Origin: Prevotella communis
Lineage (GTDB): Bacteria > Bacteroidota > Bacteroidia > Bacteroidales > Bacteroidaceae
Assembly: GCF_022024115.1 (NCBI RefSeq)
Contig: NZ_CP091792.1
Span: 2,666,001-2,730,000, forward strand
Length of the DNA: 64,000 nt
Reading direction: 5' to 3'
Of this stretch, positions 1 to 64,000 are shown piece by piece. Positions within the stretch are counted from its first letter, which is position 1, and every line of letters begins with the position of its first letter. A model generated the notes under the pieces. It ran no database searches, was not told the origin of the DNA, and worked only from the letters and a program-made list of their open reading frames with translations. Both the position numbers and the translations under genes were made by a program.

Positions 1-6
1 TCAAAG

Positions 7-1701
7 TTATTTCTTGAGATACTTAGCCAACTCAGACTTGTTGGCCTTCAAACCTTTTGCAAAAGACTGCGCATTCATCTGTGCGCCCAGTTTTGACGTG
101 TGGGTGTGGTCCTTCTTGAAATAGACAGCACCTGCCTTCTCCTTAATTTGAGCCACCTCAGTCTTTGCCTTCTCCTTATCGGCAGAGAGGCGCTTCTTGG
201 CAAACTTCTTATCCAGGAAGTCGGCGCTGATGTTGTGCAGGTCCACAAACTCCACACCTGTCTCCTTCACCACCTCACGGTACCATTTGCCATACGAGCC
301 GTCACGGCGCTCAATCTTGCCGCCAGGCCACTCGTTGCGCGGTGTCAGACTCACGAGGATGGGTGTAGCACCCTTCTCACGACAGTCGTCAATCATCTTC
401 TTCAGATACCAGCCGAAGCTATAGACCACCTCGTAGGTACCGTTGTCCAGACGATAGACGTGCAGCGTGTCCTTCGACTCGGCAATCACGCCACGGGCCT
501 TCGCATCCGTAATGGGACAGATATCGTTATGGCCAAACTGAATGGTCACGAAGTCGCCGGGCTGCAGGGCGTTATAGACGGCGTCCCACAGGCCTTCGCG
601 GATGAACGAGCGCGTGGAACGGCCGGCACGGGCCGCATTCACCAACTGTATCTTGTTCTCGTCAAAGACGGTAGAAGCCTGCGAGGCCCAGCCCCACATG
701 CCGTCGTCGTCCTTGTCGGCATTCTTCACAGTCGAGTCGCCCGTAAAAAAGACCACAGGCTTTCCGCTGAGGCGATCCACATTCCAGATGGTCTTCTGGG
801 GAATCTGCATGAATTTCATGAGTGCCTTCAACTTCGGATCGCGACTATTCACAATACCCATATAGGCGCTATAGGCGTTGAGCTCAGCACCGAACTTTGA
901 CGTATGGATCTTGTCGCCCAGGAAGTGATAGTCCACCTTCCAGCGGCTGAACGAGTCGAGCTTCCTGCCACTAATCTCGTTGAGGTCGATGAAGGGCACG
1001 CCCTCCACGGCAGCGATATAGGCCGCCCACTCCGTCTGGGGCTTGCGCACAATCTTGCCCGTCTTCTCGTCGTAGGCATTGCGGGGCGTCAGCGACATCA
1101 GGATGGGGCTTGCCCCCTTCGCACGAATCTCACGGATATACTTGCGCAGGTAGGTGCCGTACGAATAGACGGTATCCTGCTTCTGCGTGCGCTGGTTGAA
1201 ACCTATATAACAGGTATCAGGATCTACGCCGGGAATCACGGCACGGGCACGCTTCTGGTCAAAAAACTCACCATTGTCGTTATGACCTATCGACACGATG
1301 ACCCAGTCGCCTGGCTTCAAGGCCTGACGTATAGCAGGCCACAGATCTGTATAGAATGTGCGGGTACTCATGCCGCCCAGGGCCTGATTTTCCACCGCAA
1401 TCTTGTCTGCATCAAAATATTTGGGGAAGAAATAGCCCCAGCCCCACTGGCCGTTGTTGCCATTTCCCAAAGTGCCATTACGCATCGTGGAGTTTCCAAC
1501 AAGAAACATCACGGGCTGCGAGCCCTTACGCGTAGAGCCCGGCTTTGGTCTCGACATCAATGCCTTGGCAATTGAGTCGGGCGTGTTATCCACAACCTTG
1601 TTCACATCCTCGATGGGATCTGGCAGGTTGTCGAAGGCCTGTGCCCACGCTCCAAGCGACAAGCCAGACATCATCACAATAGTAAGTAGTCGATTCATCA
1701 T
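7..1701 (-). CDS. Secreted tandem SGNH/CE12-like esterase (rhamnogalacturonan acetylesterase type)
   Basis: Predicted exported esterase that removes acetyl groups from pectic polysaccharide. A signal peptide (MNRLLTIVMMSGLSLGAWA) starts at 1701 or 1698; an upstream in-frame extension is rejected because it contains the promoter. Two SGNH domains lie in series. The first has VGNST (usual GDS Asp replaced by Asn, nucleophile Ser near residue 71 kept), a GHNDN block III and a DKIHTS Asp-His pair. The second has TGDSTVKN, FGHND and DHTHTS. Single-domain CE12 enzymes are about half this length, so this is an internal duplication. It is divergent from another SGNH gene at 1814. Family call is firm; substrate is inferred, supported by a PL11 rhamnogalacturonan lyase at 42174. 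Confidence 0.85.
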   Translation of the reverse strand: MMNRLLTIVMMSGLSLGAWAQAFDNLPDPIEDVNKVVDNTPDSIAKALMSRPKPGSTRKGSQPVMFLVGNSTMRNGTLGNGNNGQWGWGYFFPKYFDADKIAVENQALGGMSTRTFYTDLWPAIRQALKPGDWVIVSIGHNDNGEFFDQKRARAVIPGVDPDTCYIGFNQRTQKQDTVYSYGTYLRKYIREIRAKGASPILMSLTPRNAYDEKTGKIVRKPQTEWAAYIAAVEGVPFIDLNEISGRKLDSFSRWKVDYHFLGDKIHTSKFGAELNAYSAYMGIVNSRDPKLKALMKFMQIPQKTIWNVDRLSGKPVVFFTGDSTVKNADKDDDGMWGWASQASTVFDENKIQLVNAARAGRSTRSFIREGLWDAVYNALQPGDFVTIQFGHNDICPITDAKARGVIAESKDTLHVYRLDNGTYEVVYSFGWYLKKMIDDCREKGATPILVSLTPRNEWPGGKIERRDGSYGKWYREVVKETGVEFVDLHNISADFLDKKFAKKRLSADKEKAKTEVAQIKEKAGAVYFKKDHTHTSKLGAQMNAQSFAKGLKANKSELAKYLKK

Positions 1702-1737
1702 ATTGCTATTTTGACAATTTCTTCGTTTTTCAGGGTG

Positions 1738-1745
1738 CAAAGTTA
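1738..1745 (-). promoter_or_regulatory. Promoter -7 box TAACTTTG for the tandem esterase
   Basis: Exact TAnnTTTG on the minus strand, about 37 bases before the start codon. It lies back to back with the promoter of the divergent gene. Confidence 0.7.
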
Positions 1746-1777
1746 CGAAAAAAGACTGATTTCTCCATATTTTTTCG

Positions 1778-1785
1778 TACTTTTG
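1778..1785 (+). promoter_or_regulatory. Promoter -7 box TACTTTTG for the SGNH gene at 1814
   Basis: Exact TAnnTTTG followed by GCACC, about 28 bases before the ATG. The two divergent esterase genes share an intergenic region of about 110 bases. Confidence 0.7.
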
Positions 1786-1813
1786 CACCGAAGATTACAA
1801 TTCTTTAAGAAGA

Positions 1814-2968
1814 ATGACTGATATGGGTTTATTAAAATGGGTGGCCTGCTGGGGCAACGCCACCTCGATTACCGACCGTCGCGAGGCCGTGTATGCCAAG
1901 AATCTTACGTTGCGTTATCCCGTACGCATGCCGTTTACCGGTAGCGCCTTGCGTTTCCGCTTCTCCAATCTTACAGGCACCGAACCTGTAACCCTCACGA
2001 AGGTGTTTGTGGGTCACACACCCATTACCTTTGGTGGTGCTACCAGCGTTACGCTGCAGCCTGGAAAGGAGACCGAGAGCGATGCCATCAGCTATGCCGT
2101 AAACCGTGGCGATACCATCGATGTAAGCATGTATCTGGCCGATTACACCCAGATGAACAGCGGCACGCTCATTACCGGTCCGCTGTCGAAGGGCTTCTAT
2201 GCCTATGGCGATTTTGCCGAGGCCGACGAGCTGCCCCTCGACCTTACCCGCCACACCAACTGGTTCTACTTCCTCAATACCATCGATGTGCTCACATCGC
2301 CCGATAACCACGCCATAGTGTGCTATGGCGATTCAATTACCGCCCAGTCGTGGCCCGATTACCTGGCCCAGCTGGCCTTTGGCACCAACGTGGCCATTAT
2401 CCGTCGCGCCGTCAGTGGCACGCGCATACTGCGCCAGTACGATTGCATTACCTATCAGGCTTACGGTTTGAAGGGTGCCACCCGATTCCCCATTGAGATG
2501 CGTGTGGCCGGTGCTACCGATGTCATCATCCAGCACGGCATCAATGATATCATCCACCCTGTTGGCCAGGATGTTAACCCCTTCCGCCCCTGGAGCGACC
2601 TGCCCACCGTGCAGGAGATGCAGCGCGGCGTAGAGGATATCTACGTACGTCCCGCCAAGGCCATGGGGCTTAAGGTGTGGAGCGGTACGCTGCTGCCCAT
2701 CTACGGCTGGCGTACCTATAACGACAAACGCGACGCTATGCGACAGGAGTTTAACGAGTGGTTGCGCACCTCACCCATCTTTGATGGCTGCATCGATTTT
2801 GATGCTGCCGTGCGCAGCACCACCAATCCCAAGGCCTTTGCCGATGGCTTCGACAGCGGCGACCACCTGCACCCCAGCGAGCGCGCCTACGAGGCTATGG
2901 CCCAGGCCGCAGCCCACAAGCTGATACGCCACATACCCTCGCATTACGACCACGAGGAGCTGTATTAA
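1814..2968 (+). CDS. SGNH/GDSL-family hydrolase (carbohydrate esterase-like)
   Basis: A 384-residue protein with an N-terminal beta-rich region of about 150 residues followed by an SGNH hydrolase domain. The sequence shows the nucleophile block YGDSIT, the block III motif HGINDI and the C-terminal catalytic pair in GDHLHPSE. No signal peptide is evident, so a cytoplasmic location is possible, acting on oligosaccharides after uptake. Family knowledge supports deacetylation of sugar or xylan-type substrates; the substrate here is unknown. It is divergent from the tandem CE12-like esterase. The last 90 bases of the gene are duplicated at 5246, which marks this 3' end as a recombination site. Confidence 0.8.
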   Translation: MTDMGLLKWVACWGNATSITDRREAVYAKNLTLRYPVRMPFTGSALRFRFSNLTGTEPVTLTKVFVGHTPITFGGATSVTLQPGKETESDAISYAVNRGDTIDVSMYLADYTQMNSGTLITGPLSKGFYAYGDFAEADELPLDLTRHTNWFYFLNTIDVLTSPDNHAIVCYGDSITAQSWPDYLAQLAFGTNVAIIRRAVSGTRILRQYDCITYQAYGLKGATRFPIEMRVAGATDVIIQHGINDIIHPVGQDVNPFRPWSDLPTVQEMQRGVEDIYVRPAKAMGLKVWSGTLLPIYGWRTYNDKRDAMRQEFNEWLRTSPIFDGCIDFDAAVRSTTNPKAFADGFDSGDHLHPSERAYEAMAQAAAHKLIRHIPSHYDHEELY

Positions 2969-2971
2969 TTC
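2879..2971 (+). repeat. 93-bp direct repeat, copy A (3' end of the SGNH gene)
   Basis: Matches 5246-5338 with two mismatches over 93 bases. This copy is the native 3' end including the stop codon. The second copy lies 2,367 bases downstream, directly behind the broken AbiEii gene, so the two copies bracket the 3-5 kb island. Confidence 0.9.
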
Positions 2972-3022
2972 AGATGTTGCAAAGACATCAGGAACAAGAC
3001 ACCTGCCTGTCCCTGATGTCCT
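2963..3022 (+). repeat. Dispersed hairpin repeat, copy R1
   Basis: Contains a stem formed by GACATCAGG and CCTGATGTC around a short GACAC/CTGTC interior. The same 60 bases recur at 3489-3548 with two differences. It sits exactly at the 3' truncation of the KilA-N fragment. Confidence 0.8.
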
Positions 3023-3369
3023 GTTGAGTTCAAACTCTACTGACACCCAATTAGCGAATTTGAAAGCGATATCACGCTGAGCATAGGTTCCTCCTCCTGC
3101 GCCATTCTTAGTAAGGATTCCTATTGCAGATGTTAGTTCTACCCATCTTGTAGGACTCATCGTAAACGAGTTACTGCCTGCCTCAGCCAAAAGGGGGTCG
3201 AATTCGACCCCCTTAAAATTGGGGTTATGAAGTTTCTCCCACAACCCAGGTATTCCAAGGTGTTCTTCTGACGCATCCAGTTCTTAACAACATCCTTTGG
3301 TTCTGCTACATTCTTCTGACGGGCTATGTCAGTAATGCAGATATAATCTATTCCGTCTTTAGCCACAGA
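3022..3369 (-). pseudogene. KilA-N domain protein fragment, frameshifted and truncated at both ends
   Basis: Read leftward, the first frame gives YICITDIARQKN and ends NTLEYLG. The homologous continuation WEKLHNPNFKGVEFDPLL to NWVSVEFEL is one frame over. A single missing base near 3244-3247 explains the switch. KilA-N domains (DNA-binding, common in phage and mobile-element proteins) normally read through this junction. The 5' side runs into repeat R2 and the 3' side into repeat R1, so native start and end are both missing. A frame through R2 could supply an ATG near 3408, but that stretch is repeat-derived. Remnant, not a working gene. Confidence 0.8.
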
Positions 3370-3450
3370 GGACATCAGGGACAGACGAGTGTCTTGCTCC
3401 TGAATCATTACCTTATGGGTAAGGAAGATTTGAGATGACAGGTATCTGTC
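3369..3450 (+). repeat. Dispersed hairpin repeat, copy R2 (full length)
   Basis: About 80 bases beginning GACATCAGGGACAGACGAG and ending near GACAGGTATCTGTC. It matches, in reverse complement, the copies at 51919, 53216 and 53564, including the internal TTATGGGTAAGGAAG core. It marks the 5' boundary of the KilA-N fragment. Confidence 0.8.
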
Positions 3451-3490
3451 ATTTCTACTTTGCTTGTGTCACACCTGTCCCTGCGTCATA
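3450..3490 (+). repeat. Second short dispersed repeat (shared with 5951-5993)
   Basis: The stretch from CATTTCTACTTTGCTTGTG to CCCTGCGTCATAT occurs here and at 5951-5993 with a two-base length difference. It abuts R2 on one side and R3 on the other, and carries the same CTGTCCC end as the R family. Confidence 0.75.
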
Positions 3491-3548
3491 TTAATTCAGA
3501 TGTTGCAAAGACATCAGGAATAAGACACTTGCCTGTCCCTGATGTCCT
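3489..3548 (+). repeat. Dispersed hairpin repeat, copy R3
   Basis: 58 of 60 bases match 2963-3022, including the TATTAATTC that in copy R1 is the last codons and stop of the SGNH gene. The metallo-beta-lactamase fragment starts at its right edge. Confidence 0.85.
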
Positions 3549-3752
3549 ATTTTAGATGGAGTAAAACACGGCTTCCATACAAGTGGACATGCTGATGTTG
3601 AAACACTTTACGAAGTCTGCAAGGCAGTCAGACCTTCTATTGGAGTTATTCCCATACATAAGGATACAGGAATGCAATATGCATCAGATAACTACAGAGT
3701 GTTTAACGAAGGGAAGTTCAAATTAGATGAAATAGATATTGAGGTGCATTGA
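3549..3752 (+). pseudogene. C-terminal fragment of an MBL-fold metallohydrolase
   Basis: An open frame of about 65 codons without its own start encodes DGVKHGFHTSGHADVETLYE and then VRPSIGVIPIHKDTGM, ending at a TGA at 3750. HTSGHAD followed by a proline-rich HxD/E segment is typical of the last part of RNase J/beta-CASP-like and other RNA-metabolism MBL proteins. The rest of the gene is absent. The fragment begins directly at hairpin repeat R3, so it looks like a recombination leftover. The family is recognised from the motif; function is lost. Confidence 0.75.
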
Positions 3753-4391
3753 TAATGCAAATTTAATGACGGTGAACTTTTGAAATGAATTTACCAAGAG
3801 ACATATCTAAACGCAAAATCTTTTGGAAGATTATTACAAATATATGCCAAGGTTAAAATAGAATAACCAATTTATGGTTAAATAATTTACGTTTTTCTAT
3901 ATTATTGCTTTAGTTTGAGAAAACATTTTAGATATATTGGTTTCGTTTACTGCACTTTTTTATATAATGAGGGGTAAACCAAACCTATTTTCCCACGCAG
4001 AATCTACTTTCCCACGCAGAATCTACTTTCCGACGCAGAAGTTACTATCTGCAAATGTAAGTGGCTGATAATTAGTATAAATGCCTTTGTTTTGGGGTAT
4101 CTAAAGTAATTCCGAGGGACGGTGGAGGGACGCAAAATAGGCAAAAATCTGCAAATATGACTTTAGTTTAGGTTATAGATATTTAATATGGGTATAAACT
4201 AAACCAAAGGGTTGCGCTATCAAACAGAATAATTGGCTTCTCTTTCTTTTGGACGGCTATCATATCTCATATTTAGAGTTATATGCGTATATTTTGCTTC
4301 CAAATTCGATAAAAATGCGAATTTGGAGATAAAATTCTATAAAATAGAGTGATTTTAGGCAAAAACAGTACAAAGCTAATAAGATTTTTAT
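3753..4391. other. Non-coding AT-rich stretch
   Basis: No credible gene on either strand. It contains the three-copy 19-bp repeat at 3985-4041 and a short GAGGGACGG duplication near 4116. The right end carries the AbiEi promoter. Probably leftover flank of the AbiE module. Confidence 0.6.
3985..4041 (+). repeat. Three tandem 19-bp repeats
   Basis: Units at 3985-4003, 4004-4022 and 4023-4041, each close to CTACTTTCCCACGCAGAAT. Periodicity is exact and divergence is one to three bases. Function unknown; binding sites or an old slippage product are both possible. Confidence 0.9.
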
Positions 4392-4399
4392 TATATTTG
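4392..4399 (+). promoter_or_regulatory. Promoter -7 box TATATTTG for abiEi
   Basis: Exact TAnnTTTG, 17 bases before the ATG, giving a leader of about ten bases. Confidence 0.65.
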
Positions 4400-4416
4400 C
4401 ACCAAAATTACTCAGT

Positions 4417-5220
4417 ATGACATTACAAAAGTGGATTGAAGATAGAGCTATTCATGGTTTTCCTACGTTTTCTGTTGAGGATGTAAGGGCTGCTGACTTG
4501 TGCTCTTCAGAACAGATTCTTCAAAATGAACTTTCCAGACTTAGTTCAAACAAGACTATAGCCAGTGTATATAGAGGGTATTACGTTATTATTCCCACTC
4601 AATATGTGTTGCGTGGATCTGTGCCAGCAACCTATTATATTGATCAGTTAATGTCGTACTTGCAAAAGCCTTACTATGTATGTATGCTTAGTGCAGCAGA
4701 GCTACTTGGCGCTGCTCATCAACGTCCCCAGCAATTCTCTGTAATGACGACTTTTCCTAAGCGTCGAGTCGTCTCTACTCGTAATGTAACCATTGATTGG
4801 TATTATCGGGATGGACTGCCAGAGGAAGCACTGATTACAAAGAATACAGAGACGGGAACTATCCGCATATCCAATCCTCTTCTAACCGCCGCTGACTTAG
4901 TGCAGTATCAGCAACATGTAGGCGGATTGTCACGAGTCGCCACCATACTTGAAGAACTTTCAGAGCAGATTGACATTAATAAGCAGTTTACGCCACTTGC
5001 AACTTATGTAAAAAAGGTTGTATGGCAACGACTTGGCTATATACTTGAAAATGTCGTTGGGGAAAAGAACTTGGCAGATGACTTGTATGAACAGCTTCGT
5101 ACATCATCGGGGTATTTCAAATATCAACCTTTGAGTACATCGGCAGAAGATAATCCATCATCCAGAGATAGTCGATGGAAGATAAACATTAACGTAGAAA
5201 TAGAAACAGACGATATATGA
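4417..5220 (+). CDS. AbiEi-type antitoxin (type IV toxin-antitoxin), toxin partner lost
   Basis: A 267-residue protein with an N-terminal winged-helix region (about residues 1-60, ending RGYYVII) and the C-terminal AbiEi body (SAAELLGAAHQRPQQF, then a typical ISNPLLTAADLV segment). AbiEi proteins repress their own operon and neutralise the AbiEii nucleotidyltransferase without binding it. The stop overlaps the next start as ATGA at 5217, the usual abiEi-abiEii coupling. However, the downstream frame is cut after about 11 codons by the 93-bp repeat. The antitoxin is intact but toxin-less. Base composition is lower in GC than the neighbouring esterase, which fits acquisition. Confidence 0.8.
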   Translation: MTLQKWIEDRAIHGFPTFSVEDVRAADLCSSEQILQNELSRLSSNKTIASVYRGYYVIIPTQYVLRGSVPATYYIDQLMSYLQKPYYVCMLSAAELLGAAHQRPQQFSVMTTFPKRRVVSTRNVTIDWYYRDGLPEEALITKNTETGTIRISNPLLTAADLVQYQQHVGGLSRVATILEELSEQIDINKQFTPLATYVKKVVWQRLGYILENVVGEKNLADDLYEQLRTSSGYFKYQPLSTSAEDNPSSRDSRWKININVEIETDDI

Positions 5221-5291
5221 TAAACAGAACAGCAATACAACAGTGGAGCGAGCCTACGAGGCTATGGCCCAGGCCGCAGCCCACAAGCTGA
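5217..5291 (+). pseudogene. AbiEii toxin remnant (first codons only)
   Basis: Starts at the ATG overlapping the abiEi stop and reads MINRTAIQQWSE, which matches the usual start of AbiEii-type nucleotidyltransferases. It then enters the duplicated SGNH tail out of frame and stops at 5289-5291. The breakpoint is at or just before 5246. No nucleotidyltransferase motif remains. Confidence 0.75.
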
Positions 5292-5338
5292 TACGCCACA
5301 TACCCTCGCATTACGACCACGAGGAGCAGTATTAATTC
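5246..5338 (+). repeat. 93-bp direct repeat, copy B (copy of the SGNH 3' end)
   Basis: 91 of 93 bases match 2879-2971. It replaces almost all of the AbiEii gene, so it is either a scar of recombination between the two sites or a target duplication made at insertion. Confidence 0.9.
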
Positions 5339-5353
5339 TGGAGTGTGTCACTA

Positions 5354-5716
5354 TCATCCGTATGGGTGACGCTCCTCGTAGTCTATGTCATCGATAAGGT
5401 CTTTCAACTTGTGTTGCAACTTCTCAACGAGGTCTGGCTCCTGCAACTTTTTAAGGATGGCCTGTTTGTTGCCAAACCCGATGACGGTCTCTGCCCCATA
5501 CGGCGAAGGATGGTTCACTGCTGCCAGTTCCAGGTAACGCTCGTCATCGTGCCCTAATCCTACCGCCGTCACCTTCATGATGACGTGCGACAGTCCGATA
5601 TGTCTCTCCGTCACGTTCTCCCGTTCATACACCACGTCGAAGTACCCCATGTCAGGCACCTTCTCCTCCACCTGCTTCTGCAGGCAGGCTACCATCTTCT
5701 CCAATAGTTCTTTCAT
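5354..5716 (-). CDS. Conserved hypothetical protein, about 120 residues
   Basis: I do not recognise this family. The most likely start is the ATG at 5716 (MKELLEKMVACLQKQ), because the longer in-frame extension to 5812 lacks a plausible leader. The protein opens with an amphipathic helix and ends with the acidic helix segment LIDDIDYEERHPYG. No signal peptide or membrane segment is visible. Possibly a small cytoplasmic protein, oriented toward the recombination scar. Confidence 0.55.
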   Translation of the reverse strand: MKELLEKMVACLQKQVEEKVPDMGYFDVVYERENVTERHIGLSHVIMKVTAVGLGHDDERYLELAAVNHPSPYGAETVIGFGNKQAILKKLQEPDLVEKLQHKLKDLIDDIDYEERHPYG

Positions 5717-5940
5717 ACGCTTCCTTTTTTGTAATAACTCCTTGGTTTCCCTTTTTATTATATAAAGAGTCTTACAAACAGCCATTTCTGTCACCCAAAT
5801 TAGCCTACTCATGCCATTTTTTTGACGATTTTCTTGTCTGTTTTTACTTTTTTATTAATTTTACCCCCGATTATATCCAATAATAACGAACTAACCTATG
5901 CAGACAATGATAAGAACTAGTGAGGGTTGACGGGAGGGGA

Positions 5941-5993
5941 CTGGTACTGACATTTCTACTTTGCTTGTGTCAATACCTGTCCCTGCGTCATAT
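5941..5993 (+). repeat. Short dispersed repeat, copy R4
   Basis: Matches 3439-3490 from the (C/T)TGACATTTCTACTTTGC region to GTCATAT. It lies in the 5717-6046 stretch, which otherwise holds no gene I can support. Confidence 0.75.
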
Positions 5994-6046
5994 ACAAAAT
6001 TCTCAAATTTACCAAAAGAAAAAGTAATATAAGAATCAAATAGAGC

Positions 6047-6079
6047 AAAAAAAAGACGAAGCTTATAGCCTCATCTTTT
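6047..6079 (-). terminator. Rho-independent terminator of the leftward operon
   Basis: On the minus strand the stem AAAGATGAGGC/GCTTCGTCTTT (with one wobble pair) is followed by a run of eight T. It lies just behind the stop of the WG/zinc-ribbon gene. Confidence 0.75.
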
Positions 6080-6097
6080 AGTTGCAATCTCTATTCT

Positions 6098-7177
6098 CTA
6101 TCTATATACTATTTGATAACGACCACCTTGCCCATTACAAAAATGACACTTTCCTGTTCCCCGACAACTTATGCAGGGATCTCCTCTATAATTTGTTTTA
6201 TTACCAACACATGTCTGACAAACACCAGGATTATGACCACAAACAGAGCAAGGAACCCAATCTTGTACAGGAACAGGATCACGATGATGCTCTACTACCA
6301 CCGTCGTTGTTTTATTTCCCGAGTTGTTGTTACTTGAACTACTACTGGAGGAAGAAGAAGAACTTGACAAAGATGACAAAGTAGAAGATTTAGACTGATG
6401 AATATATCTATAAGATGTGTAATCATATTTCGAGCTTTGTTTACTAATAGTTAAAGCAGGACCATCATGCCAATCATCATAATCACCATATACAATCTTA
6501 TCAGAATACACCAAGATACTCTCACAACTCTTAGAAAATAGCTCATTCCCATCTAAATCAAAAATTGTTCCCCATCCATCTTTAAATGCTTTTATGTAAA
6601 ATTGTCCACTCTTCGAATTATCATAAGGATCTGAATGAACTTTCACTTCACATACATTACACCCACTAAGATTGCGATGTTCTGGATAGATAGCAGGAAG
6701 TATCTCTTTTCCTTGCAAATCGCAAATGCCATATAATGGGCCATTTTTGCAAACCAAAATGTAGCCAAAATGATTCTTTTCTTCTACATTTATTCCGTAT
6801 GCAATATAATGACTATCTGTAGAAATAATATTTTTACCATCTTTAGAATAGAATCCGACAAAATCACCATTATAAACTGTAAATACAGGATCTGTTCTAT
6901 AACCAAAGTGTTTCGAATAATTCGTACCATATGTAATATTAGAATACTTAATGGGTACTATGGTATTCCCTTCAATATCTGTTGCGCCATATAAGTTTCC
7001 CTTTCTCTGCTTAAACCATATATAACCGTCACTGCCCACTTGTCGTTCTTTAGATGTCTTATTAGCAGATTTTATAGTAGTCGTTTTCTTGACAGGAGTC
7101 CTTTTCTTTATCTGTGCACTCCCCTTAATACCGAACATTCCCAATACTAGCACCATCAATAATAATATCTTTTTCAT
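6098..7177 (-). CDS. Secreted WG-repeat protein with poly-Ser linker and DnaJ-type zinc ribbon
   Basis: 359 residues. A clear signal peptide (MKKILLLMVLVLGMFGIKG) indicates export. The middle holds WG-type repeats (GNLYGATDIEGNTIVP, GPLYGICDLQGKEILP, KDGWGTIFDLDGNELF). A run of serines then leads to a C-terminal Cys-rich module with CSVCG, CQTC, CISCRGTGKC and CNGQGG, the spacing of the DnaJ cysteine-rich domain. DnaJ-type zinc modules usually sit in cytoplasmic chaperones, so the combination with a signal peptide is unusual. The gene follows the HNH nuclease by 20 bases and shares its operon. Function unknown. Confidence 0.75.
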   Translation of the reverse strand: MKKILLLMVLVLGMFGIKGSAQIKKRTPVKKTTTIKSANKTSKERQVGSDGYIWFKQRKGNLYGATDIEGNTIVPIKYSNITYGTNYSKHFGYRTDPVFTVYNGDFVGFYSKDGKNIISTDSHYIAYGINVEEKNHFGYILVCKNGPLYGICDLQGKEILPAIYPEHRNLSGCNVCEVKVHSDPYDNSKSGQFYIKAFKDGWGTIFDLDGNELFSKSCESILVYSDKIVYGDYDDWHDGPALTISKQSSKYDYTSYRYIHQSKSSTLSSLSSSSSSSSSSSSNNNSGNKTTTVVVEHHRDPVPVQDWVPCSVCGHNPGVCQTCVGNKTNYRGDPCISCRGTGKCHFCNGQGGRYQIVYR

Positions 7178-7197
7178 AATTGTATTAATTCAAGCTT

Positions 7198-8307
7198 CTA
7201 ATTCTTATTGTTCTTCCTACTATTACAAGCCCTGCACAGCAGCTGGGCATTTGAGAGTTCCGTCCTGCCGCCGAGGCTCCAAGGACGTTTATGGTCTACT
7301 GTCAGTTCTTCCGCACGGAAGTGCTGGTGACAGTCTTCACACACATAGAGGCCGTTCTCGTCTGGAGTCTTTTCGGAGAGCAAACGAAGTTTGTCATCTT
7401 GTGTAAAGAGACGCTTGGGGTCCACACGGCAGTTGCCGACAATACCGAGAATCATTGCTTCAATGTCTGCGTCTCTAGTTTTGGATAGGCTATAGCCTTC
7501 AGTCTTCATAAAGTCATTTACCTCTTTCCAGATGGCATCCTTGTGCTGAAGCCAAATGGCGCGGTCTTTCAGGTACTTGACGGAGAACTTGAACTTCAGG
7601 ACGGGAGAGATTTTCGATTTTTCGTTGAAAATATCACGGATGAAACTGATATATGGCTTTATCTTCTTTACTTCATCGTTGAAACTTTCGTCCTTGTGCA
7701 GTTTAACATATTCGTCTAATTCATCTTTTTTAGGAAAAAGACTATTATGGCGCACATAGAAAATGTACTCCAAGAGATGGTATTTGTTATCTCCACGGTC
7801 AATAGAGGCAGTAGGTAATACCTTCCTGACATCGGCATTGGTGCGGAAATAGTCACCAAGACCTTCTAAGTATTCACCATGATAAAGACCATTGAGTACT
7901 TCGTAGCGCGATAGAGGAACGCCAAGTGTATTGATGCGCTTGAAAATTTCACGTTTCTTTTCCTCACTGCCCTTACATATTATTATTGTAAGGTCTGTCT
8001 CATCTACAACATGTTGCAAGTCGCTATCATAAGCATATTCCTTCCAAGTCTTGTCATTATACTTAATATCGCCCTGCTTAAACTTCGTGATTGCCTCTAT
8101 GCGTTGCTTACCATCGAGCACTTCAAGGATTCCATCTTCGCGTTCCCATAGATAGAAGGCGGGCAAAGGAATTCCGTGATAGATGCTATCAATAACTAAA
8201 GCCTGCTTGGCTGTATCATACACAATGGCTCGTTGCAACTCGATGTCGCTGATAATCTTGCCACTGGCCACTTTCTCATACAGTTCTTTTACTGTCATTC
8301 TATTCAT
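7198..8307 (-). CDS. DUF262 (ParB/GmrS-like) plus HNH endonuclease protein
   Basis: 369 residues. The N-terminal half is a DUF262 domain, with IELQRAIVYD and the DGKQRIEA motif equivalent to the family's DGQQR nucleotide-handling motif. The C-terminal 50 residues form an HNH nuclease: CEDCHQHF, then TVDHKRPWSLGG, then QLLCRACNSRK. DUF262-HNH proteins occur as modification-dependent nucleases (GmrSD-like) and in defence islands. The start overlaps the methyltransferase stop by eight bases (or begins at 8298), so the two are translationally coupled. The pairing suggests a restriction-modification or modification-sensing function; substrate is not deducible from sequence. Confidence 0.85.
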   Translation of the reverse strand: MNRMTVKELYEKVASGKIISDIELQRAIVYDTAKQALVIDSIYHGIPLPAFYLWEREDGILEVLDGKQRIEAITKFKQGDIKYNDKTWKEYAYDSDLQHVVDETDLTIIICKGSEEKKREIFKRINTLGVPLSRYEVLNGLYHGEYLEGLGDYFRTNADVRKVLPTASIDRGDNKYHLLEYIFYVRHNSLFPKKDELDEYVKLHKDESFNDEVKKIKPYISFIRDIFNEKSKISPVLKFKFSVKYLKDRAIWLQHKDAIWKEVNDFMKTEGYSLSKTRDADIEAMILGIVGNCRVDPKRLFTQDDKLRLLSEKTPDENGLYVCEDCHQHFRAEELTVDHKRPWSLGGRTELSNAQLLCRACNSRKNNKN

Positions 8308-9319
8308 CCTCCTTTCTGTGTTTGATGACTATTCTGTCCCAAAGACATTTATAATGTTTATTGCCTTCTGCCAAATAAAAACGCATACCGCCTTTTGAAT
8401 AAACTGCATCAGGTTCTACGCAATCTTTCATGGGCTTTCCTAATTGACGGCTCGAACCCATGATTTCAAACTGCTTAGGGTTATATTTCTGCATGAAAGT
8501 AATGGGAACGCCCATCTCTCCGTCGTAATCGTAGGGAATCTCTGCTACAGTAGGCACCTCGATTGCATCATAATTCACATAGCGGGGATAGCGCTCAGGA
8601 TTCTCTTCGTAGGAACAGCTCATGACTATTTGTTTCTCATTCTCGTCTACTTGCAGGTTGGTGTACCACATAGAACTGCGAGGCGTGTTATGCTGCTTAG
8701 GAAGCACACTACCATCTGGACGACGGAAACCGCTCAGATGATAATGATAGCCCACACGTATATTGCCATTCTGAAAATGACGAATGATACTCTTCTCTGT
8801 TGGAGCTGTCTGTGGGCCAATCACCAAAAACTGTTTCTTATTCTTCACGAGTATGTCGATAAACTCATCAAACTGGCTGAATGGCGGATTGGTGATGATA
8901 ACGTCGTAGTGACTATAGTCTATATCTTGAAAGCGCACTCCTTCACCAGTCTTTGGATTGTAACCACTCACGCTGATAGAACGGAATCCCCATTCTTCAG
9001 CCTGATTAAGCAGATACTCCACAAATTGGCATTTCACCATGTCGAGGCGTTTCTCAATCTTGGCATTTGTCTGAGCGACATCAATGTTCTTGATTGTACC
9101 TTCCTGAGAGAACAAATCACGTCCCAAAACATAGCCCTCTTCCTTAAAGACTATTTCTTCATTGTAGCTCTCATCCCAGTCGCATGGGCAAAGAATCCGC
9201 TTGCCACGTAATTGCGGCAGATAATGACGCACCTCAGCGGCAATGTCATCGTAGAGGGTGTAATACTCGTCATCACGTCTATTCTTACTACCTTGTAATC
9301 TTTCCGTTCGCTTTATCAT
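8300..9319 (-). CDS. EcoRI-family adenine-specific DNA methyltransferase
   Basis: About 339 residues. The start is taken at the ATG at 9319 (MIKRTERLQGSKN); an ATG nine bases upstream is possible. NPPFSQFDEF is the catalytic motif IV of N6-adenine methyltransferases. Around it, RRDDEYYTLYDDI, RILCPCDWDES and GPQTAPTEKSI match the EcoRI methylase family (MT_EcoRI). It methylates adenine in DNA using S-adenosylmethionine. It is the first gene of a three-gene leftward operon with the DUF262-HNH nuclease, behind a roughly 320-base folded leader. The recognition sequence is unknown. Confidence 0.88.
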   Translation of the reverse strand: MIKRTERLQGSKNRRDDEYYTLYDDIAAEVRHYLPQLRGKRILCPCDWDESYNEEIVFKEEGYVLGRDLFSQEGTIKNIDVAQTNAKIEKRLDMVKCQFVEYLLNQAEEWGFRSISVSGYNPKTGEGVRFQDIDYSHYDVIITNPPFSQFDEFIDILVKNKKQFLVIGPQTAPTEKSIIRHFQNGNIRVGYHYHLSGFRRPDGSVLPKQHNTPRSSMWYTNLQVDENEKQIVMSCSYEENPERYPRYVNYDAIEVPTVAEIPYDYDGEMGVPITFMQKYNPKQFEIMGSSRQLGKPMKDCVEPDAVYSKGGMRFYLAEGNKHYKCLWDRIVIKHRKEDE

Positions 9320-9403
9320 TAGTAGCACGTTCCTTTAAGTTCAAACAAATGGGGAATATCAAGAAGAAACGTGCAGTCAGGCTAATCACCCCATGTCGAT
9401 AAA

Positions 9404-9565
9404 GACACAAAGAACGTGGACAATCTTCCTCGTCCACGTCCTTGGGTGTTTGGCCTAACCCGTAAAAGATAGACAAGTCAGACGTCCACGTATCAAGTGG
9501 ACATCTGCTCTCTATTCTATCTTTTACGTCTATCTGCGGCCAAACTTCAAGGACGTTCTTTCGAA
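9404..9565. repeat. Large nested inverted-repeat structure upstream of the methyltransferase
   Basis: Several arms nest around one centre. GTAAAAGATAGA (9462-9473) pairs with TCTATCTTTTAC (9516-9527). GTCCAC (9484-9489) pairs with GTGGAC (9497-9502). The 9436-9455 arm, ACGTCCTTGGGTGTTTGGCC, pairs with 9538-9556. A satellite hairpin GTGGAC/GTCCAC lies at 9416-9437. A related arm ACGTTCCTTTAAG is at 9327. The whole could fold as one RNA or DNA cruciform. It lies in the transcribed leader of the methyltransferase operon. It may be a MITE or a regulatory leader. The only frame through it (9288-9575) is judged not to be a gene. Confidence 0.8.
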
Positions 9566-9628
9566 TAAATAGCAAATGTTGCTAATTTCCCTCAAAAATC
9601 ATTTCGGCTGATACCTATGTATCGCCTA

Positions 9629-9665
9629 GTATCATGTATCATAACATGATACCGTTGCAAAGATA
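9629..9665 (-). promoter_or_regulatory. Promoter and palindromic operator of the methyltransferase operon
   Basis: TATCTTTG on the minus strand (complement at 9658-9665), with TTG upstream at about 16 bases. Directly downstream of the predicted start lies a perfect inverted repeat GTATCATG/CATGATAC (9629-9636 and 9645-9652), placed where a repressor would block transcription. Confidence 0.65.
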
Positions 9666-9738
9666 GTAAATAATCGTCAAACAAGGGCAGTTTATATAAG
9701 AATTTTGTAGAAAATAATGCATAATTTTCAAAAAGCAT

Positions 9739-9746
9739 TATATTTG
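9739..9746 (+). promoter_or_regulatory. Rightward promoter TATATTTG
   Basis: Exact TAnnTTTG. No gene starts before 10005, so it drives either a small RNA or a long leader carrying the 34-bp repeats upstream of the HU-like gene. Confidence 0.5.
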
Positions 9747-9848
9747 CATCGGGAAACTAGAAGATTTTCGGACTAGTCTGTCAGAAACAAAAAAAACACT
9801 TCAGCATCCCTTAGATTTGCAATCTGGTCACTTTCTTTCAAAAGCACC

Positions 9849-9936
9849 ATACACCTTTTTGAGATTTTTGAACCCCCACATTATACACCTTTTTGAGATT
9901 TTTGCCGTTGCAGATTATATGCTTTTTCGAGAAATT
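9849..9936 (+). repeat. Three iteron-like repeats, 34-bp period
   Basis: ATACACCTTTTTGAGATTTT at 9849 and again at 9883, with a degenerate third unit ATATGCTTTTTCGAGAAATT at 9917. Spacing is exactly 34 bases each time, about three helical turns. They sit just upstream of the HU-like promoter. Confidence 0.85.
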
Positions 9937-9973
9937 ATTTTGAAGAAAACTTGTTTTTCACCATAAAAATGAG

Positions 9974-9981
9974 TACCTTTG
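9974..9981 (+). promoter_or_regulatory. Promoter -7 box TACCTTTG for the HU-like gene
   Basis: Exact TAnnTTTG, 24 bases before the ATG at 10005. It lies inside the upstream in-frame extension of the gene and so decides the start. Confidence 0.7.
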
Positions 9982-10004
9982 TAGTCACAAAAAAAAGATT
10001 GTTT

Positions 10005-10628
10005 ATGCCAAGGAAAAATAGTGGAATGTGGTATGAGGTTCACCCAACGCCAGTGAAGGGCGAGGACGGGAAGAACCTGGTATATGTGCGTCCGAAGAGC
10101 GGACAGAAACTGACGATGAAGGAACTGGAAGAGAAGTGCGAGGACTACAATGCATTACGATATGGCGAGCTGAGCCGTGCCTTCGATGCTTTCATCCGTG
10201 TGGCAGGTCGCTTTCTGGCTGAGGGCTACCGCATTGAGACACCCATAGGCTCGTTTGCCCCAAAATTGTCGCTGACCAAACAGGTGACAGACGCCAGTGA
10301 GGTGAAAGACCGTGACGTCAGACTGGAAGGCGTGGAGTATAACCCCGGCAAGCTGTGGGACAGGGAAATACAGAAGTGGATGGACGGATTCCGTCGATGG
10401 CAGAATGCAGATACACAGGAGATTCTGGCCGACAAAGAGAAGTTGGAACAGGTGATGCGAGACTGCATACAGCGACATCACGGCTACATTACCGCCAGCA
10501 TCTTCTCACGTGCTTCAGGACTGACGCTCTATTCTGCCCGCAAGCAACTGAACGAGTGGACCAAGGGCGACAATCCTAAACTGCTGATGACACCTCGTGG
10601 CAAGGAGCATATCTATACTGAGATATGA
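10005..10628 (+). CDS. HU-like (HU-HIG type) DNA-binding protein with C-terminal helical extension
   Basis: 207 residues from MPRKNSGMWYEVHPTP. The first 120 residues match the Bacteroidota HU-HIG DNA-binding family (VYVRPKSGQKLTMKELEEKC, then FLAEGYRIETPIGSFAPKL), a relative of HU/IHF that bends DNA. The C-terminal 80 residues (HHGYITASIFSRASGLTLYS) look like a winged-helix or helix-turn-helix unit. Such proteins often stand next to VirE-N/DUF3987 genes in Bacteroidota, as here. The 34-bp iterons upstream and GGTTAC palindromes downstream are plausible targets for it (inference). Confidence 0.75.
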   Translation: MPRKNSGMWYEVHPTPVKGEDGKNLVYVRPKSGQKLTMKELEEKCEDYNALRYGELSRAFDAFIRVAGRFLAEGYRIETPIGSFAPKLSLTKQVTDASEVKDRDVRLEGVEYNPGKLWDREIQKWMDGFRRWQNADTQEILADKEKLEQVMRDCIQRHHGYITASIFSRASGLTLYSARKQLNEWTKGDNPKLLMTPRGKEHIYTEI

Positions 10629-10679
10629 TGGCAGAGGGCTTTAGGAGCATCACACAAAAATTCTGCGATTCAAATCGGG

Positions 10680-10723
10680 TATAGGCGCACAGTCATTTGA
10701 CTACAGGCGCACAGTCGTTTGGG
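10680..10723 (+). repeat. Two tandem 22-bp repeats
   Basis: TATAGGCGCACAGTCATTTG at 10680 and TACAGGCGCACAGTCGTTTG at 10702, then a third truncated TATAGGC at 10724. It lies in the 365-base gap between the HU-like and 487-residue genes. Confidence 0.8.
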
Positions 10724-10830
10724 TATAGGCAAATGATAGAAAGCAGACGTTTCTCTCCCTCCTACCCTACGGTTTATCCCTTGCAAGAACTAATCCTACC
10801 CCTTGTTACAACTAATACAAATCAGCGAAA

Positions 10831-10864
10831 GCGGTTACGGTTACAGCTGTAACCATGTAACCGC
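10831..10864. promoter_or_regulatory. GGTTAC palindrome 1
   Basis: GCGGTTAC, then the perfect 16-bp palindrome GGTTACAGCTGTAACC, then AT and GTAACCGC. Four GGTTAC half-sites are arranged symmetrically. The second site lies 86 bases downstream. Confidence 0.8.
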
Positions 10865-10950
10865 AGAGGACAAAAGCAATCTAAAATACATTGTAACATA
10901 CTATTATATAACATCTTACAAACAATCATCAACAACCAGAACAACAAAAT

Positions 10951-10980
10951 GGTTACATGGTTACAGTTGTAACCGTAACC
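10951..10980. promoter_or_regulatory. GGTTAC palindrome 2
   Basis: GGTTAC-AT-GGTTACA-GT-TGTAACC-GTAACC, four half-sites again, ending 14 bases before the ATG at 10995. The position suits an operator controlling the 487-residue gene and the VirE-N gene, or a replication origin element. Confidence 0.8.
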
Positions 10981-10994
10981 GATGAAGACAAGAT

Positions 10995-12458
10995 ATGACT
11001 ACAGAAGAAATCAAGAAAATCGTTGACGACGAACAAGCAGAACAACTGACCACCCTCATATGCCGCCATTGGGAAGTGGCCACGCAAAGACTCAGCACAC
11101 TGGCCCAGGAAATAACAGACGGGATGGACACCTGCATAGAGGCAGAGATCTATGCAGCCCTGGTGCGCATGCAACGTGCGACGACAGCACTGCTGGAACT
11201 GAACGCGACACCCTCAGCGCTACTCGTTTCTGAGTATCTGGAGCGCATTGAGAAAACCGTATCGAACGCCAGCTTACGTCAGTCGGTGATAACGCTGGAG
11301 CAACAACTGTCGGGCGCAGAACCGGCTAAAGAACAAGAGTCACCGTTCTTCGACGTAGTGACCATGATGCTGACACAACCCATGACATTGCCCACAGAAC
11401 AGCAGAAGGCCGCCCGACAGCAGTTTTCACCCACACAGCATATCGTCAGCGCACTTGCCCAGCACATGAAGCCAGATGAACTGCTGACGATGCTACAAAT
11501 TGTCCAGACCACCGACATAGACAGCGAGATACAGAAAATGGATAAAACCACCAATCTTGTTCAGGACATGCGTCAGGTCATGGAAACACTCGACAGCAGG
11601 ATGAGCGAAAGTCTGCAGATGATGTTGCTGGAACTGTTTATACTGCAGATACTGCCAAGTATGACGGTCAGCATGATTCAGCAACGCCGTACCGACAGCA
11701 AGGCTATGGCCCATCTATTTAATAAGGTACTCATGCGGGTACGCGAAAGCAACACATGGTGGAACTATTGGAAAGAGCATCGCGAGACACTCCGCGTGGT
11801 CAGCGACAGCAGTTCGTGGTGCGATATCATGACAGCCCAGCGCACCAAGGAGCGTGCAGCATTGGGACAGGTGCCCGGCGGACTGTTTGCCAAATGGACC
11901 ACAGACCGCGAGGCCTTTGAAGAAGCCTTTCTGGATACCCATCTCGACGACGACACCCTGCGCCACTTCATTTTCCATCTGGCCACCCTGTCGGAGATTG
12001 CCAGAGAGCTGGATCCCACCAGTAAGTTTGGCGACGAGCAACTGGTGATGGACGACCTGCAGCGCGTAGGCGACGCCGTGATGGAGGCAGCCCGTCAACT
12101 GGATAATCTGGTAGATAAAGCCTGGTATCCCCATTATGAGGCGATGTGGCAGGAACTGATTCAAGACGAAAACATCTTTGCCCACCTGAAAGTGACACGC
12201 AAAAGTCCTCACAACAACCTGTTTACTGCACGTTTCTTCTGTCACCTGGTGGGAGAAATGAAAAAAAGTGCAGTCTTCGGCACCCATTCCGATGGTGATT
12301 TGGCCGAAAAACTGACTGAGAAGCCCTCTGTGGGCACGTTCAGAAAGAATATTCAGGAAGGTATGGGCGGAGAAGCACAGGATATACAAAATATTTTCAA
12401 CGCTATCTACCAGAAATACAACCGGTTAGCACATCCCATGAAACAATTGCACTCTTAG
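10995..12458 (+). CDS. Unknown helical protein, 487 residues, in the VirE-N locus
   Basis: I do not recognise this family. The sequence is almost entirely predicted alpha-helical and acidic, without signal peptide, membrane segment or nucleotide-binding motif. A central run of Met-rich helices (LVQDMRQVMETLDSRMSESL) could be coiled-coil. The last 75 residues (SDGDLAEKLTEKPSVGTFRK) look like a helix-turn-helix type tail, similar in shape to the end of the unknown protein at 58257. It stands between the HU-like gene and the VirE-N/DUF3987 gene, directly behind the GGTTAC palindromes. A DNA-associated accessory role is the best guess. Confidence 0.65.
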   Translation: MTTEEIKKIVDDEQAEQLTTLICRHWEVATQRLSTLAQEITDGMDTCIEAEIYAALVRMQRATTALLELNATPSALLVSEYLERIEKTVSNASLRQSVITLEQQLSGAEPAKEQESPFFDVVTMMLTQPMTLPTEQQKAARQQFSPTQHIVSALAQHMKPDELLTMLQIVQTTDIDSEIQKMDKTTNLVQDMRQVMETLDSRMSESLQMMLLELFILQILPSMTVSMIQQRRTDSKAMAHLFNKVLMRVRESNTWWNYWKEHRETLRVVSDSSSWCDIMTAQRTKERAALGQVPGGLFAKWTTDREAFEEAFLDTHLDDDTLRHFIFHLATLSEIARELDPTSKFGDEQLVMDDLQRVGDAVMEAARQLDNLVDKAWYPHYEAMWQELIQDENIFAHLKVTRKSPHNNLFTARFFCHLVGEMKKSAVFGTHSDGDLAEKLTEKPSVGTFRKNIQEGMGGEAQDIQNIFNAIYQKYNRLAHPMKQLHS

Positions 12459-12511
12459 GGAAAACATCCCACTTTTAAGGTGCAAAACCCCTTGTGACCT
12501 TTGCCGCCGCT

Positions 12512-14692
12512 ATGATACAAATGGCATCATCATTTAGCGGCAAGCCTCGCAAGGCGAGCATGGCTGCTTATCGTCAACTGCTGGCGAAGAATCACGTGGA
12601 GGAAATCCTTCAGGACGTGAAGCAGAACAACCGTTTGGATCGCAAGAAGGAACTGCCCGTATGGCTTCCCCTTGCACAGAGTTTTAACAATGGTACGCGC
12701 AAGGCTGAAGATGCAGTGCCCTCAGGACTCTTCTACCTCGACATCGACGAGAAGGGACTGACGGAGCAACTCTGGCAGAAGGTGCAGGACGAGAACCTCA
12801 TTGAGGAATATCGTATCGTCTATTTCGCCGAGAGTGCAGGCGGCGGCACCCACATCTGGGCTTGGCGTACCCCAGGCGCCACCATCGAGGAGGATATCCA
12901 GAAGCTGGCCTCCCGACTGGGTGTCAGCTACGACTCGCACGTCACCGACCTGGCCCGCTGTTGCTTCATGGCCAGCGAGAAGTATGTAAAGTTGCTGGAT
13001 CCAATAGTGTTTGAGGAACAGCCTTCGTCCCCTAAGTTAGGGGACAACAGGGGTCTGAACGAGGAATCACCTCTTACAGAAAAGAACGAAAACGGCTCTG
13101 AAACTTGTTCAGCCCCCCAACCCCCTAACTTAGGGGGCTCGAACTACAAGGGCATCCCTTACGAGAACATCGTGCAGGCCCTGCTCTGGAAACTGGGGTA
13201 TGGCGATGCACCTGCTGAGGGCGAGCGCAACATGGCGCTCTACACCATGAGTCGCTACATGCGCTTCATCTGTGACTTCGACGAGCAGAAGTTGTTCACT
13301 ATCCTACCCCATTGGGGCTTGTCGGACCATGAGGTGCAGTCGACCATCAAGAGTGCCGTAGGCAGCACCCGTCCTGCAGGCATCCCATCAATGATGAACG
13401 AGGTGCTCTCGTCGCTTGGAGCAGCCACCGAAGCAGGTTCGGCAGAGAGTGAAGAATCAACTGTAGCTCCTGTCGACAACGAGTTACCTGGCATCCTTCA
13501 GGACCTCAGCGACCATGCCCCAGAGGAGTTTCGCGAGGCCACGCTGATGGCAGCAATGCCTATGTTGGGCACACTGGCCACAGGCATCCGCGCCAAGTAT
13601 CGCGACGGGAAACTGAACTCACCCAGCTTCATTGTGGATATCGAAGCCCCTCAGGCCACAGGTAAGTCGTTTGTTGACGCAGAGTTTGAGTTGCTGATGG
13701 ACCCTATCATCAAGCAGGACGAGGTGGAATGGCAGAAGGAGATTGAGTACTCGCTGGCCAAGAAAAACGGCGAGGAGGTAGAGAACCCCTGTGCCCAGAT
13801 TCGCATCATCGAGCCCAACATCGGTGTGTCGGCCTTTCTGGAACGAGCTCTCTATGCCAAGGGCAAACATCTGTTTACCTATGCCCCTGAGATTGAGACG
13901 GTGCTGAAGAACAACAAGGGCGGCGCGTGGACAGAGAAGAACGACCTGTTCCGTCTGGCCTACGACAACAAGCCCTGGGGTCAGCATCGCATATCGAAGG
14001 ACTCATTCTCTGGCAAGGTCACCCTCTATTACAATATGGTGATGTGCGGAACGCCCAATAAGTGCCGTGCATTCTTCGCTGATGCCGAGAGTGGACTGGT
14101 GAGCCGAGTGACGCCTGTGTTGCTGCCCGATATGGTAGGCGCACGTATGCCTCATTTCAAGCCGTGGAGTCAGGAGGATGAGGAGAAGGTGAAGCGCCAG
14201 TGCCTCTGCTTGATGGACGAGGAAGGCGAGATAGAACTGCCTCTCATCAACAAGGCCATCGAGGCGTGGGATGAAGAGAAGCGACAGGAGTACCTGCAGA
14301 CATTGCGCTATTCACTCGACGTCTTGCGTCGTCGTGCTGCCCTCAATGGTTTCCGTGCCGGCATCATCGCCTACCTGCTGGAAGGTCGCCAGGAAACGGA
14401 GCGCGCCATCAGGTTCGCCGTATGGTATGCCGAACGATGTCTGCACTACCAGTTGCAACTCTATGGCAACAAGATTGATGCCCTCCACGACAATGCGGTG
14501 AGCCCCCAGGCTTCAAAAGGAAATATCCGCTATCTGGATGTACTGCCCAAAGAGTTTACGAAGGAAGACTTGGTGAACCTCCGCCTAGCCAATAACGAGT
14601 CGCCTGTGGTGAAGACCATCATCTGTCGCTGGGTAAAAGAAGGTCTCGTGGTGAAGACCAATGCCAATCTCTGGCAGAAAATTCAGGTGTAA
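12512..14692 (+). CDS. VirE-N / DUF3987 domain protein (primase- or helicase-like), copy 1
   Basis: 726 residues from the ATG at 12512; a GTG at 12494 would add six. The N-terminal 165 residues match the VirE-N/BT4734-like domain (FYLDIDEKGL, AESAGGGTHIWAWRTPG), resembling the primase-polymerase fold. The C-terminal two thirds match DUF3987, with a P-loop-like APQATGKS around residue 380. These proteins are usual in Bacteroidota mobile and satellite elements and probably act on DNA in replication. The linker (about residues 170-210) is Pro/Gly-rich and encoded by two inverted-repeat elements. A diverged paralogue is at 54232. Confidence 0.8.
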   Translation: MIQMASSFSGKPRKASMAAYRQLLAKNHVEEILQDVKQNNRLDRKKELPVWLPLAQSFNNGTRKAEDAVPSGLFYLDIDEKGLTEQLWQKVQDENLIEEYRIVYFAESAGGGTHIWAWRTPGATIEEDIQKLASRLGVSYDSHVTDLARCCFMASEKYVKLLDPIVFEEQPSSPKLGDNRGLNEESPLTEKNENGSETCSAPQPPNLGGSNYKGIPYENIVQALLWKLGYGDAPAEGERNMALYTMSRYMRFICDFDEQKLFTILPHWGLSDHEVQSTIKSAVGSTRPAGIPSMMNEVLSSLGAATEAGSAESEESTVAPVDNELPGILQDLSDHAPEEFREATLMAAMPMLGTLATGIRAKYRDGKLNSPSFIVDIEAPQATGKSFVDAEFELLMDPIIKQDEVEWQKEIEYSLAKKNGEEVENPCAQIRIIEPNIGVSAFLERALYAKGKHLFTYAPEIETVLKNNKGGAWTEKNDLFRLAYDNKPWGQHRISKDSFSGKVTLYYNMVMCGTPNKCRAFFADAESGLVSRVTPVLLPDMVGARMPHFKPWSQEDEEKVKRQCLCLMDEEGEIELPLINKAIEAWDEEKRQEYLQTLRYSLDVLRRRAALNGFRAGIIAYLLEGRQETERAIRFAVWYAERCLHYQLQLYGNKIDALHDNAVSPQASKGNIRYLDVLPKEFTKEDLVNLRLANNESPVVKTIICRWVKEGLVVKTNANLWQKIQV
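13029..13137. repeat. Palindromic repeats inserted in frame in the VirE-N gene
   Basis: CCCCTAAGTTAGGGG (13029-13043) and CCCCCTAACTTAGGGGG (13121-13137) occur inside the coding sequence, between the two domains. Both arms encode Pro-Lys/Asn-Leu-Gly. The palindromes look like an inserted mobile repeat tolerated in a linker. Confidence 0.8.
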
Positions 14693-14790
14693 GTATTTCA
14701 GAAAGGATACAATCCTTGCACAAAACGGCCAAATTGTGCACATACCGACGGTTTTTGTGCATAATATTTGGCTGTGTGCGTAAAAAATAG

Positions 14791-14798
14791 TACCTTTG
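14791..14798 (+). promoter_or_regulatory. Promoter of the etfBA-acd operon
   Basis: TACCTTTG with TTTG 20 bases further upstream, a full Bacteroidota consensus. The leader is about 55 bases. Confidence 0.8.
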
Positions 14799-14857
14799 CG
14801 GTCGATTTTGAAAAAAATCACCCGTTTTAAAACGAAAATACATTATTTATTTATATT

Positions 14858-15730
14858 ATGGCTTTGAAAATTGTTGTGCTGGCCAAGCAAGTGCCAGACA
14901 CCCGTAACGTGGGTAAGGACGCAATGACTGCCGAAGGCACCGTAAACCGTGCAGCCCTGCCCGCCATCTTCAATCCAGAAGATTTGAATGCCCTGGAGCA
15001 GGCCCTTCGCCTGAAGGAGCAGAACCCAGGCTCAACAGTAGGAATCCTCACGATGGGTCCTCCACGTGCAGGTGAGATTATCCGTCAGGGACTTTATCGT
15101 GGCGCTGATACTGGTTGGTTGCTGACCGACCGTCTCTTCGCCGGTGCTGATACCCTCGCTACTTCTTACGCATTGGCTACAGCCATCAAGAAGATTGGCG
15201 ATGTTGACATCGTGATTGGTGGTCGTCAGGCTATCGACGGTGATACCGCTCAGGTAGGTCCTCAGGTGGCTCAGAAGCTGGGTCTCAACCAGGTGACTTA
15301 TGCTGAGGAGGTTCTTTCAGTGAAGGATGGTAAGGCTACCATCAAGCGTGTGATCGACGGTGGTGTGGAGACTGTAGAGGCTCCTCTGCCAGTTGTGATT
15401 ACCGTGAACGGAAGTGCCGCTCCCTGTCGTCCCCAGAACGCTAAGCTGGTGATGAAGTACAAGCGCGCTACCTGTCCTATGGAGCGTCCAGCCGAGGGTA
15501 CTGCCTACGACTATCTGTACGACGAGCGCCCTGAGCTCACACTCAACCAGTGGAGCGTGGCCGATGTTGACGGCGATGTGAACCAGTGCGGTCTGAATGG
15601 CTCACCCACCAAGGTGAAGGCCATCAAGAACATCGTGTTCCAGGCTAAGGAGTCGAAGACTTTGACGGCTTCTGATGCTGATATCGAGGGAATGATCAAA
15701 GAATTGTTGGATGAGAAGATTATTGGTTAA
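14858..15730 (+). CDS. etfB: Electron transfer flavoprotein beta subunit
   Basis: 290 residues. The subunit binds AMP or a second flavin and, with EtfA, carries electrons from acyl-CoA dehydrogenases. The opening ALKIVVLAKQVPDT and the signature GRQAIDGDTAQVGPQVA are diagnostic of EtfB. It is the first gene of a three-gene operon with EtfA (7-base gap) and an acyl-CoA dehydrogenase (2-base gap). Codon use is strongly biased, suggesting high expression. Cytoplasmic. Confidence 0.93.
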   Translation: MALKIVVLAKQVPDTRNVGKDAMTAEGTVNRAALPAIFNPEDLNALEQALRLKEQNPGSTVGILTMGPPRAGEIIRQGLYRGADTGWLLTDRLFAGADTLATSYALATAIKKIGDVDIVIGGRQAIDGDTAQVGPQVAQKLGLNQVTYAEEVLSVKDGKATIKRVIDGGVETVEAPLPVVITVNGSAAPCRPQNAKLVMKYKRATCPMERPAEGTAYDYLYDERPELTLNQWSVADVDGDVNQCGLNGSPTKVKAIKNIVFQAKESKTLTASDADIEGMIKELLDEKIIG

Positions 15731-15737
15731 TTGAGAT

Positions 15738-16760
15738 ATGAACAACGTATTTGTATATTGCGAAATTGAAGGTACTCAGGTACAGGAAGTATCTCAGGAG
15801 CTGCTGACCAAGGGTCGTAAGCTCGCCAATGAACTCAAGGTTGAGCTCCACGCCATTGTTGCCGGTACTGGCATCAAGGGCAAGGTTGAGGATCAGATTC
15901 TGCCTTACGGTGTCGATAAGCTGTTTGTTTTCGATGCTAAGGACCTGTTCCCCTACACCTCAGCTCCCCACACTGATATTCTGGTGAACCTCTTCAAGGA
16001 GGAGCAGCCACAGATCTGCCTGATGGGTGCTACCGTGATTGGCCGTGACCTCGGTCCACGTGTATCATCATCCCTGACCTCTGGTCTGACTGCCGACTGC
16101 ACAGAGCTGGAGATTGGTCCCTTCGAGGATAAGAAGAACAACAAGACATACGAGAACCTGCTTTATCAGATTCGTCCTGCCTTCGGTGGTAACATCGTTG
16201 CTACCATCGTGAACCCCGACCACCGTCCACAGATGGCTACTGTACGCTCAGGCGTGATGCAGAAGGCCCTGTACGATGGCGAGTGCCGCAAGGAGGTTGT
16301 TTATCCTGAGGTAAGCAAGTATGTGAGCCCCGAGGCTTTCGTCGTAAAGGTTCTGGATCACCACGTAGAGGCTGCCAAGCACAACCTGAAGGGTGCGCCT
16401 ATCGTTGTAGCCGGTGGTTACGGTATGGGCTGCAAGGAGAACTTCGACCAGCTGTTCGAGTTGGCCAAGGTGCTGCATGGTGAGGTTGGTGGTTCTCGTG
16501 CCGCTGTTGATGCTGGCTGGCTGGATCACGACCGTCAGATTGGTCAGACTGGTGTTACCGTTCACCCCAAGGTGTACATCGCCTGTGGTATCTCTGGACA
16601 GATTCAGCACATCGCTGGTATGCAGGATTCTGGTATCATCATCAGCATCAACTCAGATCCCGATGCTCCTATCAACAAGATTGCCGACTACGTGATCGTT
16701 GGTACCGTTGAAGAGGTAGTTCCCAAACTCATTAAATACTATAAGCAAAATTCGAAGTAA
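15738..16760 (+). CDS. etfA: Electron transfer flavoprotein alpha subunit
   Basis: 340 residues. The C-terminal FAD domain is clear: GGSRAAVDAGWLDHDRQIGQ, TVHPKVYIACGISGQIQH and NSDPDAPINKIADYVIVG. It pairs with EtfB to form the ETF heterodimer. The position between EtfB and the acyl-CoA dehydrogenase indicates a dedicated electron path. Whether it transfers to the quinone pool or bifurcates cannot be told from the sequence. Confidence 0.93.
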   Translation: MNNVFVYCEIEGTQVQEVSQELLTKGRKLANELKVELHAIVAGTGIKGKVEDQILPYGVDKLFVFDAKDLFPYTSAPHTDILVNLFKEEQPQICLMGATVIGRDLGPRVSSSLTSGLTADCTELEIGPFEDKKNNKTYENLLYQIRPAFGGNIVATIVNPDHRPQMATVRSGVMQKALYDGECRKEVVYPEVSKYVSPEAFVVKVLDHHVEAAKHNLKGAPIVVAGGYGMGCKENFDQLFELAKVLHGEVGGSRAAVDAGWLDHDRQIGQTGVTVHPKVYIACGISGQIQHIAGMQDSGIIISINSDPDAPINKIADYVIVGTVEEVVPKLIKYYKQNSK

Positions 16761-16762
16761 TT

Positions 16763-18493
16763 ATGGCAAATTATTATAGCGATCATCCTGAGATCGGGTT
16801 CTACTTGAACCATCCCCTTATGGCTCGTATCGTTGAGCTGAAAGAAAAGGGTTTCGCTGATGCGAAAGAATATGACTACGCTCCCGTTGACCTGGGCGAT
16901 GCCATCGAGAACTACAAGCAGATTCTCGACATCACCGGCGACGTGGCTGCCAATATTATCGAGCCAAACTCTGAGAGCGTTGACCTCGAAGGTCCACACC
17001 TCGAGAACGGTCGTATGATCTACGCCTCTAAGACTTACGAGAACCTCGACGCCACCCGTAAGGCTGGTCTGTGGGGTGTTTCTATGCCTCGTCGTTACGG
17101 CGGTCTGAATCTGCCTAACACCGTGTTCTCTATGCTCTCTGAGATGATTTCTTCTGCCGATGCCGGTTTCCAGAACATCTGGAGCCTGCAGAGCTGTATC
17201 GACACTCTGTACGAGTTCGGTTCAGAGGAGCAGCGCCAGAAGTACATCCCCCGCGTTTGCGCTGGTGAGGGTATGAGTATGGACCTGACCGAGCCTGATG
17301 CTGGTTCTGACCTGCAGCGCGTGATGCTGAAGGCCACCTTCGACGAGAAGGAGAACTGCTGGCGTCTGAACGGTGTAAAGCGCTTCATCACCAATGGTGA
17401 TAGCGACATCCACCTCGTGCTGGCTCGTTCTGAGGAAGGCACCAAGGACGGACGTGGTCTGTCAATGTTCATCTACGACAAGCGTCAGGGCGGTGTTGAT
17501 GTTCGTCACATCGAGCACAAGCTGGGTATCCACGGCTCACCTACCTGTGAGCTCACTTATAAGAACGCTAAGGCAGAGCTCTGCGGTAGCACCCGTCTGG
17601 GACTTATCAAGTACGTGATGGCTCTGATGAACGGCGCCCGTCTGGGTATCGCTGCACAGAGTGTAGGTGTTGAGCAGGAGGCTTACAACGAGGGTCTGGC
17701 TTACGCCAAGGAGCGTCAGCAGTTTGGTGACAAGATCATCAACTTCCCCGCTGTTTACGACATGCTCAGTCGCATGAAGGCCAAGCTCGATGCTGGTCGT
17801 TCACTGCTGTACGAGACAGCCGCTTATGTGGATATCTACAAGTGCCTCGAGGACATCGAGCGCGACCGCAAACTCACTCCTGAGGAGAAGCAGGAGCTGA
17901 AGAAGTACCAGCGTCTGGCTGATGCCTTCACCCCACTGGCCAAGGGTATGAACTCTGAGTATGCCAACCAGAACGCCTACGATGCTATCAGCATCCACGG
18001 TGGTTCAGGCTTCATCATGGAGTACAAGAGCCAGCGCCTGTTCCGCGACGCCCGTATCTTCTCTATCTACGAGGGTACCACTCAGTTGCAGGTTGTAGCT
18101 GCTATCCGCTACATCACCAACGGCACTATGCTCAACAATATCAAGGAGATGCTCGCTGGTCTCGAGGTGAGCGACAGCCTGAAGAACCTGAAGGCACGCG
18201 TTGAGAAGCTCGTTCCCGTTTACGAGGAGGCTCTGAACAACGTGAAGGCTCTCGACAATCAGGATGCTCACGACTTCCTGGCTCGTCGTCTGTACGACAT
18301 GACTGCCGAGCTGGTGATGTCACTCCTGATCCTGCGCGACGCCACCAAGGCTCCTGAGCTCTTCGAGAAGAGTGCCAACGTATACGTTCGCATGGCCGAG
18401 GAGGATGTTCTCGGTAAGAGCGCTTACATCAAGGCATTCCAGGTAGAGGATCTGGCTAGCTTTAAGGCAAACGACGAAGAGACTGCTGAATAA
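16763..18493 (+). CDS. Acyl-CoA dehydrogenase family protein (long form)
   Basis: 576 residues, longer than the usual 380 because of an extra C-terminal helical domain. The core motifs are present: DLTEPDAGSDLQ (flavin and substrate binding), GIHGSPTCELTYKNA and IYEGTTQLQ near the catalytic Glu. It oxidises acyl-CoA and passes electrons to the ETF encoded directly upstream. Prevotella do not usually run beta-oxidation or butyrate synthesis, so the physiological substrate is open. The operon ends in a strong terminator at 18516. Confidence 0.9.
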   Translation: MANYYSDHPEIGFYLNHPLMARIVELKEKGFADAKEYDYAPVDLGDAIENYKQILDITGDVAANIIEPNSESVDLEGPHLENGRMIYASKTYENLDATRKAGLWGVSMPRRYGGLNLPNTVFSMLSEMISSADAGFQNIWSLQSCIDTLYEFGSEEQRQKYIPRVCAGEGMSMDLTEPDAGSDLQRVMLKATFDEKENCWRLNGVKRFITNGDSDIHLVLARSEEGTKDGRGLSMFIYDKRQGGVDVRHIEHKLGIHGSPTCELTYKNAKAELCGSTRLGLIKYVMALMNGARLGIAAQSVGVEQEAYNEGLAYAKERQQFGDKIINFPAVYDMLSRMKAKLDAGRSLLYETAAYVDIYKCLEDIERDRKLTPEEKQELKKYQRLADAFTPLAKGMNSEYANQNAYDAISIHGGSGFIMEYKSQRLFRDARIFSIYEGTTQLQVVAAIRYITNGTMLNNIKEMLAGLEVSDSLKNLKARVEKLVPVYEEALNNVKALDNQDAHDFLARRLYDMTAELVMSLLILRDATKAPELFEKSANVYVRMAEEDVLGKSAYIKAFQVEDLASFKANDEETAE

Positions 18494-18515
18494 GCAATCA
18501 CGATATCAAAAAAGA

Positions 18516-18547
18516 ATGAGCATCCTTTGCAGGGTGCTCATTTTTTT
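18516..18547 (+). terminator. Rho-independent terminator of the etf operon
   Basis: ATGAGCATCC-TTTGCA-GGGTGCTCAT followed by seven T. Convergent with the gene ending at 18569. Confidence 0.9.
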
Positions 18548-18568
18548 ATGCTTTGAGAAGTGAATCCG

Positions 18569-20137
18569 TCAACGCTTGGGATTCACGAAGATATCAAACT
18601 CCTCCTGATAGGCCGGCGACTGGATAGAGAGCAGATTGAGCACGGAGTGGAAGATATAGTGCTGTTCCAGCACCGCTGGCAGGTCCTGCTTATAGGTCCT
18701 GAAATTATCTGAAGTCCAGACAAAGAACGGAATCTCGTACTGCTCCCTGGGTGCAAGTTTCATGGGCAGGCCATGCATAAACATCTTGTTCTCACCCAGT
18801 GACTCACCATGGTCAGAGATGAAAATCATGGCACGCTTCCAGCCTTTCATCGTCTGCAGGGTGTCGATAAGACCATTGAGGAGATAGTCTGTATAGCGGA
18901 TGCTATTATCGTAGGCATTGACAAGACGGTCCACATGCTTCTCGCCCTCCTCCACATTCTGGGCTACGGGCTTGTAGGCCTCGAACTCTTTGGGATATTT
19001 CTTGGCATACTGAGGACCGTGGCTGGTGCTGGTGTGCAGGATAATCAGCACCTTGTTCTTGGGACTTGACTCAATACGCTGACGGAGGCCAGCAAAGAGG
19101 ATTCCGTCATAGTTGCCATCCACATCGGGATACATATCAGCCAGTTCGGAGTCTGTCAGGTATTCATCGATATGGATAGGCGGTTCTCCCCAGTTAGAGG
19201 TACGCCACGACACATCCACACCCGTACGGAAAGCATAGTTGGGCAGCAGTTCGTAGAGGTCGCCACAATCCTTCGGCTCCAGGATAGCCTTGGTGCCAGC
19301 CGTGGTATAGGTAGCACACGACTGGGTCTGGAACACCTTCAGTTTCTGCTGTTTCGACAGCAGCGGATTGGTGTCACGCTTGTAGCCATAGAGCTGGAAA
19401 TTGGCTTTTCTGGCCGACTCGCCAATGACGAGCACCACCACAGCCTTCTCGTTGTCCGTAATCTTGCCATCGGGCAGTTTGATTTCCTCGGCCTGCTCGT
19501 CCTGCATAAAGCTGATGACGCGGCAGGTATTGGCGATATACGACCAGGGCTGCAGCAAGCCACCCAGTTCGGTGTCGTGCTGACTGATAAAAAGCGTCTG
19601 GTTGATGTTGAGCAATGCCACGACAAGGATAATGGCCAGGGAACTGCCGCAATAGACGGCCAGTTTCTTCACCTTGCCAATGACGACGGGCTGGAACAGG
19701 CAGAACAAGGCCGGCAGGATGCCGAAGACAAAGATGAACAGCCACAGCGACCAGCTGAAGAAGCCGGAAGCCTCAGAATATCGGGTGTTGAACACATTCT
19801 CGATGGTGGTGGCATCGATATAGACGCTGTAGGTCAGGATGAAATAGACGGCCGTGGCATTGATAACAGCCATGATGGCCATCAGGATGCGGCCTACAAT
19901 TCTCAGGCAGAACATAGCCAGACAGGCCATCATGAAGTTGAGCACCAGCATGATAATCACCAGTGACACCGTCAGCCAGGTAACACCCAACGGACTTTCG
20001 TTGCTGTTGTCGATGACAAACCGGAAGAATGGTATGTTGTAGAGCAGCAGTGTGCCTATACTGACGATACTCGAGAATGCAAAAAGCGAAAGGGGGCGTC
20101 GGAACACCTTTTTCACCTGTTCAAATAAAGCTATCAT
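18569..20137 (-). CDS. Phosphoethanolamine transferase (EptA/sulfatase superfamily)
   Basis: 522 residues. Five membrane segments in the first 190 residues are followed by a periplasmic alkaline-phosphatase-fold domain. VVLVIGESARKANFQLYGY carries the metal-binding Glu and upstream of ATYTTAGTKA, the predicted phospho-Thr nucleophile. ISDHGESLGE and HGLPMKLAP are the other metal ligands. Family members transfer phosphoethanolamine to lipid A or core sugars at the outer face of the inner membrane. The start overlaps the stop of the PAP2 phosphatase gene by four bases, so the two act as a pair in lipid A remodelling. Confidence 0.88.
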   Translation of the reverse strand: MIALFEQVKKVFRRPLSLFAFSSIVSIGTLLLYNIPFFRFVIDNSNESPLGVTWLTVSLVIIMLVLNFMMACLAMFCLRIVGRILMAIMAVINATAVYFILTYSVYIDATTIENVFNTRYSEASGFFSWSLWLFIFVFGILPALFCLFQPVVIGKVKKLAVYCGSSLAIILVVALLNINQTLFISQHDTELGGLLQPWSYIANTCRVISFMQDEQAEEIKLPDGKITDNEKAVVVLVIGESARKANFQLYGYKRDTNPLLSKQQKLKVFQTQSCATYTTAGTKAILEPKDCGDLYELLPNYAFRTGVDVSWRTSNWGEPPIHIDEYLTDSELADMYPDVDGNYDGILFAGLRQRIESSPKNKVLIILHTSTSHGPQYAKKYPKEFEAYKPVAQNVEEGEKHVDRLVNAYDNSIRYTDYLLNGLIDTLQTMKGWKRAMIFISDHGESLGENKMFMHGLPMKLAPREQYEIPFFVWTSDNFRTYKQDLPAVLEQHYIFHSVLNLLSIQSPAYQEEFDIFVNPKR

Positions 20138-20826
20138 TTTGTCTCTTCTTTTTTAAGTTTCAATACTTTGTTCCTGCACAGCCAGAACATCAGGAAGGGG
20201 GTGGTAAAGCCGATGATGCTGCCTACACACACATCCGACAGGAAGTGCTGGGAAAGATAGACGCGCGAATAGGCACCCATGGCTGCAAGAACCAGCAACG
20301 CCACCAGCGCCACGTCAAACAGGATCTGGTTCCTGAGCGTTTTCAATGCATCCTTCCGGCTAAAGAAATACGCCAGCACAATGACGCTGCAGGTACAGAA
20401 CATGAAGAACGTAGAGGCGTGGCCTGAGGGAAAGGAATTACTGTGGTGCATATCCACGCCCTGAACCAAAGGCAATACCAGGTCGGGATAATCCTCGAAT
20501 ACGCTCACAGGACGGGGGTTGCTGATCGTGTGCTTCAGGATTTGCAGGATGGTACCTCCCGTCAGCTCACACATCGCAAAGAAAAGCGTCATCTTGTTGC
20601 GCTTCCACAACGAGGGCAGGAAAGCCAGGACATACAAGGGCCACTCCGCCATCAGGGTATAGAATTTAAAGAAAAAATCCAGGACGCCTGAATGAAAGGA
20701 GTTGAGCATCAGGTGTAGTTCCGGTTTCGGATATATATACATCATTACGAGTATAGCCGTCAGCAATAACAAGTATGGTATGACATAGAGGGATACCAGT
20801 CTAATTAAAACGCTCTTGTTAATCAT
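20134..20826 (-). CDS. PAP2-family membrane phosphatase (LpxF-like lipid A phosphatase)
   Basis: 230 residues with about six membrane segments. All three PAP2 motifs are intact: KHTISNPRP, the PSGH motif in SFPSGHAST, and SRVYLSQHFLSDV. Bacteroidota LpxF enzymes of this class remove the lipid A 4'-phosphate at the periplasmic face. Together with the coupled EptA-type gene downstream, the likely outcome is underphosphorylated, phosphoethanolamine-bearing lipid A. An undecaprenyl pyrophosphate phosphatase or another lipid phosphatase cannot be excluded. Confidence 0.8.
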   Translation of the reverse strand: MINKSVLIRLVSLYVIPYLLLLTAILVMMYIYPKPELHLMLNSFHSGVLDFFFKFYTLMAEWPLYVLAFLPSLWKRNKMTLFFAMCELTGGTILQILKHTISNPRPVSVFEDYPDLVLPLVQGVDMHHSNSFPSGHASTFFMFCTCSVIVLAYFFSRKDALKTLRNQILFDVALVALLVLAAMGAYSRVYLSQHFLSDVCVGSIIGFTTPFLMFWLCRNKVLKLKKEETK

Positions 20827-20927
20827 TATCTTTTCTTTGCAAAAATGTTTTATTGTTTAACTTTAAATACCAACATTATTTCATCGATGTAGTAGCAGAT
20901 TTTTGCATAAATTGTAGTTTTAGAGTG

Positions 20928-20935
20928 CAAAATTA
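20928..20935 (-). promoter_or_regulatory. Promoter of the lipid A modification operon
   Basis: TAATTTTG on the minus strand, about 100 bases before the PAP2 start. Confidence 0.55.
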
Positions 20936-21030
20936 ACATTTTTATTTCAAATGTCGGCACATTACGCTAAAAAAATGTCATGAGAGGACGAAATTCCACG
21001 CATATTCGTATCAATGTCGGTTTTTTTATT

Positions 21031-21038
21031 TATATTTG
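21031..21038 (+). promoter_or_regulatory. Promoter -7 box TATATTTG for the semiSWEET gene
   Basis: Exact TAnnTTTG, 30 bases before the ATG. Confidence 0.65.
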
Positions 21039-21067
21039 CACACTGAATAACATTATTTTCAACTACT

Positions 21068-21349
21068 ATGGAACATGAGCTTTTATTTCAAATCTTTGGT
21101 TGGCTGGGTAGCCTCGGACTGATTTTCGGTTATCTGCCTCAGGCCATACAAACCATCAGGACACGAAATACTGACGGTATTTCCCTGCCAGGCTTCATCA
21201 TGATGTCAATAGGCAGCATCTGTTTCATGAGCCAGGGATTAATGCTGGGCCGTTCTGGTATCTTCATCTTCACAACCAACGTCATCACAGCAACCTGTGC
21301 GGTGATTATCTTTGTTATCAAGATGAAGAATGACTATTTTAAGAAATAA
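21068..21349 (+). CDS. SemiSWEET family (PQ-loop) sugar transporter
   Basis: 93 residues with three membrane segments, the right size for a semiSWEET, which works as a dimer of three-helix bundles. The PQ-loop is visible as GYLPQAIQTIRTRNTDGIS. Family members facilitate passive movement of sugars across the inner membrane. It is a monocistronic gene convergent with purN. Substrate cannot be inferred. Confidence 0.88.
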   Translation: MEHELLFQIFGWLGSLGLIFGYLPQAIQTIRTRNTDGISLPGFIMMSIGSICFMSQGLMLGRSGIFIFTTNVITATCAVIIFVIKMKNDYFKK

Positions 21350-21380
21350 GGAGTTAAGAGGTAGACGATAAAACGAGCTG

Positions 21381-21959
21381 TTAGAAAGTCTCGTTCAATG
21401 CACGCAAGATGACCAACGGATAGTATTTCATCTCCAACGCGTGCTCTTTCTCAGAGATCGTATCCGCAGAATCCTCTGGCGAGAGCGCCACACGATACTG
21501 GGCAATGATATCGCCTCCATCACAAACGGGTGTGACCCAATGAACAGTCATACCCGTCTCTGTCTCTCCTGCAGCCTTCACGGCCTCGTGTACATGATGT
21601 CCCCACATGCCCTTGCCACCAAATTTCGGCAACAGCGAGGGGTGAATATTCACGATGCGACGCGGAAAGGCCTCGATTAAGAAATCAGGTACTAAAGGAA
21701 GAAAACCTGCCAATACAATGAAGTCGATAGCATATTGCTGCAGTAAGGGCATCATCACCGCCTCATCATTCAACTCTGCTTTTGTGACGATCTGAACAGG
21801 CACGCCCAACTTCAGAGCTTTTCCAAGCACAGGAGCCTCTGCCTTATTGCTGACAACCAAGGCCGTGCAAACCTCATCAGAATCCTTAAAATATCGGATG
21901 ATATTCTCACAATTTGTACCACCTCCAGATGCGAAAATGGCTATGTTGACTTTCTTCAT
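21381..21959 (-). CDS. purN: Phosphoribosylglycinamide formyltransferase
   Basis: 192 residues. It transfers a formyl group from 10-formyl-tetrahydrofolate to GAR in purine synthesis. MKKVNIAIFASGGGTNCENI gives the phosphate-binding loop; VNIHPSLLPKFGGKGMWG carries the catalytic Asn and His, and CDGGDIIAQ the catalytic Asp. The start at 21959 is chosen because the promoter lies inside the longer in-frame extension. Cytoplasmic. Confidence 0.95.
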   Translation of the reverse strand: MKKVNIAIFASGGGTNCENIIRYFKDSDEVCTALVVSNKAEAPVLGKALKLGVPVQIVTKAELNDEAVMMPLLQQYAIDFIVLAGFLPLVPDFLIEAFPRRIVNIHPSLLPKFGGKGMWGHHVHEAVKAAGETETGMTVHWVTPVCDGGDIIAQYRVALSPEDSADTISEKEHALEMKYYPLVILRALNETF

Positions 21960-21986
21960 TTTTATGCTCTTCTCAAAATTTAAGTG

Positions 21987-21994
21987 CAAAGGTA
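21987..21994 (-). promoter_or_regulatory. Promoter -7 box TACCTTTG for purN
   Basis: Exact TAnnTTTG on the minus strand, 28 bases before the start. Confidence 0.75.
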
Positions 21995-22165
21995 CAGAAA
22001 TAATTTCATTTTCCTGCAATCTCTACACCTATTTTCCCCCATCATGAAGGAAACTATTCACAAAATTGCATAACTATCGAAATCATTTTCAGATGGTACC
22101 AAATTATCATGTCATCAACATTCGTTAAATTTAGACAACTATTACTCTTTTTCGGAAATATTTCG

Positions 22166-22173
22166 TATCTTTG
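22166..22173 (+). promoter_or_regulatory. Promoter -7 box TATCTTTG for the TPR histidine kinase
   Basis: Exact TAnnTTTG, 43 bases before the ATG. Confidence 0.7.
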
Positions 22174-22215
22174 CCGCAAATATAAATAAACACGGATTTT
22201 ACTTTAAACTATAAA

Positions 22216-24273
22216 ATGCTAAGACCACGATTAATACCTATACTTATATGGATTACTGTTGTCGCCATTACAATGCCACTCATCAGCTGTGAAAACAGCG
22301 ACGAACAGGCTGCACTTAATGACGCCATCAAGATGATAACAGATGCTTCCCAGCAGAAAGACTTCAGTCGTATGCAGGTATTAGCCGACAGTCTGGGAAA
22401 GGAAAAAGTGCTGAGCGAGGCTGAAAGTTATTTCTGGCAGGGCTTTGCCTACTATCGCATGTCGCAGGTACATACAGCCGAATTTTACTGGAAAGAAGCT
22501 ATGGCAGCTATTGAAAGCTCTGATGATCCTGCAGATCTGGATACTTATGCCCGTTCGGCCAGTTATCTGGCAGGACTACATATTCGCTATTACAACTTCC
22601 AAAGTGCCAGTCAGGTGGTGAGAAATGCTCTGGAGCATTTGAACTACCACCATTACACTGCGACGAGCGACTATACCAATCTGCTTGTCTTCGCAGGATG
22701 CTGCAGGAGACATTTCAACATAGAGGACGAAGAGGTGCCCCAACTTTTCGAACAAGCATTCCAGCGACATCTGGAATACATTGCCAAAGAACAGAACCGC
22801 GAGACGTATCACGATGCCGCAGTGGGGGTTATCAATATCACCTACGGTTGGCTCAGCGAGAAGAAATATGAAAAGGGGCTATTCTGGAACCAACGCTTTA
22901 GTAAACTGATTAGTGAGTACAAACAGTTATTTCCGGATGATTCGACATATATCGATAAGCAGCAAGCCCGCTGCTATATCTTTGAGGCCATCGGACTTGA
23001 AGGCATCGGTAAAATTCACGAAGCAGAAAATACTTTTACGGCTTTTCAGCAATCTAACTTTGCAAACACCGACGAAGGCCAGCTGGATGCCAGCGACTAT
23101 TTGGCGATGTCGGGCAAATGGCATGCTGCTGCCAGAATACTGCGCAATCTCGACAACATCTTTATTCATGCCCAATCGGGGTACTCACTGGATGATATCC
23201 AGAAATATTTGCTGAAGAAGTATCGCGTTAACCTGATGACTGGACAGCTCGATTCTGCCAGTGTTGTAGCCAATCAGATTTGTCAGCGACTGGACTCCGC
23301 TATTATCAAGTCGCAATGGATTGACTCTGACGAGCAGGAGACAATACGACAGAAGGAGGAACAGATACTGCAACAACAGGAACATTTGTCAAAGGCACGT
23401 ATTATGTCGCTCATAGCTGCGATTATCGTCATCACAGTTTTCTTCTCTGTCTATACTTACTTCCGTCACAGAGCCGAACGCCGTCTGGCAGCCGCCAATG
23501 CCCAGTTGGAACAGAAGAACGAGCAACTGGCCATTGCCAATGCACATGCTGAGGAATCAGCCAGGATGAAGACCTGTTTCATACAACAGATGTCGCACGA
23601 GATACGCACGCCACTGAATATTCTATCGGGCTTTACGCAGGTAATCACCACCCCCGGTATGGAATTGGATGATGCCACTCGACTGGATATCAACAGCAAG
23701 ATAACCGAAAACACCGATCGTATCACCTCGTTGGTCAACAAGATGCTTGAACTGTCTGAGGTAAGCAGTAAAAGCATCATTGATCGCACAGACAACGTAC
23801 CCATCGTTCAAATTGCCACCCAAGCCATCGACGAGTCGGGCATCTGCAACGCAGAGCATCTGACATTCGACCTTCAACTGTCACCTGAAACCGAGAATAT
23901 GTATCTGCAGACAAACCTGCGAGCTGCCACCCGCGCGCTGACACTGCTGCTCGACAACGCGAAGAAGTTTACTCACGATGCCGAAGCACGACTCCAGCAT
24001 AATACAAATGGGAACTTAGGGGAGAAGAAAAAAGTGGTCATGAAGGTTACGTCTGATCACGACAAAACGGTGTTTACCATTGAAGACACAGGCATAGGGG
24101 TGCCGCCAGAAGACGCAGAGCGAATTTTCGAAGAATTCATACAACTCGATGAATACTATGACGGAACAGGCATAGGGCTCACGATAGCACGCTCACTGGC
24201 ACGCCGCCTTGGGGGGGACATTCATCTTGACACCAGTTATACAAATGGTGCCCGTTTTGTGATGGAGATTTAG
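22216..24273 (+). CDS. Lipoprotein-type TPR sensor histidine kinase
   Basis: 685 residues. The N-terminus has a lipobox-like signal (ITMPLISC). Residues about 35-390 are tetratricopeptide-like helical repeats in the periplasm. One membrane segment follows (about 396-416, IMSLIAAIIVITVFFSVYTY), then a short coiled coil and the kinase core. The core has H-box FIQQMSHEIRTPLN (His near 461), N-box DNAKKFTH, G1 EDTGIGVP and G2 GTGIGLTIA. No receiver domain is fused and no response regulator is adjacent, so it is an orphan kinase. A Cys in the signal region with a downstream membrane anchor is odd and could be coincidental. Confidence 0.88.
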   Translation: MLRPRLIPILIWITVVAITMPLISCENSDEQAALNDAIKMITDASQQKDFSRMQVLADSLGKEKVLSEAESYFWQGFAYYRMSQVHTAEFYWKEAMAAIESSDDPADLDTYARSASYLAGLHIRYYNFQSASQVVRNALEHLNYHHYTATSDYTNLLVFAGCCRRHFNIEDEEVPQLFEQAFQRHLEYIAKEQNRETYHDAAVGVINITYGWLSEKKYEKGLFWNQRFSKLISEYKQLFPDDSTYIDKQQARCYIFEAIGLEGIGKIHEAENTFTAFQQSNFANTDEGQLDASDYLAMSGKWHAAARILRNLDNIFIHAQSGYSLDDIQKYLLKKYRVNLMTGQLDSASVVANQICQRLDSAIIKSQWIDSDEQETIRQKEEQILQQQEHLSKARIMSLIAAIIVITVFFSVYTYFRHRAERRLAAANAQLEQKNEQLAIANAHAEESARMKTCFIQQMSHEIRTPLNILSGFTQVITTPGMELDDATRLDINSKITENTDRITSLVNKMLELSEVSSKSIIDRTDNVPIVQIATQAIDESGICNAEHLTFDLQLSPETENMYLQTNLRAATRALTLLLDNAKKFTHDAEARLQHNTNGNLGEKKKVVMKVTSDHDKTVFTIEDTGIGVPPEDAERIFEEFIQLDEYYDGTGIGLTIARSLARRLGGDIHLDTSYTNGARFVMEI

Positions 24274-24402
24274 CAACAGCCATACTCCACAAATCACACG
24301 TTATATTCTTCAAGTACCTTTTTCATCATTCTATCTTGATGTGTACTATATCCCGGGATAAAAATATATCTGTTTTCCTTTTGTATTTAGCCCGACTTTT
24401 AG

Positions 24403-24410
24403 TACCTTTG
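24403..24410 (+). promoter_or_regulatory. Promoter -7 box TACCTTTG for pgi
   Basis: Exact TAnnTTTG with TTTTG about 19 bases upstream; 34 bases before the ATG. Confidence 0.75.
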
Positions 24411-24444
24411 CACAAGATTTTGAAATATCTAACTATATAAATAT

Positions 24445-25800
24445 ATGAAGAATATTACGCTTGACATTACGAAGGCCTCCTGTTTTTTGGCAGAAGGTGC
24501 AGTAGCTGCTTTTGAGCCAAAGGTAAAGGCAGCACAGGAAGCCCTTGAGAACGGCACCTGCCCTGGTAACGATTTTCTGGGATGGCTTCACCTCCCATCA
24601 TCTATCACCCCTGCATTCCTGGCAGAGATTCAGGCTTGCGCCGACACGCTGCGCCAGAACTGCGAGGTAGTAGTAGTAGCTGGCATCGGTGGTTCATACT
24701 TGGGTGCTCGCGCTGTCATTGAAGCTCTGGGCAATAGTTTTGCGTGGCTCATTCAGGATAAGAAAAATCCCACAATTCTCTTTGCTGGAAACAATATTGG
24801 CGAGGACTATCTGTTTGAGATGACAGAATACTTGAAGGATAAGAAGTTTGGTGTTATCAATATCTCCAAGAGTGGTACGACTACCGAGACAGCCCTGACT
24901 TTCCGTTTGCTGAAGAAGCAGTGCGAGGCTCAGCGCGGTAAAGAAGAGGCCAAGAAGGTAATCGTGGCAGTGACCGACGCCAAGCGCGGTGCTGCACGTA
25001 CCTGTGCCGATAAGGAGGGTTACAAGAGTTTCATCATCCCCGATAACGTGGGTGGCCGTTTCTCTGTGCTCACTCCTGTAGGCCTGCTGCCTATCGCCTG
25101 CGCCGGTTTCGACGTGAAGCAGCTGGTGGCTGGTGCTCAGGATATGGAGAAAGCTTGCGGTAAGGACGTACCTTTCAGCGAGAACCTCGCAGCGCAGTAT
25201 GCTGCCGTACGCAACGGTCTGTATCAGAGTGGCAAGAAGATTGAGATCATGGTGAACTATCAGCCCAAACTCCACTTCTTCTCAGAGTGGTGGAAGCAGC
25301 TCTATGGCGAGAGCGAGGGTAAGGATGGCAAAGGTATCTTCCCCGCATCTGTTGACTTCACCACCGACCTGCACTCTATGGGTCAGTGGATTCAGGAGGG
25401 CGAGCGCACCATCTTCGAGACTGTTATCAGCATTGAAGAGCCCGAGAAGAAGTTGCTGTTCCCCAGCGACGAGGAGAACCTGGACGGTCTGAACTTCCTG
25501 GCTGGCAAGCGTGTGGACGAGGTGAACAAGATGGCTGAGCTGGGTACTCGTCTGGCTCACGTGGATGGTGGTGTGCCCAACATGCGCATCAGCGTGCCCA
25601 AGCTCAACGAGTACTACATTGGTCAGTTGATTTACTTCTTCGAGATTGCTTGCGGTATCAGCGGTAACGTGCTCGGCGTGAACCCCTTCAACCAGCCTGG
25701 TGTGGAGGCTTACAAGAAGAACATGTTTGCCCTGCTCGACAAGCCTGGATACGAGGCTGAGTCGAAGGCTATCAAGGAAAGACTGGCTAAAGAGAAATAA
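24445..25800 (+). CDS. pgi: Glucose-6-phosphate isomerase
   Basis: 451 residues, the short bacterial form. It interconverts glucose-6-phosphate and fructose-6-phosphate. Visible landmarks are [27 protein letters not shown] (phosphate loop), [17 protein letters not shown] and [18 protein letters not shown] near the C-terminus. The stop overlaps the start of the HAD phosphatase gene by one base (TAATG), so the two are co-translated. Codon use suggests high expression. Confidence 0.96.
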
Positions 25801-26528
25801 TGAAACAAGCTATTCAGCAATACTTAGAGAAACACGGTTTTGGGGCACTTCGCCCCAAAGCCGTGCTTTTCGATATGGACGGCGTGCTCTATGACTCGAT
25901 GTCGCACCATGCCGTAGCCTGGCAGAAATCCATGGCTACGTTTGGTATCAGGATGACAGTAGACGATGCCTATGCCACAGAGGGAGCCCGCGGTGTGGAC
26001 ACCATCCGCATGATGGTAAAAAAACAGCAGGGACGCGACATTGATGAGATGGAGGCCCAACGTATGTACGATGAGAAGACGCGCCAGTTTCATGCGCTGC
26101 CCGAGACAAACGTGATGCAAGGCGTACTGGACCTGATGGCACAGATTCATGCTGACGGACTTACTATCGGCGTGGTGACAGGTAGCGGACAGCGTCCGCT
26201 TATCAACCGACTGCTGAAGGATTTTGGTACGTATCTGAGTGAAGACCATATCGTGACGGCATACGATGTGAAGCATGGTAAGCCAGCCCCCGATCCTTAT
26301 CTGATGGGGTTACAGAAATGTGGCAACCTGAAACCCTGGGAGGCATTTGTTGTAGAAAATGCGCCACTTGGCGTAAAGGCAGGCGTGGCAGCACAGATTT
26401 TCACCCTAGCAGTCAACACTGGTCCTCTGCCAGATAAAGTATTAGCTGATGCTGGCGCCAACTTGATTTTCGCAAAAATGCCAGACCTTGCAGAGGCCTG
26501 GCATAGTCTGATATCGTCAAGTGTATAG
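25800..26528 (+). CDS. HAD-superfamily phosphatase / beta-phosphoglucomutase-like
   Basis: 242 residues. HAD subfamily IA with motif I FDMDGVLYDS, motif II VTGSG, motif III lysine in VKHGKPAPDPY and motif IV VENAPLGVKAG. It dephosphorylates or isomerises a sugar phosphate. Coupling to pgi suggests a hexose-phosphate related role (inference). Convergent with the DUF4738 gene, four bases apart, where a 7-bp inverted repeat GTATAGC/GCTATAC (26523-26538) spans both stop codons. Confidence 0.88.
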   Translation: MKQAIQQYLEKHGFGALRPKAVLFDMDGVLYDSMSHHAVAWQKSMATFGIRMTVDDAYATEGARGVDTIRMMVKKQQGRDIDEMEAQRMYDEKTRQFHALPETNVMQGVLDLMAQIHADGLTIGVVTGSGQRPLINRLLKDFGTYLSEDHIVTAYDVKHGKPAPDPYLMGLQKCGNLKPWEAFVVENAPLGVKAGVAAQIFTLAVNTGPLPDKVLADAGANLIFAKMPDLAEAWHSLISSSV

Positions 26529-26532
26529 CACG

Positions 26533-27108
26533 CTATACGCCCTCCTCGTCGAAATCACCTTCACGATCATCATAATCGAGCATATCCATATCATCATCAC
26601 GACTGATACTGATAGCTCCCTGACGGTCAATGACCAGCTCTAAAGGAACAAACACATCGTCAAGAGCATCAGGCATGCCTACGACAACAGAGAACTCCAG
26701 CCCCCTGTCGCCTATCTCATCATACTGGATTCCCGCCAGGATGCCATTGTTGCGGAATGTATCGTCGATGTATGAACTGAATGAGGCCTTGGTAAATACT
26801 TTCTTGAAAAACACGCTACCATCCTGACGCTTGATGGTCACGCTGACACGGTTGTCGAAATAAGGCTGACCATTCTCGTCTTTCACCTGCTTCAGACTAT
26901 CATCCGACACACGGTCAATCTGTATTGTGTAGGGTTTGTCCTGCCACGTGATATGCGTGGTCTTGGTATCTACGGGCATGGCGATAGGAGCCTGAGGCTT
27001 CTTAGGCACATATTTCGTCGTGATGATATCCTTGGACTCTTTCTTCTCCTTGCAGGCACCAAAAGCGAGGATACCCGCAACCATTATAAAAGGTATATAG
27101 CGTTTCAT
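26533..27108 (-). CDS. DUF4738 family lipoprotein
   Basis: About 191 residues. The start is taken at the ATG at 27108 (MKRYIPFIMVAGILAFGACK), a lipoprotein signal peptide with Cys at the cleavage site. The body is a beta-rich domain of the DUF4738 type (TWQDKPYTIQIDR, VTIKRQDGSVFFKKVFTKASF). The C-terminal 20 residues are highly acidic. An envelope lipoprotein of unknown function. Confidence 0.8.
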   Translation of the reverse strand: MKRYIPFIMVAGILAFGACKEKKESKDIITTKYVPKKPQAPIAMPVDTKTTHITWQDKPYTIQIDRVSDDSLKQVKDENGQPYFDNRVSVTIKRQDGSVFFKKVFTKASFSSYIDDTFRNNGILAGIQYDEIGDRGLEFSVVVGMPDALDDVFVPLELVIDRQGAISISRDDDMDMLDYDDREGDFDEEGV

Positions 27109-27153
27109 ATTCATAATTTTCGGCAAAATTACAGAAAAAAAACGAGACGGCAC

Positions 27154-27185
27154 AAAAAAACGCCCACTATTTTATATAGCGGGCG
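27154..27185 (-). terminator. Terminator of the DUF4890 gene
   Basis: On the minus strand CGCCCGCTAT/ATAGTGGGCG (one mismatch) is followed by seven T. Confidence 0.8.
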
Positions 27186-27243
27186 CATTGTCATCACTGA
27201 AAAACTAATTTACCTAATCACTATGAAAAAATCATTTATTATC

Positions 27244-27738
27244 TTATTGCCTTTGTGTTGGTCTTTCTCTGCGGGGACCGTTGAACTGACGGCGGTTCTG
27301 CTGCTCGTCCTTCTGGTAAGCCTCATACTGCTCGGGAGTCAGTATGGCTTTCAGCTCATTATTATAGTCCTCCATATTCTTTTGCATTTCCTCGCGATTG
27401 AAACCACCGCCACGCTGTCCCTTTCCGCGACGCTGTCCCTGTGCTCTCAGGCTATCGGGGTTCATTCTCTGAGGTCTGTCACCCTGCATACGCTGTCCAC
27501 CGCGACGCTGGCCTCCCATCGGGCCCATAGGGCGAATCTTACCTGCGAAACGGGTGTTCAGGTCTAATAGTTTCTTAGCCTGATCGTCGTTCAGTCCATA
27601 TTTCTTTACCACTGCATCCGTACGCATCTTTGCCATCTGTTCAGGATTGAACTGTCGGCGTACCTGGGCTGTATCCTGTGCCATTGCGCTGAGGCTCATG
27701 GTCACCATTGCAATCATTGTTAAAACAAGTTTCTTCAT
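27244..27738 (-). CDS. DUF4890 family periplasmic protein (Spy-like, Arg/Gly-rich)
   Basis: 164 residues with a cleavable signal peptide ending SLSAMAQ. The mature part has LTPEQYEAYQK-type helices similar to LTXXQ/Spy periplasmic chaperones, interrupted by a low-complexity stretch rich in Arg, Gly, Gln and Met (about residues 70-115). DUF4890 proteins are widespread and uncharacterised in Bacteroidota. Monocistronic, with its own terminator. Confidence 0.8.
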   Translation of the reverse strand: MKKLVLTMIAMVTMSLSAMAQDTAQVRRQFNPEQMAKMRTDAVVKKYGLNDDQAKKLLDLNTRFAGKIRPMGPMGGQRRGGQRMQGDRPQRMNPDSLRAQGQRRGKGQRGGGFNREEMQKNMEDYNNELKAILTPEQYEAYQKDEQQNRRQFNGPRRERPTQRQ

Positions 27739-27904
27739 TTCATCAATAGTTTATAATTTGACTTCTAGTTTTTTTCTTGAGTTGCAGCTCAGCCTCCGGA
27801 TGCCTCGCTAGCAAGTAACTATCTTTATGACGCATCAAAAAAAGAAAAGTTTAATAAAGATACAAAAAAACTTATAATTTATCATTTTTATTCTCTTTTT
27901 TTTG

Positions 27905-27912
27905 TATTTTTG
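27905..27912 (+). promoter_or_regulatory. Promoter -7 box TATTTTTG for the DUF4230 pair
   Basis: Exact TAnnTTTG, 26 bases before the ATG at 27938. Confidence 0.6.
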
Positions 27913-27937
27913 CAATTCAGAAAAAGTAATATAAGAT

Positions 27938-28588
27938 ATGAGAAAACTCATAGGATTAATCTTTATATGCCTATTACCACTTCTTTCTATGAGTTGCGGA
28001 AGGAGTGAGAAGTCTGATACAGAAGAGGCATACGCTTTTGATAGCATCCCTATGCTGGTCGCGCAGATTCAGCGCTGCTCGCGTCTATATACCACAGAAT
28101 ATCGCATTCACAAACTGGTGGCGTGTGAATCCAACCGTGAGATCAGCGGATTCGGCATCTCTTTCGGTCTCAATGTCTTTGGCGACCGGAAGATTATCAT
28201 CCCCATCAATGCCACGCTGAAAGGGTATATCGATATGAATCAAGTCAGGGAGCATCATATTAAGCGACAGGGTGAAAAAATAATCGTCACCCTACCCGAC
28301 CCTGCCGTCATGCTGACCAGTACAGAGATAGACCACGATAATATCAAAGAGTATGTGACGGGATTTCGCGATGATTTCACAGATCAAGAGATGGTGCGCT
28401 TTGAAGCGCAGGGACGCAAGGCTATTATTTCTGAGATACCCGAACTGGGTATTGAGCGGACTGCACGCGAGGATGCGGTACGTATTTTGGTACCCATCAT
28501 TACACAGATGGGATTCCGCGAACAGGACATCACCATCCAGTTCCGTTCAGACTATAACCCTCAAGACTTAATACGCAGATTGGAGTAG
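27938..28588 (+). CDS. DUF4230 family lipoprotein
   Basis: 216 residues with lipobox signal peptide LPLLSMSCG. The body matches DUF4230 (RCSRLYTTEYRIHKLVACE, then KIIIPINATLKGYIDMNQV and KIIVTLPDPAVMLTSTEIDH). Predicted to sit in the cell envelope. A second DUF4230 gene follows by four bases, so the two look like a tandem duplication acting together. Function unknown. Confidence 0.82.
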   Translation: MRKLIGLIFICLLPLLSMSCGRSEKSDTEEAYAFDSIPMLVAQIQRCSRLYTTEYRIHKLVACESNREISGFGISFGLNVFGDRKIIIPINATLKGYIDMNQVREHHIKRQGEKIIVTLPDPAVMLTSTEIDHDNIKEYVTGFRDDFTDQEMVRFEAQGRKAIISEIPELGIERTAREDAVRILVPIITQMGFREQDITIQFRSDYNPQDLIRRLE

Positions 28589-28592
28589 CACT

Positions 28593-29222
28593 ATGGAGCA
28601 ACATAACAAAAAATTACTATTCACCTGCGGAGGCATAGCTGCCATCGTACTGGTATTCGTCCTGACGCTTGGACTCATCGGCCTTTTCTTCTTCGATAAG
28701 TTGTCCGACCGTCTGCCAGGATTACACTCTGAAGACACGTCGGAAATGATTATGACACCCTCAGAGATAGAAAGCATCCGACGTATCGGCCAATGGGAGT
28801 TTATGGCTATCAATGATGAGGAGTTGGTAGATACCGTGCGCAAGGGGTTCTTCTCTGATGACCACCTGGTACGTATCTATTATGGAACCATCCGCTTAGG
28901 ACTAGACCTCAGCGACTTTGACGCCTCTCGAATTTCTATGCACGAAGATTCGTTAGCTGTACAACTGCCACAGATTACACTACTCGACAACCATTTCATT
29001 GACGAGGCACGTACGCAGTCGTTCCACGAATCAGGCTCTTGGTCAAACAAAGACCGACAGGCGCTCTACGAGCGGGCTCGCCACAAGATGAAAACACGCT
29101 GTATCACACCTGCTACCTGCGAAGGCACCCGCCAGCTGGCAGAGTCACAGGTACGTCGCCTGCTGATGGCTATGGGATATGAGAAAGTCAGTATCAGTTT
29201 CGATGAACCTCAACAACAGTAA
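28593..29222 (+). CDS. DUF4230 family membrane-anchored protein
   Basis: 209 residues. Instead of a lipobox it has an uncleaved N-terminal membrane helix (residues about 9-33). The DUF4230 body (GQWEFMAINDEELVDTVRKG, RIYYGTIRLGLDLSDFDAS, LAVQLPQITLLDNHF) parallels the upstream lipoprotein. The last 29 bases overlap the 3' end of the opposing trmO gene. Confidence 0.8.
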   Translation: MEQHNKKLLFTCGGIAAIVLVFVLTLGLIGLFFFDKLSDRLPGLHSEDTSEMIMTPSEIESIRRIGQWEFMAINDEELVDTVRKGFFSDDHLVRIYYGTIRLGLDLSDFDASRISMHEDSLAVQLPQITLLDNHFIDEARTQSFHESGSWSNKDRQALYERARHKMKTRCITPATCEGTRQLAESQVRRLLMAMGYEKVSISFDEPQQQ

Positions 29223-29868
29223 CCACACCATCGGCCACACGGAAGCGTACATCCCAGCCTGCAAACGGCATGCCGTATATACGCTCTGCATCATCGTGAT
29301 AGCGTGGACGCGGATCCTGGCTGAGCACTTGTTTCAAACCAGCCAACTCATTTTCTGTGAAATGCTTTGATAGTGTCTGCGGTATCTCCACAAACAAAGG
29401 TTTCCATACTTTCTTATCTACGAATCCACTTCTTGCCTCAGGGTGACTGTCGGCATAGGCCACATAGGGCTTGATGTCGTAGATAGGCGTACCATCCATC
29501 AAATCAGCCCCCCTCACATGAATCACGGGGCCGTTCTCCCCTATCTCCACCTTATCTATACGTACGCACGAGAGACCCAGACGATTAGGACGGAACGGTG
29601 AACGGGAGGCAAAGACGCCAACCCGCTCGTTGCCACCTAGACGAGGAGGGCGCACGGTCAGTCCCTGCTGTTCATGCGGGTTAGCCGAGAATTCCCAGAT
29701 AAGCCACAAGTAATCAAAGGCTTCCAGACCACGAACAGCCTCTTCGCGTCTGTATTCCGGTTCCAGGACAATCGTGCCGACAAGTTCTTCGGCCAGTCCG
29801 CTCTGGCGCGGTATGCCGAATTTCGACGTCAATGGGGAGTGAAAATATGCAACTGGATGAATGTTCAT
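29194..29868 (-). CDS. trmO: tRNA (t6A37) N6-methyltransferase TrmO
   Basis: 224 residues, the TsaA/YaeB family, which methylates N6-threonylcarbamoyladenosine at position 37 of certain tRNAs. Landmarks: IGRQSGLA-like GIPRQSGLAEELVGTIVLE, YLWLIWEF, VGVFASRSPFRPNRLGLSC and YDIKPYVAYADSHP. The 3' end overlaps the DUF4230 gene convergently. Confidence 0.93.
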   Translation of the reverse strand: MNIHPVAYFHSPLTSKFGIPRQSGLAEELVGTIVLEPEYRREEAVRGLEAFDYLWLIWEFSANPHEQQGLTVRPPRLGGNERVGVFASRSPFRPNRLGLSCVRIDKVEIGENGPVIHVRGADLMDGTPIYDIKPYVAYADSHPEARSGFVDKKVWKPLFVEIPQTLSKHFTENELAGLKQVLSQDPRPRYHDDAERIYGMPFAGWDVRFRVADGVVTVVEVHRN

Positions 29869-29924
29869 ACTGATGATATAACGGCTTTATACCTGTTTTA
29901 TTTGTTCATCTCAGTTTTTTTTTA

Positions 29925-29932
29925 TAAGTTTG
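29925..29932 (+). promoter_or_regulatory. Promoter TAAGTTTG almost touching the start codon
   Basis: Exact TAnnTTTG only four bases before the ATG at 29937. With the usual spacing transcription would start at or next to the A of the start codon, so the mRNA is probably leaderless. Confidence 0.65.
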
Positions 29933-29936
29933 CAGC

Positions 29937-30716
29937 ATGATTTTCTATTTCTCAGGTACAGGCAATACCCGATGGGCGGCAGAAAGACTGGCGCAGGAGA
30001 CGGGCGAGAGACTGCTCTTCATCCCCGATGAGATGAAGAAAGGCAAGTGTGAGTATGAGTTGCAGGAAGGTGAACGACTGGGCTTCTGTTTCCCCGTTCA
30101 CGGCTGGCAACCACCCCGTATCGTCAGGAAGTTCATTGATAATTCTGAATTCAAAATTCTGAATTCTAATTTTATTTATGCCCTCGTGACTTGCGGCGAC
30201 AGCATCGGACGAACGATGGAGATGCTGGATAAAGACCTCAGGAAGAAGGGATTGCGTCTGGACAGTGCCTTCTCACTCATCATGCCTGAGTCGTATGTCT
30301 GCCTGCCGTTTATGTATACCGACACGCCTGAGCGCGAGCACGAGAAAATCAGTAAGGCCAGCGAAGACCTGGACCGGTACACCGGGATGATTAAGGAAAG
30401 GAAAACGGGTGAGGTACATACCCAACGAGGACTGACACCCTGGACTTTCTCGCATGTGATTGGTGCCTATTTCAACAGCTACATGATAACGGACAAGAAA
30501 TTCACGGTAGATACAGACCTGTGCATCCATTGCGGAAAATGCGCAAATGTTTGTCCTACAGGCGACCTACTGATGAAAGACGGCACACCTACATGGCTGC
30601 ACGACGACTCATGCACCAACTGTCTGGCCTGCTATCACCATTGTCCGAAACACGCCATCAACTACGGCAGTATTACCCGCAAACGCGGACAATACTATTT
30701 TGGACACGAAAAGTGA
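29937..30716 (+). CDS. EFR1-type flavodoxin-ferredoxin fusion
   Basis: 259 residues. The N-terminal flavodoxin-like domain binds FMN (MIFYFSGTGNTRWAAERLA). The C-terminal part carries two 4Fe-4S clusters (CIHCGKCANVCPTGDL and CTNCLACYHHCP). EFR1 proteins are cytoplasmic electron carriers of unknown partners. Around residues 69-77 the segment FKILNSNF is encoded by an AATTCTGAATTC repeat and looks like an in-frame insertion. Start fixed by the promoter immediately upstream. Confidence 0.9.
   Translation: MIFYFSGTGNTRWAAERLAQETGERLLFIPDEMKKGKCEYELQEGERLGFCFPVHGWQPPRIVRKFIDNSEFKILNSNFIYALVTCGDSIGRTMEMLDKDLRKKGLRLDSAFSLIMPESYVCLPFMYTDTPEREHEKISKASEDLDRYTGMIKERKTGEVHTQRGLTPWTFSHVIGAYFNSYMITDKKFTVDTDLCIHCGKCANVCPTGDLLMKDGTPTWLHDDSCTNCLACYHHCPKHAINYGSITRKRGQYYFGHEK
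30141..30167 (+). repeat. AATTCTGAATTC-type repeat inside the EFR1 gene
   Basis: AATTCTGAATTCAAAATTCTGAATTCT in two ten-base periods, read in frame as SEFKILNS. Likely an inserted low-complexity repeat. Confidence 0.65.
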
Positions 30717-30722
30717 CGGATA

Positions 30723-31754
30723 TCAGATGTGGAGGAAACGGGTGACCTTTCCCACGAGACTCTTATCCATATTGTCGATAAAGGCATCGAGGAAACGGGT
30801 ACTCAGTTTCAGGGGTATCACATCATAGTCAGCCAGGACAGCAGGTATCAGCACACTATTGCCCTCACGCAACAGGAGTTCCTCGCCAGTGGCACGCAGA
30901 CGGATATGACAATCGCCATCAATACACATCGTGATGACAAAACTGTCATATTTCAGCAGATTACGATGGAAGCTCTCAGGTGTCTCCGTGACGCGCACGC
31001 TGAAATAAGGTGAGTCGACTATCAGATTAGCACGGTTGATATTCTCGTCGTAGATAGTGCGGTATTCGCTCTCCACATGATAGTCGAGCGCCTGCGCAGC
31101 CAGTTCTGTATGCAACTCACGCGGCTTTCCATCCATACCCGGACGATTATAGTCAAAGATACGATAGGTCACATCCGACGACTGCTGGACCTCAGCCAAC
31201 AGGATACCGGCACCGATAGCATGCACTCTGCCAGCCGGCAAATAGAACACGTCACCCGTCTTTACCTCATGACGGGCAAGCACATCCGTTATCGTGCCAT
31301 CGGCAACATGCTGTTTATAAGCCTCGGGGGTTATCTCCTGCTTGAATCCGGCATAGAGATAACTCCCAGGCTTAGCGTCGATAATATACCACATCTCACT
31401 CTTTCCCATCTTGCCATGCTCACGCTGGGCCATCTCATCATTGGGGTGCACCTGAATGCTCAGGTCACGACGTGCGTCGATGAACTTCACCAACAGGGGC
31501 AGCTGACCGTGATAGTGCTCGTTGACAGCCTGTCCGAGGATATCCTCCGGGGCTTCATTGATAACAGATATCAGGTCACGTCCAGCATACTCGCCATTGG
31601 CTATAATGCTGGGACTGGATGGTACGGCACTAACCTCCCAACTCTCACCAATAGGCGTATCAGAGCCAGGCAGTTTCTTATAATGACAGAGACGGTCGCC
31701 TCCCCACACTACCTCGTGCAGGTTAGGCTGAAAGAGAAGTGGATACAGTTTCAA
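30723..31754 (-). CDS. manA: Mannose-6-phosphate isomerase, class I
   Basis: 343 residues. It interconverts mannose-6-phosphate and fructose-6-phosphate and is zinc-dependent. VWGGDRL, LLVKFIDARRDLSIQVHPND (metal ligands), SEMWYIIDA, YLPAGRVHAIGAG and RIFDYNRPG match the family. No ATG is available at the N-terminus: the start reads TTG at 31754, because a low-complexity repeat with an in-frame stop lies directly upstream. Likely co-transcribed with nagB. Confidence 0.92.
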   Translation of the reverse strand: MKLYPLLFQPNLHEVVWGGDRLCHYKKLPGSDTPIGESWEVSAVPSSPSIIANGEYAGRDLISVINEAPEDILGQAVNEHYHGQLPLLVKFIDARRDLSIQVHPNDEMAQREHGKMGKSEMWYIIDAKPGSYLYAGFKQEITPEAYKQHVADGTITDVLARHEVKTGDVFYLPAGRVHAIGAGILLAEVQQSSDVTYRIFDYNRPGMDGKPRELHTELAAQALDYHVESEYRTIYDENINRANLIVDSPYFSVRVTETPESFHRNLLKYDSFVITMCIDGDCHIRLRATGEELLLREGNSVLIPAVLADYDVIPLKLSTRFLDAFIDNMDKSLVGKVTRFLHI

Positions 31755-31788
31755 TTCTTAACTCTCAACTCTTAACTCTTAATTCTTA
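31754..31788 (-). repeat. Heptamer-like (GAGTTAA)n repeat between nagB and manA
   Basis: On the minus strand TAAGAATTAAGAGTTAAGAG continues in roughly seven-base units up to the TTG start of manA. The same repeat family occurs inside several genes of the window. Confidence 0.75.
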
Positions 31789-32580
31789 CAGCAGGTTGTT
31801 ACGCTCAATATCTTTGAAGTAACGATAGGTACCAACTTTCAGTTCATCACAAGCGGCATCATCGGCCACGATAATACCATGCTGGTGCATCTGCAGGGCA
31901 GAGATAGTCCACATGTGGTTGACGCTACCCTCTACAGCAGCCTGCAAAGCACGACACTTGGCATGACCATTCACCAGGATCATCACCTCCTTAGCAGCCA
32001 TGACAGTACCCACACCTACGGTGAGAGCCGTCTTTGGCACCTGGTTCACGTCATTGTCGAAGAAACGGCAGTTGGCGATAATCGTATCCGTAGTCAGGGT
32101 CTTCTGACGTGTACGGCTGGTCAGGCTAGAACCTGGCTCATTGAAAGCGATATGGCCATCGGGACCGATACCACCAAGGAAGAGGTCGATACCACCGAAT
32201 TTCTCTATTTCCTTCTCGTAGTTGGCACACTCTGCAGCCAGATCATGCGCATTGCCATTGAGGATATGAATATTTTCCTTAGGACAGTCGATATGGTTGA
32301 ACAGGTTTGTAAACATGAAAGAGTGGTAGCTCTCAGGATGCTCTACGGGCAGACCTACATACTCGTCCATATTAAAGGTTACGACATTCTTGAATGAAAC
32401 CTTACCCTCCTGGTAAGCCTTCACCAAGCCACGATACATACCGATAGGAGATGAGCCTGTGGGGAGTCCAAGTACAAAAGGCTTTTCAGCTGTAGGTTTA
32501 GCAGCATTGATTTTAGCCACTACATAATTGGCAGCCCACTGCGACATTAAATCATAGTTCGGTTCAATAATTAATCTCAT
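31786..32580 (-). CDS. nagB: Glucosamine-6-phosphate deaminase
   Basis: 264 residues. It converts glucosamine-6-phosphate to fructose-6-phosphate and ammonia. [27 protein letters not shown] (catalytic Asp), [19 protein letters not shown] and [16 protein letters not shown] are diagnostic. With manA downstream it forms an amino-sugar/mannose catabolic pair feeding fructose-6-phosphate. Confidence 0.95.
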
Positions 32581-32619
32581 AAATTTAGTTTGTTTTTAAG
32601 TTAATAAATATAAAGTTTA

Positions 32620-34209
32620 TTACTGCATTTTCTTATAGTACTTTCTTATCGTGCCATCACCACGCCGCTGGATGAAGAAACCAGCAGCACGGGGACTAGA
32701 GAGTTGGCATCCCAACATATCGTAGGTTTGAGGTTGAGAGTTTGAAGTTTGAGCTATTACATGTTCAACGACTGTTTTGTCGCCTCCCATGAAATCAAAA
32801 GATATCAATCCATCCTCCGTCATCCGGATATTCGTTATAGGCTTATCCAACAGATAATCACCAGCTCCATTAGGGTAGTTCATCTTAGGCGCAGGAACAG
32901 ATGTCACCGTCAGTTCATTATTGACAAACGAGGTAGAATCAGTTGTCCACGGATAAGGCGATGTACTAAGATGGCGGTTTTGCATTCGTGGACTTACCGC
33001 ATAGGTACCCAGTTCATTCTTAGTCACATAATCTCTCCAGACATCGTAATCCATATTGTCGGCATGCACCAGCTCAAAACGACGCGCATTAGCGTTATTG
33101 TTCACCGTGTTACCTCTCCATACAGAGCCGTCATAGTTGACATGATAGATAACCAGTCCCTTGCCTGGTGCCCCTGCATCCCAACCCTGATGCTGACGGT
33201 TCTCAAGGAGGAGCCATTCCGAGTCAGAATGCTTGATGCGATAGACCTTGCCCCCATCGGAAGCAGGTTTCAAGCCCGTAATGGTGGCAGGACTATCCAA
33301 GTCAGTAAAGGAGAGCCACCCCAGTATCCATTTCTCTATCGGCGTAAAATTGGGCGGACACCATCCATAATTGGTAAAATTACCACCATCCATCAAGTCC
33401 CACTCATCGCAAACGGAGTAAGCATTACCATTTACGGGATAGATATCCGGCAATCCCAAAGAATGTGTGAACTCATGGCAGGCTGTTCCTAAACCACAAG
33501 AAATAGGCTTACTACTAGGCCACAATTCGGCGCTACATGTATAATTTGATATTTTATAGCTATCGGGGGTTGTTATGGTGCTAAACGAAGATGTATTGGG
33601 CCAGATATGTCCATATGAAGCTTCATTATTCACATTGCCAGTACATCCTGCATAGACATAAATCACCTGCTCGACATAGCGGTCGCCATCCCAGTCGTAT
33701 ACAGAGAAATCCATTCCCGGATTATCTTCTATCACCTTATTCGTAGCCTCGATAAAGGCATCTTTTCCATAGTTTCTGGTGCTCTTCGTGGGATTTGAAT
33801 AAGGTTGGGAAGACTTGCTTACCTTCACAGGACCATAGACATCAAACTGCAGGTTCAGGATACCATTCGACTGGTCTCGGAAATAATCAGCCACACAGCC
33901 AGGTCCATTGCCATCATTGAAGCCAGACTCATTGAACATCTTATGATAAAAGGTGTTCGGAGTGCTGGAATAGCTGAATGTCGTATCAGAAAATTCAACA
34001 AGAATCACCAATTGCCTGTACGTCTTCTCAGGATCCCAATTCGTCTTCGCTGCAGGAAGTTTCTTCACCCCGGCCCGATGACTCACCATTGCGTCATCAG
34101 TATTATCAGGCAAACAATCGCCATGCACAGGCGCGAATTCGCGCTGTGCATGGCCATAGATTGGCATCATGAGAAGAGCCAACAGGCAAATGATGTTTAT
34201 TTTGCGCAT
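32620..34209 (-). CDS. Secreted M6-family metalloprotease
   Basis: 529 residues. Signal peptide [21 protein letters not shown]. The zinc motif is complete: [11 protein letters not shown] with the downstream WDLMDGGNF Met-turn. The C-terminal 45 residues ([20 protein letters not shown] ending IRKYYKK) resemble the C-terminal YDLxGR/K-type tail of many secreted Prevotella proteins, also seen at the end of the LRR protein at 52166. A repeat-derived insert QTSNSQPQT precedes it. The start lies inside the last codons of the fumarase gene (13-base overlap). Predicted extracellular proteolysis. Confidence 0.88.
32726..32752 (-). repeat. Heptamer-like repeat inside the M6 protease gene
   Basis: Plus-strand TTTGAGGTTGAGAGTTTGAA-type sequence, read in frame as QTSNSQPQT between the catalytic part and the C-terminal tail. 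Confidence 0.65.
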
Positions 34210-35846
34210 GGAGTCCAGGGCTTCAAGGTCTTGAAGAAATCGTTGCCCTTATCATCTACGAGAATAAATGCGGGGAAGTCCTCCACGTCAATCTTCCACA
34301 CAGCCTCCATACCCAGTTCAGGATATTCAACGCACTCAATGCTCTTGATAGAACTCTTAGAGAGAACGGCAGCCACGCCACCGATAGTACCCAGATAGAA
34401 ACCACCATGCTTCTTACAAGCCTCAGTAACCACATCAGAACGGTTACCCTTGGCAATCATCACAAGCGATGCGCCATTAGCCTGGAACTCATCCACGTAG
34501 GGGTCCATACGGTTAGCTGTTGTCGGACCCATAGAACCACAAGGATAGCCCTCTGGCGTCTTGGCTGGTCCGGCATACAGCACAGGATATTTCTTGAAGT
34601 ACTCAGGCATACCCTCACCAGCATCCAGACGTGCCTTCAGCTTAGCGTGAGCGATATCACGGGCCACGATGATGGTACCCTTCAGGTTGACGCGGGTAGA
34701 AACAGGATATTTTGAGAGCTCCTTACGAACGGCATCGATACCCTCGTTCAGGTCGATCTCAATACCCTTGCCGCCTTCACCGGGCTTGCGCAGCTCCTCA
34801 GGAATCAACTCTGTTGGATTCTCGTCCATCTTCTCCAACCAGATACCGTCGGCATTAATCTTTGCCTTGATATTGCGGTCAGCAGAGCAAGACACGCCCA
34901 TGCCGATAGGACAGCTAGCACCGTGACGAGGCAGACGGATCACGCGGATGTCGTGAGCCAGGTACTTACCACCGAACTGGGCACCAAGACCAATCTTGTG
35001 AGCCTCCTTCAGCAGTTTCTCCTCCAAGTCTATGTCACGGAAGGCACGACCCGTCTCATCACCCGTAGTAGGCAGGTTGTCATAGAACTTGATTGAAGCG
35101 AGCTTCACGGTGAGCAAGTTCTTCTCAGCTGAGGTACCACCAATCACGAAAGCAATGTGATAAGGAGGACAAGCAGCTGTACCCAGAGTCTTCATCTTCT
35201 CTACGAGGAAAGGAATCAGCGTACCCTCGTTCTGGATGGTAGCCTTCGTCATGGGATAGAAATAGGTCTTGTTGGCAGAGCCACCACCCTTAGCCACCAT
35301 CACGAACTTATACTCGGCACCCTCGGTAGCCTCGATATCAATCTGTGCAGGCAGGTTGCAACGGGTATTCACCTCGTCGTACATGTTCAGAGGAGCGTTC
35401 TGTGAATAGCGCAGGTTGTCCTGTGTAAAGGTGTTATACACACCACGGCTCAGCGCTTTCTCATCCTCAAAACCAGTCCAGATCTGCTGTCCCTTCTCAC
35501 CATGAATGATGGCTGTACCCGTGTCCTGACAGAAAGGCAGGATACCCTTGCAAGCCACGTCAGCATTGCGCAGGAACTGCAGGGCTACATACTTGTCATT
35601 CTCAGAGGCCTCAGGGTCAGAAAGAATCTTTGCCACCTGAAGGTTGTGCTCACGACGCAACATAAACTCTACGTCGTGGAAAGCCTGCTGAGCCAAAAGC
35701 GTCAGAGCTTCCTTTGATACCTTCACAATCTGCTTGCCTTCAAATTCAGCAGTAGTAATGCCTTCCTTAGAAAGCAGTCTATACTCGGTTTTGTCTTCGC
35801 CCACCTGAAACATAGGGGCATACTTGAATTCAACTGGTGTTGCCAT
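34197..35846 (-). CDS. Class I (iron-sulfur) fumarate hydratase
   Basis: 549 residues, the dimeric FumA/FumB type, which uses a 4Fe-4S cluster to interconvert fumarate and malate. [35 protein letters not shown] and the C-terminal [20 protein letters not shown] match the family. It belongs to the reductive branch producing succinate. Its last 13 bases overlap the M6 protease gene, so the protease may be expressed from read-through of this transcript. Confidence 0.94.
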
Positions 35847-35876
35847 AGTCTTGTTTTTTATTTAGTATTATGGGTA

Positions 35877-35884
35877 CAAAAGTA
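35877..35884 (-). promoter_or_regulatory. Promoter -7 box TACTTTTG for fumarase
   Basis: Exact TAnnTTTG on the minus strand, 30 bases before the start. Confidence 0.7.
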
Positions 35885-35886
35885 CA

Positions 35887-35928
35887 ATAAAAAAACGAGA
35901 CTCACAAACATGAATCTCGTTTTTTTAT
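35887..35928 (-). terminator. Terminator behind the M16 protease gene
   Basis: AACGAGA/TCTCGTT stem with a 14-base loop; T runs on both strands, so it may work in both directions. Confidence 0.75.
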
Positions 35929-35941
35929 GATGAAAGGCGAA

Positions 35942-38845
35942 TTAATAGCCAAAGATTTCCTTTGTCGTCACTCGTTTCACGGGACCATACTTCTCCAAGG
36001 TCGCCATATCGAGAGCCTCCTCATTGCCTAAGATGACGTAGCGATAAGGCTTACGGGCGATACATCTGTCGGCAAATTCCAGCACATCGGCCAGCGTCAG
36101 GTTAGGCATTGCCTCGTAGATACGCTGGTTGATATCGTAGTCAAGACCATTCTCCTGAGCTGTCAGCCAGGCATTAATCAGACCAAACTTCGTTGTACGC
36201 ATACTGGCAAGACGCTTGATGATAGACTCTTTGGCAATCTTCAGGGCACCCTCACTCTGAGGTACTGAGTCAAGGATATGATGGAACTCCGCAATACAGT
36301 CGGCCATTTTGTCGTTCTGTGTGATGATATGCGTAAAGAACATATCCTTGTAATCCTGATGACTGGGCTGCATATAGTAAGCATAAGCATTGTAAGCCAG
36401 TCCGCGAGCCTCACGCAGTTCCTGGAAGACAATGCTGTTCATACCACCTCCGAAGAACTCGTTGAAGAGCGCCTGGACGGGAGCCTCCTCCGGATTCCAT
36501 GCATTACCCTCATTGTGGTACATACGCATGTAGATATTCTGGGCATCATAAGGAGCCAGCAGCACCTCGTTGCTGTCGGTAGGCTGCATCACATAGTGCT
36601 TATTCTCAGGTACATCCTTCGTTGCCACGTTCGCCTGAGAAGCGTAAGAGGCCAAGGCGTCTGCCAGTTCATCCTCGCTCATCGGACCATAGTACAACAC
36701 GGTGTGCTTGTACTGGGCAAGGTCTTTCAGCAAGCCAAGCAATTCCTCAGGATTGGTATTTGCCAGCGTATCGATAGAGATATCATGACGACGGGGATTG
36801 TAAGGACCGTATATGCCGTAGCTGGCCAGCATATCAAAGTTCGTGCGCTGGTCGGTCTTTGCATCCATACGCGACTTAGCCTCCATGCCCACAAACATCG
36901 CATAAGCCTCCTTATCCACCTTGGCATGCTGCATCAGGTGTTCCAGAAGAGCTACAGCCTGCGGCATATTCTCGCTGAGTCCGTTCAGGCTGACAGACAG
37001 GCTACGGTCGCCCACCTGGATATTGTAATTACAAGCCAGCTTATAGAACTGCTGTTTGATCTGCTCTGATGTCAATGAGTCGGTACCCAGATAGTCCAGA
37101 TACTGGGCAGCATATCCATAACGCAAATCAGCCTCGTTGCCAAACTCATAGCGGAAAGCCAACTGAAAACGGCCGTTCTCCTTGTTCTGTACATAGATTG
37201 TAGGCAACTGGTCGTTGATATGTCCGAATGTCAGGTCCTTCTGGAAATCCACGAAACGAGGCTGGATAGGCTTCACCTCCAAGTTCTGGATATCCTTCAC
37301 AAACTGACTCACATAGTCGCGGTTGGTGGGGATAGGCGTGATGGCCGGCTTGTCAATCTTCTTGATAGTCGGGTCTACGCCCTGCTTCTTGAATACCGTG
37401 ACATAGTTGTTCACGAAATAGCGATTGGCAAACGCCACAATCTGTTCCTTCGTGATACCAGCCACACGGTCGAGAGCCTTCACCTCCTGTTCCCAGGGCG
37501 TACCGTTGATAAAGGCGTTGACAAACATTCTGGCACGTGCCTGGTTACTCTCCAAGGCGTTGTAATACTCCAGCTTCAGGTTGTTGACAACAGAGGGCAA
37601 CAGGTCGTCAGAGAAATCTCCGGCTTTCAGTTTCTCAATTTCCTCGAGCAACAGCGAGCGTACCTCCTCCAGGCTCTGTCCTTCCTTCGGTGTACCTCCC
37701 AGAATCAGCATTGAGTAATCCTGCATGGGAATAGCAGCACCCCATGCGCCCAACATTCTCATCTGCTGGTTGATATCCAGGTCCAGAAGTCCGGCGGTAC
37801 CGTTGCTCAGCATCTGCTGGATAACCTGCAAAGTATCAGCCTGCAAAGAACTGGCCCTGTCGAATTTCCATCCCAGCCACAGATTCTCAGCCTCCAGGCC
37901 AATAACCGTTGTATCTACGGGGGCCGTCAGTTCAGGCTGCTTGTCGTAAACAGGCTGTTCTACATCCTCACCTGGCTGCCACTCACCGAAATACTTCTCG
38001 ATGGTAGCCACCACCTCATCAGGATCAAAGTCACCACTCATACAGATGGCCACGTTATTGGGCACATACCATTTCTTGAAATAGTTCTTGATATTGGTGA
38101 TGGAAGGATTCTTCAGGTGTTCCTGCGTACCGATGGTGGTCTGTGTGCCGTAGGGGTGCGTGGGGAACAACTTCGCCATCATGGCAGTATAGAGCTTGTC
38201 GCCATCATCCGTCAGACTGATGTTATACTCCTCATAGACAGCCTCCAGCTCCGTATGGAAACCACGAATGGTCATATTCATGAAGCGGTCGGCCTGAATC
38301 TTTGCCCAGTTATCAATCTCGTTAGAGGGGATATCCTCCACGTAGCAGGTCACATCGTTTGATGTGTAGGCATTTGAGCCCTCACTACCGATGGTAGCCA
38401 TCAGCTTGTCGTACTCGTTGGGGATATTGTACTTGGCAGCCAACTGACTCACAGAGTCAATCTCATGATAAGCCTTCTTGCGAGCCTCAGGGTCGGTCAA
38501 CTGGCGATAAGCCTCGTAGCGTTTCTCAATCTCCTCCAGATAAGGAGCCTCAGCCTCAGGGTCGGTCACACCGAAGTGATTCGTACCCTTGAACATCAGA
38601 TGCTCCAGGTAGTGAGCCAGACCTGTGGTCTCTGCAGGGTCGTTCTTGGAACCCGTACGCACGGCGATATACGTCTGGATACGCGGTTCTTCCTTGTTGA
38701 CGCTGAGATAAATCTTCAGTCCGTTCTTCAACGTGTAGATACGGGTCTGGGCCATATCGCCCTTCACCTCCTCATAGTCATACTTAGAGCAGCTGCTCAA
38801 TGCAAGGCCCATCAGGGCCATTCCAAACAAAAAATTTAGTTTCAT
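35942..38845 (-). CDS. M16 family zinc peptidase, lipoprotein
   Basis: 967 residues. Lipobox signal (LALSSCSK). The inverted zinc motif HYLEH (His78, Glu81, His82) with a downstream LEAVYEEY Glu is intact in the first M16 domain. Three further M16-like domains follow, the full-length double-repeat form of pitrilysin-type enzymes. Predicted to degrade peptides in the periplasm or at the outer membrane. Last gene of the operon hflX-DUF4954-M16, ten bases behind DUF4954. Confidence 0.92.
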   Translation of the reverse strand: MKLNFLFGMALMGLALSSCSKYDYEEVKGDMAQTRIYTLKNGLKIYLSVNKEEPRIQTYIAVRTGSKNDPAETTGLAHYLEHLMFKGTNHFGVTDPEAEAPYLEEIEKRYEAYRQLTDPEARKKAYHEIDSVSQLAAKYNIPNEYDKLMATIGSEGSNAYTSNDVTCYVEDIPSNEIDNWAKIQADRFMNMTIRGFHTELEAVYEEYNISLTDDGDKLYTAMMAKLFPTHPYGTQTTIGTQEHLKNPSITNIKNYFKKWYVPNNVAICMSGDFDPDEVVATIEKYFGEWQPGEDVEQPVYDKQPELTAPVDTTVIGLEAENLWLGWKFDRASSLQADTLQVIQQMLSNGTAGLLDLDINQQMRMLGAWGAAIPMQDYSMLILGGTPKEGQSLEEVRSLLLEEIEKLKAGDFSDDLLPSVVNNLKLEYYNALESNQARARMFVNAFINGTPWEQEVKALDRVAGITKEQIVAFANRYFVNNYVTVFKKQGVDPTIKKIDKPAITPIPTNRDYVSQFVKDIQNLEVKPIQPRFVDFQKDLTFGHINDQLPTIYVQNKENGRFQLAFRYEFGNEADLRYGYAAQYLDYLGTDSLTSEQIKQQFYKLACNYNIQVGDRSLSVSLNGLSENMPQAVALLEHLMQHAKVDKEAYAMFVGMEAKSRMDAKTDQRTNFDMLASYGIYGPYNPRRHDISIDTLANTNPEELLGLLKDLAQYKHTVLYYGPMSEDELADALASYASQANVATKDVPENKHYVMQPTDSNEVLLAPYDAQNIYMRMYHNEGNAWNPEEAPVQALFNEFFGGGMNSIVFQELREARGLAYNAYAYYMQPSHQDYKDMFFTHIITQNDKMADCIAEFHHILDSVPQSEGALKIAKESIIKRLASMRTTKFGLINAWLTAQENGLDYDINQRIYEAMPNLTLADVLEFADRCIARKPYRYVILGNEEALDMATLEKYGPVKRVTTKEIFGY

Positions 38846-38855
38846 GCCTAATTAT

Positions 38856-40709
38856 TTAGTTTTCATAGTCAATCTCGTGGTCGAGTTTAGAGAGGAAGTC
38901 ATCCAGTACCTCCTGTTCCACATCACCCATCAGGAACTCCTTCTCCGCATCCTTACGGATTTCAGCAATCCATGCACGGCGCGCCTTCACGTAGTCCTCA
39001 CGGATACGCTCGCAGGCAGCCTCGTCAATCTCCGTCAGGTGATAGTAATCCAGAATCAGCTGATAGCTCCAAGCCCAACGGTAGTCGCTGTAGCTGTTAT
39101 TGATGTCCTCAAAGCGCGTCAGCACCTGCTGGATATTCTCGATGCCGCCCTCCTTGATATCGTCTATCAGTCGTTGTTCCTCACTCTCAGGCAACAACAG
39201 TCCGCTGAGGTCAGACCAGGCCCCTTTGCCCACCTCCGACTTCGGATAGCCAAAGAAGCCCTCTTTCTGAGCACGCTTCAGTACGGCACCCATGTAGATA
39301 CGCAGAGCAATATCATAGTACTTCAAGCCCTTCATAAGTGAAGAAGCGTTGATGACATACTCGTGGAAATTATACGTCGTGACATTGTCGCCAGAAGCAT
39401 TACGCAACGCCTTCAGAATCTCGATACCCTGGATAATCTCACCTACCGTGAAAGGAGATAGCCAGTCAAAATTGATGATACTCTTCTTCGACTGCTTAGA
39501 ACGCTTGTCGCGTTTTGGCCATTTCTTGATATCACGATACAAACCTACAGTAGTGATATTTCTGCCAGGCACCAGATACATCGTATCCCCATAAGCGATA
39601 AGATAAGAGAACGGCAGGTTGCGCGTGTCAGGATGGTGCATCAGTTTGCCGAAGCATACAGAGAAAGCACCAATCGTGGCAGGCATCAGCACATACGAGC
39701 CAGAGGCCGTCTTCGTACCGCGCTCCAGCGTACCATAGTGCAAGGGTCCCATCTTGTAGGCGTGGTTCGAGAAGTTGGTGTTTGAACCAGCGTTGTAGAA
39801 CGAGAACTGTCCGCCAATCAGCAGGCTTGACTTATGATGCGAAGCCGAGAACGGACCGCAGAAGGCGGCACAGGCCTCACCATTAGCCATGAATGAGTTG
39901 GCAAAGAACAGACTGGCCTCGGCCGTGAAGCCATTGGTAATCTGACAAGCCTCACCCACGAAGCAGTCCTGCATCTTCACGGAGTTATTAATCGAGCAAC
40001 CGTCACAGATAATCGAGTTCTCGCAGATGACACCCGTACCGATAAATACAGGCGCATCCTCACTACTCAGGATTGTACACTCGTTCAGACGGGCTGCACC
40101 ACTAATCTCGCAGTCGCCCTTAATCACGGTGTTGATGACATCCTTGGTATTGATAATCTTCACGCTGTTGCCAATGGTACCACGTTCCGGCGTTGAGATA
40201 CGTACCTCATCGTCAATCAACTGGCGCAGACGGTTTACCAGGGCCTTGTCGCGATTATGCTTCACCATGAAAGCAGCCAACTGAGAGTTCAGTTCACGGA
40301 ACAGCACGATATTGCCATCACCCATCTCGTTGAGTACGCTGATGGTAGAGCCCGCGCCATAGCTGGCTCCCTCGCGAGTCTCAAGTGTTGAGATATTCGA
40401 GATATAGCAGTCGTCACCAATGGTATAGTTATTGATGAAGTTGCCCACCTTCTCTATCAGACAGTCATCGCCCACGGTGACATTTCTCAACGTGGCATCG
40501 TTGATACCCGAGTGCTTATAGAAGCCCTGAGCCACCTCAATCTTTTTCTCGAACTTACCCAGGCGGATATCGCCATAGAATATCACACGGTGGAAGTTAT
40601 AGGGACGAAAATCCTCGTCAACCATTACCCTGTTCCAGTCCTCAGCCCAACATACGTTGTTCTCAAGCACCTGAATCTCTTCCTGTGTCAGTTGTCTGTA
40701 CTCTCTCAT
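38856..40709 (-). CDS. DUF4954 family protein (left-handed beta-helix)
   Basis: 617 residues. Repeated hexapeptide-like stretches (TVGDDCLIEKVGNFINNYT, TIGDDCYISNISTLETREGA, FIGTGVICENSIICDGCSIN) indicate a left-handed parallel beta-helix, as in acyl- and nucleotidyltransferases. A helical C-terminal third follows. DUF4954 is common in Bacteroidota and has no assigned function; a sugar-nucleotide or acyl transfer role is only a guess. Lies between hflX and the M16 gene. Confidence 0.85.
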   Translation of the reverse strand: MREYRQLTQEEIQVLENNVCWAEDWNRVMVDEDFRPYNFHRVIFYGDIRLGKFEKKIEVAQGFYKHSGINDATLRNVTVGDDCLIEKVGNFINNYTIGDDCYISNISTLETREGASYGAGSTISVLNEMGDGNIVLFRELNSQLAAFMVKHNRDKALVNRLRQLIDDEVRISTPERGTIGNSVKIINTKDVINTVIKGDCEISGAARLNECTILSSEDAPVFIGTGVICENSIICDGCSINNSVKMQDCFVGEACQITNGFTAEASLFFANSFMANGEACAAFCGPFSASHHKSSLLIGGQFSFYNAGSNTNFSNHAYKMGPLHYGTLERGTKTASGSYVLMPATIGAFSVCFGKLMHHPDTRNLPFSYLIAYGDTMYLVPGRNITTVGLYRDIKKWPKRDKRSKQSKKSIINFDWLSPFTVGEIIQGIEILKALRNASGDNVTTYNFHEYVINASSLMKGLKYYDIALRIYMGAVLKRAQKEGFFGYPKSEVGKGAWSDLSGLLLPESEEQRLIDDIKEGGIENIQQVLTRFEDINNSYSDYRWAWSYQLILDYYHLTEIDEAACERIREDYVKARRAWIAEIRKDAEKEFLMGDVEQEVLDDFLSKLDHEIDYEN

Positions 40710-40730
40710 AATTTATTTAATGTGTTAGGT

Positions 40731-42065
40731 TCAATTCTCTTCTATAGTATAGAGGAAGTCGTTATATGGATACTTCTGCACGTGCAGCTCGCGAACCTTA
40801 TTATATAGCGTGGTGCGCAGTTCCTCGATATTCTCCTTGTTTTTAGCGCTAATGAACAAGGGAGCGGCAGCATATTCTTCACTCTTCACTTTGCCCTTTT
40901 CACTTATCTTGGCCATCCATGTCTTCTTCAACTCCTCCAATGACACGTTTTCCTTCGTAGGCTCCGTCAGGTCGTCTTCCTCCTGCGGCGTCCATGTGTA
41001 GGCATCAATCTTGTTGAATACCACCATCGAAGGCGTCTCCGAACAACCCAGTTCGCTGAGTGTCTGTTCTACCACCCGGATCTGGTCTTCGAAATCGGGA
41101 TGCGAGATATCCACCACGTGTACCAGCAAATCAGCCTCGCGCACCTCGTCGAGCGTACTCTTGAAGCTCTCTACCAGGTCTGAGGGCAACTTACGGATGA
41201 ATCCTACGGTATCGGCCAGCAGGAACGGCAGGTTCTCGATGGTCACCTTACGCACCGTCGTGTCGAGCGTGGCAAAGAGCTTGTTCTCAGCAAACACGTC
41301 GCTCTTCGACAGGAGGTTCATCAGCGTGGACTTACCCACGTTGGTATAACCCACCAGCGCCACACGAATCAGGCGTCCGCGGTTCTTGCGCTGGGTCGTC
41401 TTCTGCTTGTCAATCTCTGCCAGACGCTGTTTCAGAAGGGTGATACGGTGCAGGATGATACGTCGGTCCATCTCCAACTGCGTCTCACCAGGTCCACGCA
41501 GTCCCACGCTTCCCTTGCCGCCACCGCCGCCAGAGCCACCGCCCTGACGCTCCAGGTGCGTCCAGAGTCGCTGCAGTCGGGGCAGCATATAGCGATGCTG
41601 CGCCAGTTCCACCTGCGCCTTGGCTTCGGCTGTCTGCGCACGCATGGCGAAGATATCCAGAATCAGCGATGTGCGATCCAGAATCTTCACTTGCAGTTCC
41701 TTCTCAATGTTTCTGATTTGTTTAGCACTCAGTTCATCATCAAAAATCACCATACCCACAGGCTGTGGCATGTCTGCATCGCTCTCATAATCCTCGCGAT
41801 GCTCCATGGCCTCGTCATAGGCATCCTCACACATCTTGATATACTGTCGTATTTCTTCCAGTTTTCCACTACCTACATAGGTCACACTGCTGGGACCGCC
41901 CACCTTTTGCGTAAAACGCTTCACGGTGCGAGCCCCTGCTGTCGTTGCCAGGAATTCCAGTTCGTCCAGATATTCGTTTGTCTTAGCTTCGTCCTGTTGT
42001 CCTGTAATCAGTCCTACTAATATGGCCGTCTCGGCCTTTGCTTCGGAGATGACAAATTCTTTCAT
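40731..42065 (-). CDS. hflX: Ribosome-associated GTPase HflX
   Basis: 444 residues. The N-terminal HflX domain (GPSSVTYVGSGKLEEI) and coiled-coil linker with a Gly-rich loop (QGGGSGGGGGKGSVGLRGPG) lead to the GTPase domain: G1 GYTNVGKST, G3 DTVGFIRKLP, G4 NKID. HflX splits stalled ribosomes under stress. Near the C-terminus the segment KGKVKSEEYAAAP is encoded by a heptamer-like repeat. First gene of its operon. Confidence 0.95.
   Translation of the reverse strand: MKEFVISEAKAETAILVGLITGQQDEAKTNEYLDELEFLATTAGARTVKRFTQKVGGPSSVTYVGSGKLEEIRQYIKMCEDAYDEAMEHREDYESDADMPQPVGMVIFDDELSAKQIRNIEKELQVKILDRTSLILDIFAMRAQTAEAKAQVELAQHRYMLPRLQRLWTHLERQGGGSGGGGGKGSVGLRGPGETQLEMDRRIILHRITLLKQRLAEIDKQKTTQRKNRGRLIRVALVGYTNVGKSTLMNLLSKSDVFAENKLFATLDTTVRKVTIENLPFLLADTVGFIRKLPSDLVESFKSTLDEVREADLLVHVVDISHPDFEDQIRVVEQTLSELGCSETPSMVVFNKIDAYTWTPQEEDDLTEPTKENVSLEELKKTWMAKISEKGKVKSEEYAAAPLFISAKNKENIEELRTTLYNKVRELHVQKYPYNDFLYTIEEN
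40873..40904 (-). repeat. Heptamer-like (TTCACTC) repeat inside hflX
   Basis: TTCTTCACTCTTCACTTTGC followed by CCTTTTCACTT on the plus strand, read in frame as KGKVKSEE in the C-terminal linker. Confidence 0.7.
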
Positions 42066-42094
42066 TCAGTAAAATTATTATCGATAATCGCCGA

Positions 42095-42102
42095 CAAAAG
42101 TA
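42095..42102 (-). promoter_or_regulatory. Promoter -7 box TACTTTTG for hflX operon
   Basis: Exact TAnnTTTG on the minus strand, 29 bases before the start; a TTATCGATAA palindrome (42079-42088) sits at the likely start. Confidence 0.65.
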
Positions 42103-42143
42103 ATAAATCTGTATGAAATATGCAAGGATTGAAATATTTTTCT

Positions 42144-42151
42144 TACCTTTG
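42144..42151 (+). promoter_or_regulatory. Promoter -7 box TACCTTTG for the PL11 lyase
   Basis: Exact TAnnTTTG, 22 bases before the ATG at 42174; it excludes the upstream in-frame start at 42120. Confidence 0.7.
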
Positions 42152-42173
42152 CAACCACAAAAACAACTACGAT

Positions 42174-44138
42174 ATGAAACGAATCCTACTATCTATCGCA
42201 TCTGCAGCGCTATGTTTAGGCCTTACGGCACAACCCAAATATGATTATTCCAAGCTCAGTACGGAGCGTCTGGACCGCGGCGTGGTGGCCGTGCGTCAGG
42301 CGGACGGAAGTGCCTTCGTGTCGTGGCGCATCCTGCGTGACGACCGGAAAGGTGAGTCTTTCGATATTTATCGAAATGGCGTGAAGCTCAACCAAGCGCC
42401 TCTCACCAATGGCGGCTCTTTCTTCATTGACGAGAATCCCCTGGACGAGGATGCCACCTACGAGATTAAGGGAGGCACAGCCAAGGGACAGTTCACGCTT
42501 TGCCAGGATGCTCCCGTGGGCTATATCCCCATCAAGCTCAACAAGCCCGAGGGTGGCAAGGTGCCTACCATCCAACCTCAGCAGCGCCCAGGCAATAATG
42601 GCTGGCGATGGCGCGACACGGGCGAGTATGCCTATACCGCCAACGATGCCACCGTGGCCGATGTTGATGGCGACGGACAGTATGAGATTATCCTGAAATG
42701 GGACCCTACGAATGCACACGACAACAGTCACGACGGTTACACGGGGCCTACCCTCCTCGACTGCTACCGGCTGAACGGTGAACAGCTCTGGCGTATTGAC
42801 TTAGGCCGTAATATCCGCTCTGGTGCCCACTATACGCCCTTCATCGTCTACGACTTTGATGGCGACGGGCGTGCCGAACTGATGGTAAAGACTGCCGACG
42901 GCACCCGCGATAGCGAGGGCCGCGTGATCGGCGATTCCGTCGTCGATCATAGAAACAAGGCAGGCCGCATCCTCTCTGGTCCTGAGTATATCAGCGTCTT
43001 CGACGGTCTCACGGGTCGCCTCCTCGACACCAAGCCCTATATCCCTGAGCGCGGCGAACTGAAAGCCTGGGGCGATGAAAAAGGCAACCGCTCCGAGCGC
43101 TATTTAGCAGGTCTCGCCTACCTTGGAGCGGTAGCCGCTCGGCCTTTGGACGCTTGCACGGCAAGAAATTCTTCACTTTTCACTATTCACTCTTCCCTTC
43201 CCTCCGCTGTTTTTTGTCGCGGCTACTACACCCGTTCCGTCATCGTGGCATGGGACTGGGACGGCAAGTCCCTGAAGGAGCGCTGGGTGTTTGACACCAA
43301 TAATCCTGAGTGGCGCTCGTATGCCGGACAGGGTAATCACAACCTGCGCATTGCCGATGTCGACGGCGACGGCTACGACGAGATAACCTATGGCTCTATG
43401 GCCGTAGATCATGATGGCAAGGGACTCTACAATACCCGCATGGGCCACGGCGACGCCATCCATCTCATTGCCGACCCGAAGGACGACCGTCTCTACATCT
43501 GGGACTGCCACGAGAACAAGCGCGATGGTTCCGATCTGCGCGATGCCGCCACGGGCAAGGTCCTTTTCCAGATTAAGAGTACTGCTGACGTAGGCCGTTG
43601 TATGGCTGCCGACATCGACCCAACGAATCCCGGGGTGGAGATGTGGAGTGCAGATAGTCATGGTATCAGGAATATGAAGGGCGAGGTGGTCAACGCCGCC
43701 AAAGATTCCGACGACCCTCAACATAATAATTATCTGGTGATGGGAGGCCGCTGGCTCTCCATGAACTTCGGCATCTGGTGGGACGGCGACCTGCTGCGCG
43801 AGTTGCTCGACCGCGAGACGGTGTCGAAATACGACTGGCAGAACCGCAGGATTGTGGACCTGCAACGCTTTGACGGCCAGTTCAATAACGGCACGAAGTC
43901 CAACCCCTGTCTGGCCGCCGACATCCTGGGCGACTGGCGCGAAGAGGTACTGATTCGCAATCGTGAGAGCACAGAGCTGCGCCTCTACGTCTCCACGATT
44001 CCCACGTCCTACCGCATCAACTGTCTGATGCAGGACATCCCCTACCGTCTCTCCGTAGCCTATCAGAACGTGGGCTACAACCAGCCCTCAGAACCCGGCT
44101 ACTACATTGGTCCTGATAAAACGGATTATCTGAAATAA
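42174..44138 (+). CDS. Polysaccharide lyase family 11 rhamnogalacturonan lyase
   Basis: 654 residues with a signal peptide (MKRILLSIASAALCLGLTA). A beta-sandwich N-terminus (ERLDRGVVAVRQADGSAFVS) precedes the PL11 eight-bladed propeller, with repeated calcium-binding loops DVDGDGQYEIILKWDP, DFDGDGRAELMVKTADG and DVDGDGYDEITYGSMA. It cleaves the rhamnogalacturonan I backbone outside the cytoplasm. Around residues 330-345 the segment SSLFTIHSSLPS is encoded by a TTCACTC-type repeat and is a probable insertion in a surface loop. No SusCD genes are adjacent. Confidence 0.92.
   Translation: MKRILLSIASAALCLGLTAQPKYDYSKLSTERLDRGVVAVRQADGSAFVSWRILRDDRKGESFDIYRNGVKLNQAPLTNGGSFFIDENPLDEDATYEIKGGTAKGQFTLCQDAPVGYIPIKLNKPEGGKVPTIQPQQRPGNNGWRWRDTGEYAYTANDATVADVDGDGQYEIILKWDPTNAHDNSHDGYTGPTLLDCYRLNGEQLWRIDLGRNIRSGAHYTPFIVYDFDGDGRAELMVKTADGTRDSEGRVIGDSVVDHRNKAGRILSGPEYISVFDGLTGRLLDTKPYIPERGELKAWGDEKGNRSERYLAGLAYLGAVAARPLDACTARNSSLFTIHSSLPSAVFCRGYYTRSVIVAWDWDGKSLKERWVFDTNNPEWRSYAGQGNHNLRIADVDGDGYDEITYGSMAVDHDGKGLYNTRMGHGDAIHLIADPKDDRLYIWDCHENKRDGSDLRDAATGKVLFQIKSTADVGRCMAADIDPTNPGVEMWSADSHGIRNMKGEVVNAAKDSDDPQHNNYLVMGGRWLSMNFGIWWDGDLLRELLDRETVSKYDWQNRRIVDLQRFDGQFNNGTKSNPCLAADILGDWREEVLIRNRESTELRLYVSTIPTSYRINCLMQDIPYRLSVAYQNVGYNQPSEPGYYIGPDKTDYLK
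43167..43200 (+). repeat. Heptamer-like (TTCACTC) repeat inside the PL11 gene
   Basis: TTCTTCACTTTTCACTATTC continues to ACTCTTCCC, read in frame as SSLFTIHSSLP. Same family as the hflX copy. Confidence 0.75.
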
Positions 44139-44167
44139 AAGGAACAGGAATAAAAGAGTAAGAACCC

Positions 44168-44473
44168 CTACTCTACCACCTCGATATAGAAGGAAAAAGG
44201 ACGGAACCCGTCGTTGCAACTGATCATCGCGCTCATCGGGTTCTTCATCCATCCGTCGTAAAAGTTGCCCTCACCACGAGCCAGCGACTCCACGAACTCA
44301 CGCATAGAGTACCATGCCGACGGACACATGCCCTCAGGCTGCTGCCCATCGACGGAAATCCATTGCTGTCCCTCCCTGACATCGCAGGTATGCTCTATCG
44401 GGTTCTCGTATTTCGCCATCAGGTCCTCATAGACGGTTTGGCGCAGGGCTGTGATTCTTACCTTTTTCATCAT
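44168..44473 (-). CDS. TIGR04076 family protein
   Basis: 101 residues. Matches the small TIGR04076 family: KVRITALRQTVYEDLMAKYE, then CDVREGQQWIS, then MCPSAWYSMREFVESLARGE and ISCNDGFRPFSFYIE. Three conserved Cys suggest metal or cofactor binding. Cytoplasmic, function unknown. Divergent from a nitroreductase-like gene. Confidence 0.85.
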   Translation of the reverse strand: MMKKVRITALRQTVYEDLMAKYENPIEHTCDVREGQQWISVDGQQPEGMCPSAWYSMREFVESLARGEGNFYDGWMKNPMSAMISCNDGFRPFSFYIEVVE

Positions 44474-44510
44474 TGTTGTCGTATCTGCTTGAAATGCAAC
44501 TTCTGGGCTG

Positions 44511-44518
44511 CAAAGATA
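44511..44518 (-). promoter_or_regulatory. Promoter -7 box TATCTTTG for the TIGR04076 gene
   Basis: Exact TAnnTTTG on the minus strand. Confidence 0.65.
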
Positions 44519-44562
44519 GCACTATTTTTCCATTTTATAGTCCATAATTCAGCTTTTATTTG

Positions 44563-44570
44563 TATATTTG
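44563..44570 (+). promoter_or_regulatory. Promoter -7 box TATATTTG for the nitroreductase gene
   Basis: Exact TAnnTTTG, 28 bases before the ATG. Confidence 0.7.
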
Positions 44571-44598
44571 CAACCAAAAGGTTAAATATTGAACTGCT

Positions 44599-45096
44599 AT
44601 GACTTTTTTAGATTTAGTAAAACAGAGGTATAGCTGCAGAAGCTATCAGGAGAAGAGTGTGGAACAGGAAAAGCTGGACTACGTGATGGAGTGCGTCCGC
44701 CTGGCACCATCGGCCGTCAACAAGCAGCCGTGGATGTTCCGCGTAGTGAAGGACGAGGCCGAGAAGGCAAAACTGCGCGAGTGCTATAACCGCGACTGGT
44801 TCAATTCGGCACCGATGTATATCATCTGCAGCATCCTGCACGATCAGGAATGGGTGCGCAAGGACGGCAAGCATCATGGCGACATCGACATAGCCATTGC
44901 CGTGGAGCATCTGTGTCTGGCTGCTACGGAACAGGGCCTTGCCACCTGCTGGGTGTGCAACTTCAACGCAGAGAAATGCAAGGAGTTTTTCACCTTTGCC
45001 GACAACGAGGAGCCTGCCGTCTTAATCCCCATCGGCTATGCCGCCGACGAGCGTAAAGAGAAGATTCGCAAGGCAATAGAGGAAATTTACAAATAG
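44599..45096 (+). CDS. Nitroreductase-family FMN oxidoreductase (short form)
   Basis: 165 residues. RYSCRSYQEKSVEQEKLDYV and APSAVNKQPWMFRVV are the FMN-binding start of the family, and DIAIAVEHLCLAATEQGLAT with CWVC follows. It is shorter than the typical 200-residue enzyme, matching the compact nitroreductase group. NAD(P)H-dependent reduction of an unknown acceptor in the cytoplasm. Confidence 0.9.
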   Translation: MTFLDLVKQRYSCRSYQEKSVEQEKLDYVMECVRLAPSAVNKQPWMFRVVKDEAEKAKLRECYNRDWFNSAPMYIICSILHDQEWVRKDGKHHGDIDIAIAVEHLCLAATEQGLATCWVCNFNAEKCKEFFTFADNEEPAVLIPIGYAADERKEKIRKAIEEIYK

Positions 45097-45179
45097 AAAA
45101 AAGAATGAGACAAATCAATAAGCAAAGAAAGTTTTTGAAAAAAAATGATAAAATCCTTGGAGATATCAACAAGATTATG

Positions 45180-45187
45180 TATCTTTG
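45180..45187 (+). promoter_or_regulatory. Promoter for a candidate small RNA
   Basis: TATCTTTG with TTG 20 bases upstream (45157-45159), full consensus, but no gene follows in this direction before a terminator. Confidence 0.7.
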
Positions 45188-45193
45188 CAATTG

Positions 45194-45266
45194 ATTTTTA
45201 ATGGTTAAGGTTTATGGTTGATTAACTTAGTATTCGAGGCCAGCAGTGATGCTCGCCTCGTTTTTT
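45194..45266 (+). ncRNA. Candidate small RNA 1
   Basis: About 73 nucleotides between a consensus promoter and a strong terminator: CGAGGC-CAGCA-GTGA-TGCTC-GCCTCG followed by six T (45235-45266). The 5' part is unstructured and U/A-rich. No open reading frame of note. No known family recognised. Confidence 0.55.
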
Positions 45267-45297
45267 GTTTTTGAGTTTTCTAAAATCAGCATAGAAA

Positions 45298-45332
45298 TGG
45301 TGACCGGTCATCACGATCAGTCACCATTTTTT
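45298..45332 (+). terminator. Second terminator-like hairpin
   Basis: TGGTGAC, a 15-base loop, GTCACCA, then six T. It may back up the terminator at 45235. Confidence 0.6.
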
Positions 45333-45375
45333 CATACTAAACAAATACTATTTATGAATAAAAAATACCAGTTAT

Positions 45376-45879
45376 TTAAAGTTCTGGACTGATGGCTGCT
45401 ATCCAGGCGTCGATACGCACATCGGTCTTATCGTCCTCGTTGACATTATCGAGAGGCAGACCAATAAACTTACCGTCAATCACGGCCTCTGAGTCGTCGA
45501 AGGTATAGCCGTCGGTCTCTACGCTACCAATAAACTTGGCGCCGCTGCCCTTGATACCGTTGTAGAGTTCACCGATACCACCCACGAAGGTATCGCTATA
45601 GCATGAGCAGTCGCCACAGCCGAAAAGGGCGATAGTCTTGCCGCTCAGGTCACATGCCTTAAGCGTGTTCAGACCGTCGTACCAGTCGTCCTGCAGTTCG
45701 CCGGCACCCCACGTAGAAGTACCAAGAATCAGGTTCTGGTTGGCATTGACGATATCGGCCGTCAGGTCCTGTACATTCAGAGCCTCGCAGCCCAGTTTCG
45801 AGGCAATCTTCTCGGCGATAGCCTCGCATGTTCCTGTGGAGGAACCATAGATTACAATAGTTGCATTCATTTTTTTCAT
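45376..45879 (-). CDS. Flavodoxin
   Basis: 167 residues, long-chain flavodoxin. FMN-phosphate loop IVIYGSSTGTCEAIAEKIA; ring-stacking loops TSTWGAGELQDDW and FGCGDCSCYSDTFVGGIGEL. It replaces ferredoxin as a low-potential carrier under iron shortage. Thirteen bases behind a DUF2023 gene, an association often seen in Bacteroidota. Start at 45879 or 45870. Confidence 0.94.
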   Translation of the reverse strand: MKKMNATIVIYGSSTGTCEAIAEKIASKLGCEALNVQDLTADIVNANQNLILGTSTWGAGELQDDWYDGLNTLKACDLSGKTIALFGCGDCSCYSDTFVGGIGELYNGIKGSGAKFIGSVETDGYTFDDSEAVIDGKFIGLPLDNVNEDDKTDVRIDAWIAAISPEL

Positions 45880-45892
45880 TCAATTTATATGG

Positions 45893-46282
45893 CTAATTAT
45901 TCTTGATACACTTGCCGTCGCAATCTCCCTTGCATCCGTTCTTGCGTTTGCAGTAGCGCTCGCATTGGGCGCAAAGGTCGTAGCCCAACATCGTGCCAAG
46001 GATGAAATCCTCCTCAGGTGTCAGTTGGTTAAGCGGACGGGTGACGATGAGACGGATAGCCTCCAGGCACTCGCGGCGTCCGAAGTACACGTTGAGGTTT
46101 TTCTGACCGGCAGGCTGAAGCACATAAGGGATGCCCTGACTCTCCAGTCGCTCTATGGTCTGATCACCATATCTTTTATCGCAGGTAAACAGCACCATCT
46201 GGCGCACGCCCTTCTGCAGTTCGTAGATGTGGTTCATCAGTACTTTAATTTCCGTAGGAATAGTTGCCGTTCTCATCGTCAT
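45893..46282 (-). CDS. DUF2023 family protein
   Basis: 129 residues. LMNHIYELQKGVRQMVLFT and GIPYVLQPAGQKNLNVYFG match DUF2023. The C-terminus is rich in Cys (CAQCERYCKRKNGCKGDCDGKC) and could bind iron or zinc. It precedes the flavodoxin in the same operon, so a role in flavodoxin function or iron homeostasis is inferred. Confidence 0.88.
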   Translation of the reverse strand: MTMRTATIPTEIKVLMNHIYELQKGVRQMVLFTCDKRYGDQTIERLESQGIPYVLQPAGQKNLNVYFGRRECLEAIRLIVTRPLNQLTPEEDFILGTMLGYDLCAQCERYCKRKNGCKGDCDGKCIKNN

Positions 46283-46304
46283 ATTGCTTGTTATTTTCTG
46301 GGTG

Positions 46305-46312
46305 CAAAGTTA
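46305..46312 (-). promoter_or_regulatory. Promoter -7 box TAACTTTG for DUF2023-flavodoxin
   Basis: Exact TAnnTTTG on the minus strand, 23 bases before the start. Confidence 0.7.
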
Positions 46313-46408
46313 CGGCGAAATATGAAAGTACGCAATACCTAAAAACGAGTGTTTTAAGCATTGCGCACTTATAAAGACCTGCAAAAGCAGATTAATCAAA
46401 AGTAGGTA

Positions 46409-48604
46409 TTACAGCGTGATAGGTATCACCACCTTGAATGTGATATTGCGCCCCATGTTATATACGCCACGACGACCTGTAACCGCGTTCTCATCGGCAT
46501 ACTTCAAGCGACTCAGGTGGTTCTGATAGGCTTTGTCCAACAGGTTATCGGCTGTAAAATAGAATTCAGCCACCTTCTTTCCATGCAACTGAAGGTCTGT
46601 ACCTGCCGAGAGCGAGAGCAAGGCATAGCCTGGCGTCTCCGTCTCAGTATCATCGGCACCATAGATGTGCGACTGCTTCAGGAAACAGTCTAGTCCGACT
46701 GCTACATAAAGATTGTTGAGGAGCGAACGATGAGCCGCATCCGTTGTATGATGATGGGCAATCGTTGGGTGTGAATGGTGCGACAGTTCCCACTTCAACT
46801 CCGACGACCATTTTGGAGCAGGCGTAAAAGGCAGATACTTGGTACCTGGCGCCGCATGCATCTGTTGTGCATCAACATACGAGAATGCGTTTGAGAAATG
46901 CAGGGAGTGGATGGGGTGAAAGTCCACACCAGCCTCGAAGCCCAGCAGTCGGGCATCGCCCTGGGTGTAGGCATAGACAGGGTATGTTGGCGCGTATACA
47001 CTATAACCATATCCCGTTCCCTCAGTATAATCCCCCACATGGTGCAGAAAGACATAATTGTCAATACGGTTGGCAAAGAGGGCCAACTGGGCCGATACAT
47101 AACGCGAGGTAAAATCAAGTCCCAGGTCGGCCTGCAGACTGTATTCCGGTTTGAGGCCTTTGTCGCCGATTTCATAGCGCAGCGACCCCTCATGTTTACC
47201 ATTAGAGCCCAGTTCACTCAGATTAGGCGCACGGAACCCACGGGCAAGATTCATGCGCAGGTTAAAGTGCTCGTTGATGTTGCAGACAGCACCTACACTA
47301 CCTGTGAAAGCGCCGAAATTGCGTGAGAAGTTATCCTCCTGTCCGTTCAACATAGAGAAACCAGGAAAGGCTTTCAGATGCCTATGATCATAACGCACAC
47401 CACCATTCAGCGTCCAGCGATCGTCTAGCTGCTTCGTGGCTGTGGCATAGAGACCAAAGTCAAACAGACGATAGTCAGGTATCAGATACTCCTCACCCTC
47501 ATTGCCTGATTTCTGATACATACCACCAATACCCGTAGAGAGTTTCCAGCCGTCAAACTCGTTGGTCACGTAGCGCAGGTCGTAGGTCAACGTATGCAGT
47601 TTAAAGAATGTCTCATACTCGTCTGGCGACTCCTCGAACTCCTGCCTACGGTTCTGCTGATAGCCTATGATAGCCTTTAGGTAGCCCGAAGAGAGATTCA
47701 GCGAGTTATCCCATACCAGTTTATAATGTTTCACCTGTTGGAAAGGCAGCGACCTGCCATAGGTTTTGAGGTCGTTTGACAAAGGCTCCAGTTCGCCTGT
47801 TTTTGGGTCGCGCTCGCCCTCGATGATGCTTGGCGTCAGGTGATAGATTGCCCACACAAGTCGTGAGTGTCCCCATCCTTTGTTCACCCCCAGCATCAGA
47901 CGTCCTGCCCTTTCACGAAACTGCGAACCGGGCACGTAGCCATCATATTTATTCTTATAGGCATGAGCCATTTTGTCGCTGAAGCTGGCGTCCCATACAA
48001 AGCCTTTCTGATTGCCTGCCATCTGCAAATGATAGGCAAACAGTCCGTTATTGGTCTGATATTCTGAGGTTACGTTAGCCTTCATCTCGCCCTCGGCCAG
48101 CGTAGGCTGCTGGTGCAGAATCACCACACCCGCCATCGCGTCCGAGCCGTACATCAGCGAGGCCGGACCCTTCAGTATCTCCACACTGTTCACGCTGTTG
48201 CCGTCCACCTCTACGCCATGCTCGTCGCCCCATTGCTGACCCTCCTGGCGCACGCCATCACTCATCACCACCACGCGGTTGTATCCCAATCCGCGGATGA
48301 TGGGTTTTGAGATGCTGCCGCCCGTGGTCAACTGACTCACGCCTGGCTGATGACTGATAGCATCGATCACGTTGGTCGAGGCCGTGGCCCTGAGAACCTG
48401 TGGCGACACGATGCTCACGGGTGCCGTCACGTGTTTCAGTTTCGTATCGCCCGTCACGCCCGTCACCGTCAGCTCGTTCAGTTGCAAATGGCGATAGAAC
48501 ACGTCCGTCGAGTCCTCTGCATGTTGATGTTTATTGTTATGATTCTGTGCTGCCATTGCCATACTTACACACAGCAATGGCAGAATGATGTATTTCGATT
48601 TCAT
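46409..48604 (-). CDS. TonB-dependent outer membrane receptor, His-rich (metal uptake type)
   Basis: 731 residues. Signal peptide ending AMAAQ; His-rich start (HNNKHQHAED). The plug domain is clear (ATASTNVIDAISHQPGVSQL, then KPIIRGLGYNRVVVMSDGVR, then VEILKGPASLMYGSDAMAGV), followed by a 22-strand barrel. No carboxypeptidase-like extension, so not a SusC. A surface loop near residues 610-630 is rich in His (HHSHPTIAHHHTTDAAHR). These features resemble ZnuD-type zinc receptors. A Cys/His-rich small membrane protein lies upstream in the same operon. Confidence 0.88.
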   Translation of the reverse strand: MKSKYIILPLLCVSMAMAAQNHNNKHQHAEDSTDVFYRHLQLNELTVTGVTGDTKLKHVTAPVSIVSPQVLRATASTNVIDAISHQPGVSQLTTGGSISKPIIRGLGYNRVVVMSDGVRQEGQQWGDEHGVEVDGNSVNSVEILKGPASLMYGSDAMAGVVILHQQPTLAEGEMKANVTSEYQTNNGLFAYHLQMAGNQKGFVWDASFSDKMAHAYKNKYDGYVPGSQFRERAGRLMLGVNKGWGHSRLVWAIYHLTPSIIEGERDPKTGELEPLSNDLKTYGRSLPFQQVKHYKLVWDNSLNLSSGYLKAIIGYQQNRRQEFEESPDEYETFFKLHTLTYDLRYVTNEFDGWKLSTGIGGMYQKSGNEGEEYLIPDYRLFDFGLYATATKQLDDRWTLNGGVRYDHRHLKAFPGFSMLNGQEDNFSRNFGAFTGSVGAVCNINEHFNLRMNLARGFRAPNLSELGSNGKHEGSLRYEIGDKGLKPEYSLQADLGLDFTSRYVSAQLALFANRIDNYVFLHHVGDYTEGTGYGYSVYAPTYPVYAYTQGDARLLGFEAGVDFHPIHSLHFSNAFSYVDAQQMHAAPGTKYLPFTPAPKWSSELKWELSHHSHPTIAHHHTTDAAHRSLLNNLYVAVGLDCFLKQSHIYGADDTETETPGYALLSLSAGTDLQLHGKKVAEFYFTADNLLDKAYQNHLSRLKYADENAVTGRRGVYNMGRNITFKVVIPITL

Positions 48605-48663
48605 TCTGTCTTTATGATAATAATGTATATAAAAAAATGTGCAAAACGGTCCTCCTTACTGCA

Positions 48664-48996
48664 TCAGAAAGCAGGCGGCCCACGTGTCACGATGGCGCCA
48701 CAGCAGGCAGCATCATGGCCGCACAAAAGCTGGGCGTAACATTTCTTATATACATGAATCAACAGCGTGACAGCCATCGCCGCAGCTGTCAGCATCGTCA
48801 GCGTGAGGAACTGGCACAGCACACAGTCGTCCATGTGTACCGTGGTCTGCGTCAGGTGACCGCCGCAATGGTTGTGCAGACAGTCCACGCATGTCACCTC
48901 GGCACTCTCGGCCGACTCGTGTACGTGAATCGACGACAACAGCAGTATTGGCAGAAATACCGCCAACATCACAAAAGCTGCTATCTGTCTCTTCAT
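48664..48996 (-). CDS. Small Cys/His-rich membrane protein upstream of the TonB receptor
   Basis: About 110 residues, start at the ATG at 48996 (MKRQIAAFVML). Two membrane helices (residues about 5-25 and 65-85) flank a periplasmic loop with HVHES, CVDCLHNHCGGH and MDDCVLC. The tail has another Cys cluster. I recognise no exact family; the layout resembles small metal-related membrane proteins preceding metal receptors. Promoter directly upstream, and the receptor follows by 59 bases. A metal-handling partner is inferred. Confidence 0.65.
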   Translation of the reverse strand: MKRQIAAFVMLAVFLPILLLSSIHVHESAESAEVTCVDCLHNHCGGHLTQTTVHMDDCVLCQFLTLTMLTAAAMAVTLLIHVYKKCYAQLLCGHDAACCGAIVTRGPPAF

Positions 48997-49010
48997 CACT
49001 TTCACGCCTG

Positions 49011-49018
49011 CAAAAGTA
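49011..49018 (-). promoter_or_regulatory. Promoter TACTTTTG for the metal receptor operon
   Basis: Exact TAnnTTTG on the minus strand, 14 bases before the start. The inverted repeat AGATTTCCGC/GCGGAAATCT (49022-49031 and 49050-49059) overlaps the -33 region and is a good operator candidate. Confidence 0.6.
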
Positions 49019-49272
49019 CAAAGATTTCCGCAAACGCACCTATGCCGCCGCGGAAATCTCGTTCAATTTAACATTCTGTAAGAGAGTTGACAATACCTTA
49101 ACAAGCTCATACAAAGCCTGTTTATTTAAAGAATTGCGTAAACGCCTTTACCGTATAAAGGTGTATTCTTAGCTGCCAGGAAGTCACCTTTAGCTTTGCA
49201 TGTCTATTGCTAAAAACTATTAAATTTCCTACAGAAAAGGGAGAATTATTTCTTTATCTGTACGGTAATTTG

Positions 49273-49280
49273 TATATTTG
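49273..49280 (+). promoter_or_regulatory. Promoter -7 box TATATTTG for the DUF4143 ATPase
   Basis: Exact TAnnTTTG. The leader of about 115 bases contains three tandem repeats. Confidence 0.65.
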
Positions 49281-49290
49281 CGCCCAGAAT

Positions 49291-49375
49291 GTGTTTATCA
49301 TGATTAACACATTACGGCAGTATGTGTTTGTTATGGTTAACATATCTACGTAAAAAGTGTTTATTAAAATCAACA
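49291..49375 (+). repeat. Three 19-bp repeats, 33-bp period, in the leader of the DUF4143 ATPase gene
   Basis: GTGTTTATCATGATTAACA at 49291, GTGTTTGTTATGGTTAACA at 49324 and GTGTTTATTAAAATCAACA at 49357. The spacing of 33 bases is about three helical turns. Located after the promoter and before the ATG. Confidence 0.85.
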
Positions 49376-49400
49376 AGGAAACTGTAAAATTGAAATAAAA

Positions 49401-50606
49401 ATGGAGAGTCTGTTTAAACGTCATGATGCTTATCTATCAAAAGTACCGATGGAGTACGTCCGTGATTTCATGCAACACATCAACTGGAATTCGCGGCTTC
49501 TGGTAATCCGTGGGCCCAAAGGCGTGGGGAAGTCAACACTGATGCAACAATACATCAAGCAGCATTTTCCTGCAGGCGACCGTCATGTACTCTATTGTTC
49601 TGCTGATACAAACTATTTTTCTACCCATACCTTGCTCGATCTGGCAGAAAACTTCGTCATGATGGGTGGACAATGGCTTTTCATTGACGAGGTACACAAA
49701 TACCCAGGATGGAGTCGGGAGATTAAAGAAATCTATGATCTCTATCATGAGTTACACATCGTATTGAGTGGCTCGTCCCTCATCCAGATAAACGACGGAC
49801 AGGCCGATCTCTCACGCCGTCTCATGCCATATGACATGCCTGGTTTGTCGCTACGCGAATTCATACATCTTGACACGGGACTCGACATTAAGCCCGTTTC
49901 ACTGGATCAATTGATAGACAACCCTTCAAAGGTCTGTATGGATATCATATCCAAGTGCCATCCTCTGGAACATTTTGCGCGCTACCGCCAGTTTGGGTAT
50001 TATCCTTTCTATTTCGAAGAGAAGCAGGATTATTACGACAAATTGGAAAACACGGTCAACTACATCGTTGATGTGGAACTGACAAAATATCGCAGTCTGG
50101 ATGTAGGGTACACCCGTCAAGTCAAGGCACTGCTTCATGTGATATCTCAAATGACACCATACGAGGTGGACATCTCAAAACTTTCAAAGGCATCAGGTAT
50201 CAGCAGACAATCTACTCTCAAATACCTCACAAATATGGAGGAGGCCAATCTTATTCGTAGAGTCTTTACCAACTTGATGACTGTCACAGACTTACAGAAG
50301 CCAGACAAGATATACCTTGACAATCCTAATCTGCTTTACACACTCAGTCTGGAGAAGCCAGAGATAGGAACTGTGCGTGAGACATTCTTTGCCAACCAGT
50401 TGGCATCTGCTGGTCACAAAGTGGAATATGCAGGCTATAAGAAGGGCGACTTCCGTATTGATGGTGACATCGTCATTGAGGTTGGCGGACAAGATAAAGG
50501 CTTCAGCCAAGTAGCCGATCAAGAGAATGCCTATGTCGCAGCCGATGATATAGAATCTGCCTACATGAGGAAGATTCCTCTCTGGGCCTTTGGTTTTCTT
50601 TATTAA
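49401..50606 (+). CDS. AAA+ ATP-binding protein with DUF4143 domain
   Basis: 401 residues. P-loop RGPKGVGKST (residues 37-46) and Walker B WLFIDEVHK (92-100, Asp96-Glu97). The C-terminal DUF4143 part (LYTLSLEKPEIGTVRETFFA, then GDFRIDGDIVIEVGG) contains the characteristic nuclease-like core. A winged helix at about 255-290 (SKLSKASGISRQSTLKYLTN) fits. Function of the family is unknown; some members are thought to be chromosomal accessory or defence-like genes. Monocistronic. Confidence 0.88.
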   Translation: MESLFKRHDAYLSKVPMEYVRDFMQHINWNSRLLVIRGPKGVGKSTLMQQYIKQHFPAGDRHVLYCSADTNYFSTHTLLDLAENFVMMGGQWLFIDEVHKYPGWSREIKEIYDLYHELHIVLSGSSLIQINDGQADLSRRLMPYDMPGLSLREFIHLDTGLDIKPVSLDQLIDNPSKVCMDIISKCHPLEHFARYRQFGYYPFYFEEKQDYYDKLENTVNYIVDVELTKYRSLDVGYTRQVKALLHVISQMTPYEVDISKLSKASGISRQSTLKYLTNMEEANLIRRVFTNLMTVTDLQKPDKIYLDNPNLLYTLSLEKPEIGTVRETFFANQLASAGHKVEYAGYKKGDFRIDGDIVIEVGGQDKGFSQVADQENAYVAADDIESAYMRKIPLWAFGFLY

Positions 50607-50679
50607 CGCAAAGATATCACTTTCGGCAAGGATTATTCTTTTGCCACCAGCAATCATTTTACCAGTGCAATAGATGCCA

Positions 50680-50699
50680 GGGGACAGGCACCTGCCATC
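50680..50699 (+). repeat. Dispersed hairpin repeat, partial copy R5
   Basis: GGGGACAGGCACCTGCCATC, the end of the R family only. Between the ATPase and TlpA-like genes. Confidence 0.7.
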
Positions 50700-50717
50700 C
50701 ATTATCAAGAATTTGTC

Positions 50718-51794
50718 TTATTCTGCAAAAATCTCTGCGAGTTTCTGCTCAATATCTTCGCCTCTTAAATCACGGGCAAGGATAGTTCCGTCTGGTGAGA
50801 AAAGCATAATTTGAGGAATACCACTAATACCATAAACATCGGTATCGGTCTTTTTGAAGTTTATAATCGAAGGGTATGGAATGTTTTCCTCCTTGATGGC
50901 CTTCATTGTTTTTATGGGGTCATCCCATGTAGCAATACCAAGAACAACCAGTCCCTTGTCTTTGTACTTGTTATAGATGGCGATGAGGTTGGGAATCTCA
51001 CGGCGACAGGGTAAACACCAGGAAGCCCAGAAATCTGCAAGTACATATTTACCACGACCTACATAATCGGAAAGGCGTTGCTGCTTGCCGTTGTACTCAG
51101 TAACGATATCGATAAACTTCATACCCTCGCCAGTACTTACCTTTGCTTGCAAATCTCTTCGCAACATTTGCAGCCTCGGCTCCTTTTCCACCCAAGAGGG
51201 AACAAGCATGTTGATGAGTTCCAAACCTCGACGGGGAGAAAGAGCACTGACATCGGATGCGTAATCATTGGCAACAAGGCTACCAATGGGGTCGCTGGGG
51301 TGCGCCGATATTACACTTACAACAAAGCTGTCCTCAAGGGCAATCAACCCCATCGTGTCTATAGGCTCACCGCTACTGAAAGCACGTCGGAATTCATTCA
51401 TTAGCAACTGATGCTCTTCCTCCATCTGGTTCATAGCATCAACGAGCGGAGTGCCCGACTGGCGGACTATAGAGCCATCGATGGTACCATCAATTTTCGT
51501 TGTACCATTATCCAAGATAATGTGCAGTAGCAATATCTGTTTACCTTTTGCCCTTGCCATCATCGGCTCAGACAGACGGCCTTCTATCGGCTGGATTTCG
51601 CCTTTCACGATGTATAGAGTATCGAGGACTCCTGTAGCGATGAAGCCATCCACGATTTCTCCTCGCTCTTCTTTCAAAATGAGCGTGTCGGTTATTTCCG
51701 GTCTGCCAATGTTTCCTTCCAACCGATAATTGATTTGTCCCTGAATGGTTACTGTTAAGAAGACAAATAGTAGGGTTGTGATTATTTTCTTCAT
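50718..51794 (-). CDS. TlpA-like thiol-disulfide oxidoreductase with DUF4369 N-terminal domain
   Basis: 358 residues with signal peptide (MKKIITTLLFVFLTVTIQG). The DUF4369 domain (about 20-130) is followed by a helical linker and a thioredoxin domain with the active-site ASWCLPCRREIPNL. Typical of Bacteroidota periplasmic redox proteins, which reduce or isomerise disulfides or take part in cytochrome maturation. Hairpin repeat copies lie on both sides. Confidence 0.9.
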   Translation of the reverse strand: MKKIITTLLFVFLTVTIQGQINYRLEGNIGRPEITDTLILKEERGEIVDGFIATGVLDTLYIVKGEIQPIEGRLSEPMMARAKGKQILLLHIILDNGTTKIDGTIDGSIVRQSGTPLVDAMNQMEEEHQLLMNEFRRAFSSGEPIDTMGLIALEDSFVVSVISAHPSDPIGSLVANDYASDVSALSPRRGLELINMLVPSWVEKEPRLQMLRRDLQAKVSTGEGMKFIDIVTEYNGKQQRLSDYVGRGKYVLADFWASWCLPCRREIPNLIAIYNKYKDKGLVVLGIATWDDPIKTMKAIKEENIPYPSIINFKKTDTDVYGISGIPQIMLFSPDGTILARDLRGEDIEQKLAEIFAE

Positions 51795-51885
51795 ATTTGG
51801 TTTATCTAAGTTGTAGTACCTTTATTTGTATATACGCTCAAATTGGGTAAAAGATTGCACCTATGGTTGTTAATTGTTGCAAAAA

Positions 51886-51893
51886 CAAAAATA
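51886..51893 (-). promoter_or_regulatory. Possible promoter TATTTTTG for the TlpA-like gene
   Basis: TAnnTTTG on the minus strand, about 90 bases before the start. Two overlapping T-rich candidates make the exact position uncertain. The rest of 51795-52165 holds repeat R6 and no gene. Confidence 0.4.
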
Positions 51894-51918
51894 AAGGCAC
51901 AAAGAATTGACCAATCAG

Positions 51919-52000
51919 AGGGCACCTGCCATCTCGACTCTTCCTTACCCATAAGGTAATGATTCAGAAGCAAGACACTCGTCTGTCCCTGTTGTCCTCC
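51919..52000 (+). repeat. Dispersed hairpin repeat, copy R6 (full length)
   Basis: GGGCACCTGCCATCTCGACT through TTACCCATAAGGTAATGATT to CTCGTCTGTCCC. Same orientation as R7 and R8 and reverse complement of R2. Confidence 0.85.
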
Positions 52001-52116
52001 AAGGTTAGACCCTATTGTGTTAGACAATTTAGGTTATGGTACCCAAGGACTCCAGTTCCAGTCATATAAAAACGCTAAAAAAAGGGTGATTTCTTGTAGA
52101 TGTAGAGAAATTTATA

Positions 52117-52124
52117 TATCTTTG
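52117..52124 (+). promoter_or_regulatory. Promoter -7 box TATCTTTG for the LRR protein
   Basis: Exact TAnnTTTG with TTG 20 bases upstream; 42 bases before the ATG. Confidence 0.75.
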
Positions 52125-52165
52125 CCACACATTACTATAAACCCCACGCTTATGACGCACGGAAT

Positions 52166-53146
52166 ATGAAAAAACAATTACTTTTACTTGCAATGATTTT
52201 GCTACCATTGGTAGCAAGTGCCCACGACATTGAAGTTAAGAATGCCGATGGTGTTACCATTTATTACAACTACATTAATGATGGCACGGAACTGCAGGTT
52301 ACTTTCTGTGGTGGCAATTATCAATATCAAGGCAATGTCGCTATACCTGAGGAAGTAACCTACATGAACAGGACACGCAAGGTGACGAGCATTGAAAGTA
52401 GTGCGTTCGCTGGTTGCTCTGGCCTTACCTCCGTCACCATCGGCAATAGTGTGACGAGCATTGGAGATTATGCGTTCGAGGGTTGCTATGGCCTTACCTC
52501 CATCACCATCCCCAATAGCGTGACGAGCATTGGAGGTTTTGCGTTCTCTGGTTGCTTTGGCCTTACCTCCGTCACCATAGGCAGTGGTGTGACGAGCATT
52601 GGAGATAATGCGTTCGATGGTTGCTATGGCCTTACCTCCATCACCATTCCCAATAGTGTGACAACCATTGGAAATTATGTGTTCTATTGTTGCTTTGGCC
52701 TTACCTCTATCACCATTCCCAATAGTGTGACAACCATTGGAAATTATGCGTTCTATTGTTGCTTTGGCCTTACCTCTATCACCATTCCCAATAGTGTGAC
52801 GAGTATTGGAAATTATGCGTTCGACAGAGTGGATTTGACAACAGTTGTTTCGCTTATTGAGAATCCTTTTGTGATAGAAGGCAAATCATCGTCCTATAGT
52901 GCCTTTAACGTAAACACATTCAATAATGCAACGCTGTATGTGCCAGTAGGAACTATTGATAAATACAAAGCTACAAATGGCTGGAAGGATTTTGCTTACA
53001 TAGTTGAAGGTACACCTACAGGAATTAAAGTTATTGAGAACACTCAAAAAAAGAATGCCACTGTTTACGACCTGAATGGTGTTCGCCTGTCAGAGCCCAA
53101 GAAAGGTATTAATATCATAAACGGCCAAAAGGTCGTGATGAAATAG
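52166..53146 (+). CDS. BspA-like leucine-rich repeat surface protein
   Basis: 326 residues. Signal peptide [19 protein letters not shown]. Residues about 75-220 are seven 23-residue LRR_5 repeats ([19 protein letters not shown] type). The C-terminal tail [20 protein letters not shown] to KVVMK is the Prevotella-type C-terminal domain also seen in the M6 protease. BspA-like proteins bind host or polymer ligands on the surface. Six repeats are nearly identical at DNA level. Confidence 0.92.
52421..52834 (+). repeat. Six near-identical 69-bp tandem repeats in the LRR gene
   Basis: Units start at 52421, 52490, 52559, 52628, 52697 and 52766, each beginning GGCCTTACCTC. Exact 69-base periodicity keeps frame, so recombination would change the repeat number without breaking the gene. 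Confidence 0.92.
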
Positions 53147-53164
53147 TTTTTATTATCACTTAGG

Positions 53165-53201
53165 AGCATCCCTGCCCGTTTCTATTTCGAGCAGGGATGC
53201 T
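53165..53201 (+). terminator. Hairpin behind the LRR gene
   Basis: AGCATCCCTGC/GCAGGGATGCT with a 15-base loop; only a weak T tract follows. Confidence 0.7.
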
Positions 53202-53215
53202 TTGTTATCAAGATG

Positions 53216-53304
53216 CCTAGGGGACAGGCATCTGCCATCTCGACTCTTCCATACCCATAAGGAAATGATTCAGGAATAAGACACTCGTCTGTCCCTAGTG
53301 TTCT
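53216..53304 (+). repeat. Dispersed hairpin repeat, copy R7 (full length)
   Basis: CCTAGGGGACAGGCATCTGC through to CTGTCCCTAGTGTTCT. Ends form an inverted repeat (GGGACAG/CTGTCCC) and the core TTCC-TACCCATAAGGAA a smaller one. Confidence 0.88.
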
Positions 53305-53308
53305 ACAC

Positions 53309-53391
53309 TAAAAAAGGCTGCCTTGAAAGACAGCCTCATTAGTTCCTTTTATAGTGCAGTATGAAAGTCGAAACTATCAAGTGCACTTTAC
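53309..53391 (-). ncRNA. Candidate small RNA 2 (leftward)
   Basis: About 80 nucleotides from a consensus promoter to a terminator. On the minus strand AGTGCA/TGCACT forms a 5' stem, and AGGCTGTC-TTTCAA-GGCAGCCT with six T forms the terminator (53310-53336). No open frame or known family. Confidence 0.5.
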
Positions 53392-53397
53392 TGGGTG

Positions 53398-53405
53398 CAA
53401 AGTTA
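53398..53405 (-). promoter_or_regulatory. Promoter TAACTTTG for candidate small RNA 2
   Basis: Exact TAnnTTTG on the minus strand with no gene between it and the terminator at 53310. Confidence 0.6.
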
Positions 53406-53563
53406 TGAAGTTTTTCCGAAACTTCCAAATATTTTAGCTACTTTTTATAGCATCGAAAGCTGGAAGCCTGAATTTTGCAGGATTATCTGCTTTACAATGT
53501 CGTCAGGCATCTTGTCAAACAGAGCCTTTACTTCTTGTTTCAGGTCCTCCACTCGGTTCAATG

Positions 53564-53653
53564 CCTAGGGGACAGGCACCTGCCATCTCGACTCTTCCTT
53601 ACCCATAAGGAAATGATTCAGGAGTAAGCACTTGCCTGTCCCTAGTGTCCTCT
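53564..53653 (+). repeat. Dispersed hairpin repeat, copy R8 (full length)
   Basis: CCTAGGGGACAGGCACCTGC to CTGTCCCTAGTGTCC, nearly identical to R7 but with a shortened interior near GTAAGCACTTGC. Confidence 0.88.
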
Positions 53654-53727
53654 GATTACCATTACTTGCGCAGCCACAATCATTTGCATTGGTATGCTAG
53701 TAGCATCTGTATGCGCTTAAAAATGGC

Positions 53728-53773
53728 AAAGGACATCAGGAACAAGACGCTTGTCTGATCCTGATGTCCTTTT
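53728..53773 (+). repeat. Dispersed hairpin repeat, copy R9 (compact form)
   Basis: AAAGGACATCAGGAACAAGA and its near-complement TTGTCTGATCCTGATGTCC form a hairpin of about 17 pairs, followed by CTTTTAA. It resembles R1 and R3 more than R7 and R8. It abuts the 3' end of the P5-like gene and could also terminate it. Confidence 0.8.
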
Positions 53774-53780
53774 AAGTTCC

Positions 53781-54197
53781 CTACTCTCTCGCCAAGGCCC
53801 AGCCATCGAGCAAGGCTATCCAATCCAGTCCTTCTGCGCCGCATTCCTGGACGCACATTGCGGCACCCAACTTCATCCAGCGGGATGGCTTATCCGAGGG
53901 GATGCCCAAGGGCTCGTCAGGTCCGATGCCCGTGAACCTGCAGACATTCTCAATGTACCGCTTCGTGTTGTTCTCATTTGGCGGCGCCCAACGATTGATT
54001 ATCGCCCTGATGGTATAGAGCCTGTAATCATGATAGTATGTACGCGTCAACATCTTAAACGCTGCACGCCAGCCATACGGCATTGTTTCAAACTGACAGA
54101 ACTGAGGGTCTGTCTGCAAGGCCTTCATGCCCTGCCACTTATCCTTTGAACGTCTTATATTCAGCGGATTATTATTACGAATTCCTCTTGCAATCAT
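53781..54197 (-). CDS. Phage-type structural protein P5 / muramidase-like protein
   Basis: 138 residues. RGIRNNNPLNIRRSKDKWQG and INRWAPPNENNTKRYIENVC match the small P5/P7-type family found in PRD1-like phages and many Bacteroidota mobile elements, which resembles lytic transglycosylases. No signal peptide. It is the last gene of a leftward module behind VirE-N/DUF3987 copy 2. Phage or satellite origin is likely; enzymatic activity is uncertain. Confidence 0.82.
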   Translation of the reverse strand: MIARGIRNNNPLNIRRSKDKWQGMKALQTDPQFCQFETMPYGWRAAFKMLTRTYYHDYRLYTIRAIINRWAPPNENNTKRYIENVCRFTGIGPDEPLGIPSDKPSRWMKLGAAMCVQECGAEGLDWIALLDGWALARE

Positions 54198-54231
54198 TTC
54201 TCAAAATTTTAATGTTTAATCTTTAATGAGT

Positions 54232-56643
54232 CTACACCATTATTTCTTTTAATAGTTTCCGGTACTTACCTTTTTTTATCCTCTCTACAAAACCGTGAAT
54301 CATCCATCTTTGGCATTGCTTCGCAGCAGGATTCTCTTCAATATCAAGTACATCCATCACCTCTCGAGTCGTGAATGTCTCCGGCAAATCCCTGTAGGCA
54401 TCGGCATTCTTCGAGTTCTTTCGGCGGGGCACATACTCGCGGGCGGCATTGTCCCAAGAGTCCTGCAGCATCTGACCGAAGAAGTGGTCCTGGAAATAGA
54501 TCACGGCATCATAGATCAGCGTGGAGAACTTCAAGTCGTCATCATTGATTTCCAGCTGACCCGTTTTCTTAAACTGCTCATACTGGCGCCCGATGATGCG
54601 GGGCACGGTGAGCCAGGTGGCATAGAACACGGCACGCTTTCGCAGGTAGTCCAGCACATGGTCATCAGCGGCCTCGGCCTCCTGAGCCGACAGTTCACAG
54701 AGCTCATACACATGGTCTGTGAGGCGTTCCAGGGGCAGTTCACCGTGCAGTTGTTCAAAGCGGAAGCCCCACTGCTTCAGGGCTTCATTGGCCTGCCAGT
54801 CCACCATCTTCTTCTTCACCATCTGATAGCGGGCTACCTCCATCTGGAAAATGGCTACACGACTACAGAGACCGTCGTTGATATTACGCATGGTGAACTT
54901 CTTATAGAGGCTGATTTGCGTACCCGTGGTGACGCTGTTCCAGTACACGGGCAGGATGTCGTTGATGGAGTCGCCATTGGCATAGTCCACACCCGACAGC
55001 TCGTTATGGAAGGCTTTCAGCTCCAGGTCGTGCTTACCTATCCATGCTCCCCCACTCTGTGCAGAAATCGATGAATCGAGCTCTGAGTCAAACATATACA
55101 GGTGCATGGGCAGTACCTCGCCATCTACTATTTCCTTGGCGCGTTTCAGGCGTCGGAAGAAGATGTTGTTTGAGGTCTTCGTGGGCAGATAGCGAATCAT
55201 GCCCTCGGGCTCCACCAATGCGTCCTGCTTCTGGGCTTTACTCGAAGTTCCGCGCTTCTTCTGCTCCTGCTTGTAGCGGGTTTCCTGCGCACGCACCTCC
55301 TCGTCCTGCGCCCTCATGGCACACATAATCTGGTCGTCCAGGTCCTTCGCAAAACTCTTACCGCTGGCAGGGTCACCGATTATCAGCACCTGCGGGTTCA
55401 TACGCTGGCGGGCACCGTTGAAGTGCTTGTACCAGCAGCGTGTCATCAGCGTGCAGTACATGGCTCCAGAGGCCATCACAGCGCCAAGCCAGTTGTGCCT
55501 GCTCACTCCCTTGCAGGCTTCTGCATAAGGGGCGCAAAGGAGAGGCTCCAGCCTTTCAGCGAACTGCTCATAAGGCACTTCAACTGCTCCCACAGACTTT
55601 GCAGCTCCGTCGGGCTTGCTGGCGTGAATACCCACACTTTCAAGCACCCCTTGCATCCTCTTGGGGATGTCCTTGTAAAGCTTTCGCTCACAAGCCGTAT
55701 GAGCAATGTCCGTGACTTCCTTGTCGCCTCGTTCCCGGATGACGTCCTGCACAAATCCACACATTCTAAGCACCCTATCGACCATCTCGGGTTGGTTGTC
55801 GCAGATATATCTAAGGTCGAGAGCCAGCTGCAGCATTGTGCGGTGGCGGTCTCCAGTGGCAGGTGCGCCGCCTTGTGCGGTCTGCCACGCTTCGCAAATT
55901 TCTTTGTATTCAATTCCATGATAACGCAAATTTTCTTCATTATTTTCTTCTGAACACGGATTGCTCGGATTTGACGGATTATCCGTACCATCCGCTAGAT
56001 TCGTGGTCGTTTTAGTTTCTTGGGAGTGTCCGTCGCGATACTCAGCATCATATCGCTCGCCATACGCTTTGTTCTCGTACGTAAACAACTCCTTGTCAAT
56101 AAATAAAATATCGCTCTCCTTGCAGATGAAGCTCATGCGGCTGGCATCCTTGCAACTCTCGTCAACCTCTACGCCAAGCACTTTCGCCATAGCGTGCTGA
56201 TTGTCTATGAGATTACCCCAGTCCAGACGAGCCTTAAACACAATTTTCAAGCCCTCGCCCGATGGTGTGACATAAACCAAGAGAATGCCCAACTCAGCAG
56301 CTTTCTGCTTAAAGTCAGCGGAAGCAAACTCTCCACTCTTCACTCTAAACTCTTCACTTGGAATGTGGTCAACGTCCATTACCACGAGTCCCGTCAGACG
56401 AGTTGCAGACTGCTTTCGCCACTGCCCCAGTTTCCCAGCCTTCGACGTGGTCTCATCAAACGTGGCCTGGAAGATGAACGCAGGCAATTTTCGTTTGAGT
56501 GCCGCATCGTGCGTCTCACGATACTTGTCGATATTCTCGTTCCATTTGCTTGCCCTGACAAGCGCCCAAAACTGGGCCTCGTCCACAGGTAGCGTCGGAT
56601 TACTAAAATTCTTCTGATAGCAAAACATATTAGCAGAATTCAA
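54232..56643 (-). CDS. VirE-N / DUF3987 domain protein, copy 2
   Basis: 803 residues. The VirE-N part has VVMDVDHI (about 87-94) and GEGLKIVFKARLDW. DUF3987 follows, with a P-loop IGDPASGKSFAKD around residues 420-430 and the acidic FDSELDSSISAQSGGAW. Same domain order as the protein at 12512 but clearly diverged. Residues 96-107 (SEEFRVKSGEFA) are encoded by a TTCACTC-type repeat. The start overlaps the 56630 gene by 14 bases. Likely replication protein of a mobile element. Confidence 0.85.
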   Translation of the reverse strand: MNSANMFCYQKNFSNPTLPVDEAQFWALVRASKWNENIDKYRETHDAALKRKLPAFIFQATFDETTSKAGKLGQWRKQSATRLTGLVVMDVDHIPSEEFRVKSGEFASADFKQKAAELGILLVYVTPSGEGLKIVFKARLDWGNLIDNQHAMAKVLGVEVDESCKDASRMSFICKESDILFIDKELFTYENKAYGERYDAEYRDGHSQETKTTTNLADGTDNPSNPSNPCSEENNEENLRYHGIEYKEICEAWQTAQGGAPATGDRHRTMLQLALDLRYICDNQPEMVDRVLRMCGFVQDVIRERGDKEVTDIAHTACERKLYKDIPKRMQGVLESVGIHASKPDGAAKSVGAVEVPYEQFAERLEPLLCAPYAEACKGVSRHNWLGAVMASGAMYCTLMTRCWYKHFNGARQRMNPQVLIIGDPASGKSFAKDLDDQIMCAMRAQDEEVRAQETRYKQEQKKRGTSSKAQKQDALVEPEGMIRYLPTKTSNNIFFRRLKRAKEIVDGEVLPMHLYMFDSELDSSISAQSGGAWIGKHDLELKAFHNELSGVDYANGDSINDILPVYWNSVTTGTQISLYKKFTMRNINDGLCSRVAIFQMEVARYQMVKKKMVDWQANEALKQWGFRFEQLHGELPLERLTDHVYELCELSAQEAEAADDHVLDYLRKRAVFYATWLTVPRIIGRQYEQFKKTGQLEINDDDLKFSTLIYDAVIYFQDHFFGQMLQDSWDNAAREYVPRRKNSKNADAYRDLPETFTTREVMDVLDIEENPAAKQCQRWMIHGFVERIKKGKYRKLLKEIMV
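56327..56358 (-). repeat. Heptamer-like repeat inside VirE-N copy 2
   Basis: Plus strand AACTCTCCACTCTTCACTCT then AAACTCTTCACT, read in frame as EEFRVKSGEF between the beta strands of the VirE-N domain. Confidence 0.75.
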
Positions 56644-56971
56644 TTAAGTCCAACTCCCTGTCTATCAGCGCATCTTTCGCCTGTTTGTTGCCTGCGTCCA
56701 TCTGCATCATGATACGTGGCACACCCAGCCGTTTCTGGAAAGCCTCGCGCCGTACCACCAGCGTCTTTGTCTCATAAAGCTTTCCGTTGTCAAGCTCAGC
56801 AATGGTCCTGCTTGTGGACACACTGCTTGTCTCTTTGGATTTCTGCACATAGGCTGTGAATGATTTTACACCAGTCTTTTTCACTAAGCGCAGCGAACCC
56901 TTCACACACTCGCCCTTTCGCATCCGGGCGATTACTTTCTTATCAACTTTAATCTTGATTATTACTTCCAT
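56630..56971 (-). CDS. Small basic protein of unknown family
   Basis: About 113 residues from the ATG at 56971 (MEVIIKIKVDKKVIARMRKG). Very basic N-terminal half, acidic C-terminus ending DRELDLIEFC. I do not recognise it. The last 14 bases overlap the VirE-N start, so the two are coupled. A DNA-associated accessory protein of the module is the most likely reading. A longer form from 57046 is possible. Confidence 0.6.
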   Translation of the reverse strand: MEVIIKIKVDKKVIARMRKGECVKGSLRLVKKTGVKSFTAYVQKSKETSSVSTSRTIAELDNGKLYETKTLVVRREAFQKRLGVPRIMMQMDAGNKQAKDALIDRELDLIEFC

Positions 56972-57052
56972 TTCTTTTGAGTTTTTGCGAGCAGAAGTTT
57001 CAGAAATCCGATGGCCATCTTCACGTGAAGACTTCTTTCGCCTCAACTCAAG

Positions 57053-57094
57053 TTTTACTTTTTTACCTTTTTACTTTTTTACCTTTTTACCTTT
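57053..57094 (-). repeat. TTTTTAC low-complexity repeat at the end of the OB-fold gene
   Basis: On the plus strand TTTTACTTTTTTACCTTTTT is repeated in seven- to eight-base units. The stop of the 57079 gene lies in it, so its last residues (LIKVKR) are repeat-encoded. Confidence 0.75.
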
Positions 57095-57360
57095 ATCAGG
57101 TCCGTTGCCAGAATCTCTTGGAATGTCTGTCCCTGATATTCATGCGTAGAGAATCGAAGGGTTGCTACTACCACATCACCTTCGCAGAACCTGCACGTCG
57201 CCAGATTACCCAGCATGGCGCACACATACTCATTTTCAAACTTGCCGCCCAGCTCCTTCAGCACAATGTTGCACTTCTGAATACTGCCCGACTCCTGTTT
57301 TGCACTCTGTACGCTGAAGGCCTCGCCCTGGCGTACCACTTTCAAAATCTTTGCTTCCAT
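57079..57360 (-). CDS. DUF3127-like OB-fold protein
   Basis: 93 residues. EAKILKVVRQGEAFSVQ and RFSTHEYQGQTFQEILATDL fit the DUF3127 pattern, a small single-strand-binding-like OB fold often found beside replication genes of Bacteroidota mobile elements. Here it lies upstream of the basic protein and VirE-N copy 2. Single-stranded DNA binding is inferred from the fold. Confidence 0.65.
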   Translation of the reverse strand: MEAKILKVVRQGEAFSVQSAKQESGSIQKCNIVLKELGGKFENEYVCAMLGNLATCRFCEGDVVVATLRFSTHEYQGQTFQEILATDLIKVKR

Positions 57361-57396
57361 TTTCGTTTATTTGTTAATAAAAATCTGTTATTAAAA

Positions 57397-57458
57397 ATAT
57401 GTTATTGTGTTACTGTGTCTTTAAATTCTTACTGTGTCTTTGAAACCCAGTTAATCTG
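57397..57458 (-). repeat. Leader repeat, copy 1
   Basis: Contains TGTGTTACTGTGTCTTTAAA and CCCAGTTAATCTG on the plus strand, with an internal duplication of TACTGTGTCTTT. Copy 2 is at 58075-58116. Each copy stands before a leftward gene. Confidence 0.8.
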
Positions 57459-58008
57459 CCATGCACTTATTCATGAACCACGCCTCCAGGTACATCCCGT
57501 TCAAATCCAGCGAGCCCCCGTCGTACGTCAGGTGAATTCCATATTTCTCTGTCATCGGGATGACGACACCCATGAATTCCCGCACCAGATTCTCACGTTC
57601 AACTTTTGACATTTTCTTCTTTTTCTTCGAAAGAATCTCGCCAGCCGTTATCTTCACCATACGCGAGCACTCTACCAACTTCTTATCCACCTTAAAGCCG
57701 ATATGTCCCATCAGCATCTTCGCTATCAGCGGAGGCTCAACCTCAAAGGTCTTAAAATGCTTCTCGAATGCCTCTTCTTGTGCAACAGCATCATTGATGG
57801 CATTGCCAGCATTATGAAGGAATTCCAGACAATCCTTGACGTCATTTCGATTTCTCATGACAGAAAATTCTGCTGCTGCCCAGTGATCCTGCATCACATC
57901 ATCATTGCCCACGACCTTTTCCAACTCCATTCTTATGCAGCAATCCAAATACATTGCAAGATTGCATACAGAGCTGTCATAGAGCTTTTTCAATTCTAGT
58001 ACATCCAT
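57451..58008 (-). CDS. Unknown helical protein, 185 residues
   Basis: I do not recognise this family. Mostly alpha-helical, with a Lys-rich stretch KKKKKMSKVERENLVREFMG and no signal peptide. The start at 58008 follows a leader hairpin GTCGCAT/ATGCGAC (58028-58047). Second gene of the leftward module, behind a promoter at 58171. Possibly a regulator or replication accessory. Confidence 0.6.
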   Translation of the reverse strand: MDVLELKKLYDSSVCNLAMYLDCCIRMELEKVVGNDDVMQDHWAAAEFSVMRNRNDVKDCLEFLHNAGNAINDAVAQEEAFEKHFKTFEVEPPLIAKMLMGHIGFKVDKKLVECSRMVKITAGEILSKKKKKMSKVERENLVREFMGVVIPMTEKYGIHLTYDGGSLDLNGMYLEAWFMNKCMAD

Positions 58009-58027
58009 TCTTTTATTTTTGTTTTAC

Positions 58028-58047
58028 GTCGCATCCTTTAATGCGAC
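58028..58047 (-). promoter_or_regulatory. Leader hairpin before the 58008 gene
   Basis: GTCGCAT-CCTTTA-ATGCGAC, about 20 bases from the start codon. Could mask or position the translation start. Confidence 0.55.
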
Positions 58048-58074
58048 CTTTAAATGTTTAATTTGTTATTATTG

Positions 58075-58116
58075 ATATGTTAATGTGTTACTGTGTCTTT
58101 AAACCCAGTTACTCTG
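58075..58116 (-). repeat. Leader repeat, copy 2
   Basis: ATATGTTAATGTGTTACTGT to CCCAGTTACTCTG, matching 57397-57458 apart from the internal duplication there. Confidence 0.8.
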
Positions 58117-58170
58117 TATCATCATGTCAAAGAGCACCGTCAAATCAGGTATTTTGTCCTGTTGACGATG

Positions 58171-58276
58171 CAAAGGTAGAAACAAAAAAATCACAGTGCA
58201 ACCACGAAAGTCGCACTGTGAATAAGTGTGGGAATAATGGAATAAATGTGGGAATACTAGTGGGAATTATTCCCAC
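58171..58276 (-). promoter_or_regulatory. Promoter and operator cluster of the leftward module
   Basis: TACCTTTG on the minus strand (58171-58178). Upstream lie an inverted repeat TCACAGTGC/GCACTGTGA (58191-58221) and three GTGGGAATA/T direct repeats (58228, 58248, 58260). The last forms the palindrome GTGGGAATTATTCCCAC (58260-58276), which covers the stop of the preceding gene. The density of sites suggests a regulated promoter. Confidence 0.65.
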
Positions 58277-59192
58277 TTCTCACCAGATTCAGGAAGCGTT
58301 TTCCTACATTATTGCGTCTTTTAGCCTCATCGCCATCAGCATCATCAAACGTCCAATTAGGAAATTCCCCTCGTGCCTTATCATAGTATTTTGTGATATT
58401 TGAACGGGAAGACATAATCTCCACTCCACATTGTCCCATATAGTCGACAAATGATGTCGGCGTGTCAAAACTGGGCAACCATTTTGTCTCATTCATCAGC
58501 ATCATCACCCACGTATAATCATATAGATGTTTCAGCGTACCCTCTGCCCTCATTGTTCGCGCCGCCTGGACTATCTTCATTTCCATTTCCCCCTCTGTAT
58601 CCATCTGCGCCTCATCATCCTCAATCGCAGGCATCACCTTCGCCATATCCTTATTAATCAGATCCAACATGATATCCAGTTCGAAGAATGCCCGGCGCTC
58701 CTCTTCCGTCATTTTGTGATAGTTAAACAGCAGATATTTGCCATAGCGGTTGTAGTCCAGCTTCAGGATGTCACCCTCCCACCAGTTAAATCTACGAAAG
58801 CAGGCACACATCTCCTTGAAGTCCTCGCAATACGCAAAAACATTAGACAGGCGATTCTGCACCAGGTCCAGTTGCACTTCTGCGATTTCCCGTAACGTTG
58901 GTCTGCGCGAGAATCGCAGAGGACGCTTCGTCAGGAACTCAGCAACAACCATTGTCTGCAGGTCTTTCAGGCTTTCAAAGGTCTCATCCCACTCCTGCGT
59001 CTTCCATCTTTCATACTTCATAGTGACACGGCTCGCATCGTACTTAGCCCTCTCTTGCAGATAGTACTGCCCATACAGGTGCTTCGGGATCCTTTTCATT
59101 TGTTCATAAATCTCGTTCATGGTCTCTGCCATCTCCCTGATGGCATCGAGCGTAAATGACGCTTCATTGACGTCTTTAAAATTTGTGTTCAT
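58257..59192 (-). CDS. Unknown protein, 311 residues, at the head of the leftward module
   Basis: I do not recognise the family. Helical, with an acidic patch (EDDEAQMDTEGEMEM) and a C-terminal segment SSRSNITKYYDKARGEFPNW ending RRNNVGKRFLNLV that looks like a DNA-binding helical unit. Its end is similar in shape to that of the 487-residue protein at 10995. A terminator-like hairpin stands between its promoter and its start. Probably specific to this class of element. Confidence 0.6.
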   Translation of the reverse strand: MNTNFKDVNEASFTLDAIREMAETMNEIYEQMKRIPKHLYGQYYLQERAKYDASRVTMKYERWKTQEWDETFESLKDLQTMVVAEFLTKRPLRFSRRPTLREIAEVQLDLVQNRLSNVFAYCEDFKEMCACFRRFNWWEGDILKLDYNRYGKYLLFNYHKMTEEERRAFFELDIMLDLINKDMAKVMPAIEDDEAQMDTEGEMEMKIVQAARTMRAEGTLKHLYDYTWVMMLMNETKWLPSFDTPTSFVDYMGQCGVEIMSSRSNITKYYDKARGEFPNWTFDDADGDEAKRRNNVGKRFLNLVRSGNNSH

Positions 59193-59214
59193 AATTGTTT
59201 TTGGTTATGATTTT

Positions 59215-59251
59215 AAAAAAAAGAGCGTGCTGCATCAATGATACAACACGC
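59215..59251 (-). terminator. Terminator-like attenuator in the leader of the 59192 gene
   Basis: On the minus strand AGCGTGTTGTATC/GATGCAGCACGCT pairs over about 13 positions with two wobbles and is followed by CT8. It ends about 23 bases before the start codon. A near-consensus promoter (TACCTTCG, 59267-59274) lies just upstream, so it would stop most transcripts unless the hairpin is relieved. Confidence 0.6.
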
Positions 59252-59361
59252 TATGATTAGGGAATGCGAAGGTAATGATTAAAAAGCACTAAAAAGGAGC
59301 GTTTTTAGGGAAAAACTACAAAAAACTTGGCGTTTCTTTTGGAACTTTCAGAAATAATACT

Positions 59362-59369
59362 TATCTTTG
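59362..59369 (+). promoter_or_regulatory. Promoter for candidate small RNA 3
   Basis: TATCTTTG followed by GC, exact consensus, with no rightward gene before a terminator. Confidence 0.65.
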
Positions 59370-59375
59370 CAGCGT

Positions 59376-59500
59376 CAGAATTTATGTTCTGGCTATCCGG
59401 TAAACATGTGAGGCCCTAGGGGCTGAGAATGCCGAGAGGAGTAAGCCTTCATCGACCCTGCTCCATTTAAAAAGTCACCTTTGGGTGACTTTTTATTTTT
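59376..59500 (+). ncRNA. Candidate structured small RNA 3
   Basis: About 120 nucleotides. Stems visible: CAGAA-TTTATG-TTCTG, GCCC-TAG-GGGC, and GGCT...AAGCC around GAGAATGCCGAGAGGAG. It ends in AAAAGTCACC-TTTGG-GTGACTTTTT (59471-59494), a terminator that also works leftward. The CTGAGA after a GGGG recalls TPP riboswitches, but the ACC-GAACCTGA half is absent. No known family recognised. Confidence 0.5.
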
Positions 59501-59517
59501 CATACAATTTCTTGAAA

Positions 59518-59811
59518 TCAGCATAGAATCGTGATGATAGGGCAAATCTTCTGAGGAGTCTTTACGCCATGAGGATTAGGCAAAATATAAACACGATAAC
59601 CATGTTCTACAGCTTTGCGTGCCGCCATGAGGAGCGAAGGATAATCATCATCCTGCTCGCCTCCAACCGTATAGATGAATGGATTATCAAGCAAAGCGTG
59701 AAATTCTTTCCTTCCAGCAATCTCTTTCAACTTAGCACCGAAGGCAGCACCTTCCAGTGTTTTCAACAACATTAGTTCTGCGGTTATATCGCCTTTACTG
59801 CTTGTTTTCAT
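59518..59811 (-). CDS. Short protein, possibly truncated by a frameshift
   Basis: 97 residues from the ATG at 59811 (MKTSSKGDITAELMLLKTLE). The body EFHALLDNPFIYTVGGEQDD and YRVYILPNPHGVKTP resembles the front of small nuclease-like domains, where LPNPxGxKTPDF is followed by more strands. The annotated end ICPIITILC looks unnatural. A shift near 59555 would continue as FALSSRFYADFKKLYEK to a stop at 59493. So either a short protein or a broken gene. Function uncertain. Confidence 0.5.
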   Translation of the reverse strand: MKTSSKGDITAELMLLKTLEGAAFGAKLKEIAGRKEFHALLDNPFIYTVGGEQDDDYPSLLMAARKAVEHGYRVYILPNPHGVKTPQKICPIITILC

Positions 59812-59819
59812 ACGAAATG

Positions 59820-59827
59820 CAAAGGTA
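59820..59827 (-). promoter_or_regulatory. Promoter TACCTTTG next to the 59811 start
   Basis: Exact TAnnTTTG on the minus strand, eight bases before the ATG, so the mRNA is nearly leaderless. It rules out the longer in-frame start at 59862. Confidence 0.7.
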
Positions 59828-59990
59828 CAAAGAACTCTCCACAAAAAAGAATAATCTGTCAAAAAAAATATAAATTATTATGAAGACAGGTGGAAAATCA
59901 TGGTGACAAATCTGCGATTCACATCGCACTTTTCAGAATATAGAATAATTTAGTTCGCAAATGGATGAATGGAGGTGACTCTGGGATAGA

Positions 59991-62309
59991 TTAACCATAC
60001 AGCCTTTGCTGGAACTCCTTAAACGTCTGACGTGCCTGAGAAACTCCGCCCAGCGAAGAGATGCCCTCTGGCACAGAACCGAACTTCAATTCAAGCTGTG
60101 TTTTCAGTTTATCCATTCTCAGTTCGTCAACACCCGAACGGATATAGGCATTGACAAGATATTCGACGAATTGTTTCTGCGACGCTGACAACGTGTCGTA
60201 GTAGTCCTTGATTCGCTCTGCACGCTCCTGACGCTCAATGGGTGTGGTAGCATAGGCAATATACTCCAGCACATCCATCAGGTCACTCTTCTCGGCATCA
60301 ATGATTCTGCGAATATCTTTCAAGACTTCCTTGCCATATCCAGCTTCATCGAGCTTCTCAAGTAATGCCTCGCGCGTATCGGGGTCGGCCCATTTCTGAT
60401 GCAGGTCTTCACTCGAAGAGAAGAAATCTGGCAGTCGGCCAAACATCTCCTCGATGAACTTCTGCGAACTGACGGGCTTGCCATCGGCACCCCAGAACAT
60501 GATATCATTGATAAACCTTATCCTGCGGGCTCGACCATCAGACAGTCTAACTTCCAGAATCGTAGGCACGTCTGGTTCGGGCTCTGGCGTGTCATCACGC
60601 GCCACCACAGGTTTTTCTTCTGGTATCTCGTAAACCACCTCTCTATGCTTCTTGACGCATGTACACGGATTATTGCCACACTTGGGACATACGGGCTCAC
60701 CGTCCCATCCGGGGTCTGAGTATTTCAGATAGGCCTTCACGAAATCCCAAATGGTGAAGTAATACTTTCCGTCATAGATACGTGTGCCACGGCCTACAAT
60801 CTGCTTGTATTCTATCATCGAGTTCACAGGACGCATCAGCACGATATGCCTGACGTTGCGCGCATCCACGCCTGTAGATAATTTCTCAGAGGTAGTCAGG
60901 ATGGTGGGAATGGTCTTTTCGTTGTTCTTGAATTCTTCCAAGAAAGCCTCGCCAATCTCACCATCATTGGCTGTCACTCTTTCGCAATAGCCTTTCTTCT
61001 TCCTGTAGGCATTAATCATATCCCTGACCTCAGCCGCATGGGCTTGGGTGGCACAGAATACGATAGCTTTCTCTGTTTCGTCTATCTTGCTCAGGAACTC
61101 CTTTACGCGGGCTTCATCCCTCTGACGAATCTTGATATTCCCCTTGTAGAAGTCCTCTTCGGTATAGACCTTTCCCTGTTCCACATCGCCACTGATCACC
61201 TCATCATCGGGAGAGTAGATATAGTTATCGATGTTGCTCATCATGTTGATATGACGGAAAGGCGTCAGGAAGCCATCTTCGATACCCTGTTTCAGGGAGT
61301 ACTCATAGGCATGATACGTGAAATACTGATAGGTATTCACGTTCTGGTCTACGCGAGGTGTTGCTGTCAGTCCCAGTTGCACGGCAGGCTTGAAATAATC
61401 CAGGATGCTGCGCCAGTTGCTCTCGTCGTTGGCACCACCTCGGTGACACTCGTCGATAATCACCAGGTCGAAGAAATCCTCGGGGTACTGTCCGAAATAA
61501 GGCGAGTCATCAGGGCCACACATAAAGGTCTGGAAAATGGTGAAGAAGATGCTGCCATTGGTAGGCACGCCACCGTTCTTAGCTACGGTGCCGGGCTTGA
61601 TTCTCACCAGCGCATCTTTCTTAAATCCACCAAAGTCTATCATGGCCTGCTTAGCCAGCGTGTTTCTGTCGGCAAGGAAGAGGATCCTTGGGCGTGTGCC
61701 TGTATGCTTCAGGTTCCAGCGTGCCTCAAACAGTTTCCAAGCTATCTGGAAGGCAATAAACGTCTTTCCCGTTCCAGTGGCAAGAGTCAGCAAGATGCGC
61801 TTCTCACCTTTTGCAATGCCTTCAAGCACGCGTCTTACAGCCAGTTCCTGATAGTATCGGGGTTGCTTCACACCATCACTATAATAAGGTATGGTGTTGA
61901 GCTTATCGCGCAAATCATTCGATGAGCCATACACGCGTTGCCACAGCTCCTCGGGCGATGGATACAACGTTACGAAATGCTCTTCGTAGCTCTGTCTATC
62001 CATTTCCCAGATATCGTTGCCATTGGTGGCGTATGTATATCGGATACCCAGCATGTCGGCATACTCCTTGGCCTGAGCCACGCCTTCGCTGTAGCTCAGC
62101 TCGTCGCTCTTTGCCTCGACGATAGCCAACTTCACGCCTTTGTATATCAGCACATAGTCAGCACGCTTGGGCTTGCCCTTCTGACTCCTACTGATCTTAC
62201 CTCTCGTAAAGGTATACTCGGTGGTGATGCGACTGCCTTCTGTCACACCCCATCCTGCAGCTTTCAGCTTTGGGTCTATCTTGTGTAGACGGGTATCCGA
62301 TTCGTTCAT
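59991..62309 (-). CDS. hsdR: Type I restriction enzyme, R subunit (EcoEI-like)
   Basis: 772 residues. N-terminal nuclease: ADYVLIY and AIVEAKSD give the D51...E65-x-K67 core. Helicase motor: Walker A ATGTGKT (177-183), motif II IIDECHRGG, motif III LTATPR, motif VI QIVGRGTR. A Cys-rich stretch CPKCGNNPCTC and the EcoEI_R C-terminal domain follow. It cleaves unmodified DNA as part of an HsdRMS complex. The ATG overlaps the stop of the kinase-like gene (ATGA), so the two are coupled. hsdM is not in the window; it is presumably beyond the right edge. Confidence 0.94.
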   Translation of the reverse strand: MNESDTRLHKIDPKLKAAGWGVTEGSRITTEYTFTRGKISRSQKGKPKRADYVLIYKGVKLAIVEAKSDELSYSEGVAQAKEYADMLGIRYTYATNGNDIWEMDRQSYEEHFVTLYPSPEELWQRVYGSSNDLRDKLNTIPYYSDGVKQPRYYQELAVRRVLEGIAKGEKRILLTLATGTGKTFIAFQIAWKLFEARWNLKHTGTRPRILFLADRNTLAKQAMIDFGGFKKDALVRIKPGTVAKNGGVPTNGSIFFTIFQTFMCGPDDSPYFGQYPEDFFDLVIIDECHRGGANDESNWRSILDYFKPAVQLGLTATPRVDQNVNTYQYFTYHAYEYSLKQGIEDGFLTPFRHINMMSNIDNYIYSPDDEVISGDVEQGKVYTEEDFYKGNIKIRQRDEARVKEFLSKIDETEKAIVFCATQAHAAEVRDMINAYRKKKGYCERVTANDGEIGEAFLEEFKNNEKTIPTILTTSEKLSTGVDARNVRHIVLMRPVNSMIEYKQIVGRGTRIYDGKYYFTIWDFVKAYLKYSDPGWDGEPVCPKCGNNPCTCVKKHREVVYEIPEEKPVVARDDTPEPEPDVPTILEVRLSDGRARRIRFINDIMFWGADGKPVSSQKFIEEMFGRLPDFFSSSEDLHQKWADPDTREALLEKLDEAGYGKEVLKDIRRIIDAEKSDLMDVLEYIAYATTPIERQERAERIKDYYDTLSASQKQFVEYLVNAYIRSGVDELRMDKLKTQLELKFGSVPEGISSLGGVSQARQTFKEFQQRLYG

Positions 62310-62944
62310 ATCTTTGCTATTTCTGCATCTATAACATACATATCACCATCTTGGTCAACTAACACGTTTCGTGGAACAACATCCCAAACCATAAAATCAT
62401 TGTTCGAGAAACGCCCTGGTTCACCATTTTTATCAAACCCGAGAGCCGACATATAAGTATCAATCATTATCTGTGTAGCAGGTTTTGCTTCACAAATACG
62501 TTCCTGTTCTAATACAGGCATAATGGTTCTTCCATCATATCCTGTAAAGCCATGTAATCTATATGCTGTATTAGGAAATATCAGATTATGAAGTAAAATC
62601 TTATCAAACAATTTGCATATTCCACCACTATTTAGCAGGTTATTTACTTTGAAAATAGTAGTTTCCGAGACATACGTATCATTTTCATTGCCACTAGGAC
62701 CGGGGGTTCCTAAATCGAATACATCGTCCATAGGAATCCATATACCTGCGTCCTTAGCCAACTGCTCGGCAGCACGCTGTTCTATTTCGAAGCGAGTTCC
62801 ATTTGCTTTGCCATTTCCAGATTTCTCCTCATGTATTCGGCAAAGTCTTTGGAGTTCATTGGAGACTTCTTGAATTCTACGATTTTCTTCATCGTACGCT
62901 CCATTGCTTCCTTGTGAAACTGATTCAAATATGTCATCATTCAT
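62306..62944 (-). CDS. Protein with kinase-like catalytic loop, embedded in the type I R-M locus
   Basis: 212 residues from the ATG at 62944 (MNDDIFESVSQGSN). The C-terminus reads WDVVPRNVLVDQDGDMYVIDAE: Asp188, Asn193 and Asp206 have exactly the spacing of the catalytic Asp, metal-binding Asn and DFG Asp of protein kinases (+5, +13). It resembles the kinase domains described in polyvalent proteins of mobile elements. The protein ends six residues after the DFG-equivalent, so no C-lobe tail. The stop overlaps the hsdR start by four bases (ATGA). A role regulating the R-M complex is inferred. Confidence 0.65.
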   Translation of the reverse strand: MNDDIFESVSQGSNGAYDEENRRIQEVSNELQRLCRIHEEKSGNGKANGTRFEIEQRAAEQLAKDAGIWIPMDDVFDLGTPGPSGNENDTYVSETTIFKVNNLLNSGGICKLFDKILLHNLIFPNTAYRLHGFTGYDGRTIMPVLEQERICEAKPATQIMIDTYMSALGFDKNGEPGRFSNNDFMVWDVVPRNVLVDQDGDMYVIDAEIAKI

Positions 62945-62957
62945 TCTGTTTTTTCTG

Positions 62958-62965
62958 CAAAAATA
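62958..62965 (-). promoter_or_regulatory. Promoter TATTTTTG for the kinase-like-hsdR unit
   Basis: Exact TAnnTTTG on the minus strand, 14 bases before the ATG at 62944. A TGCAATTAATTGCA palindrome (63006-63019) lies upstream. It separates the kinase-hsdR unit from hsdS. Confidence 0.65.
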
Positions 62966-63043
62966 CAATTATATTTTAAAATTACAACATTTTTAGGCCA
63001 AAATCTGCAATTAATTGCAGTTATTTCACCTTTAAATATTTCA

Positions 63044-64000
63044 TCATTCAAACACTTGTCGTAATAATGCTTGTTTCAGGGCATCGCACTCGGCGATGGT
63101 CTTCTGCAGTACCTCCTCCAACTCACGGACATGAGCGGAGAGAGAATCGAGACGAGTGACAATACGCTGTTGCTCGGAGAGAGGGGGGATTGTGAGAGGC
63201 ATTTCCTCAACAATACCAGCATTAATATTTAGCATGGTTGCTCCAGATGCGCTTTTCAACAAATAGTTCTTACATACTTCTGATTGAAACAACATCTGCA
63301 TGAAAGCATTATCTACCTTAGCTTTAAACCTTACAAAAAGAGACCCCGTTCCGCAAAGGAAACCATCTTCATTTGATGAAACTATTGCACATCGTCCAAT
63401 CTCACCTCGTCTGGCAAAGATAACATCATTTGTTCTCAATAAATAAGCTGATAGTTCTTTTGCTTTTTCCTCGGAGATAGTATAATCATTATTTGCAACT
63501 ATCTTACCTTCAATCATGTGAATAGGATTAACCAAGGGAATGCCATCACTAATATAGTCCTTTTTATGTAGTAAGCTACCAAATGGCCCTATTCTTACCT
63601 GTGCTATTTCCTTCAGCTTCTTCTCCTCCCATCCCTCTTTTGGTTCCATAGCCTTAGCGAGTGCTTTTTGGAAGAGGGCACGGGCTTCGCTCAGCTTCTT
63701 TTCCGCATTCGCTTTCAGTTCTTCGATATGAGCAAAGGCTGAATCAAGGCGAGAAACAATACGCTGTTGTTCAGAGAATATGGGATATGATATTGAAATA
63801 TCCATAATCTCTTTCCTGTTTATGGAAGGGAATACAGCTCCTTCCTTACCTTTAATATTATTCTTTTCTGACAAAAGGAAATAAAAAAGATAATCTTTAT
63901 CGATAAGAGTATTAGGCCTAACAGCAGCTAAGCCACGACCTATACATACTCTTTGAGTTGCAAAGTTTATGTCCCCAACAGGAGCTCTTACAGACATCAA
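63044..64000 (-). CDS. hsdS: Type I restriction enzyme, specificity subunit (partial, runs off the right edge)
   Basis: 318 residues visible; the true start lies beyond 64000. It begins inside the first target-recognition domain. SEQQRIVSRLDSAFAHIEEL and SEQQRIVTRLDSLSAHVREL are the two conserved helical spacers; the second recognition domain (SLLHKKDYISDGIPLVNP to GTGSLFVRFKAK) lies between them. It sets the sequence cut by HsdR and methylated by HsdM. The two spacer repeats are nearly identical, which allows domain shuffling. Confidence 0.93.
   Translation of the reverse strand: MMSVRAPVGDINFATQRVCIGRGLAAVRPNTLIDKDYLFYFLLSEKNNIKGKEGAVFPSINRKEIMDISISYPIFSEQQRIVSRLDSAFAHIEELKANAEKKLSEARALFQKALAKAMEPKEGWEEKKLKEIAQVRIGPFGSLLHKKDYISDGIPLVNPIHMIEGKIVANNDYTISEEKAKELSAYLLRTNDVIFARRGEIGRCAIVSSNEDGFLCGTGSLFVRFKAKVDNAFMQMLFQSEVCKNYLLKSASGATMLNINAGIVEEMPLTIPPLSEQQRIVTRLDSLSAHVRELEEVLQKTIAECDALKQALLRQVFE

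Follow-up and report, generated by a model that had tools for sequence, protein, structure and literature searches.

A roaming kinase gene of the polyvalent type has probably settled as a passenger in a type I restriction operon in the window (the whole 64,000-nucleotide stretch of DNA from the gut bacterium Prevotella communis that was analysed). Its product would be a minimal Ser/Thr/Tyr kinase, consisting of an N-lobe and a catalytic core with the usual C-terminal lobe absent, and the gene a stand-alone relative of a module from giant polyvalent proteins; in the window, one copy fills the passenger slot that separates hsdS from hsdR in an EcoAI-type operon. The way in which this unit moves is the most novel part of the analysis, and the kinase family itself is known: in the available text of PMC5512222, Iyer et al. 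described Kinase-PolyVal in 2017, including stand-alone Bacteroidetes versions, as a module within the giant polyvalent proteins that phages and conjugative elements encode.

A preliminary description had placed a 212-residue protein between hsdS and hsdR, with an ATGA overlap, and this is borne out by the open reading frame (ORF) coordinates and the domains (see the table). The ORF list also gives a 220-codon kinase frame that starts at an upstream TTG. Judging from the coordinates of locus L006, hsdM lies upstream of hsdS, beyond the window edge. Because the kinase reading frame runs right up to the start codon of hsdR, hsdR lies downstream of the kinase and is probably translated by re-initiation at the ATGA; here the junction is seen directly and the coupling is suggested by it. 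An Rfam scan of the window at gathering scores gave no match.

Features of the kinase gene and the surrounding restriction operon in the window
Feature	Position	Strand	Basis
Stand-alone Kinase-PolyVal gene, 212 aa (Lys99, Asp188, Asn193, Asp206)	62306..62944	-	ORF list (ATG at 62944, TGA at 62306, 212 codons), PF18762, kinase-like model, residue conservation
ATGA overlap, kinase stop / hsdR start	62306..62309	-	sequence
hsdR, EcoAI/FtnUII-type, 772 aa	59991..62309	-	domains HSDR_N, ResIII and EcoEI_R_C (profile search) and NCBIfam NF046051, E 3.4e-228
hsdS 3' part (gene end at 63044)	63044..64000	-	Methylase_S; complete gene 385 aa at L006:6045-7202
Kinase promoter -7 box TATTTTTG	62958..62965	-	consensus match only
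Putative -33 element (TTG), 19 bases upstream of the -7 box	62985..62987	-	consensus match only

The kinase also appears, by consensus match, to have a Bacteroidetes-type promoter box of its own, in agreement with the promoter assigned to it earlier. A TAnnTTTG box was found within 70 bases upstream of the gene in 87 of 90 relatives, where shuffled sequences predict 6.0, and in 4 of 91 downstream control regions.

Identification of the product as a kinase is supported, with catalysis predicted from sequence and model. A profile search of the 212 residues matched Pfam Kinase-PolyVal (PF18762) over residues 56-209 with an E value of 8.5e-24 (84.8 bits; gathering cutoff 27), and the AlphaFold2 model is kinase-like, with fold matches of middling score; both checks had been proposed in the preliminary description, both favour its kinase, and the refuting outcome it named, a model that lacks a kinase fold, did not arise. 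The Asp188/Asn193/Asp206 spacing on which it relied is likewise conserved: among 89 intact relatives (L102 and L110 excluded), K99, D188 and N193 are invariant and D206 is kept in 88, the exception being an alignment gap. By motif, we take these four residues to act in ATP binding and phosphotransfer. The protein ends 6 residues past D206 and so lacks the C-terminal kinase subdomain, a loss that PMC5512222 describes for the family. E87 and Q147 are also invariant among the relatives, and the model places strands at 88-92 and 140-148; we read these residues as the Glu before strand 2 and the late N-lobe Gln of that source, as far as its available text describes them. The invariant H119 is a candidate for the conserved His of the His-Asp insert feature given there. 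A viral contig (L119) carries a 4261-aa frame that contains a 44% identity match to kinase residues 2-211. Searches of PADLOC, PHROGs and NCBIfam did not place the kinase in a usable family (best E 0.03, 0.046 and 0.017), so that in PADLOC it matched no defence gene better than E 0.03. A sequence profile search of the PDB gave short partial matches only, the best being Ika8 (E 5.2e-9, profile positions 165-201; no single stretch passed by itself), and these were set aside. OspG and NleH (4q5h, 4lrj), minimal effector kinases secreted by bacteria, are likened to the protein without appeal to a sequence relation.

To see where relatives of the gene lie, we surveyed 84 loci: the window, 3 viral loci and 80 of the 214 loci from one genome scan. 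A search at E 0.001 counted 2039 clusters of homologous proteins. The loci were taken in order of their similarity to the window kinase, and the sample is therefore not random; most records are MAGs. With ORFs overlapping the kinase left aside, the commonest neighbour family is seen at no more than 10 of the 84 loci, and kinase copies up to 98.5% identical have little in common outside promoter and ORF. The kinases of L096 and L099, for example, are 98.5% identical and the locus match ends at -90 and +51, while those of L052 and L054 are 96.5% identical and the match ends at -55 and at about the stop codon. The conclusion holds, on comparison of these loci, that the gene behaves as a dispersed compact unit of about 0.7-0.8 kb found in many unrelated places in Prevotella. 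Median dN/dS is 0.126 (130 kinase pairs with 0.05<dS<1), and by this comparison the protein appears to be under purifying selection while its genomic place changes. Sequence family, loss of the C-terminal lobe, the Glu before strand 2 and the late N-lobe Gln are shared with Kinase-PolyVal; unlike the family as described in the available text of PMC5512222, the copies here are compact units dispersed over many loci, some of them flanked by duplications and one within a type I operon. A transposase or recombinase was sought in the common unit of promoter and kinase ORF, and none is present; the ends of the unit are not uniform. Many relatives are broken or fragmentary copies, and this genome also holds one fragmentary copy.

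Of 67 kinases with full 400-base flanks, 17 lie between direct repeats; for control ORFs from those loci the figure is 4 of 263 (Fisher 8.7e-10). These 17 belong to an initial set in which 19 of 78 copies had direct repeats above the 99% null, and in the family-search set 6 of 22 non-duplicate copies had direct repeats (L034 being too short and L010-L015 dropped as duplicates); they were rarer in later samples, at 0/2 and 1/13 with duplicates dropped. Repeat lengths are not fixed, and a search around the window copy found no direct repeat. The repeat and right flank of L027 are common to L081, so the two are not independent. A site corresponding to L021 but free of the kinase was found at L209, which has the left flank, a single copy of the repeat and about 70 bases of the right flank (257/294). 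For L024, the kinase is likewise missing from L196, where the repeat occurs once, but the right flank there scores 153 against a shuffled maximum of 149 and, because right-flank homology is not clear, it counts as a partial empty site. Kinase-free relatives were also considered as empty sites for L081 and L031, but they are uninformative because their flanks are not in common.

How the gene spreads can be read in two ways. The first, which falls only a little short of an even chance, is that the gene does not move by itself: a selected gene would be shuffled by ordinary horizontal transfer and by recombination wherever sequences such as terminators, signal-peptide codons and promoters are repeated, and the direct repeats would be by-products. 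The differing unit ends and the many broken copies fit this, as do the repeats of L016, L021, L096 and L070, which fall in sequences resembling terminators or signal peptides. Three observations on the repeats also speak against the roaming reading: the L016 repeat resembles a terminator repeat in our reading, the L021 repeat is a member of a dispersed family widespread in related genomes, and the signal-peptide cases (L096, L070, L104, L097, L069 and L116) could partly be paralogous genes. Against a gene without mobility, control ORFs are seldom flanked by direct repeats, and some repeats are ordinary-looking gene parts beside the kinase, namely a coding end in L111 (72/74), a gene start in L114 (51/51) and a promoter stretch in L105 (53/56). 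The second, which we hold to be possible but rather doubtful, is a mobile gene that lacks a transposase. A lone kinase gene of phage origin, equipped with its own promoter, would be moved in trans by other machinery, duplicating about 40-150 bases of target per landing, sparing the start, end or promoter of the neighbour gene, and settling beside restriction systems above chance. If dispersal is active, Prevotella has a kinase gene that moves without any recognised mobility enzyme, and the question is raised of how single genes move in Bacteroidales. The copies also offer a ready collection of stand-alone polyvalent kinases on which selection acts.

Restriction-modification (R-M) neighbours were examined by tblastn with 16 probes, and an R-M gene lies within 1 kb of the kinase at 9 of 93 loci on firm matches and at 2 more on weak ones; 24 of the 93 had less than 1 kb on one side. 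This homology check added L115 and, weakly, L103; L085 was dropped, since its PLD protein matches RE_NgoFVII below that family's cutoff. Between proteins near the kinase (137 of 139, leaving out L074 at 2666 aa and L084 at 1206 aa) and far from it (127 of 208), with same-placement loci L044 and L106 excluded, HSDR_N was found in 4/137 and Methylase_S in 3/137 near proteins, counts that include R and S of the window. Both are missing from the 25 families listed for the 127 far proteins, where single-match families may be unlisted. PADLOC models matched 149 times near versus 41 far, a difference inflated by overlapping type I models. Restriction neighbours are commoner than a rough background predicts. 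On the tree, built without L082 (start missing), the type I label requires 4 changes against a shuffled mean of 5.9, with 0 of 500 shuffles as low, and the window, L056 and L039 share a clade of 8 rows, 4 of them R-M-adjacent (first labelling, without L115 and with L085). The clustered placements lean toward a link, as yet putative, between the kinase and type I systems.

The kinase lies directly between hsdS and hsdR in three operons with unlike HsdS and HsdR (the window, L056 and L039), and in L092/L106 it is inverted between S and R. The S-kinase-R neighbourhood in the preliminary description thus recurs, but R-M genes within 1 kb are confined to 9 to 11 of 93 loci. HsdR of L056 and of L039 gave no match to window HsdR, and the kinase therefore tracks no single R subunit. 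S-R junctions in L123, a relative of the window operon, and in L133 carry no kinase, while other passengers precede hsdR in L124, L125, L126 and L129; across relatives, this gap is either empty or holds Schlafen-AlbA, Mrr or RhuM. A search of the conspecific genome in the sample (G233) for an HsdR match at 1e-150 found none.

The slot between hsdS and hsdR was already known as a site of embedded genes, in the available text of PMC2610378 and PMC12255303. PrrC, RloC and the rlo genes resemble the present case as non-R-M genes in hsd loci, RloC being mostly elsewhere, but PrrC and RloC are not kinases; they are anticodon nucleases that carry an ATPase domain, and the link of PrrC to its R-M enzyme is experimental, whereas one between window kinase and operon would be putative (PMC2610378, as far as its available text goes). 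DarTG2 similarly lies between hsdS and hsdR, in an RRDM island; it differs in being a toxin-antitoxin pair whose island also holds a repressor and, in the available text of PMC12255303, no kinase. The window kinase shares the hsdS-hsdR position of such genes, but its R-M placement is not conserved across relatives. The suggestion that the combination may be undescribed is half right: our literature search turned up no report of a kinase combined with a type I restriction locus, but the family, its stand-alone forms and the slot are described in the available text of PMC5512222, PMC2610378 and PMC12255303.

An unlikely explanation is that the kinase is a guarded effector in the manner of PrrC, restrained by the R-M complex until phage inhibition of restriction frees it to phosphorylate host proteins and halt the cell. 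The precedents of PrrC, some rlo genes and DarTG2 favour this, as does recurrent R-M adjacency (9 firm rows of 89 with 7 changes on the tree, of which well-supported branches force only 2). Most copies, however, have no R-M neighbour as a possible guard, and copies have a promoter box of their own. R-M-free copies alone do not dispose of a guarded effector, because RloC genes too are mostly outside R-M loci in the available text of PMC2610378.

The dedicated coupling of kinase and HsdR in the preliminary description fares worse. A regulator that phosphorylates HsdR (or HsdM/HsdS) and tunes restriction would accord with the ATGA overlap, with the direct placement in three operons of unlike S and R, and with their shared clade and clustered type I label. 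We nevertheless judge it improbable, and phospho-control of HsdR is not favoured: most sampled relatives are away from hsd genes, no single R subunit is tracked, the conspecific genome gave no HsdR match, and the operon also occurs kinase-free (L123) or with other passengers. Position inside an R-M operon need not imply a dedicated functional link.

The kinase of our preferred reading, a roaming gene in a passenger slot, most likely acts independently, and from its family and neighbourhood it would phosphorylate phage, plasmid or host proteins in conflicts with mobile elements. It may gain from a position in a defence locus without requiring this restriction operon. An accessory role in defence is possible in view of the S-R placement in unlike operons, the type I clustering and the excess of restriction neighbours. 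One small gene suffices to try the proposed role in phage or plasmid conflicts. A decaying pseudokinase or annotation artefact, to which the many fragmentary copies, one of them in this genome, might point, is very improbable, since 89 copies are intact, keep their active-site residues and show low dN/dS.

At the right end of the window, hsdS is followed on the minus strand by an ORF of 212 codons and then by hsdR, with hsdM further upstream of hsdS, beyond the window edge. The ORF map bears out the position and ATGA overlap given in the preliminary description, the overlap being that of the ORF's TGA with the hsdR ATG, by which hsdR would putatively be coupled to the kinase. HsdR is of the EcoAI/FtnUII type, and HsdS contains a specificity domain. 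The 212-residue protein is a Kinase-PolyVal member (PF18762) of the kinase fold class with an intact active site. The promoter claimed for it is a consensus match: the box and its upstream TTG (see table) agree with the Bacteroidetes promoter pattern, and a TAnnTTTG box lies upstream of 87 of 90 kinase relatives.

Positions of features in the window and in fetched loci (L-numbers; L003 and L007 are from the window's genome)
Feature	Sequence	Position	Remarks
Kinase ORF	Window	62306-62944	Minus strand
Promoter box TATTTTTG	Window	Starts 21 bases before kinase ORF	Minus strand; TTG 19 bases further upstream
803-aa protein	Window	54232-56643	
Split kinase copy	L007	7174-7478	Genome 3562173-3562477
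Kinase-like ORF, 259 aa	L003	1453-2232	~31% identity
Kinase-like stretch	L131 (genome G127)	4339-4809	31% identity
Methyltransferase and GmrSD_N-HNH pair	L192	9582-11815	Matching stretch in L115
Control ORF with strong direct repeats	L079	1344-2271	ORF's own orientation
Control ORF with strong direct repeats	L065	5952-6453	ORF's own orientation
Control ORF with strong direct repeats	L112	7292-8099	ORF's own orientation
Open strand opposite kinase	L067, L068, L071, L085, L088, L092, L098, L102, L106, L107, L116, L118		

The gap that the kinase unit fills in the window, ending at the hsdR start codon, is short in kinase-free relatives: 29 bases separate hsdS and hsdR in L123 (HsdR 82% identical), and hsdS ends one base ahead of hsdR in L133. 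Other HsdR relatives carry different genes between an hsdS match and hsdR, namely Schlafen-AlbA_2 (L124), Mrr (L125), RhuM (L126, with a similar ORF in L127) and a 23S_rRNA_IVP protein scoring below cutoff (L129), while L128 has RhuM ahead of hsdR in a short flank without an hsdS match. Together, these junctions mark the gap as a slot in which passenger genes are interchangeable. A passage of PMC2610378 describes comparable embedding of PrrC and rlo genes in hsd loci of other bacteria, and one of PMC12255303 places DarTG2 in a comparable slot, at a site termed a potential recombination hotspot. We consider it very probable that the window's gene is a roaming polyvalent-type kinase gene sitting in this slot.

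A scan of genome contigs yielded 214 kinase relatives, and the best 80 of these were mostly labelled Prevotella, Prevotellaceae, Bacteroidaceae or Bacteroidales, with two labelled Lachnospiraceae. The window's HsdM, HsdS and HsdR matched in the fetched flanks of six of the 80 (L039, L056, L085, L092, L106 and L109). A wider restriction-modification (R-M) probe set matched within 1 kb of the kinase in 11 of 93 loci, although for 24 of the 93 one of the two flanks was shorter than 1 kb; nine were firm (window, L039, L056, L079, L088, L092, L106, L115 and L192) and two weak (L085 and L103). ORFs within 5 kb were clustered for 84 loci, and once those that overlap the kinase are set aside, none of the neighbour families recurs in over 10 loci. 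The neighbour survey suggested in the preliminary description thus found R-M genes beside some relatives but not most, and the kinase is mostly untied to restriction. Of 398 genomes sampled within the genus, 75 matched the kinase at an E-value of 1e-20 or lower, many only in part; of 301 within the family, 67 did so at 1e-6. The window's genome holds a second copy, split and degraded (pieces at 58% and 43% identity); an Mrr-type gene lies ~600 bases away from it, and a GmrSD/HNH-type gene beyond that. In G233, a genome catalogued under the same species, the chromosome sequence carries an unbroken copy close to its opposite end, and there is also a match equal in score to the more distant L003 ORF, which looks like another subfamily. 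In L131, the distant stretch follows an EcoAI-type hsdR at a distance of ~480 bases.

The dispersed gene is a compact unit. Copies that are nearly identical but have unlike surroundings match only from ~40-100 bases before the ATG through about the stop codon: from -55 to about the stop in L052/L054 (96.5% identity), -78 to +3 in L040/L044 (94.6%) and -67 to -2 in L006, the window's locus, and L056 (89.5%). L067/L068 (99.7%) diverge at +33, the L068 contig starting 54 bases before the ATG and hiding the upstream border. The match extends further in L096/L099 (98.5%) and their kin, up to ~57 bases beyond the stop, into what reads as a signal-peptide coding stretch. Residues following DAEI differ from copy to copy, a pattern that would arise if the final codons and the stop came from local DNA. 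Copies are under selection, with a low dN/dS (median 0.126). Five placements with unlike neighbours (window, L085, L104, L112 and L192) are in genomes without a MAG label or in single or near-single contigs, so dispersal is not merely an assembly artefact. In 12 loci the opposite strand is open across the whole gene (ORFs of 224-250 aa), probably through codon bias.

Duplicated flanks accompany some of the copies. When 400 bases upstream were compared with 400 downstream, direct repeats exceeded the 99% level of mismatched pairs in 19 of 78 loci, and they passed for 17 of 67 kinases versus 4 of 263 control ORFs drawn from these loci (Fisher 8.7e-10). The repeats duplicate, for example, 74 bases from the end of an 865-aa ORF (L111, 72/74), 51 bases of a gene start (L114, 51/51) and 56 bases of a promoter stretch upstream of a gene that is presumably rpsP (L105, 53/56); L098 has a repeat of 124/129. 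The share varies, with 6 of 22 copies passing in a second set, where L027 has the same site as L081, and 0 of 2 and 1 of 13 in later sets. A single copy of the repeat joins the two flanks in the kinase-free relative L209, which matches the L021 site (257/294, covering ~70 bases of the right flank), and L196 is a weaker second case. No repeat above threshold flanks the window kinase in the 400-base comparison. Three control ORFs with strong repeats may be further single genes that are duplicated or mobile.

Is restriction adjacency favoured? The nine firm R-M rows among 89 intact copies require seven changes on a quick tree, of which well-supported branches force only two; 500 label shuffles averaged 8.7 changes and were as low as seven in 11. 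The six type I rows require four changes, and since none of 500 shuffles was as low, type I placement is clustered on the tree. The window kinase is sister to that of L056. L092 and L106 represent one common placement, in which the kinase sits between S and R in reverse orientation, an additional ORF flanking it on either side; the S-kinase-R order in operon direction occurs in the window, L056 and L039. The L115 and L192 kinases, only 59% identical, both lie ~475 bases ahead of the same EcoRI-type adenine methyltransferase and GmrSD_N-HNH protein, likely a restriction pair. With 180 Methylase_S matches summed over 61 genomes, or roughly 1.5 hsdS genes each, random intergenic landing would by rough estimate hit an hsd operon in well under 1% of cases. 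Five type I placements in ~80 is therefore a high number, an excess estimated from a similarity-ranked sample rather than by a statistical test. This clustering makes a dedicated link slightly likelier, though still improbable, and the roaming-gene reading slightly less so, though still strongly favoured.

The most likely role would be that of an autonomous kinase, its catalytic activity predicted, that takes part in phage or plasmid conflicts, in line with what a passage of Iyer et al. proposes for the Kinase-PolyVal family (PMC5512222); a position in a defence locus may benefit it. A guarded effector resembling PrrC appears unlikely, and direct control of HsdR by the kinase, raised in the preliminary description, is less likely still. 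As for the suggestion that the combination may be undescribed, our literature search found no report of a Kinase-PolyVal gene within an hsd operon or of Kinase-PolyVal dispersal with duplicated flanks, but the family, its stand-alone forms and the S-R slot are already known. Elsewhere in the window, an 803-aa protein has a BT4734-like N-terminal domain, of a family common in Bacteroidales mobile elements.
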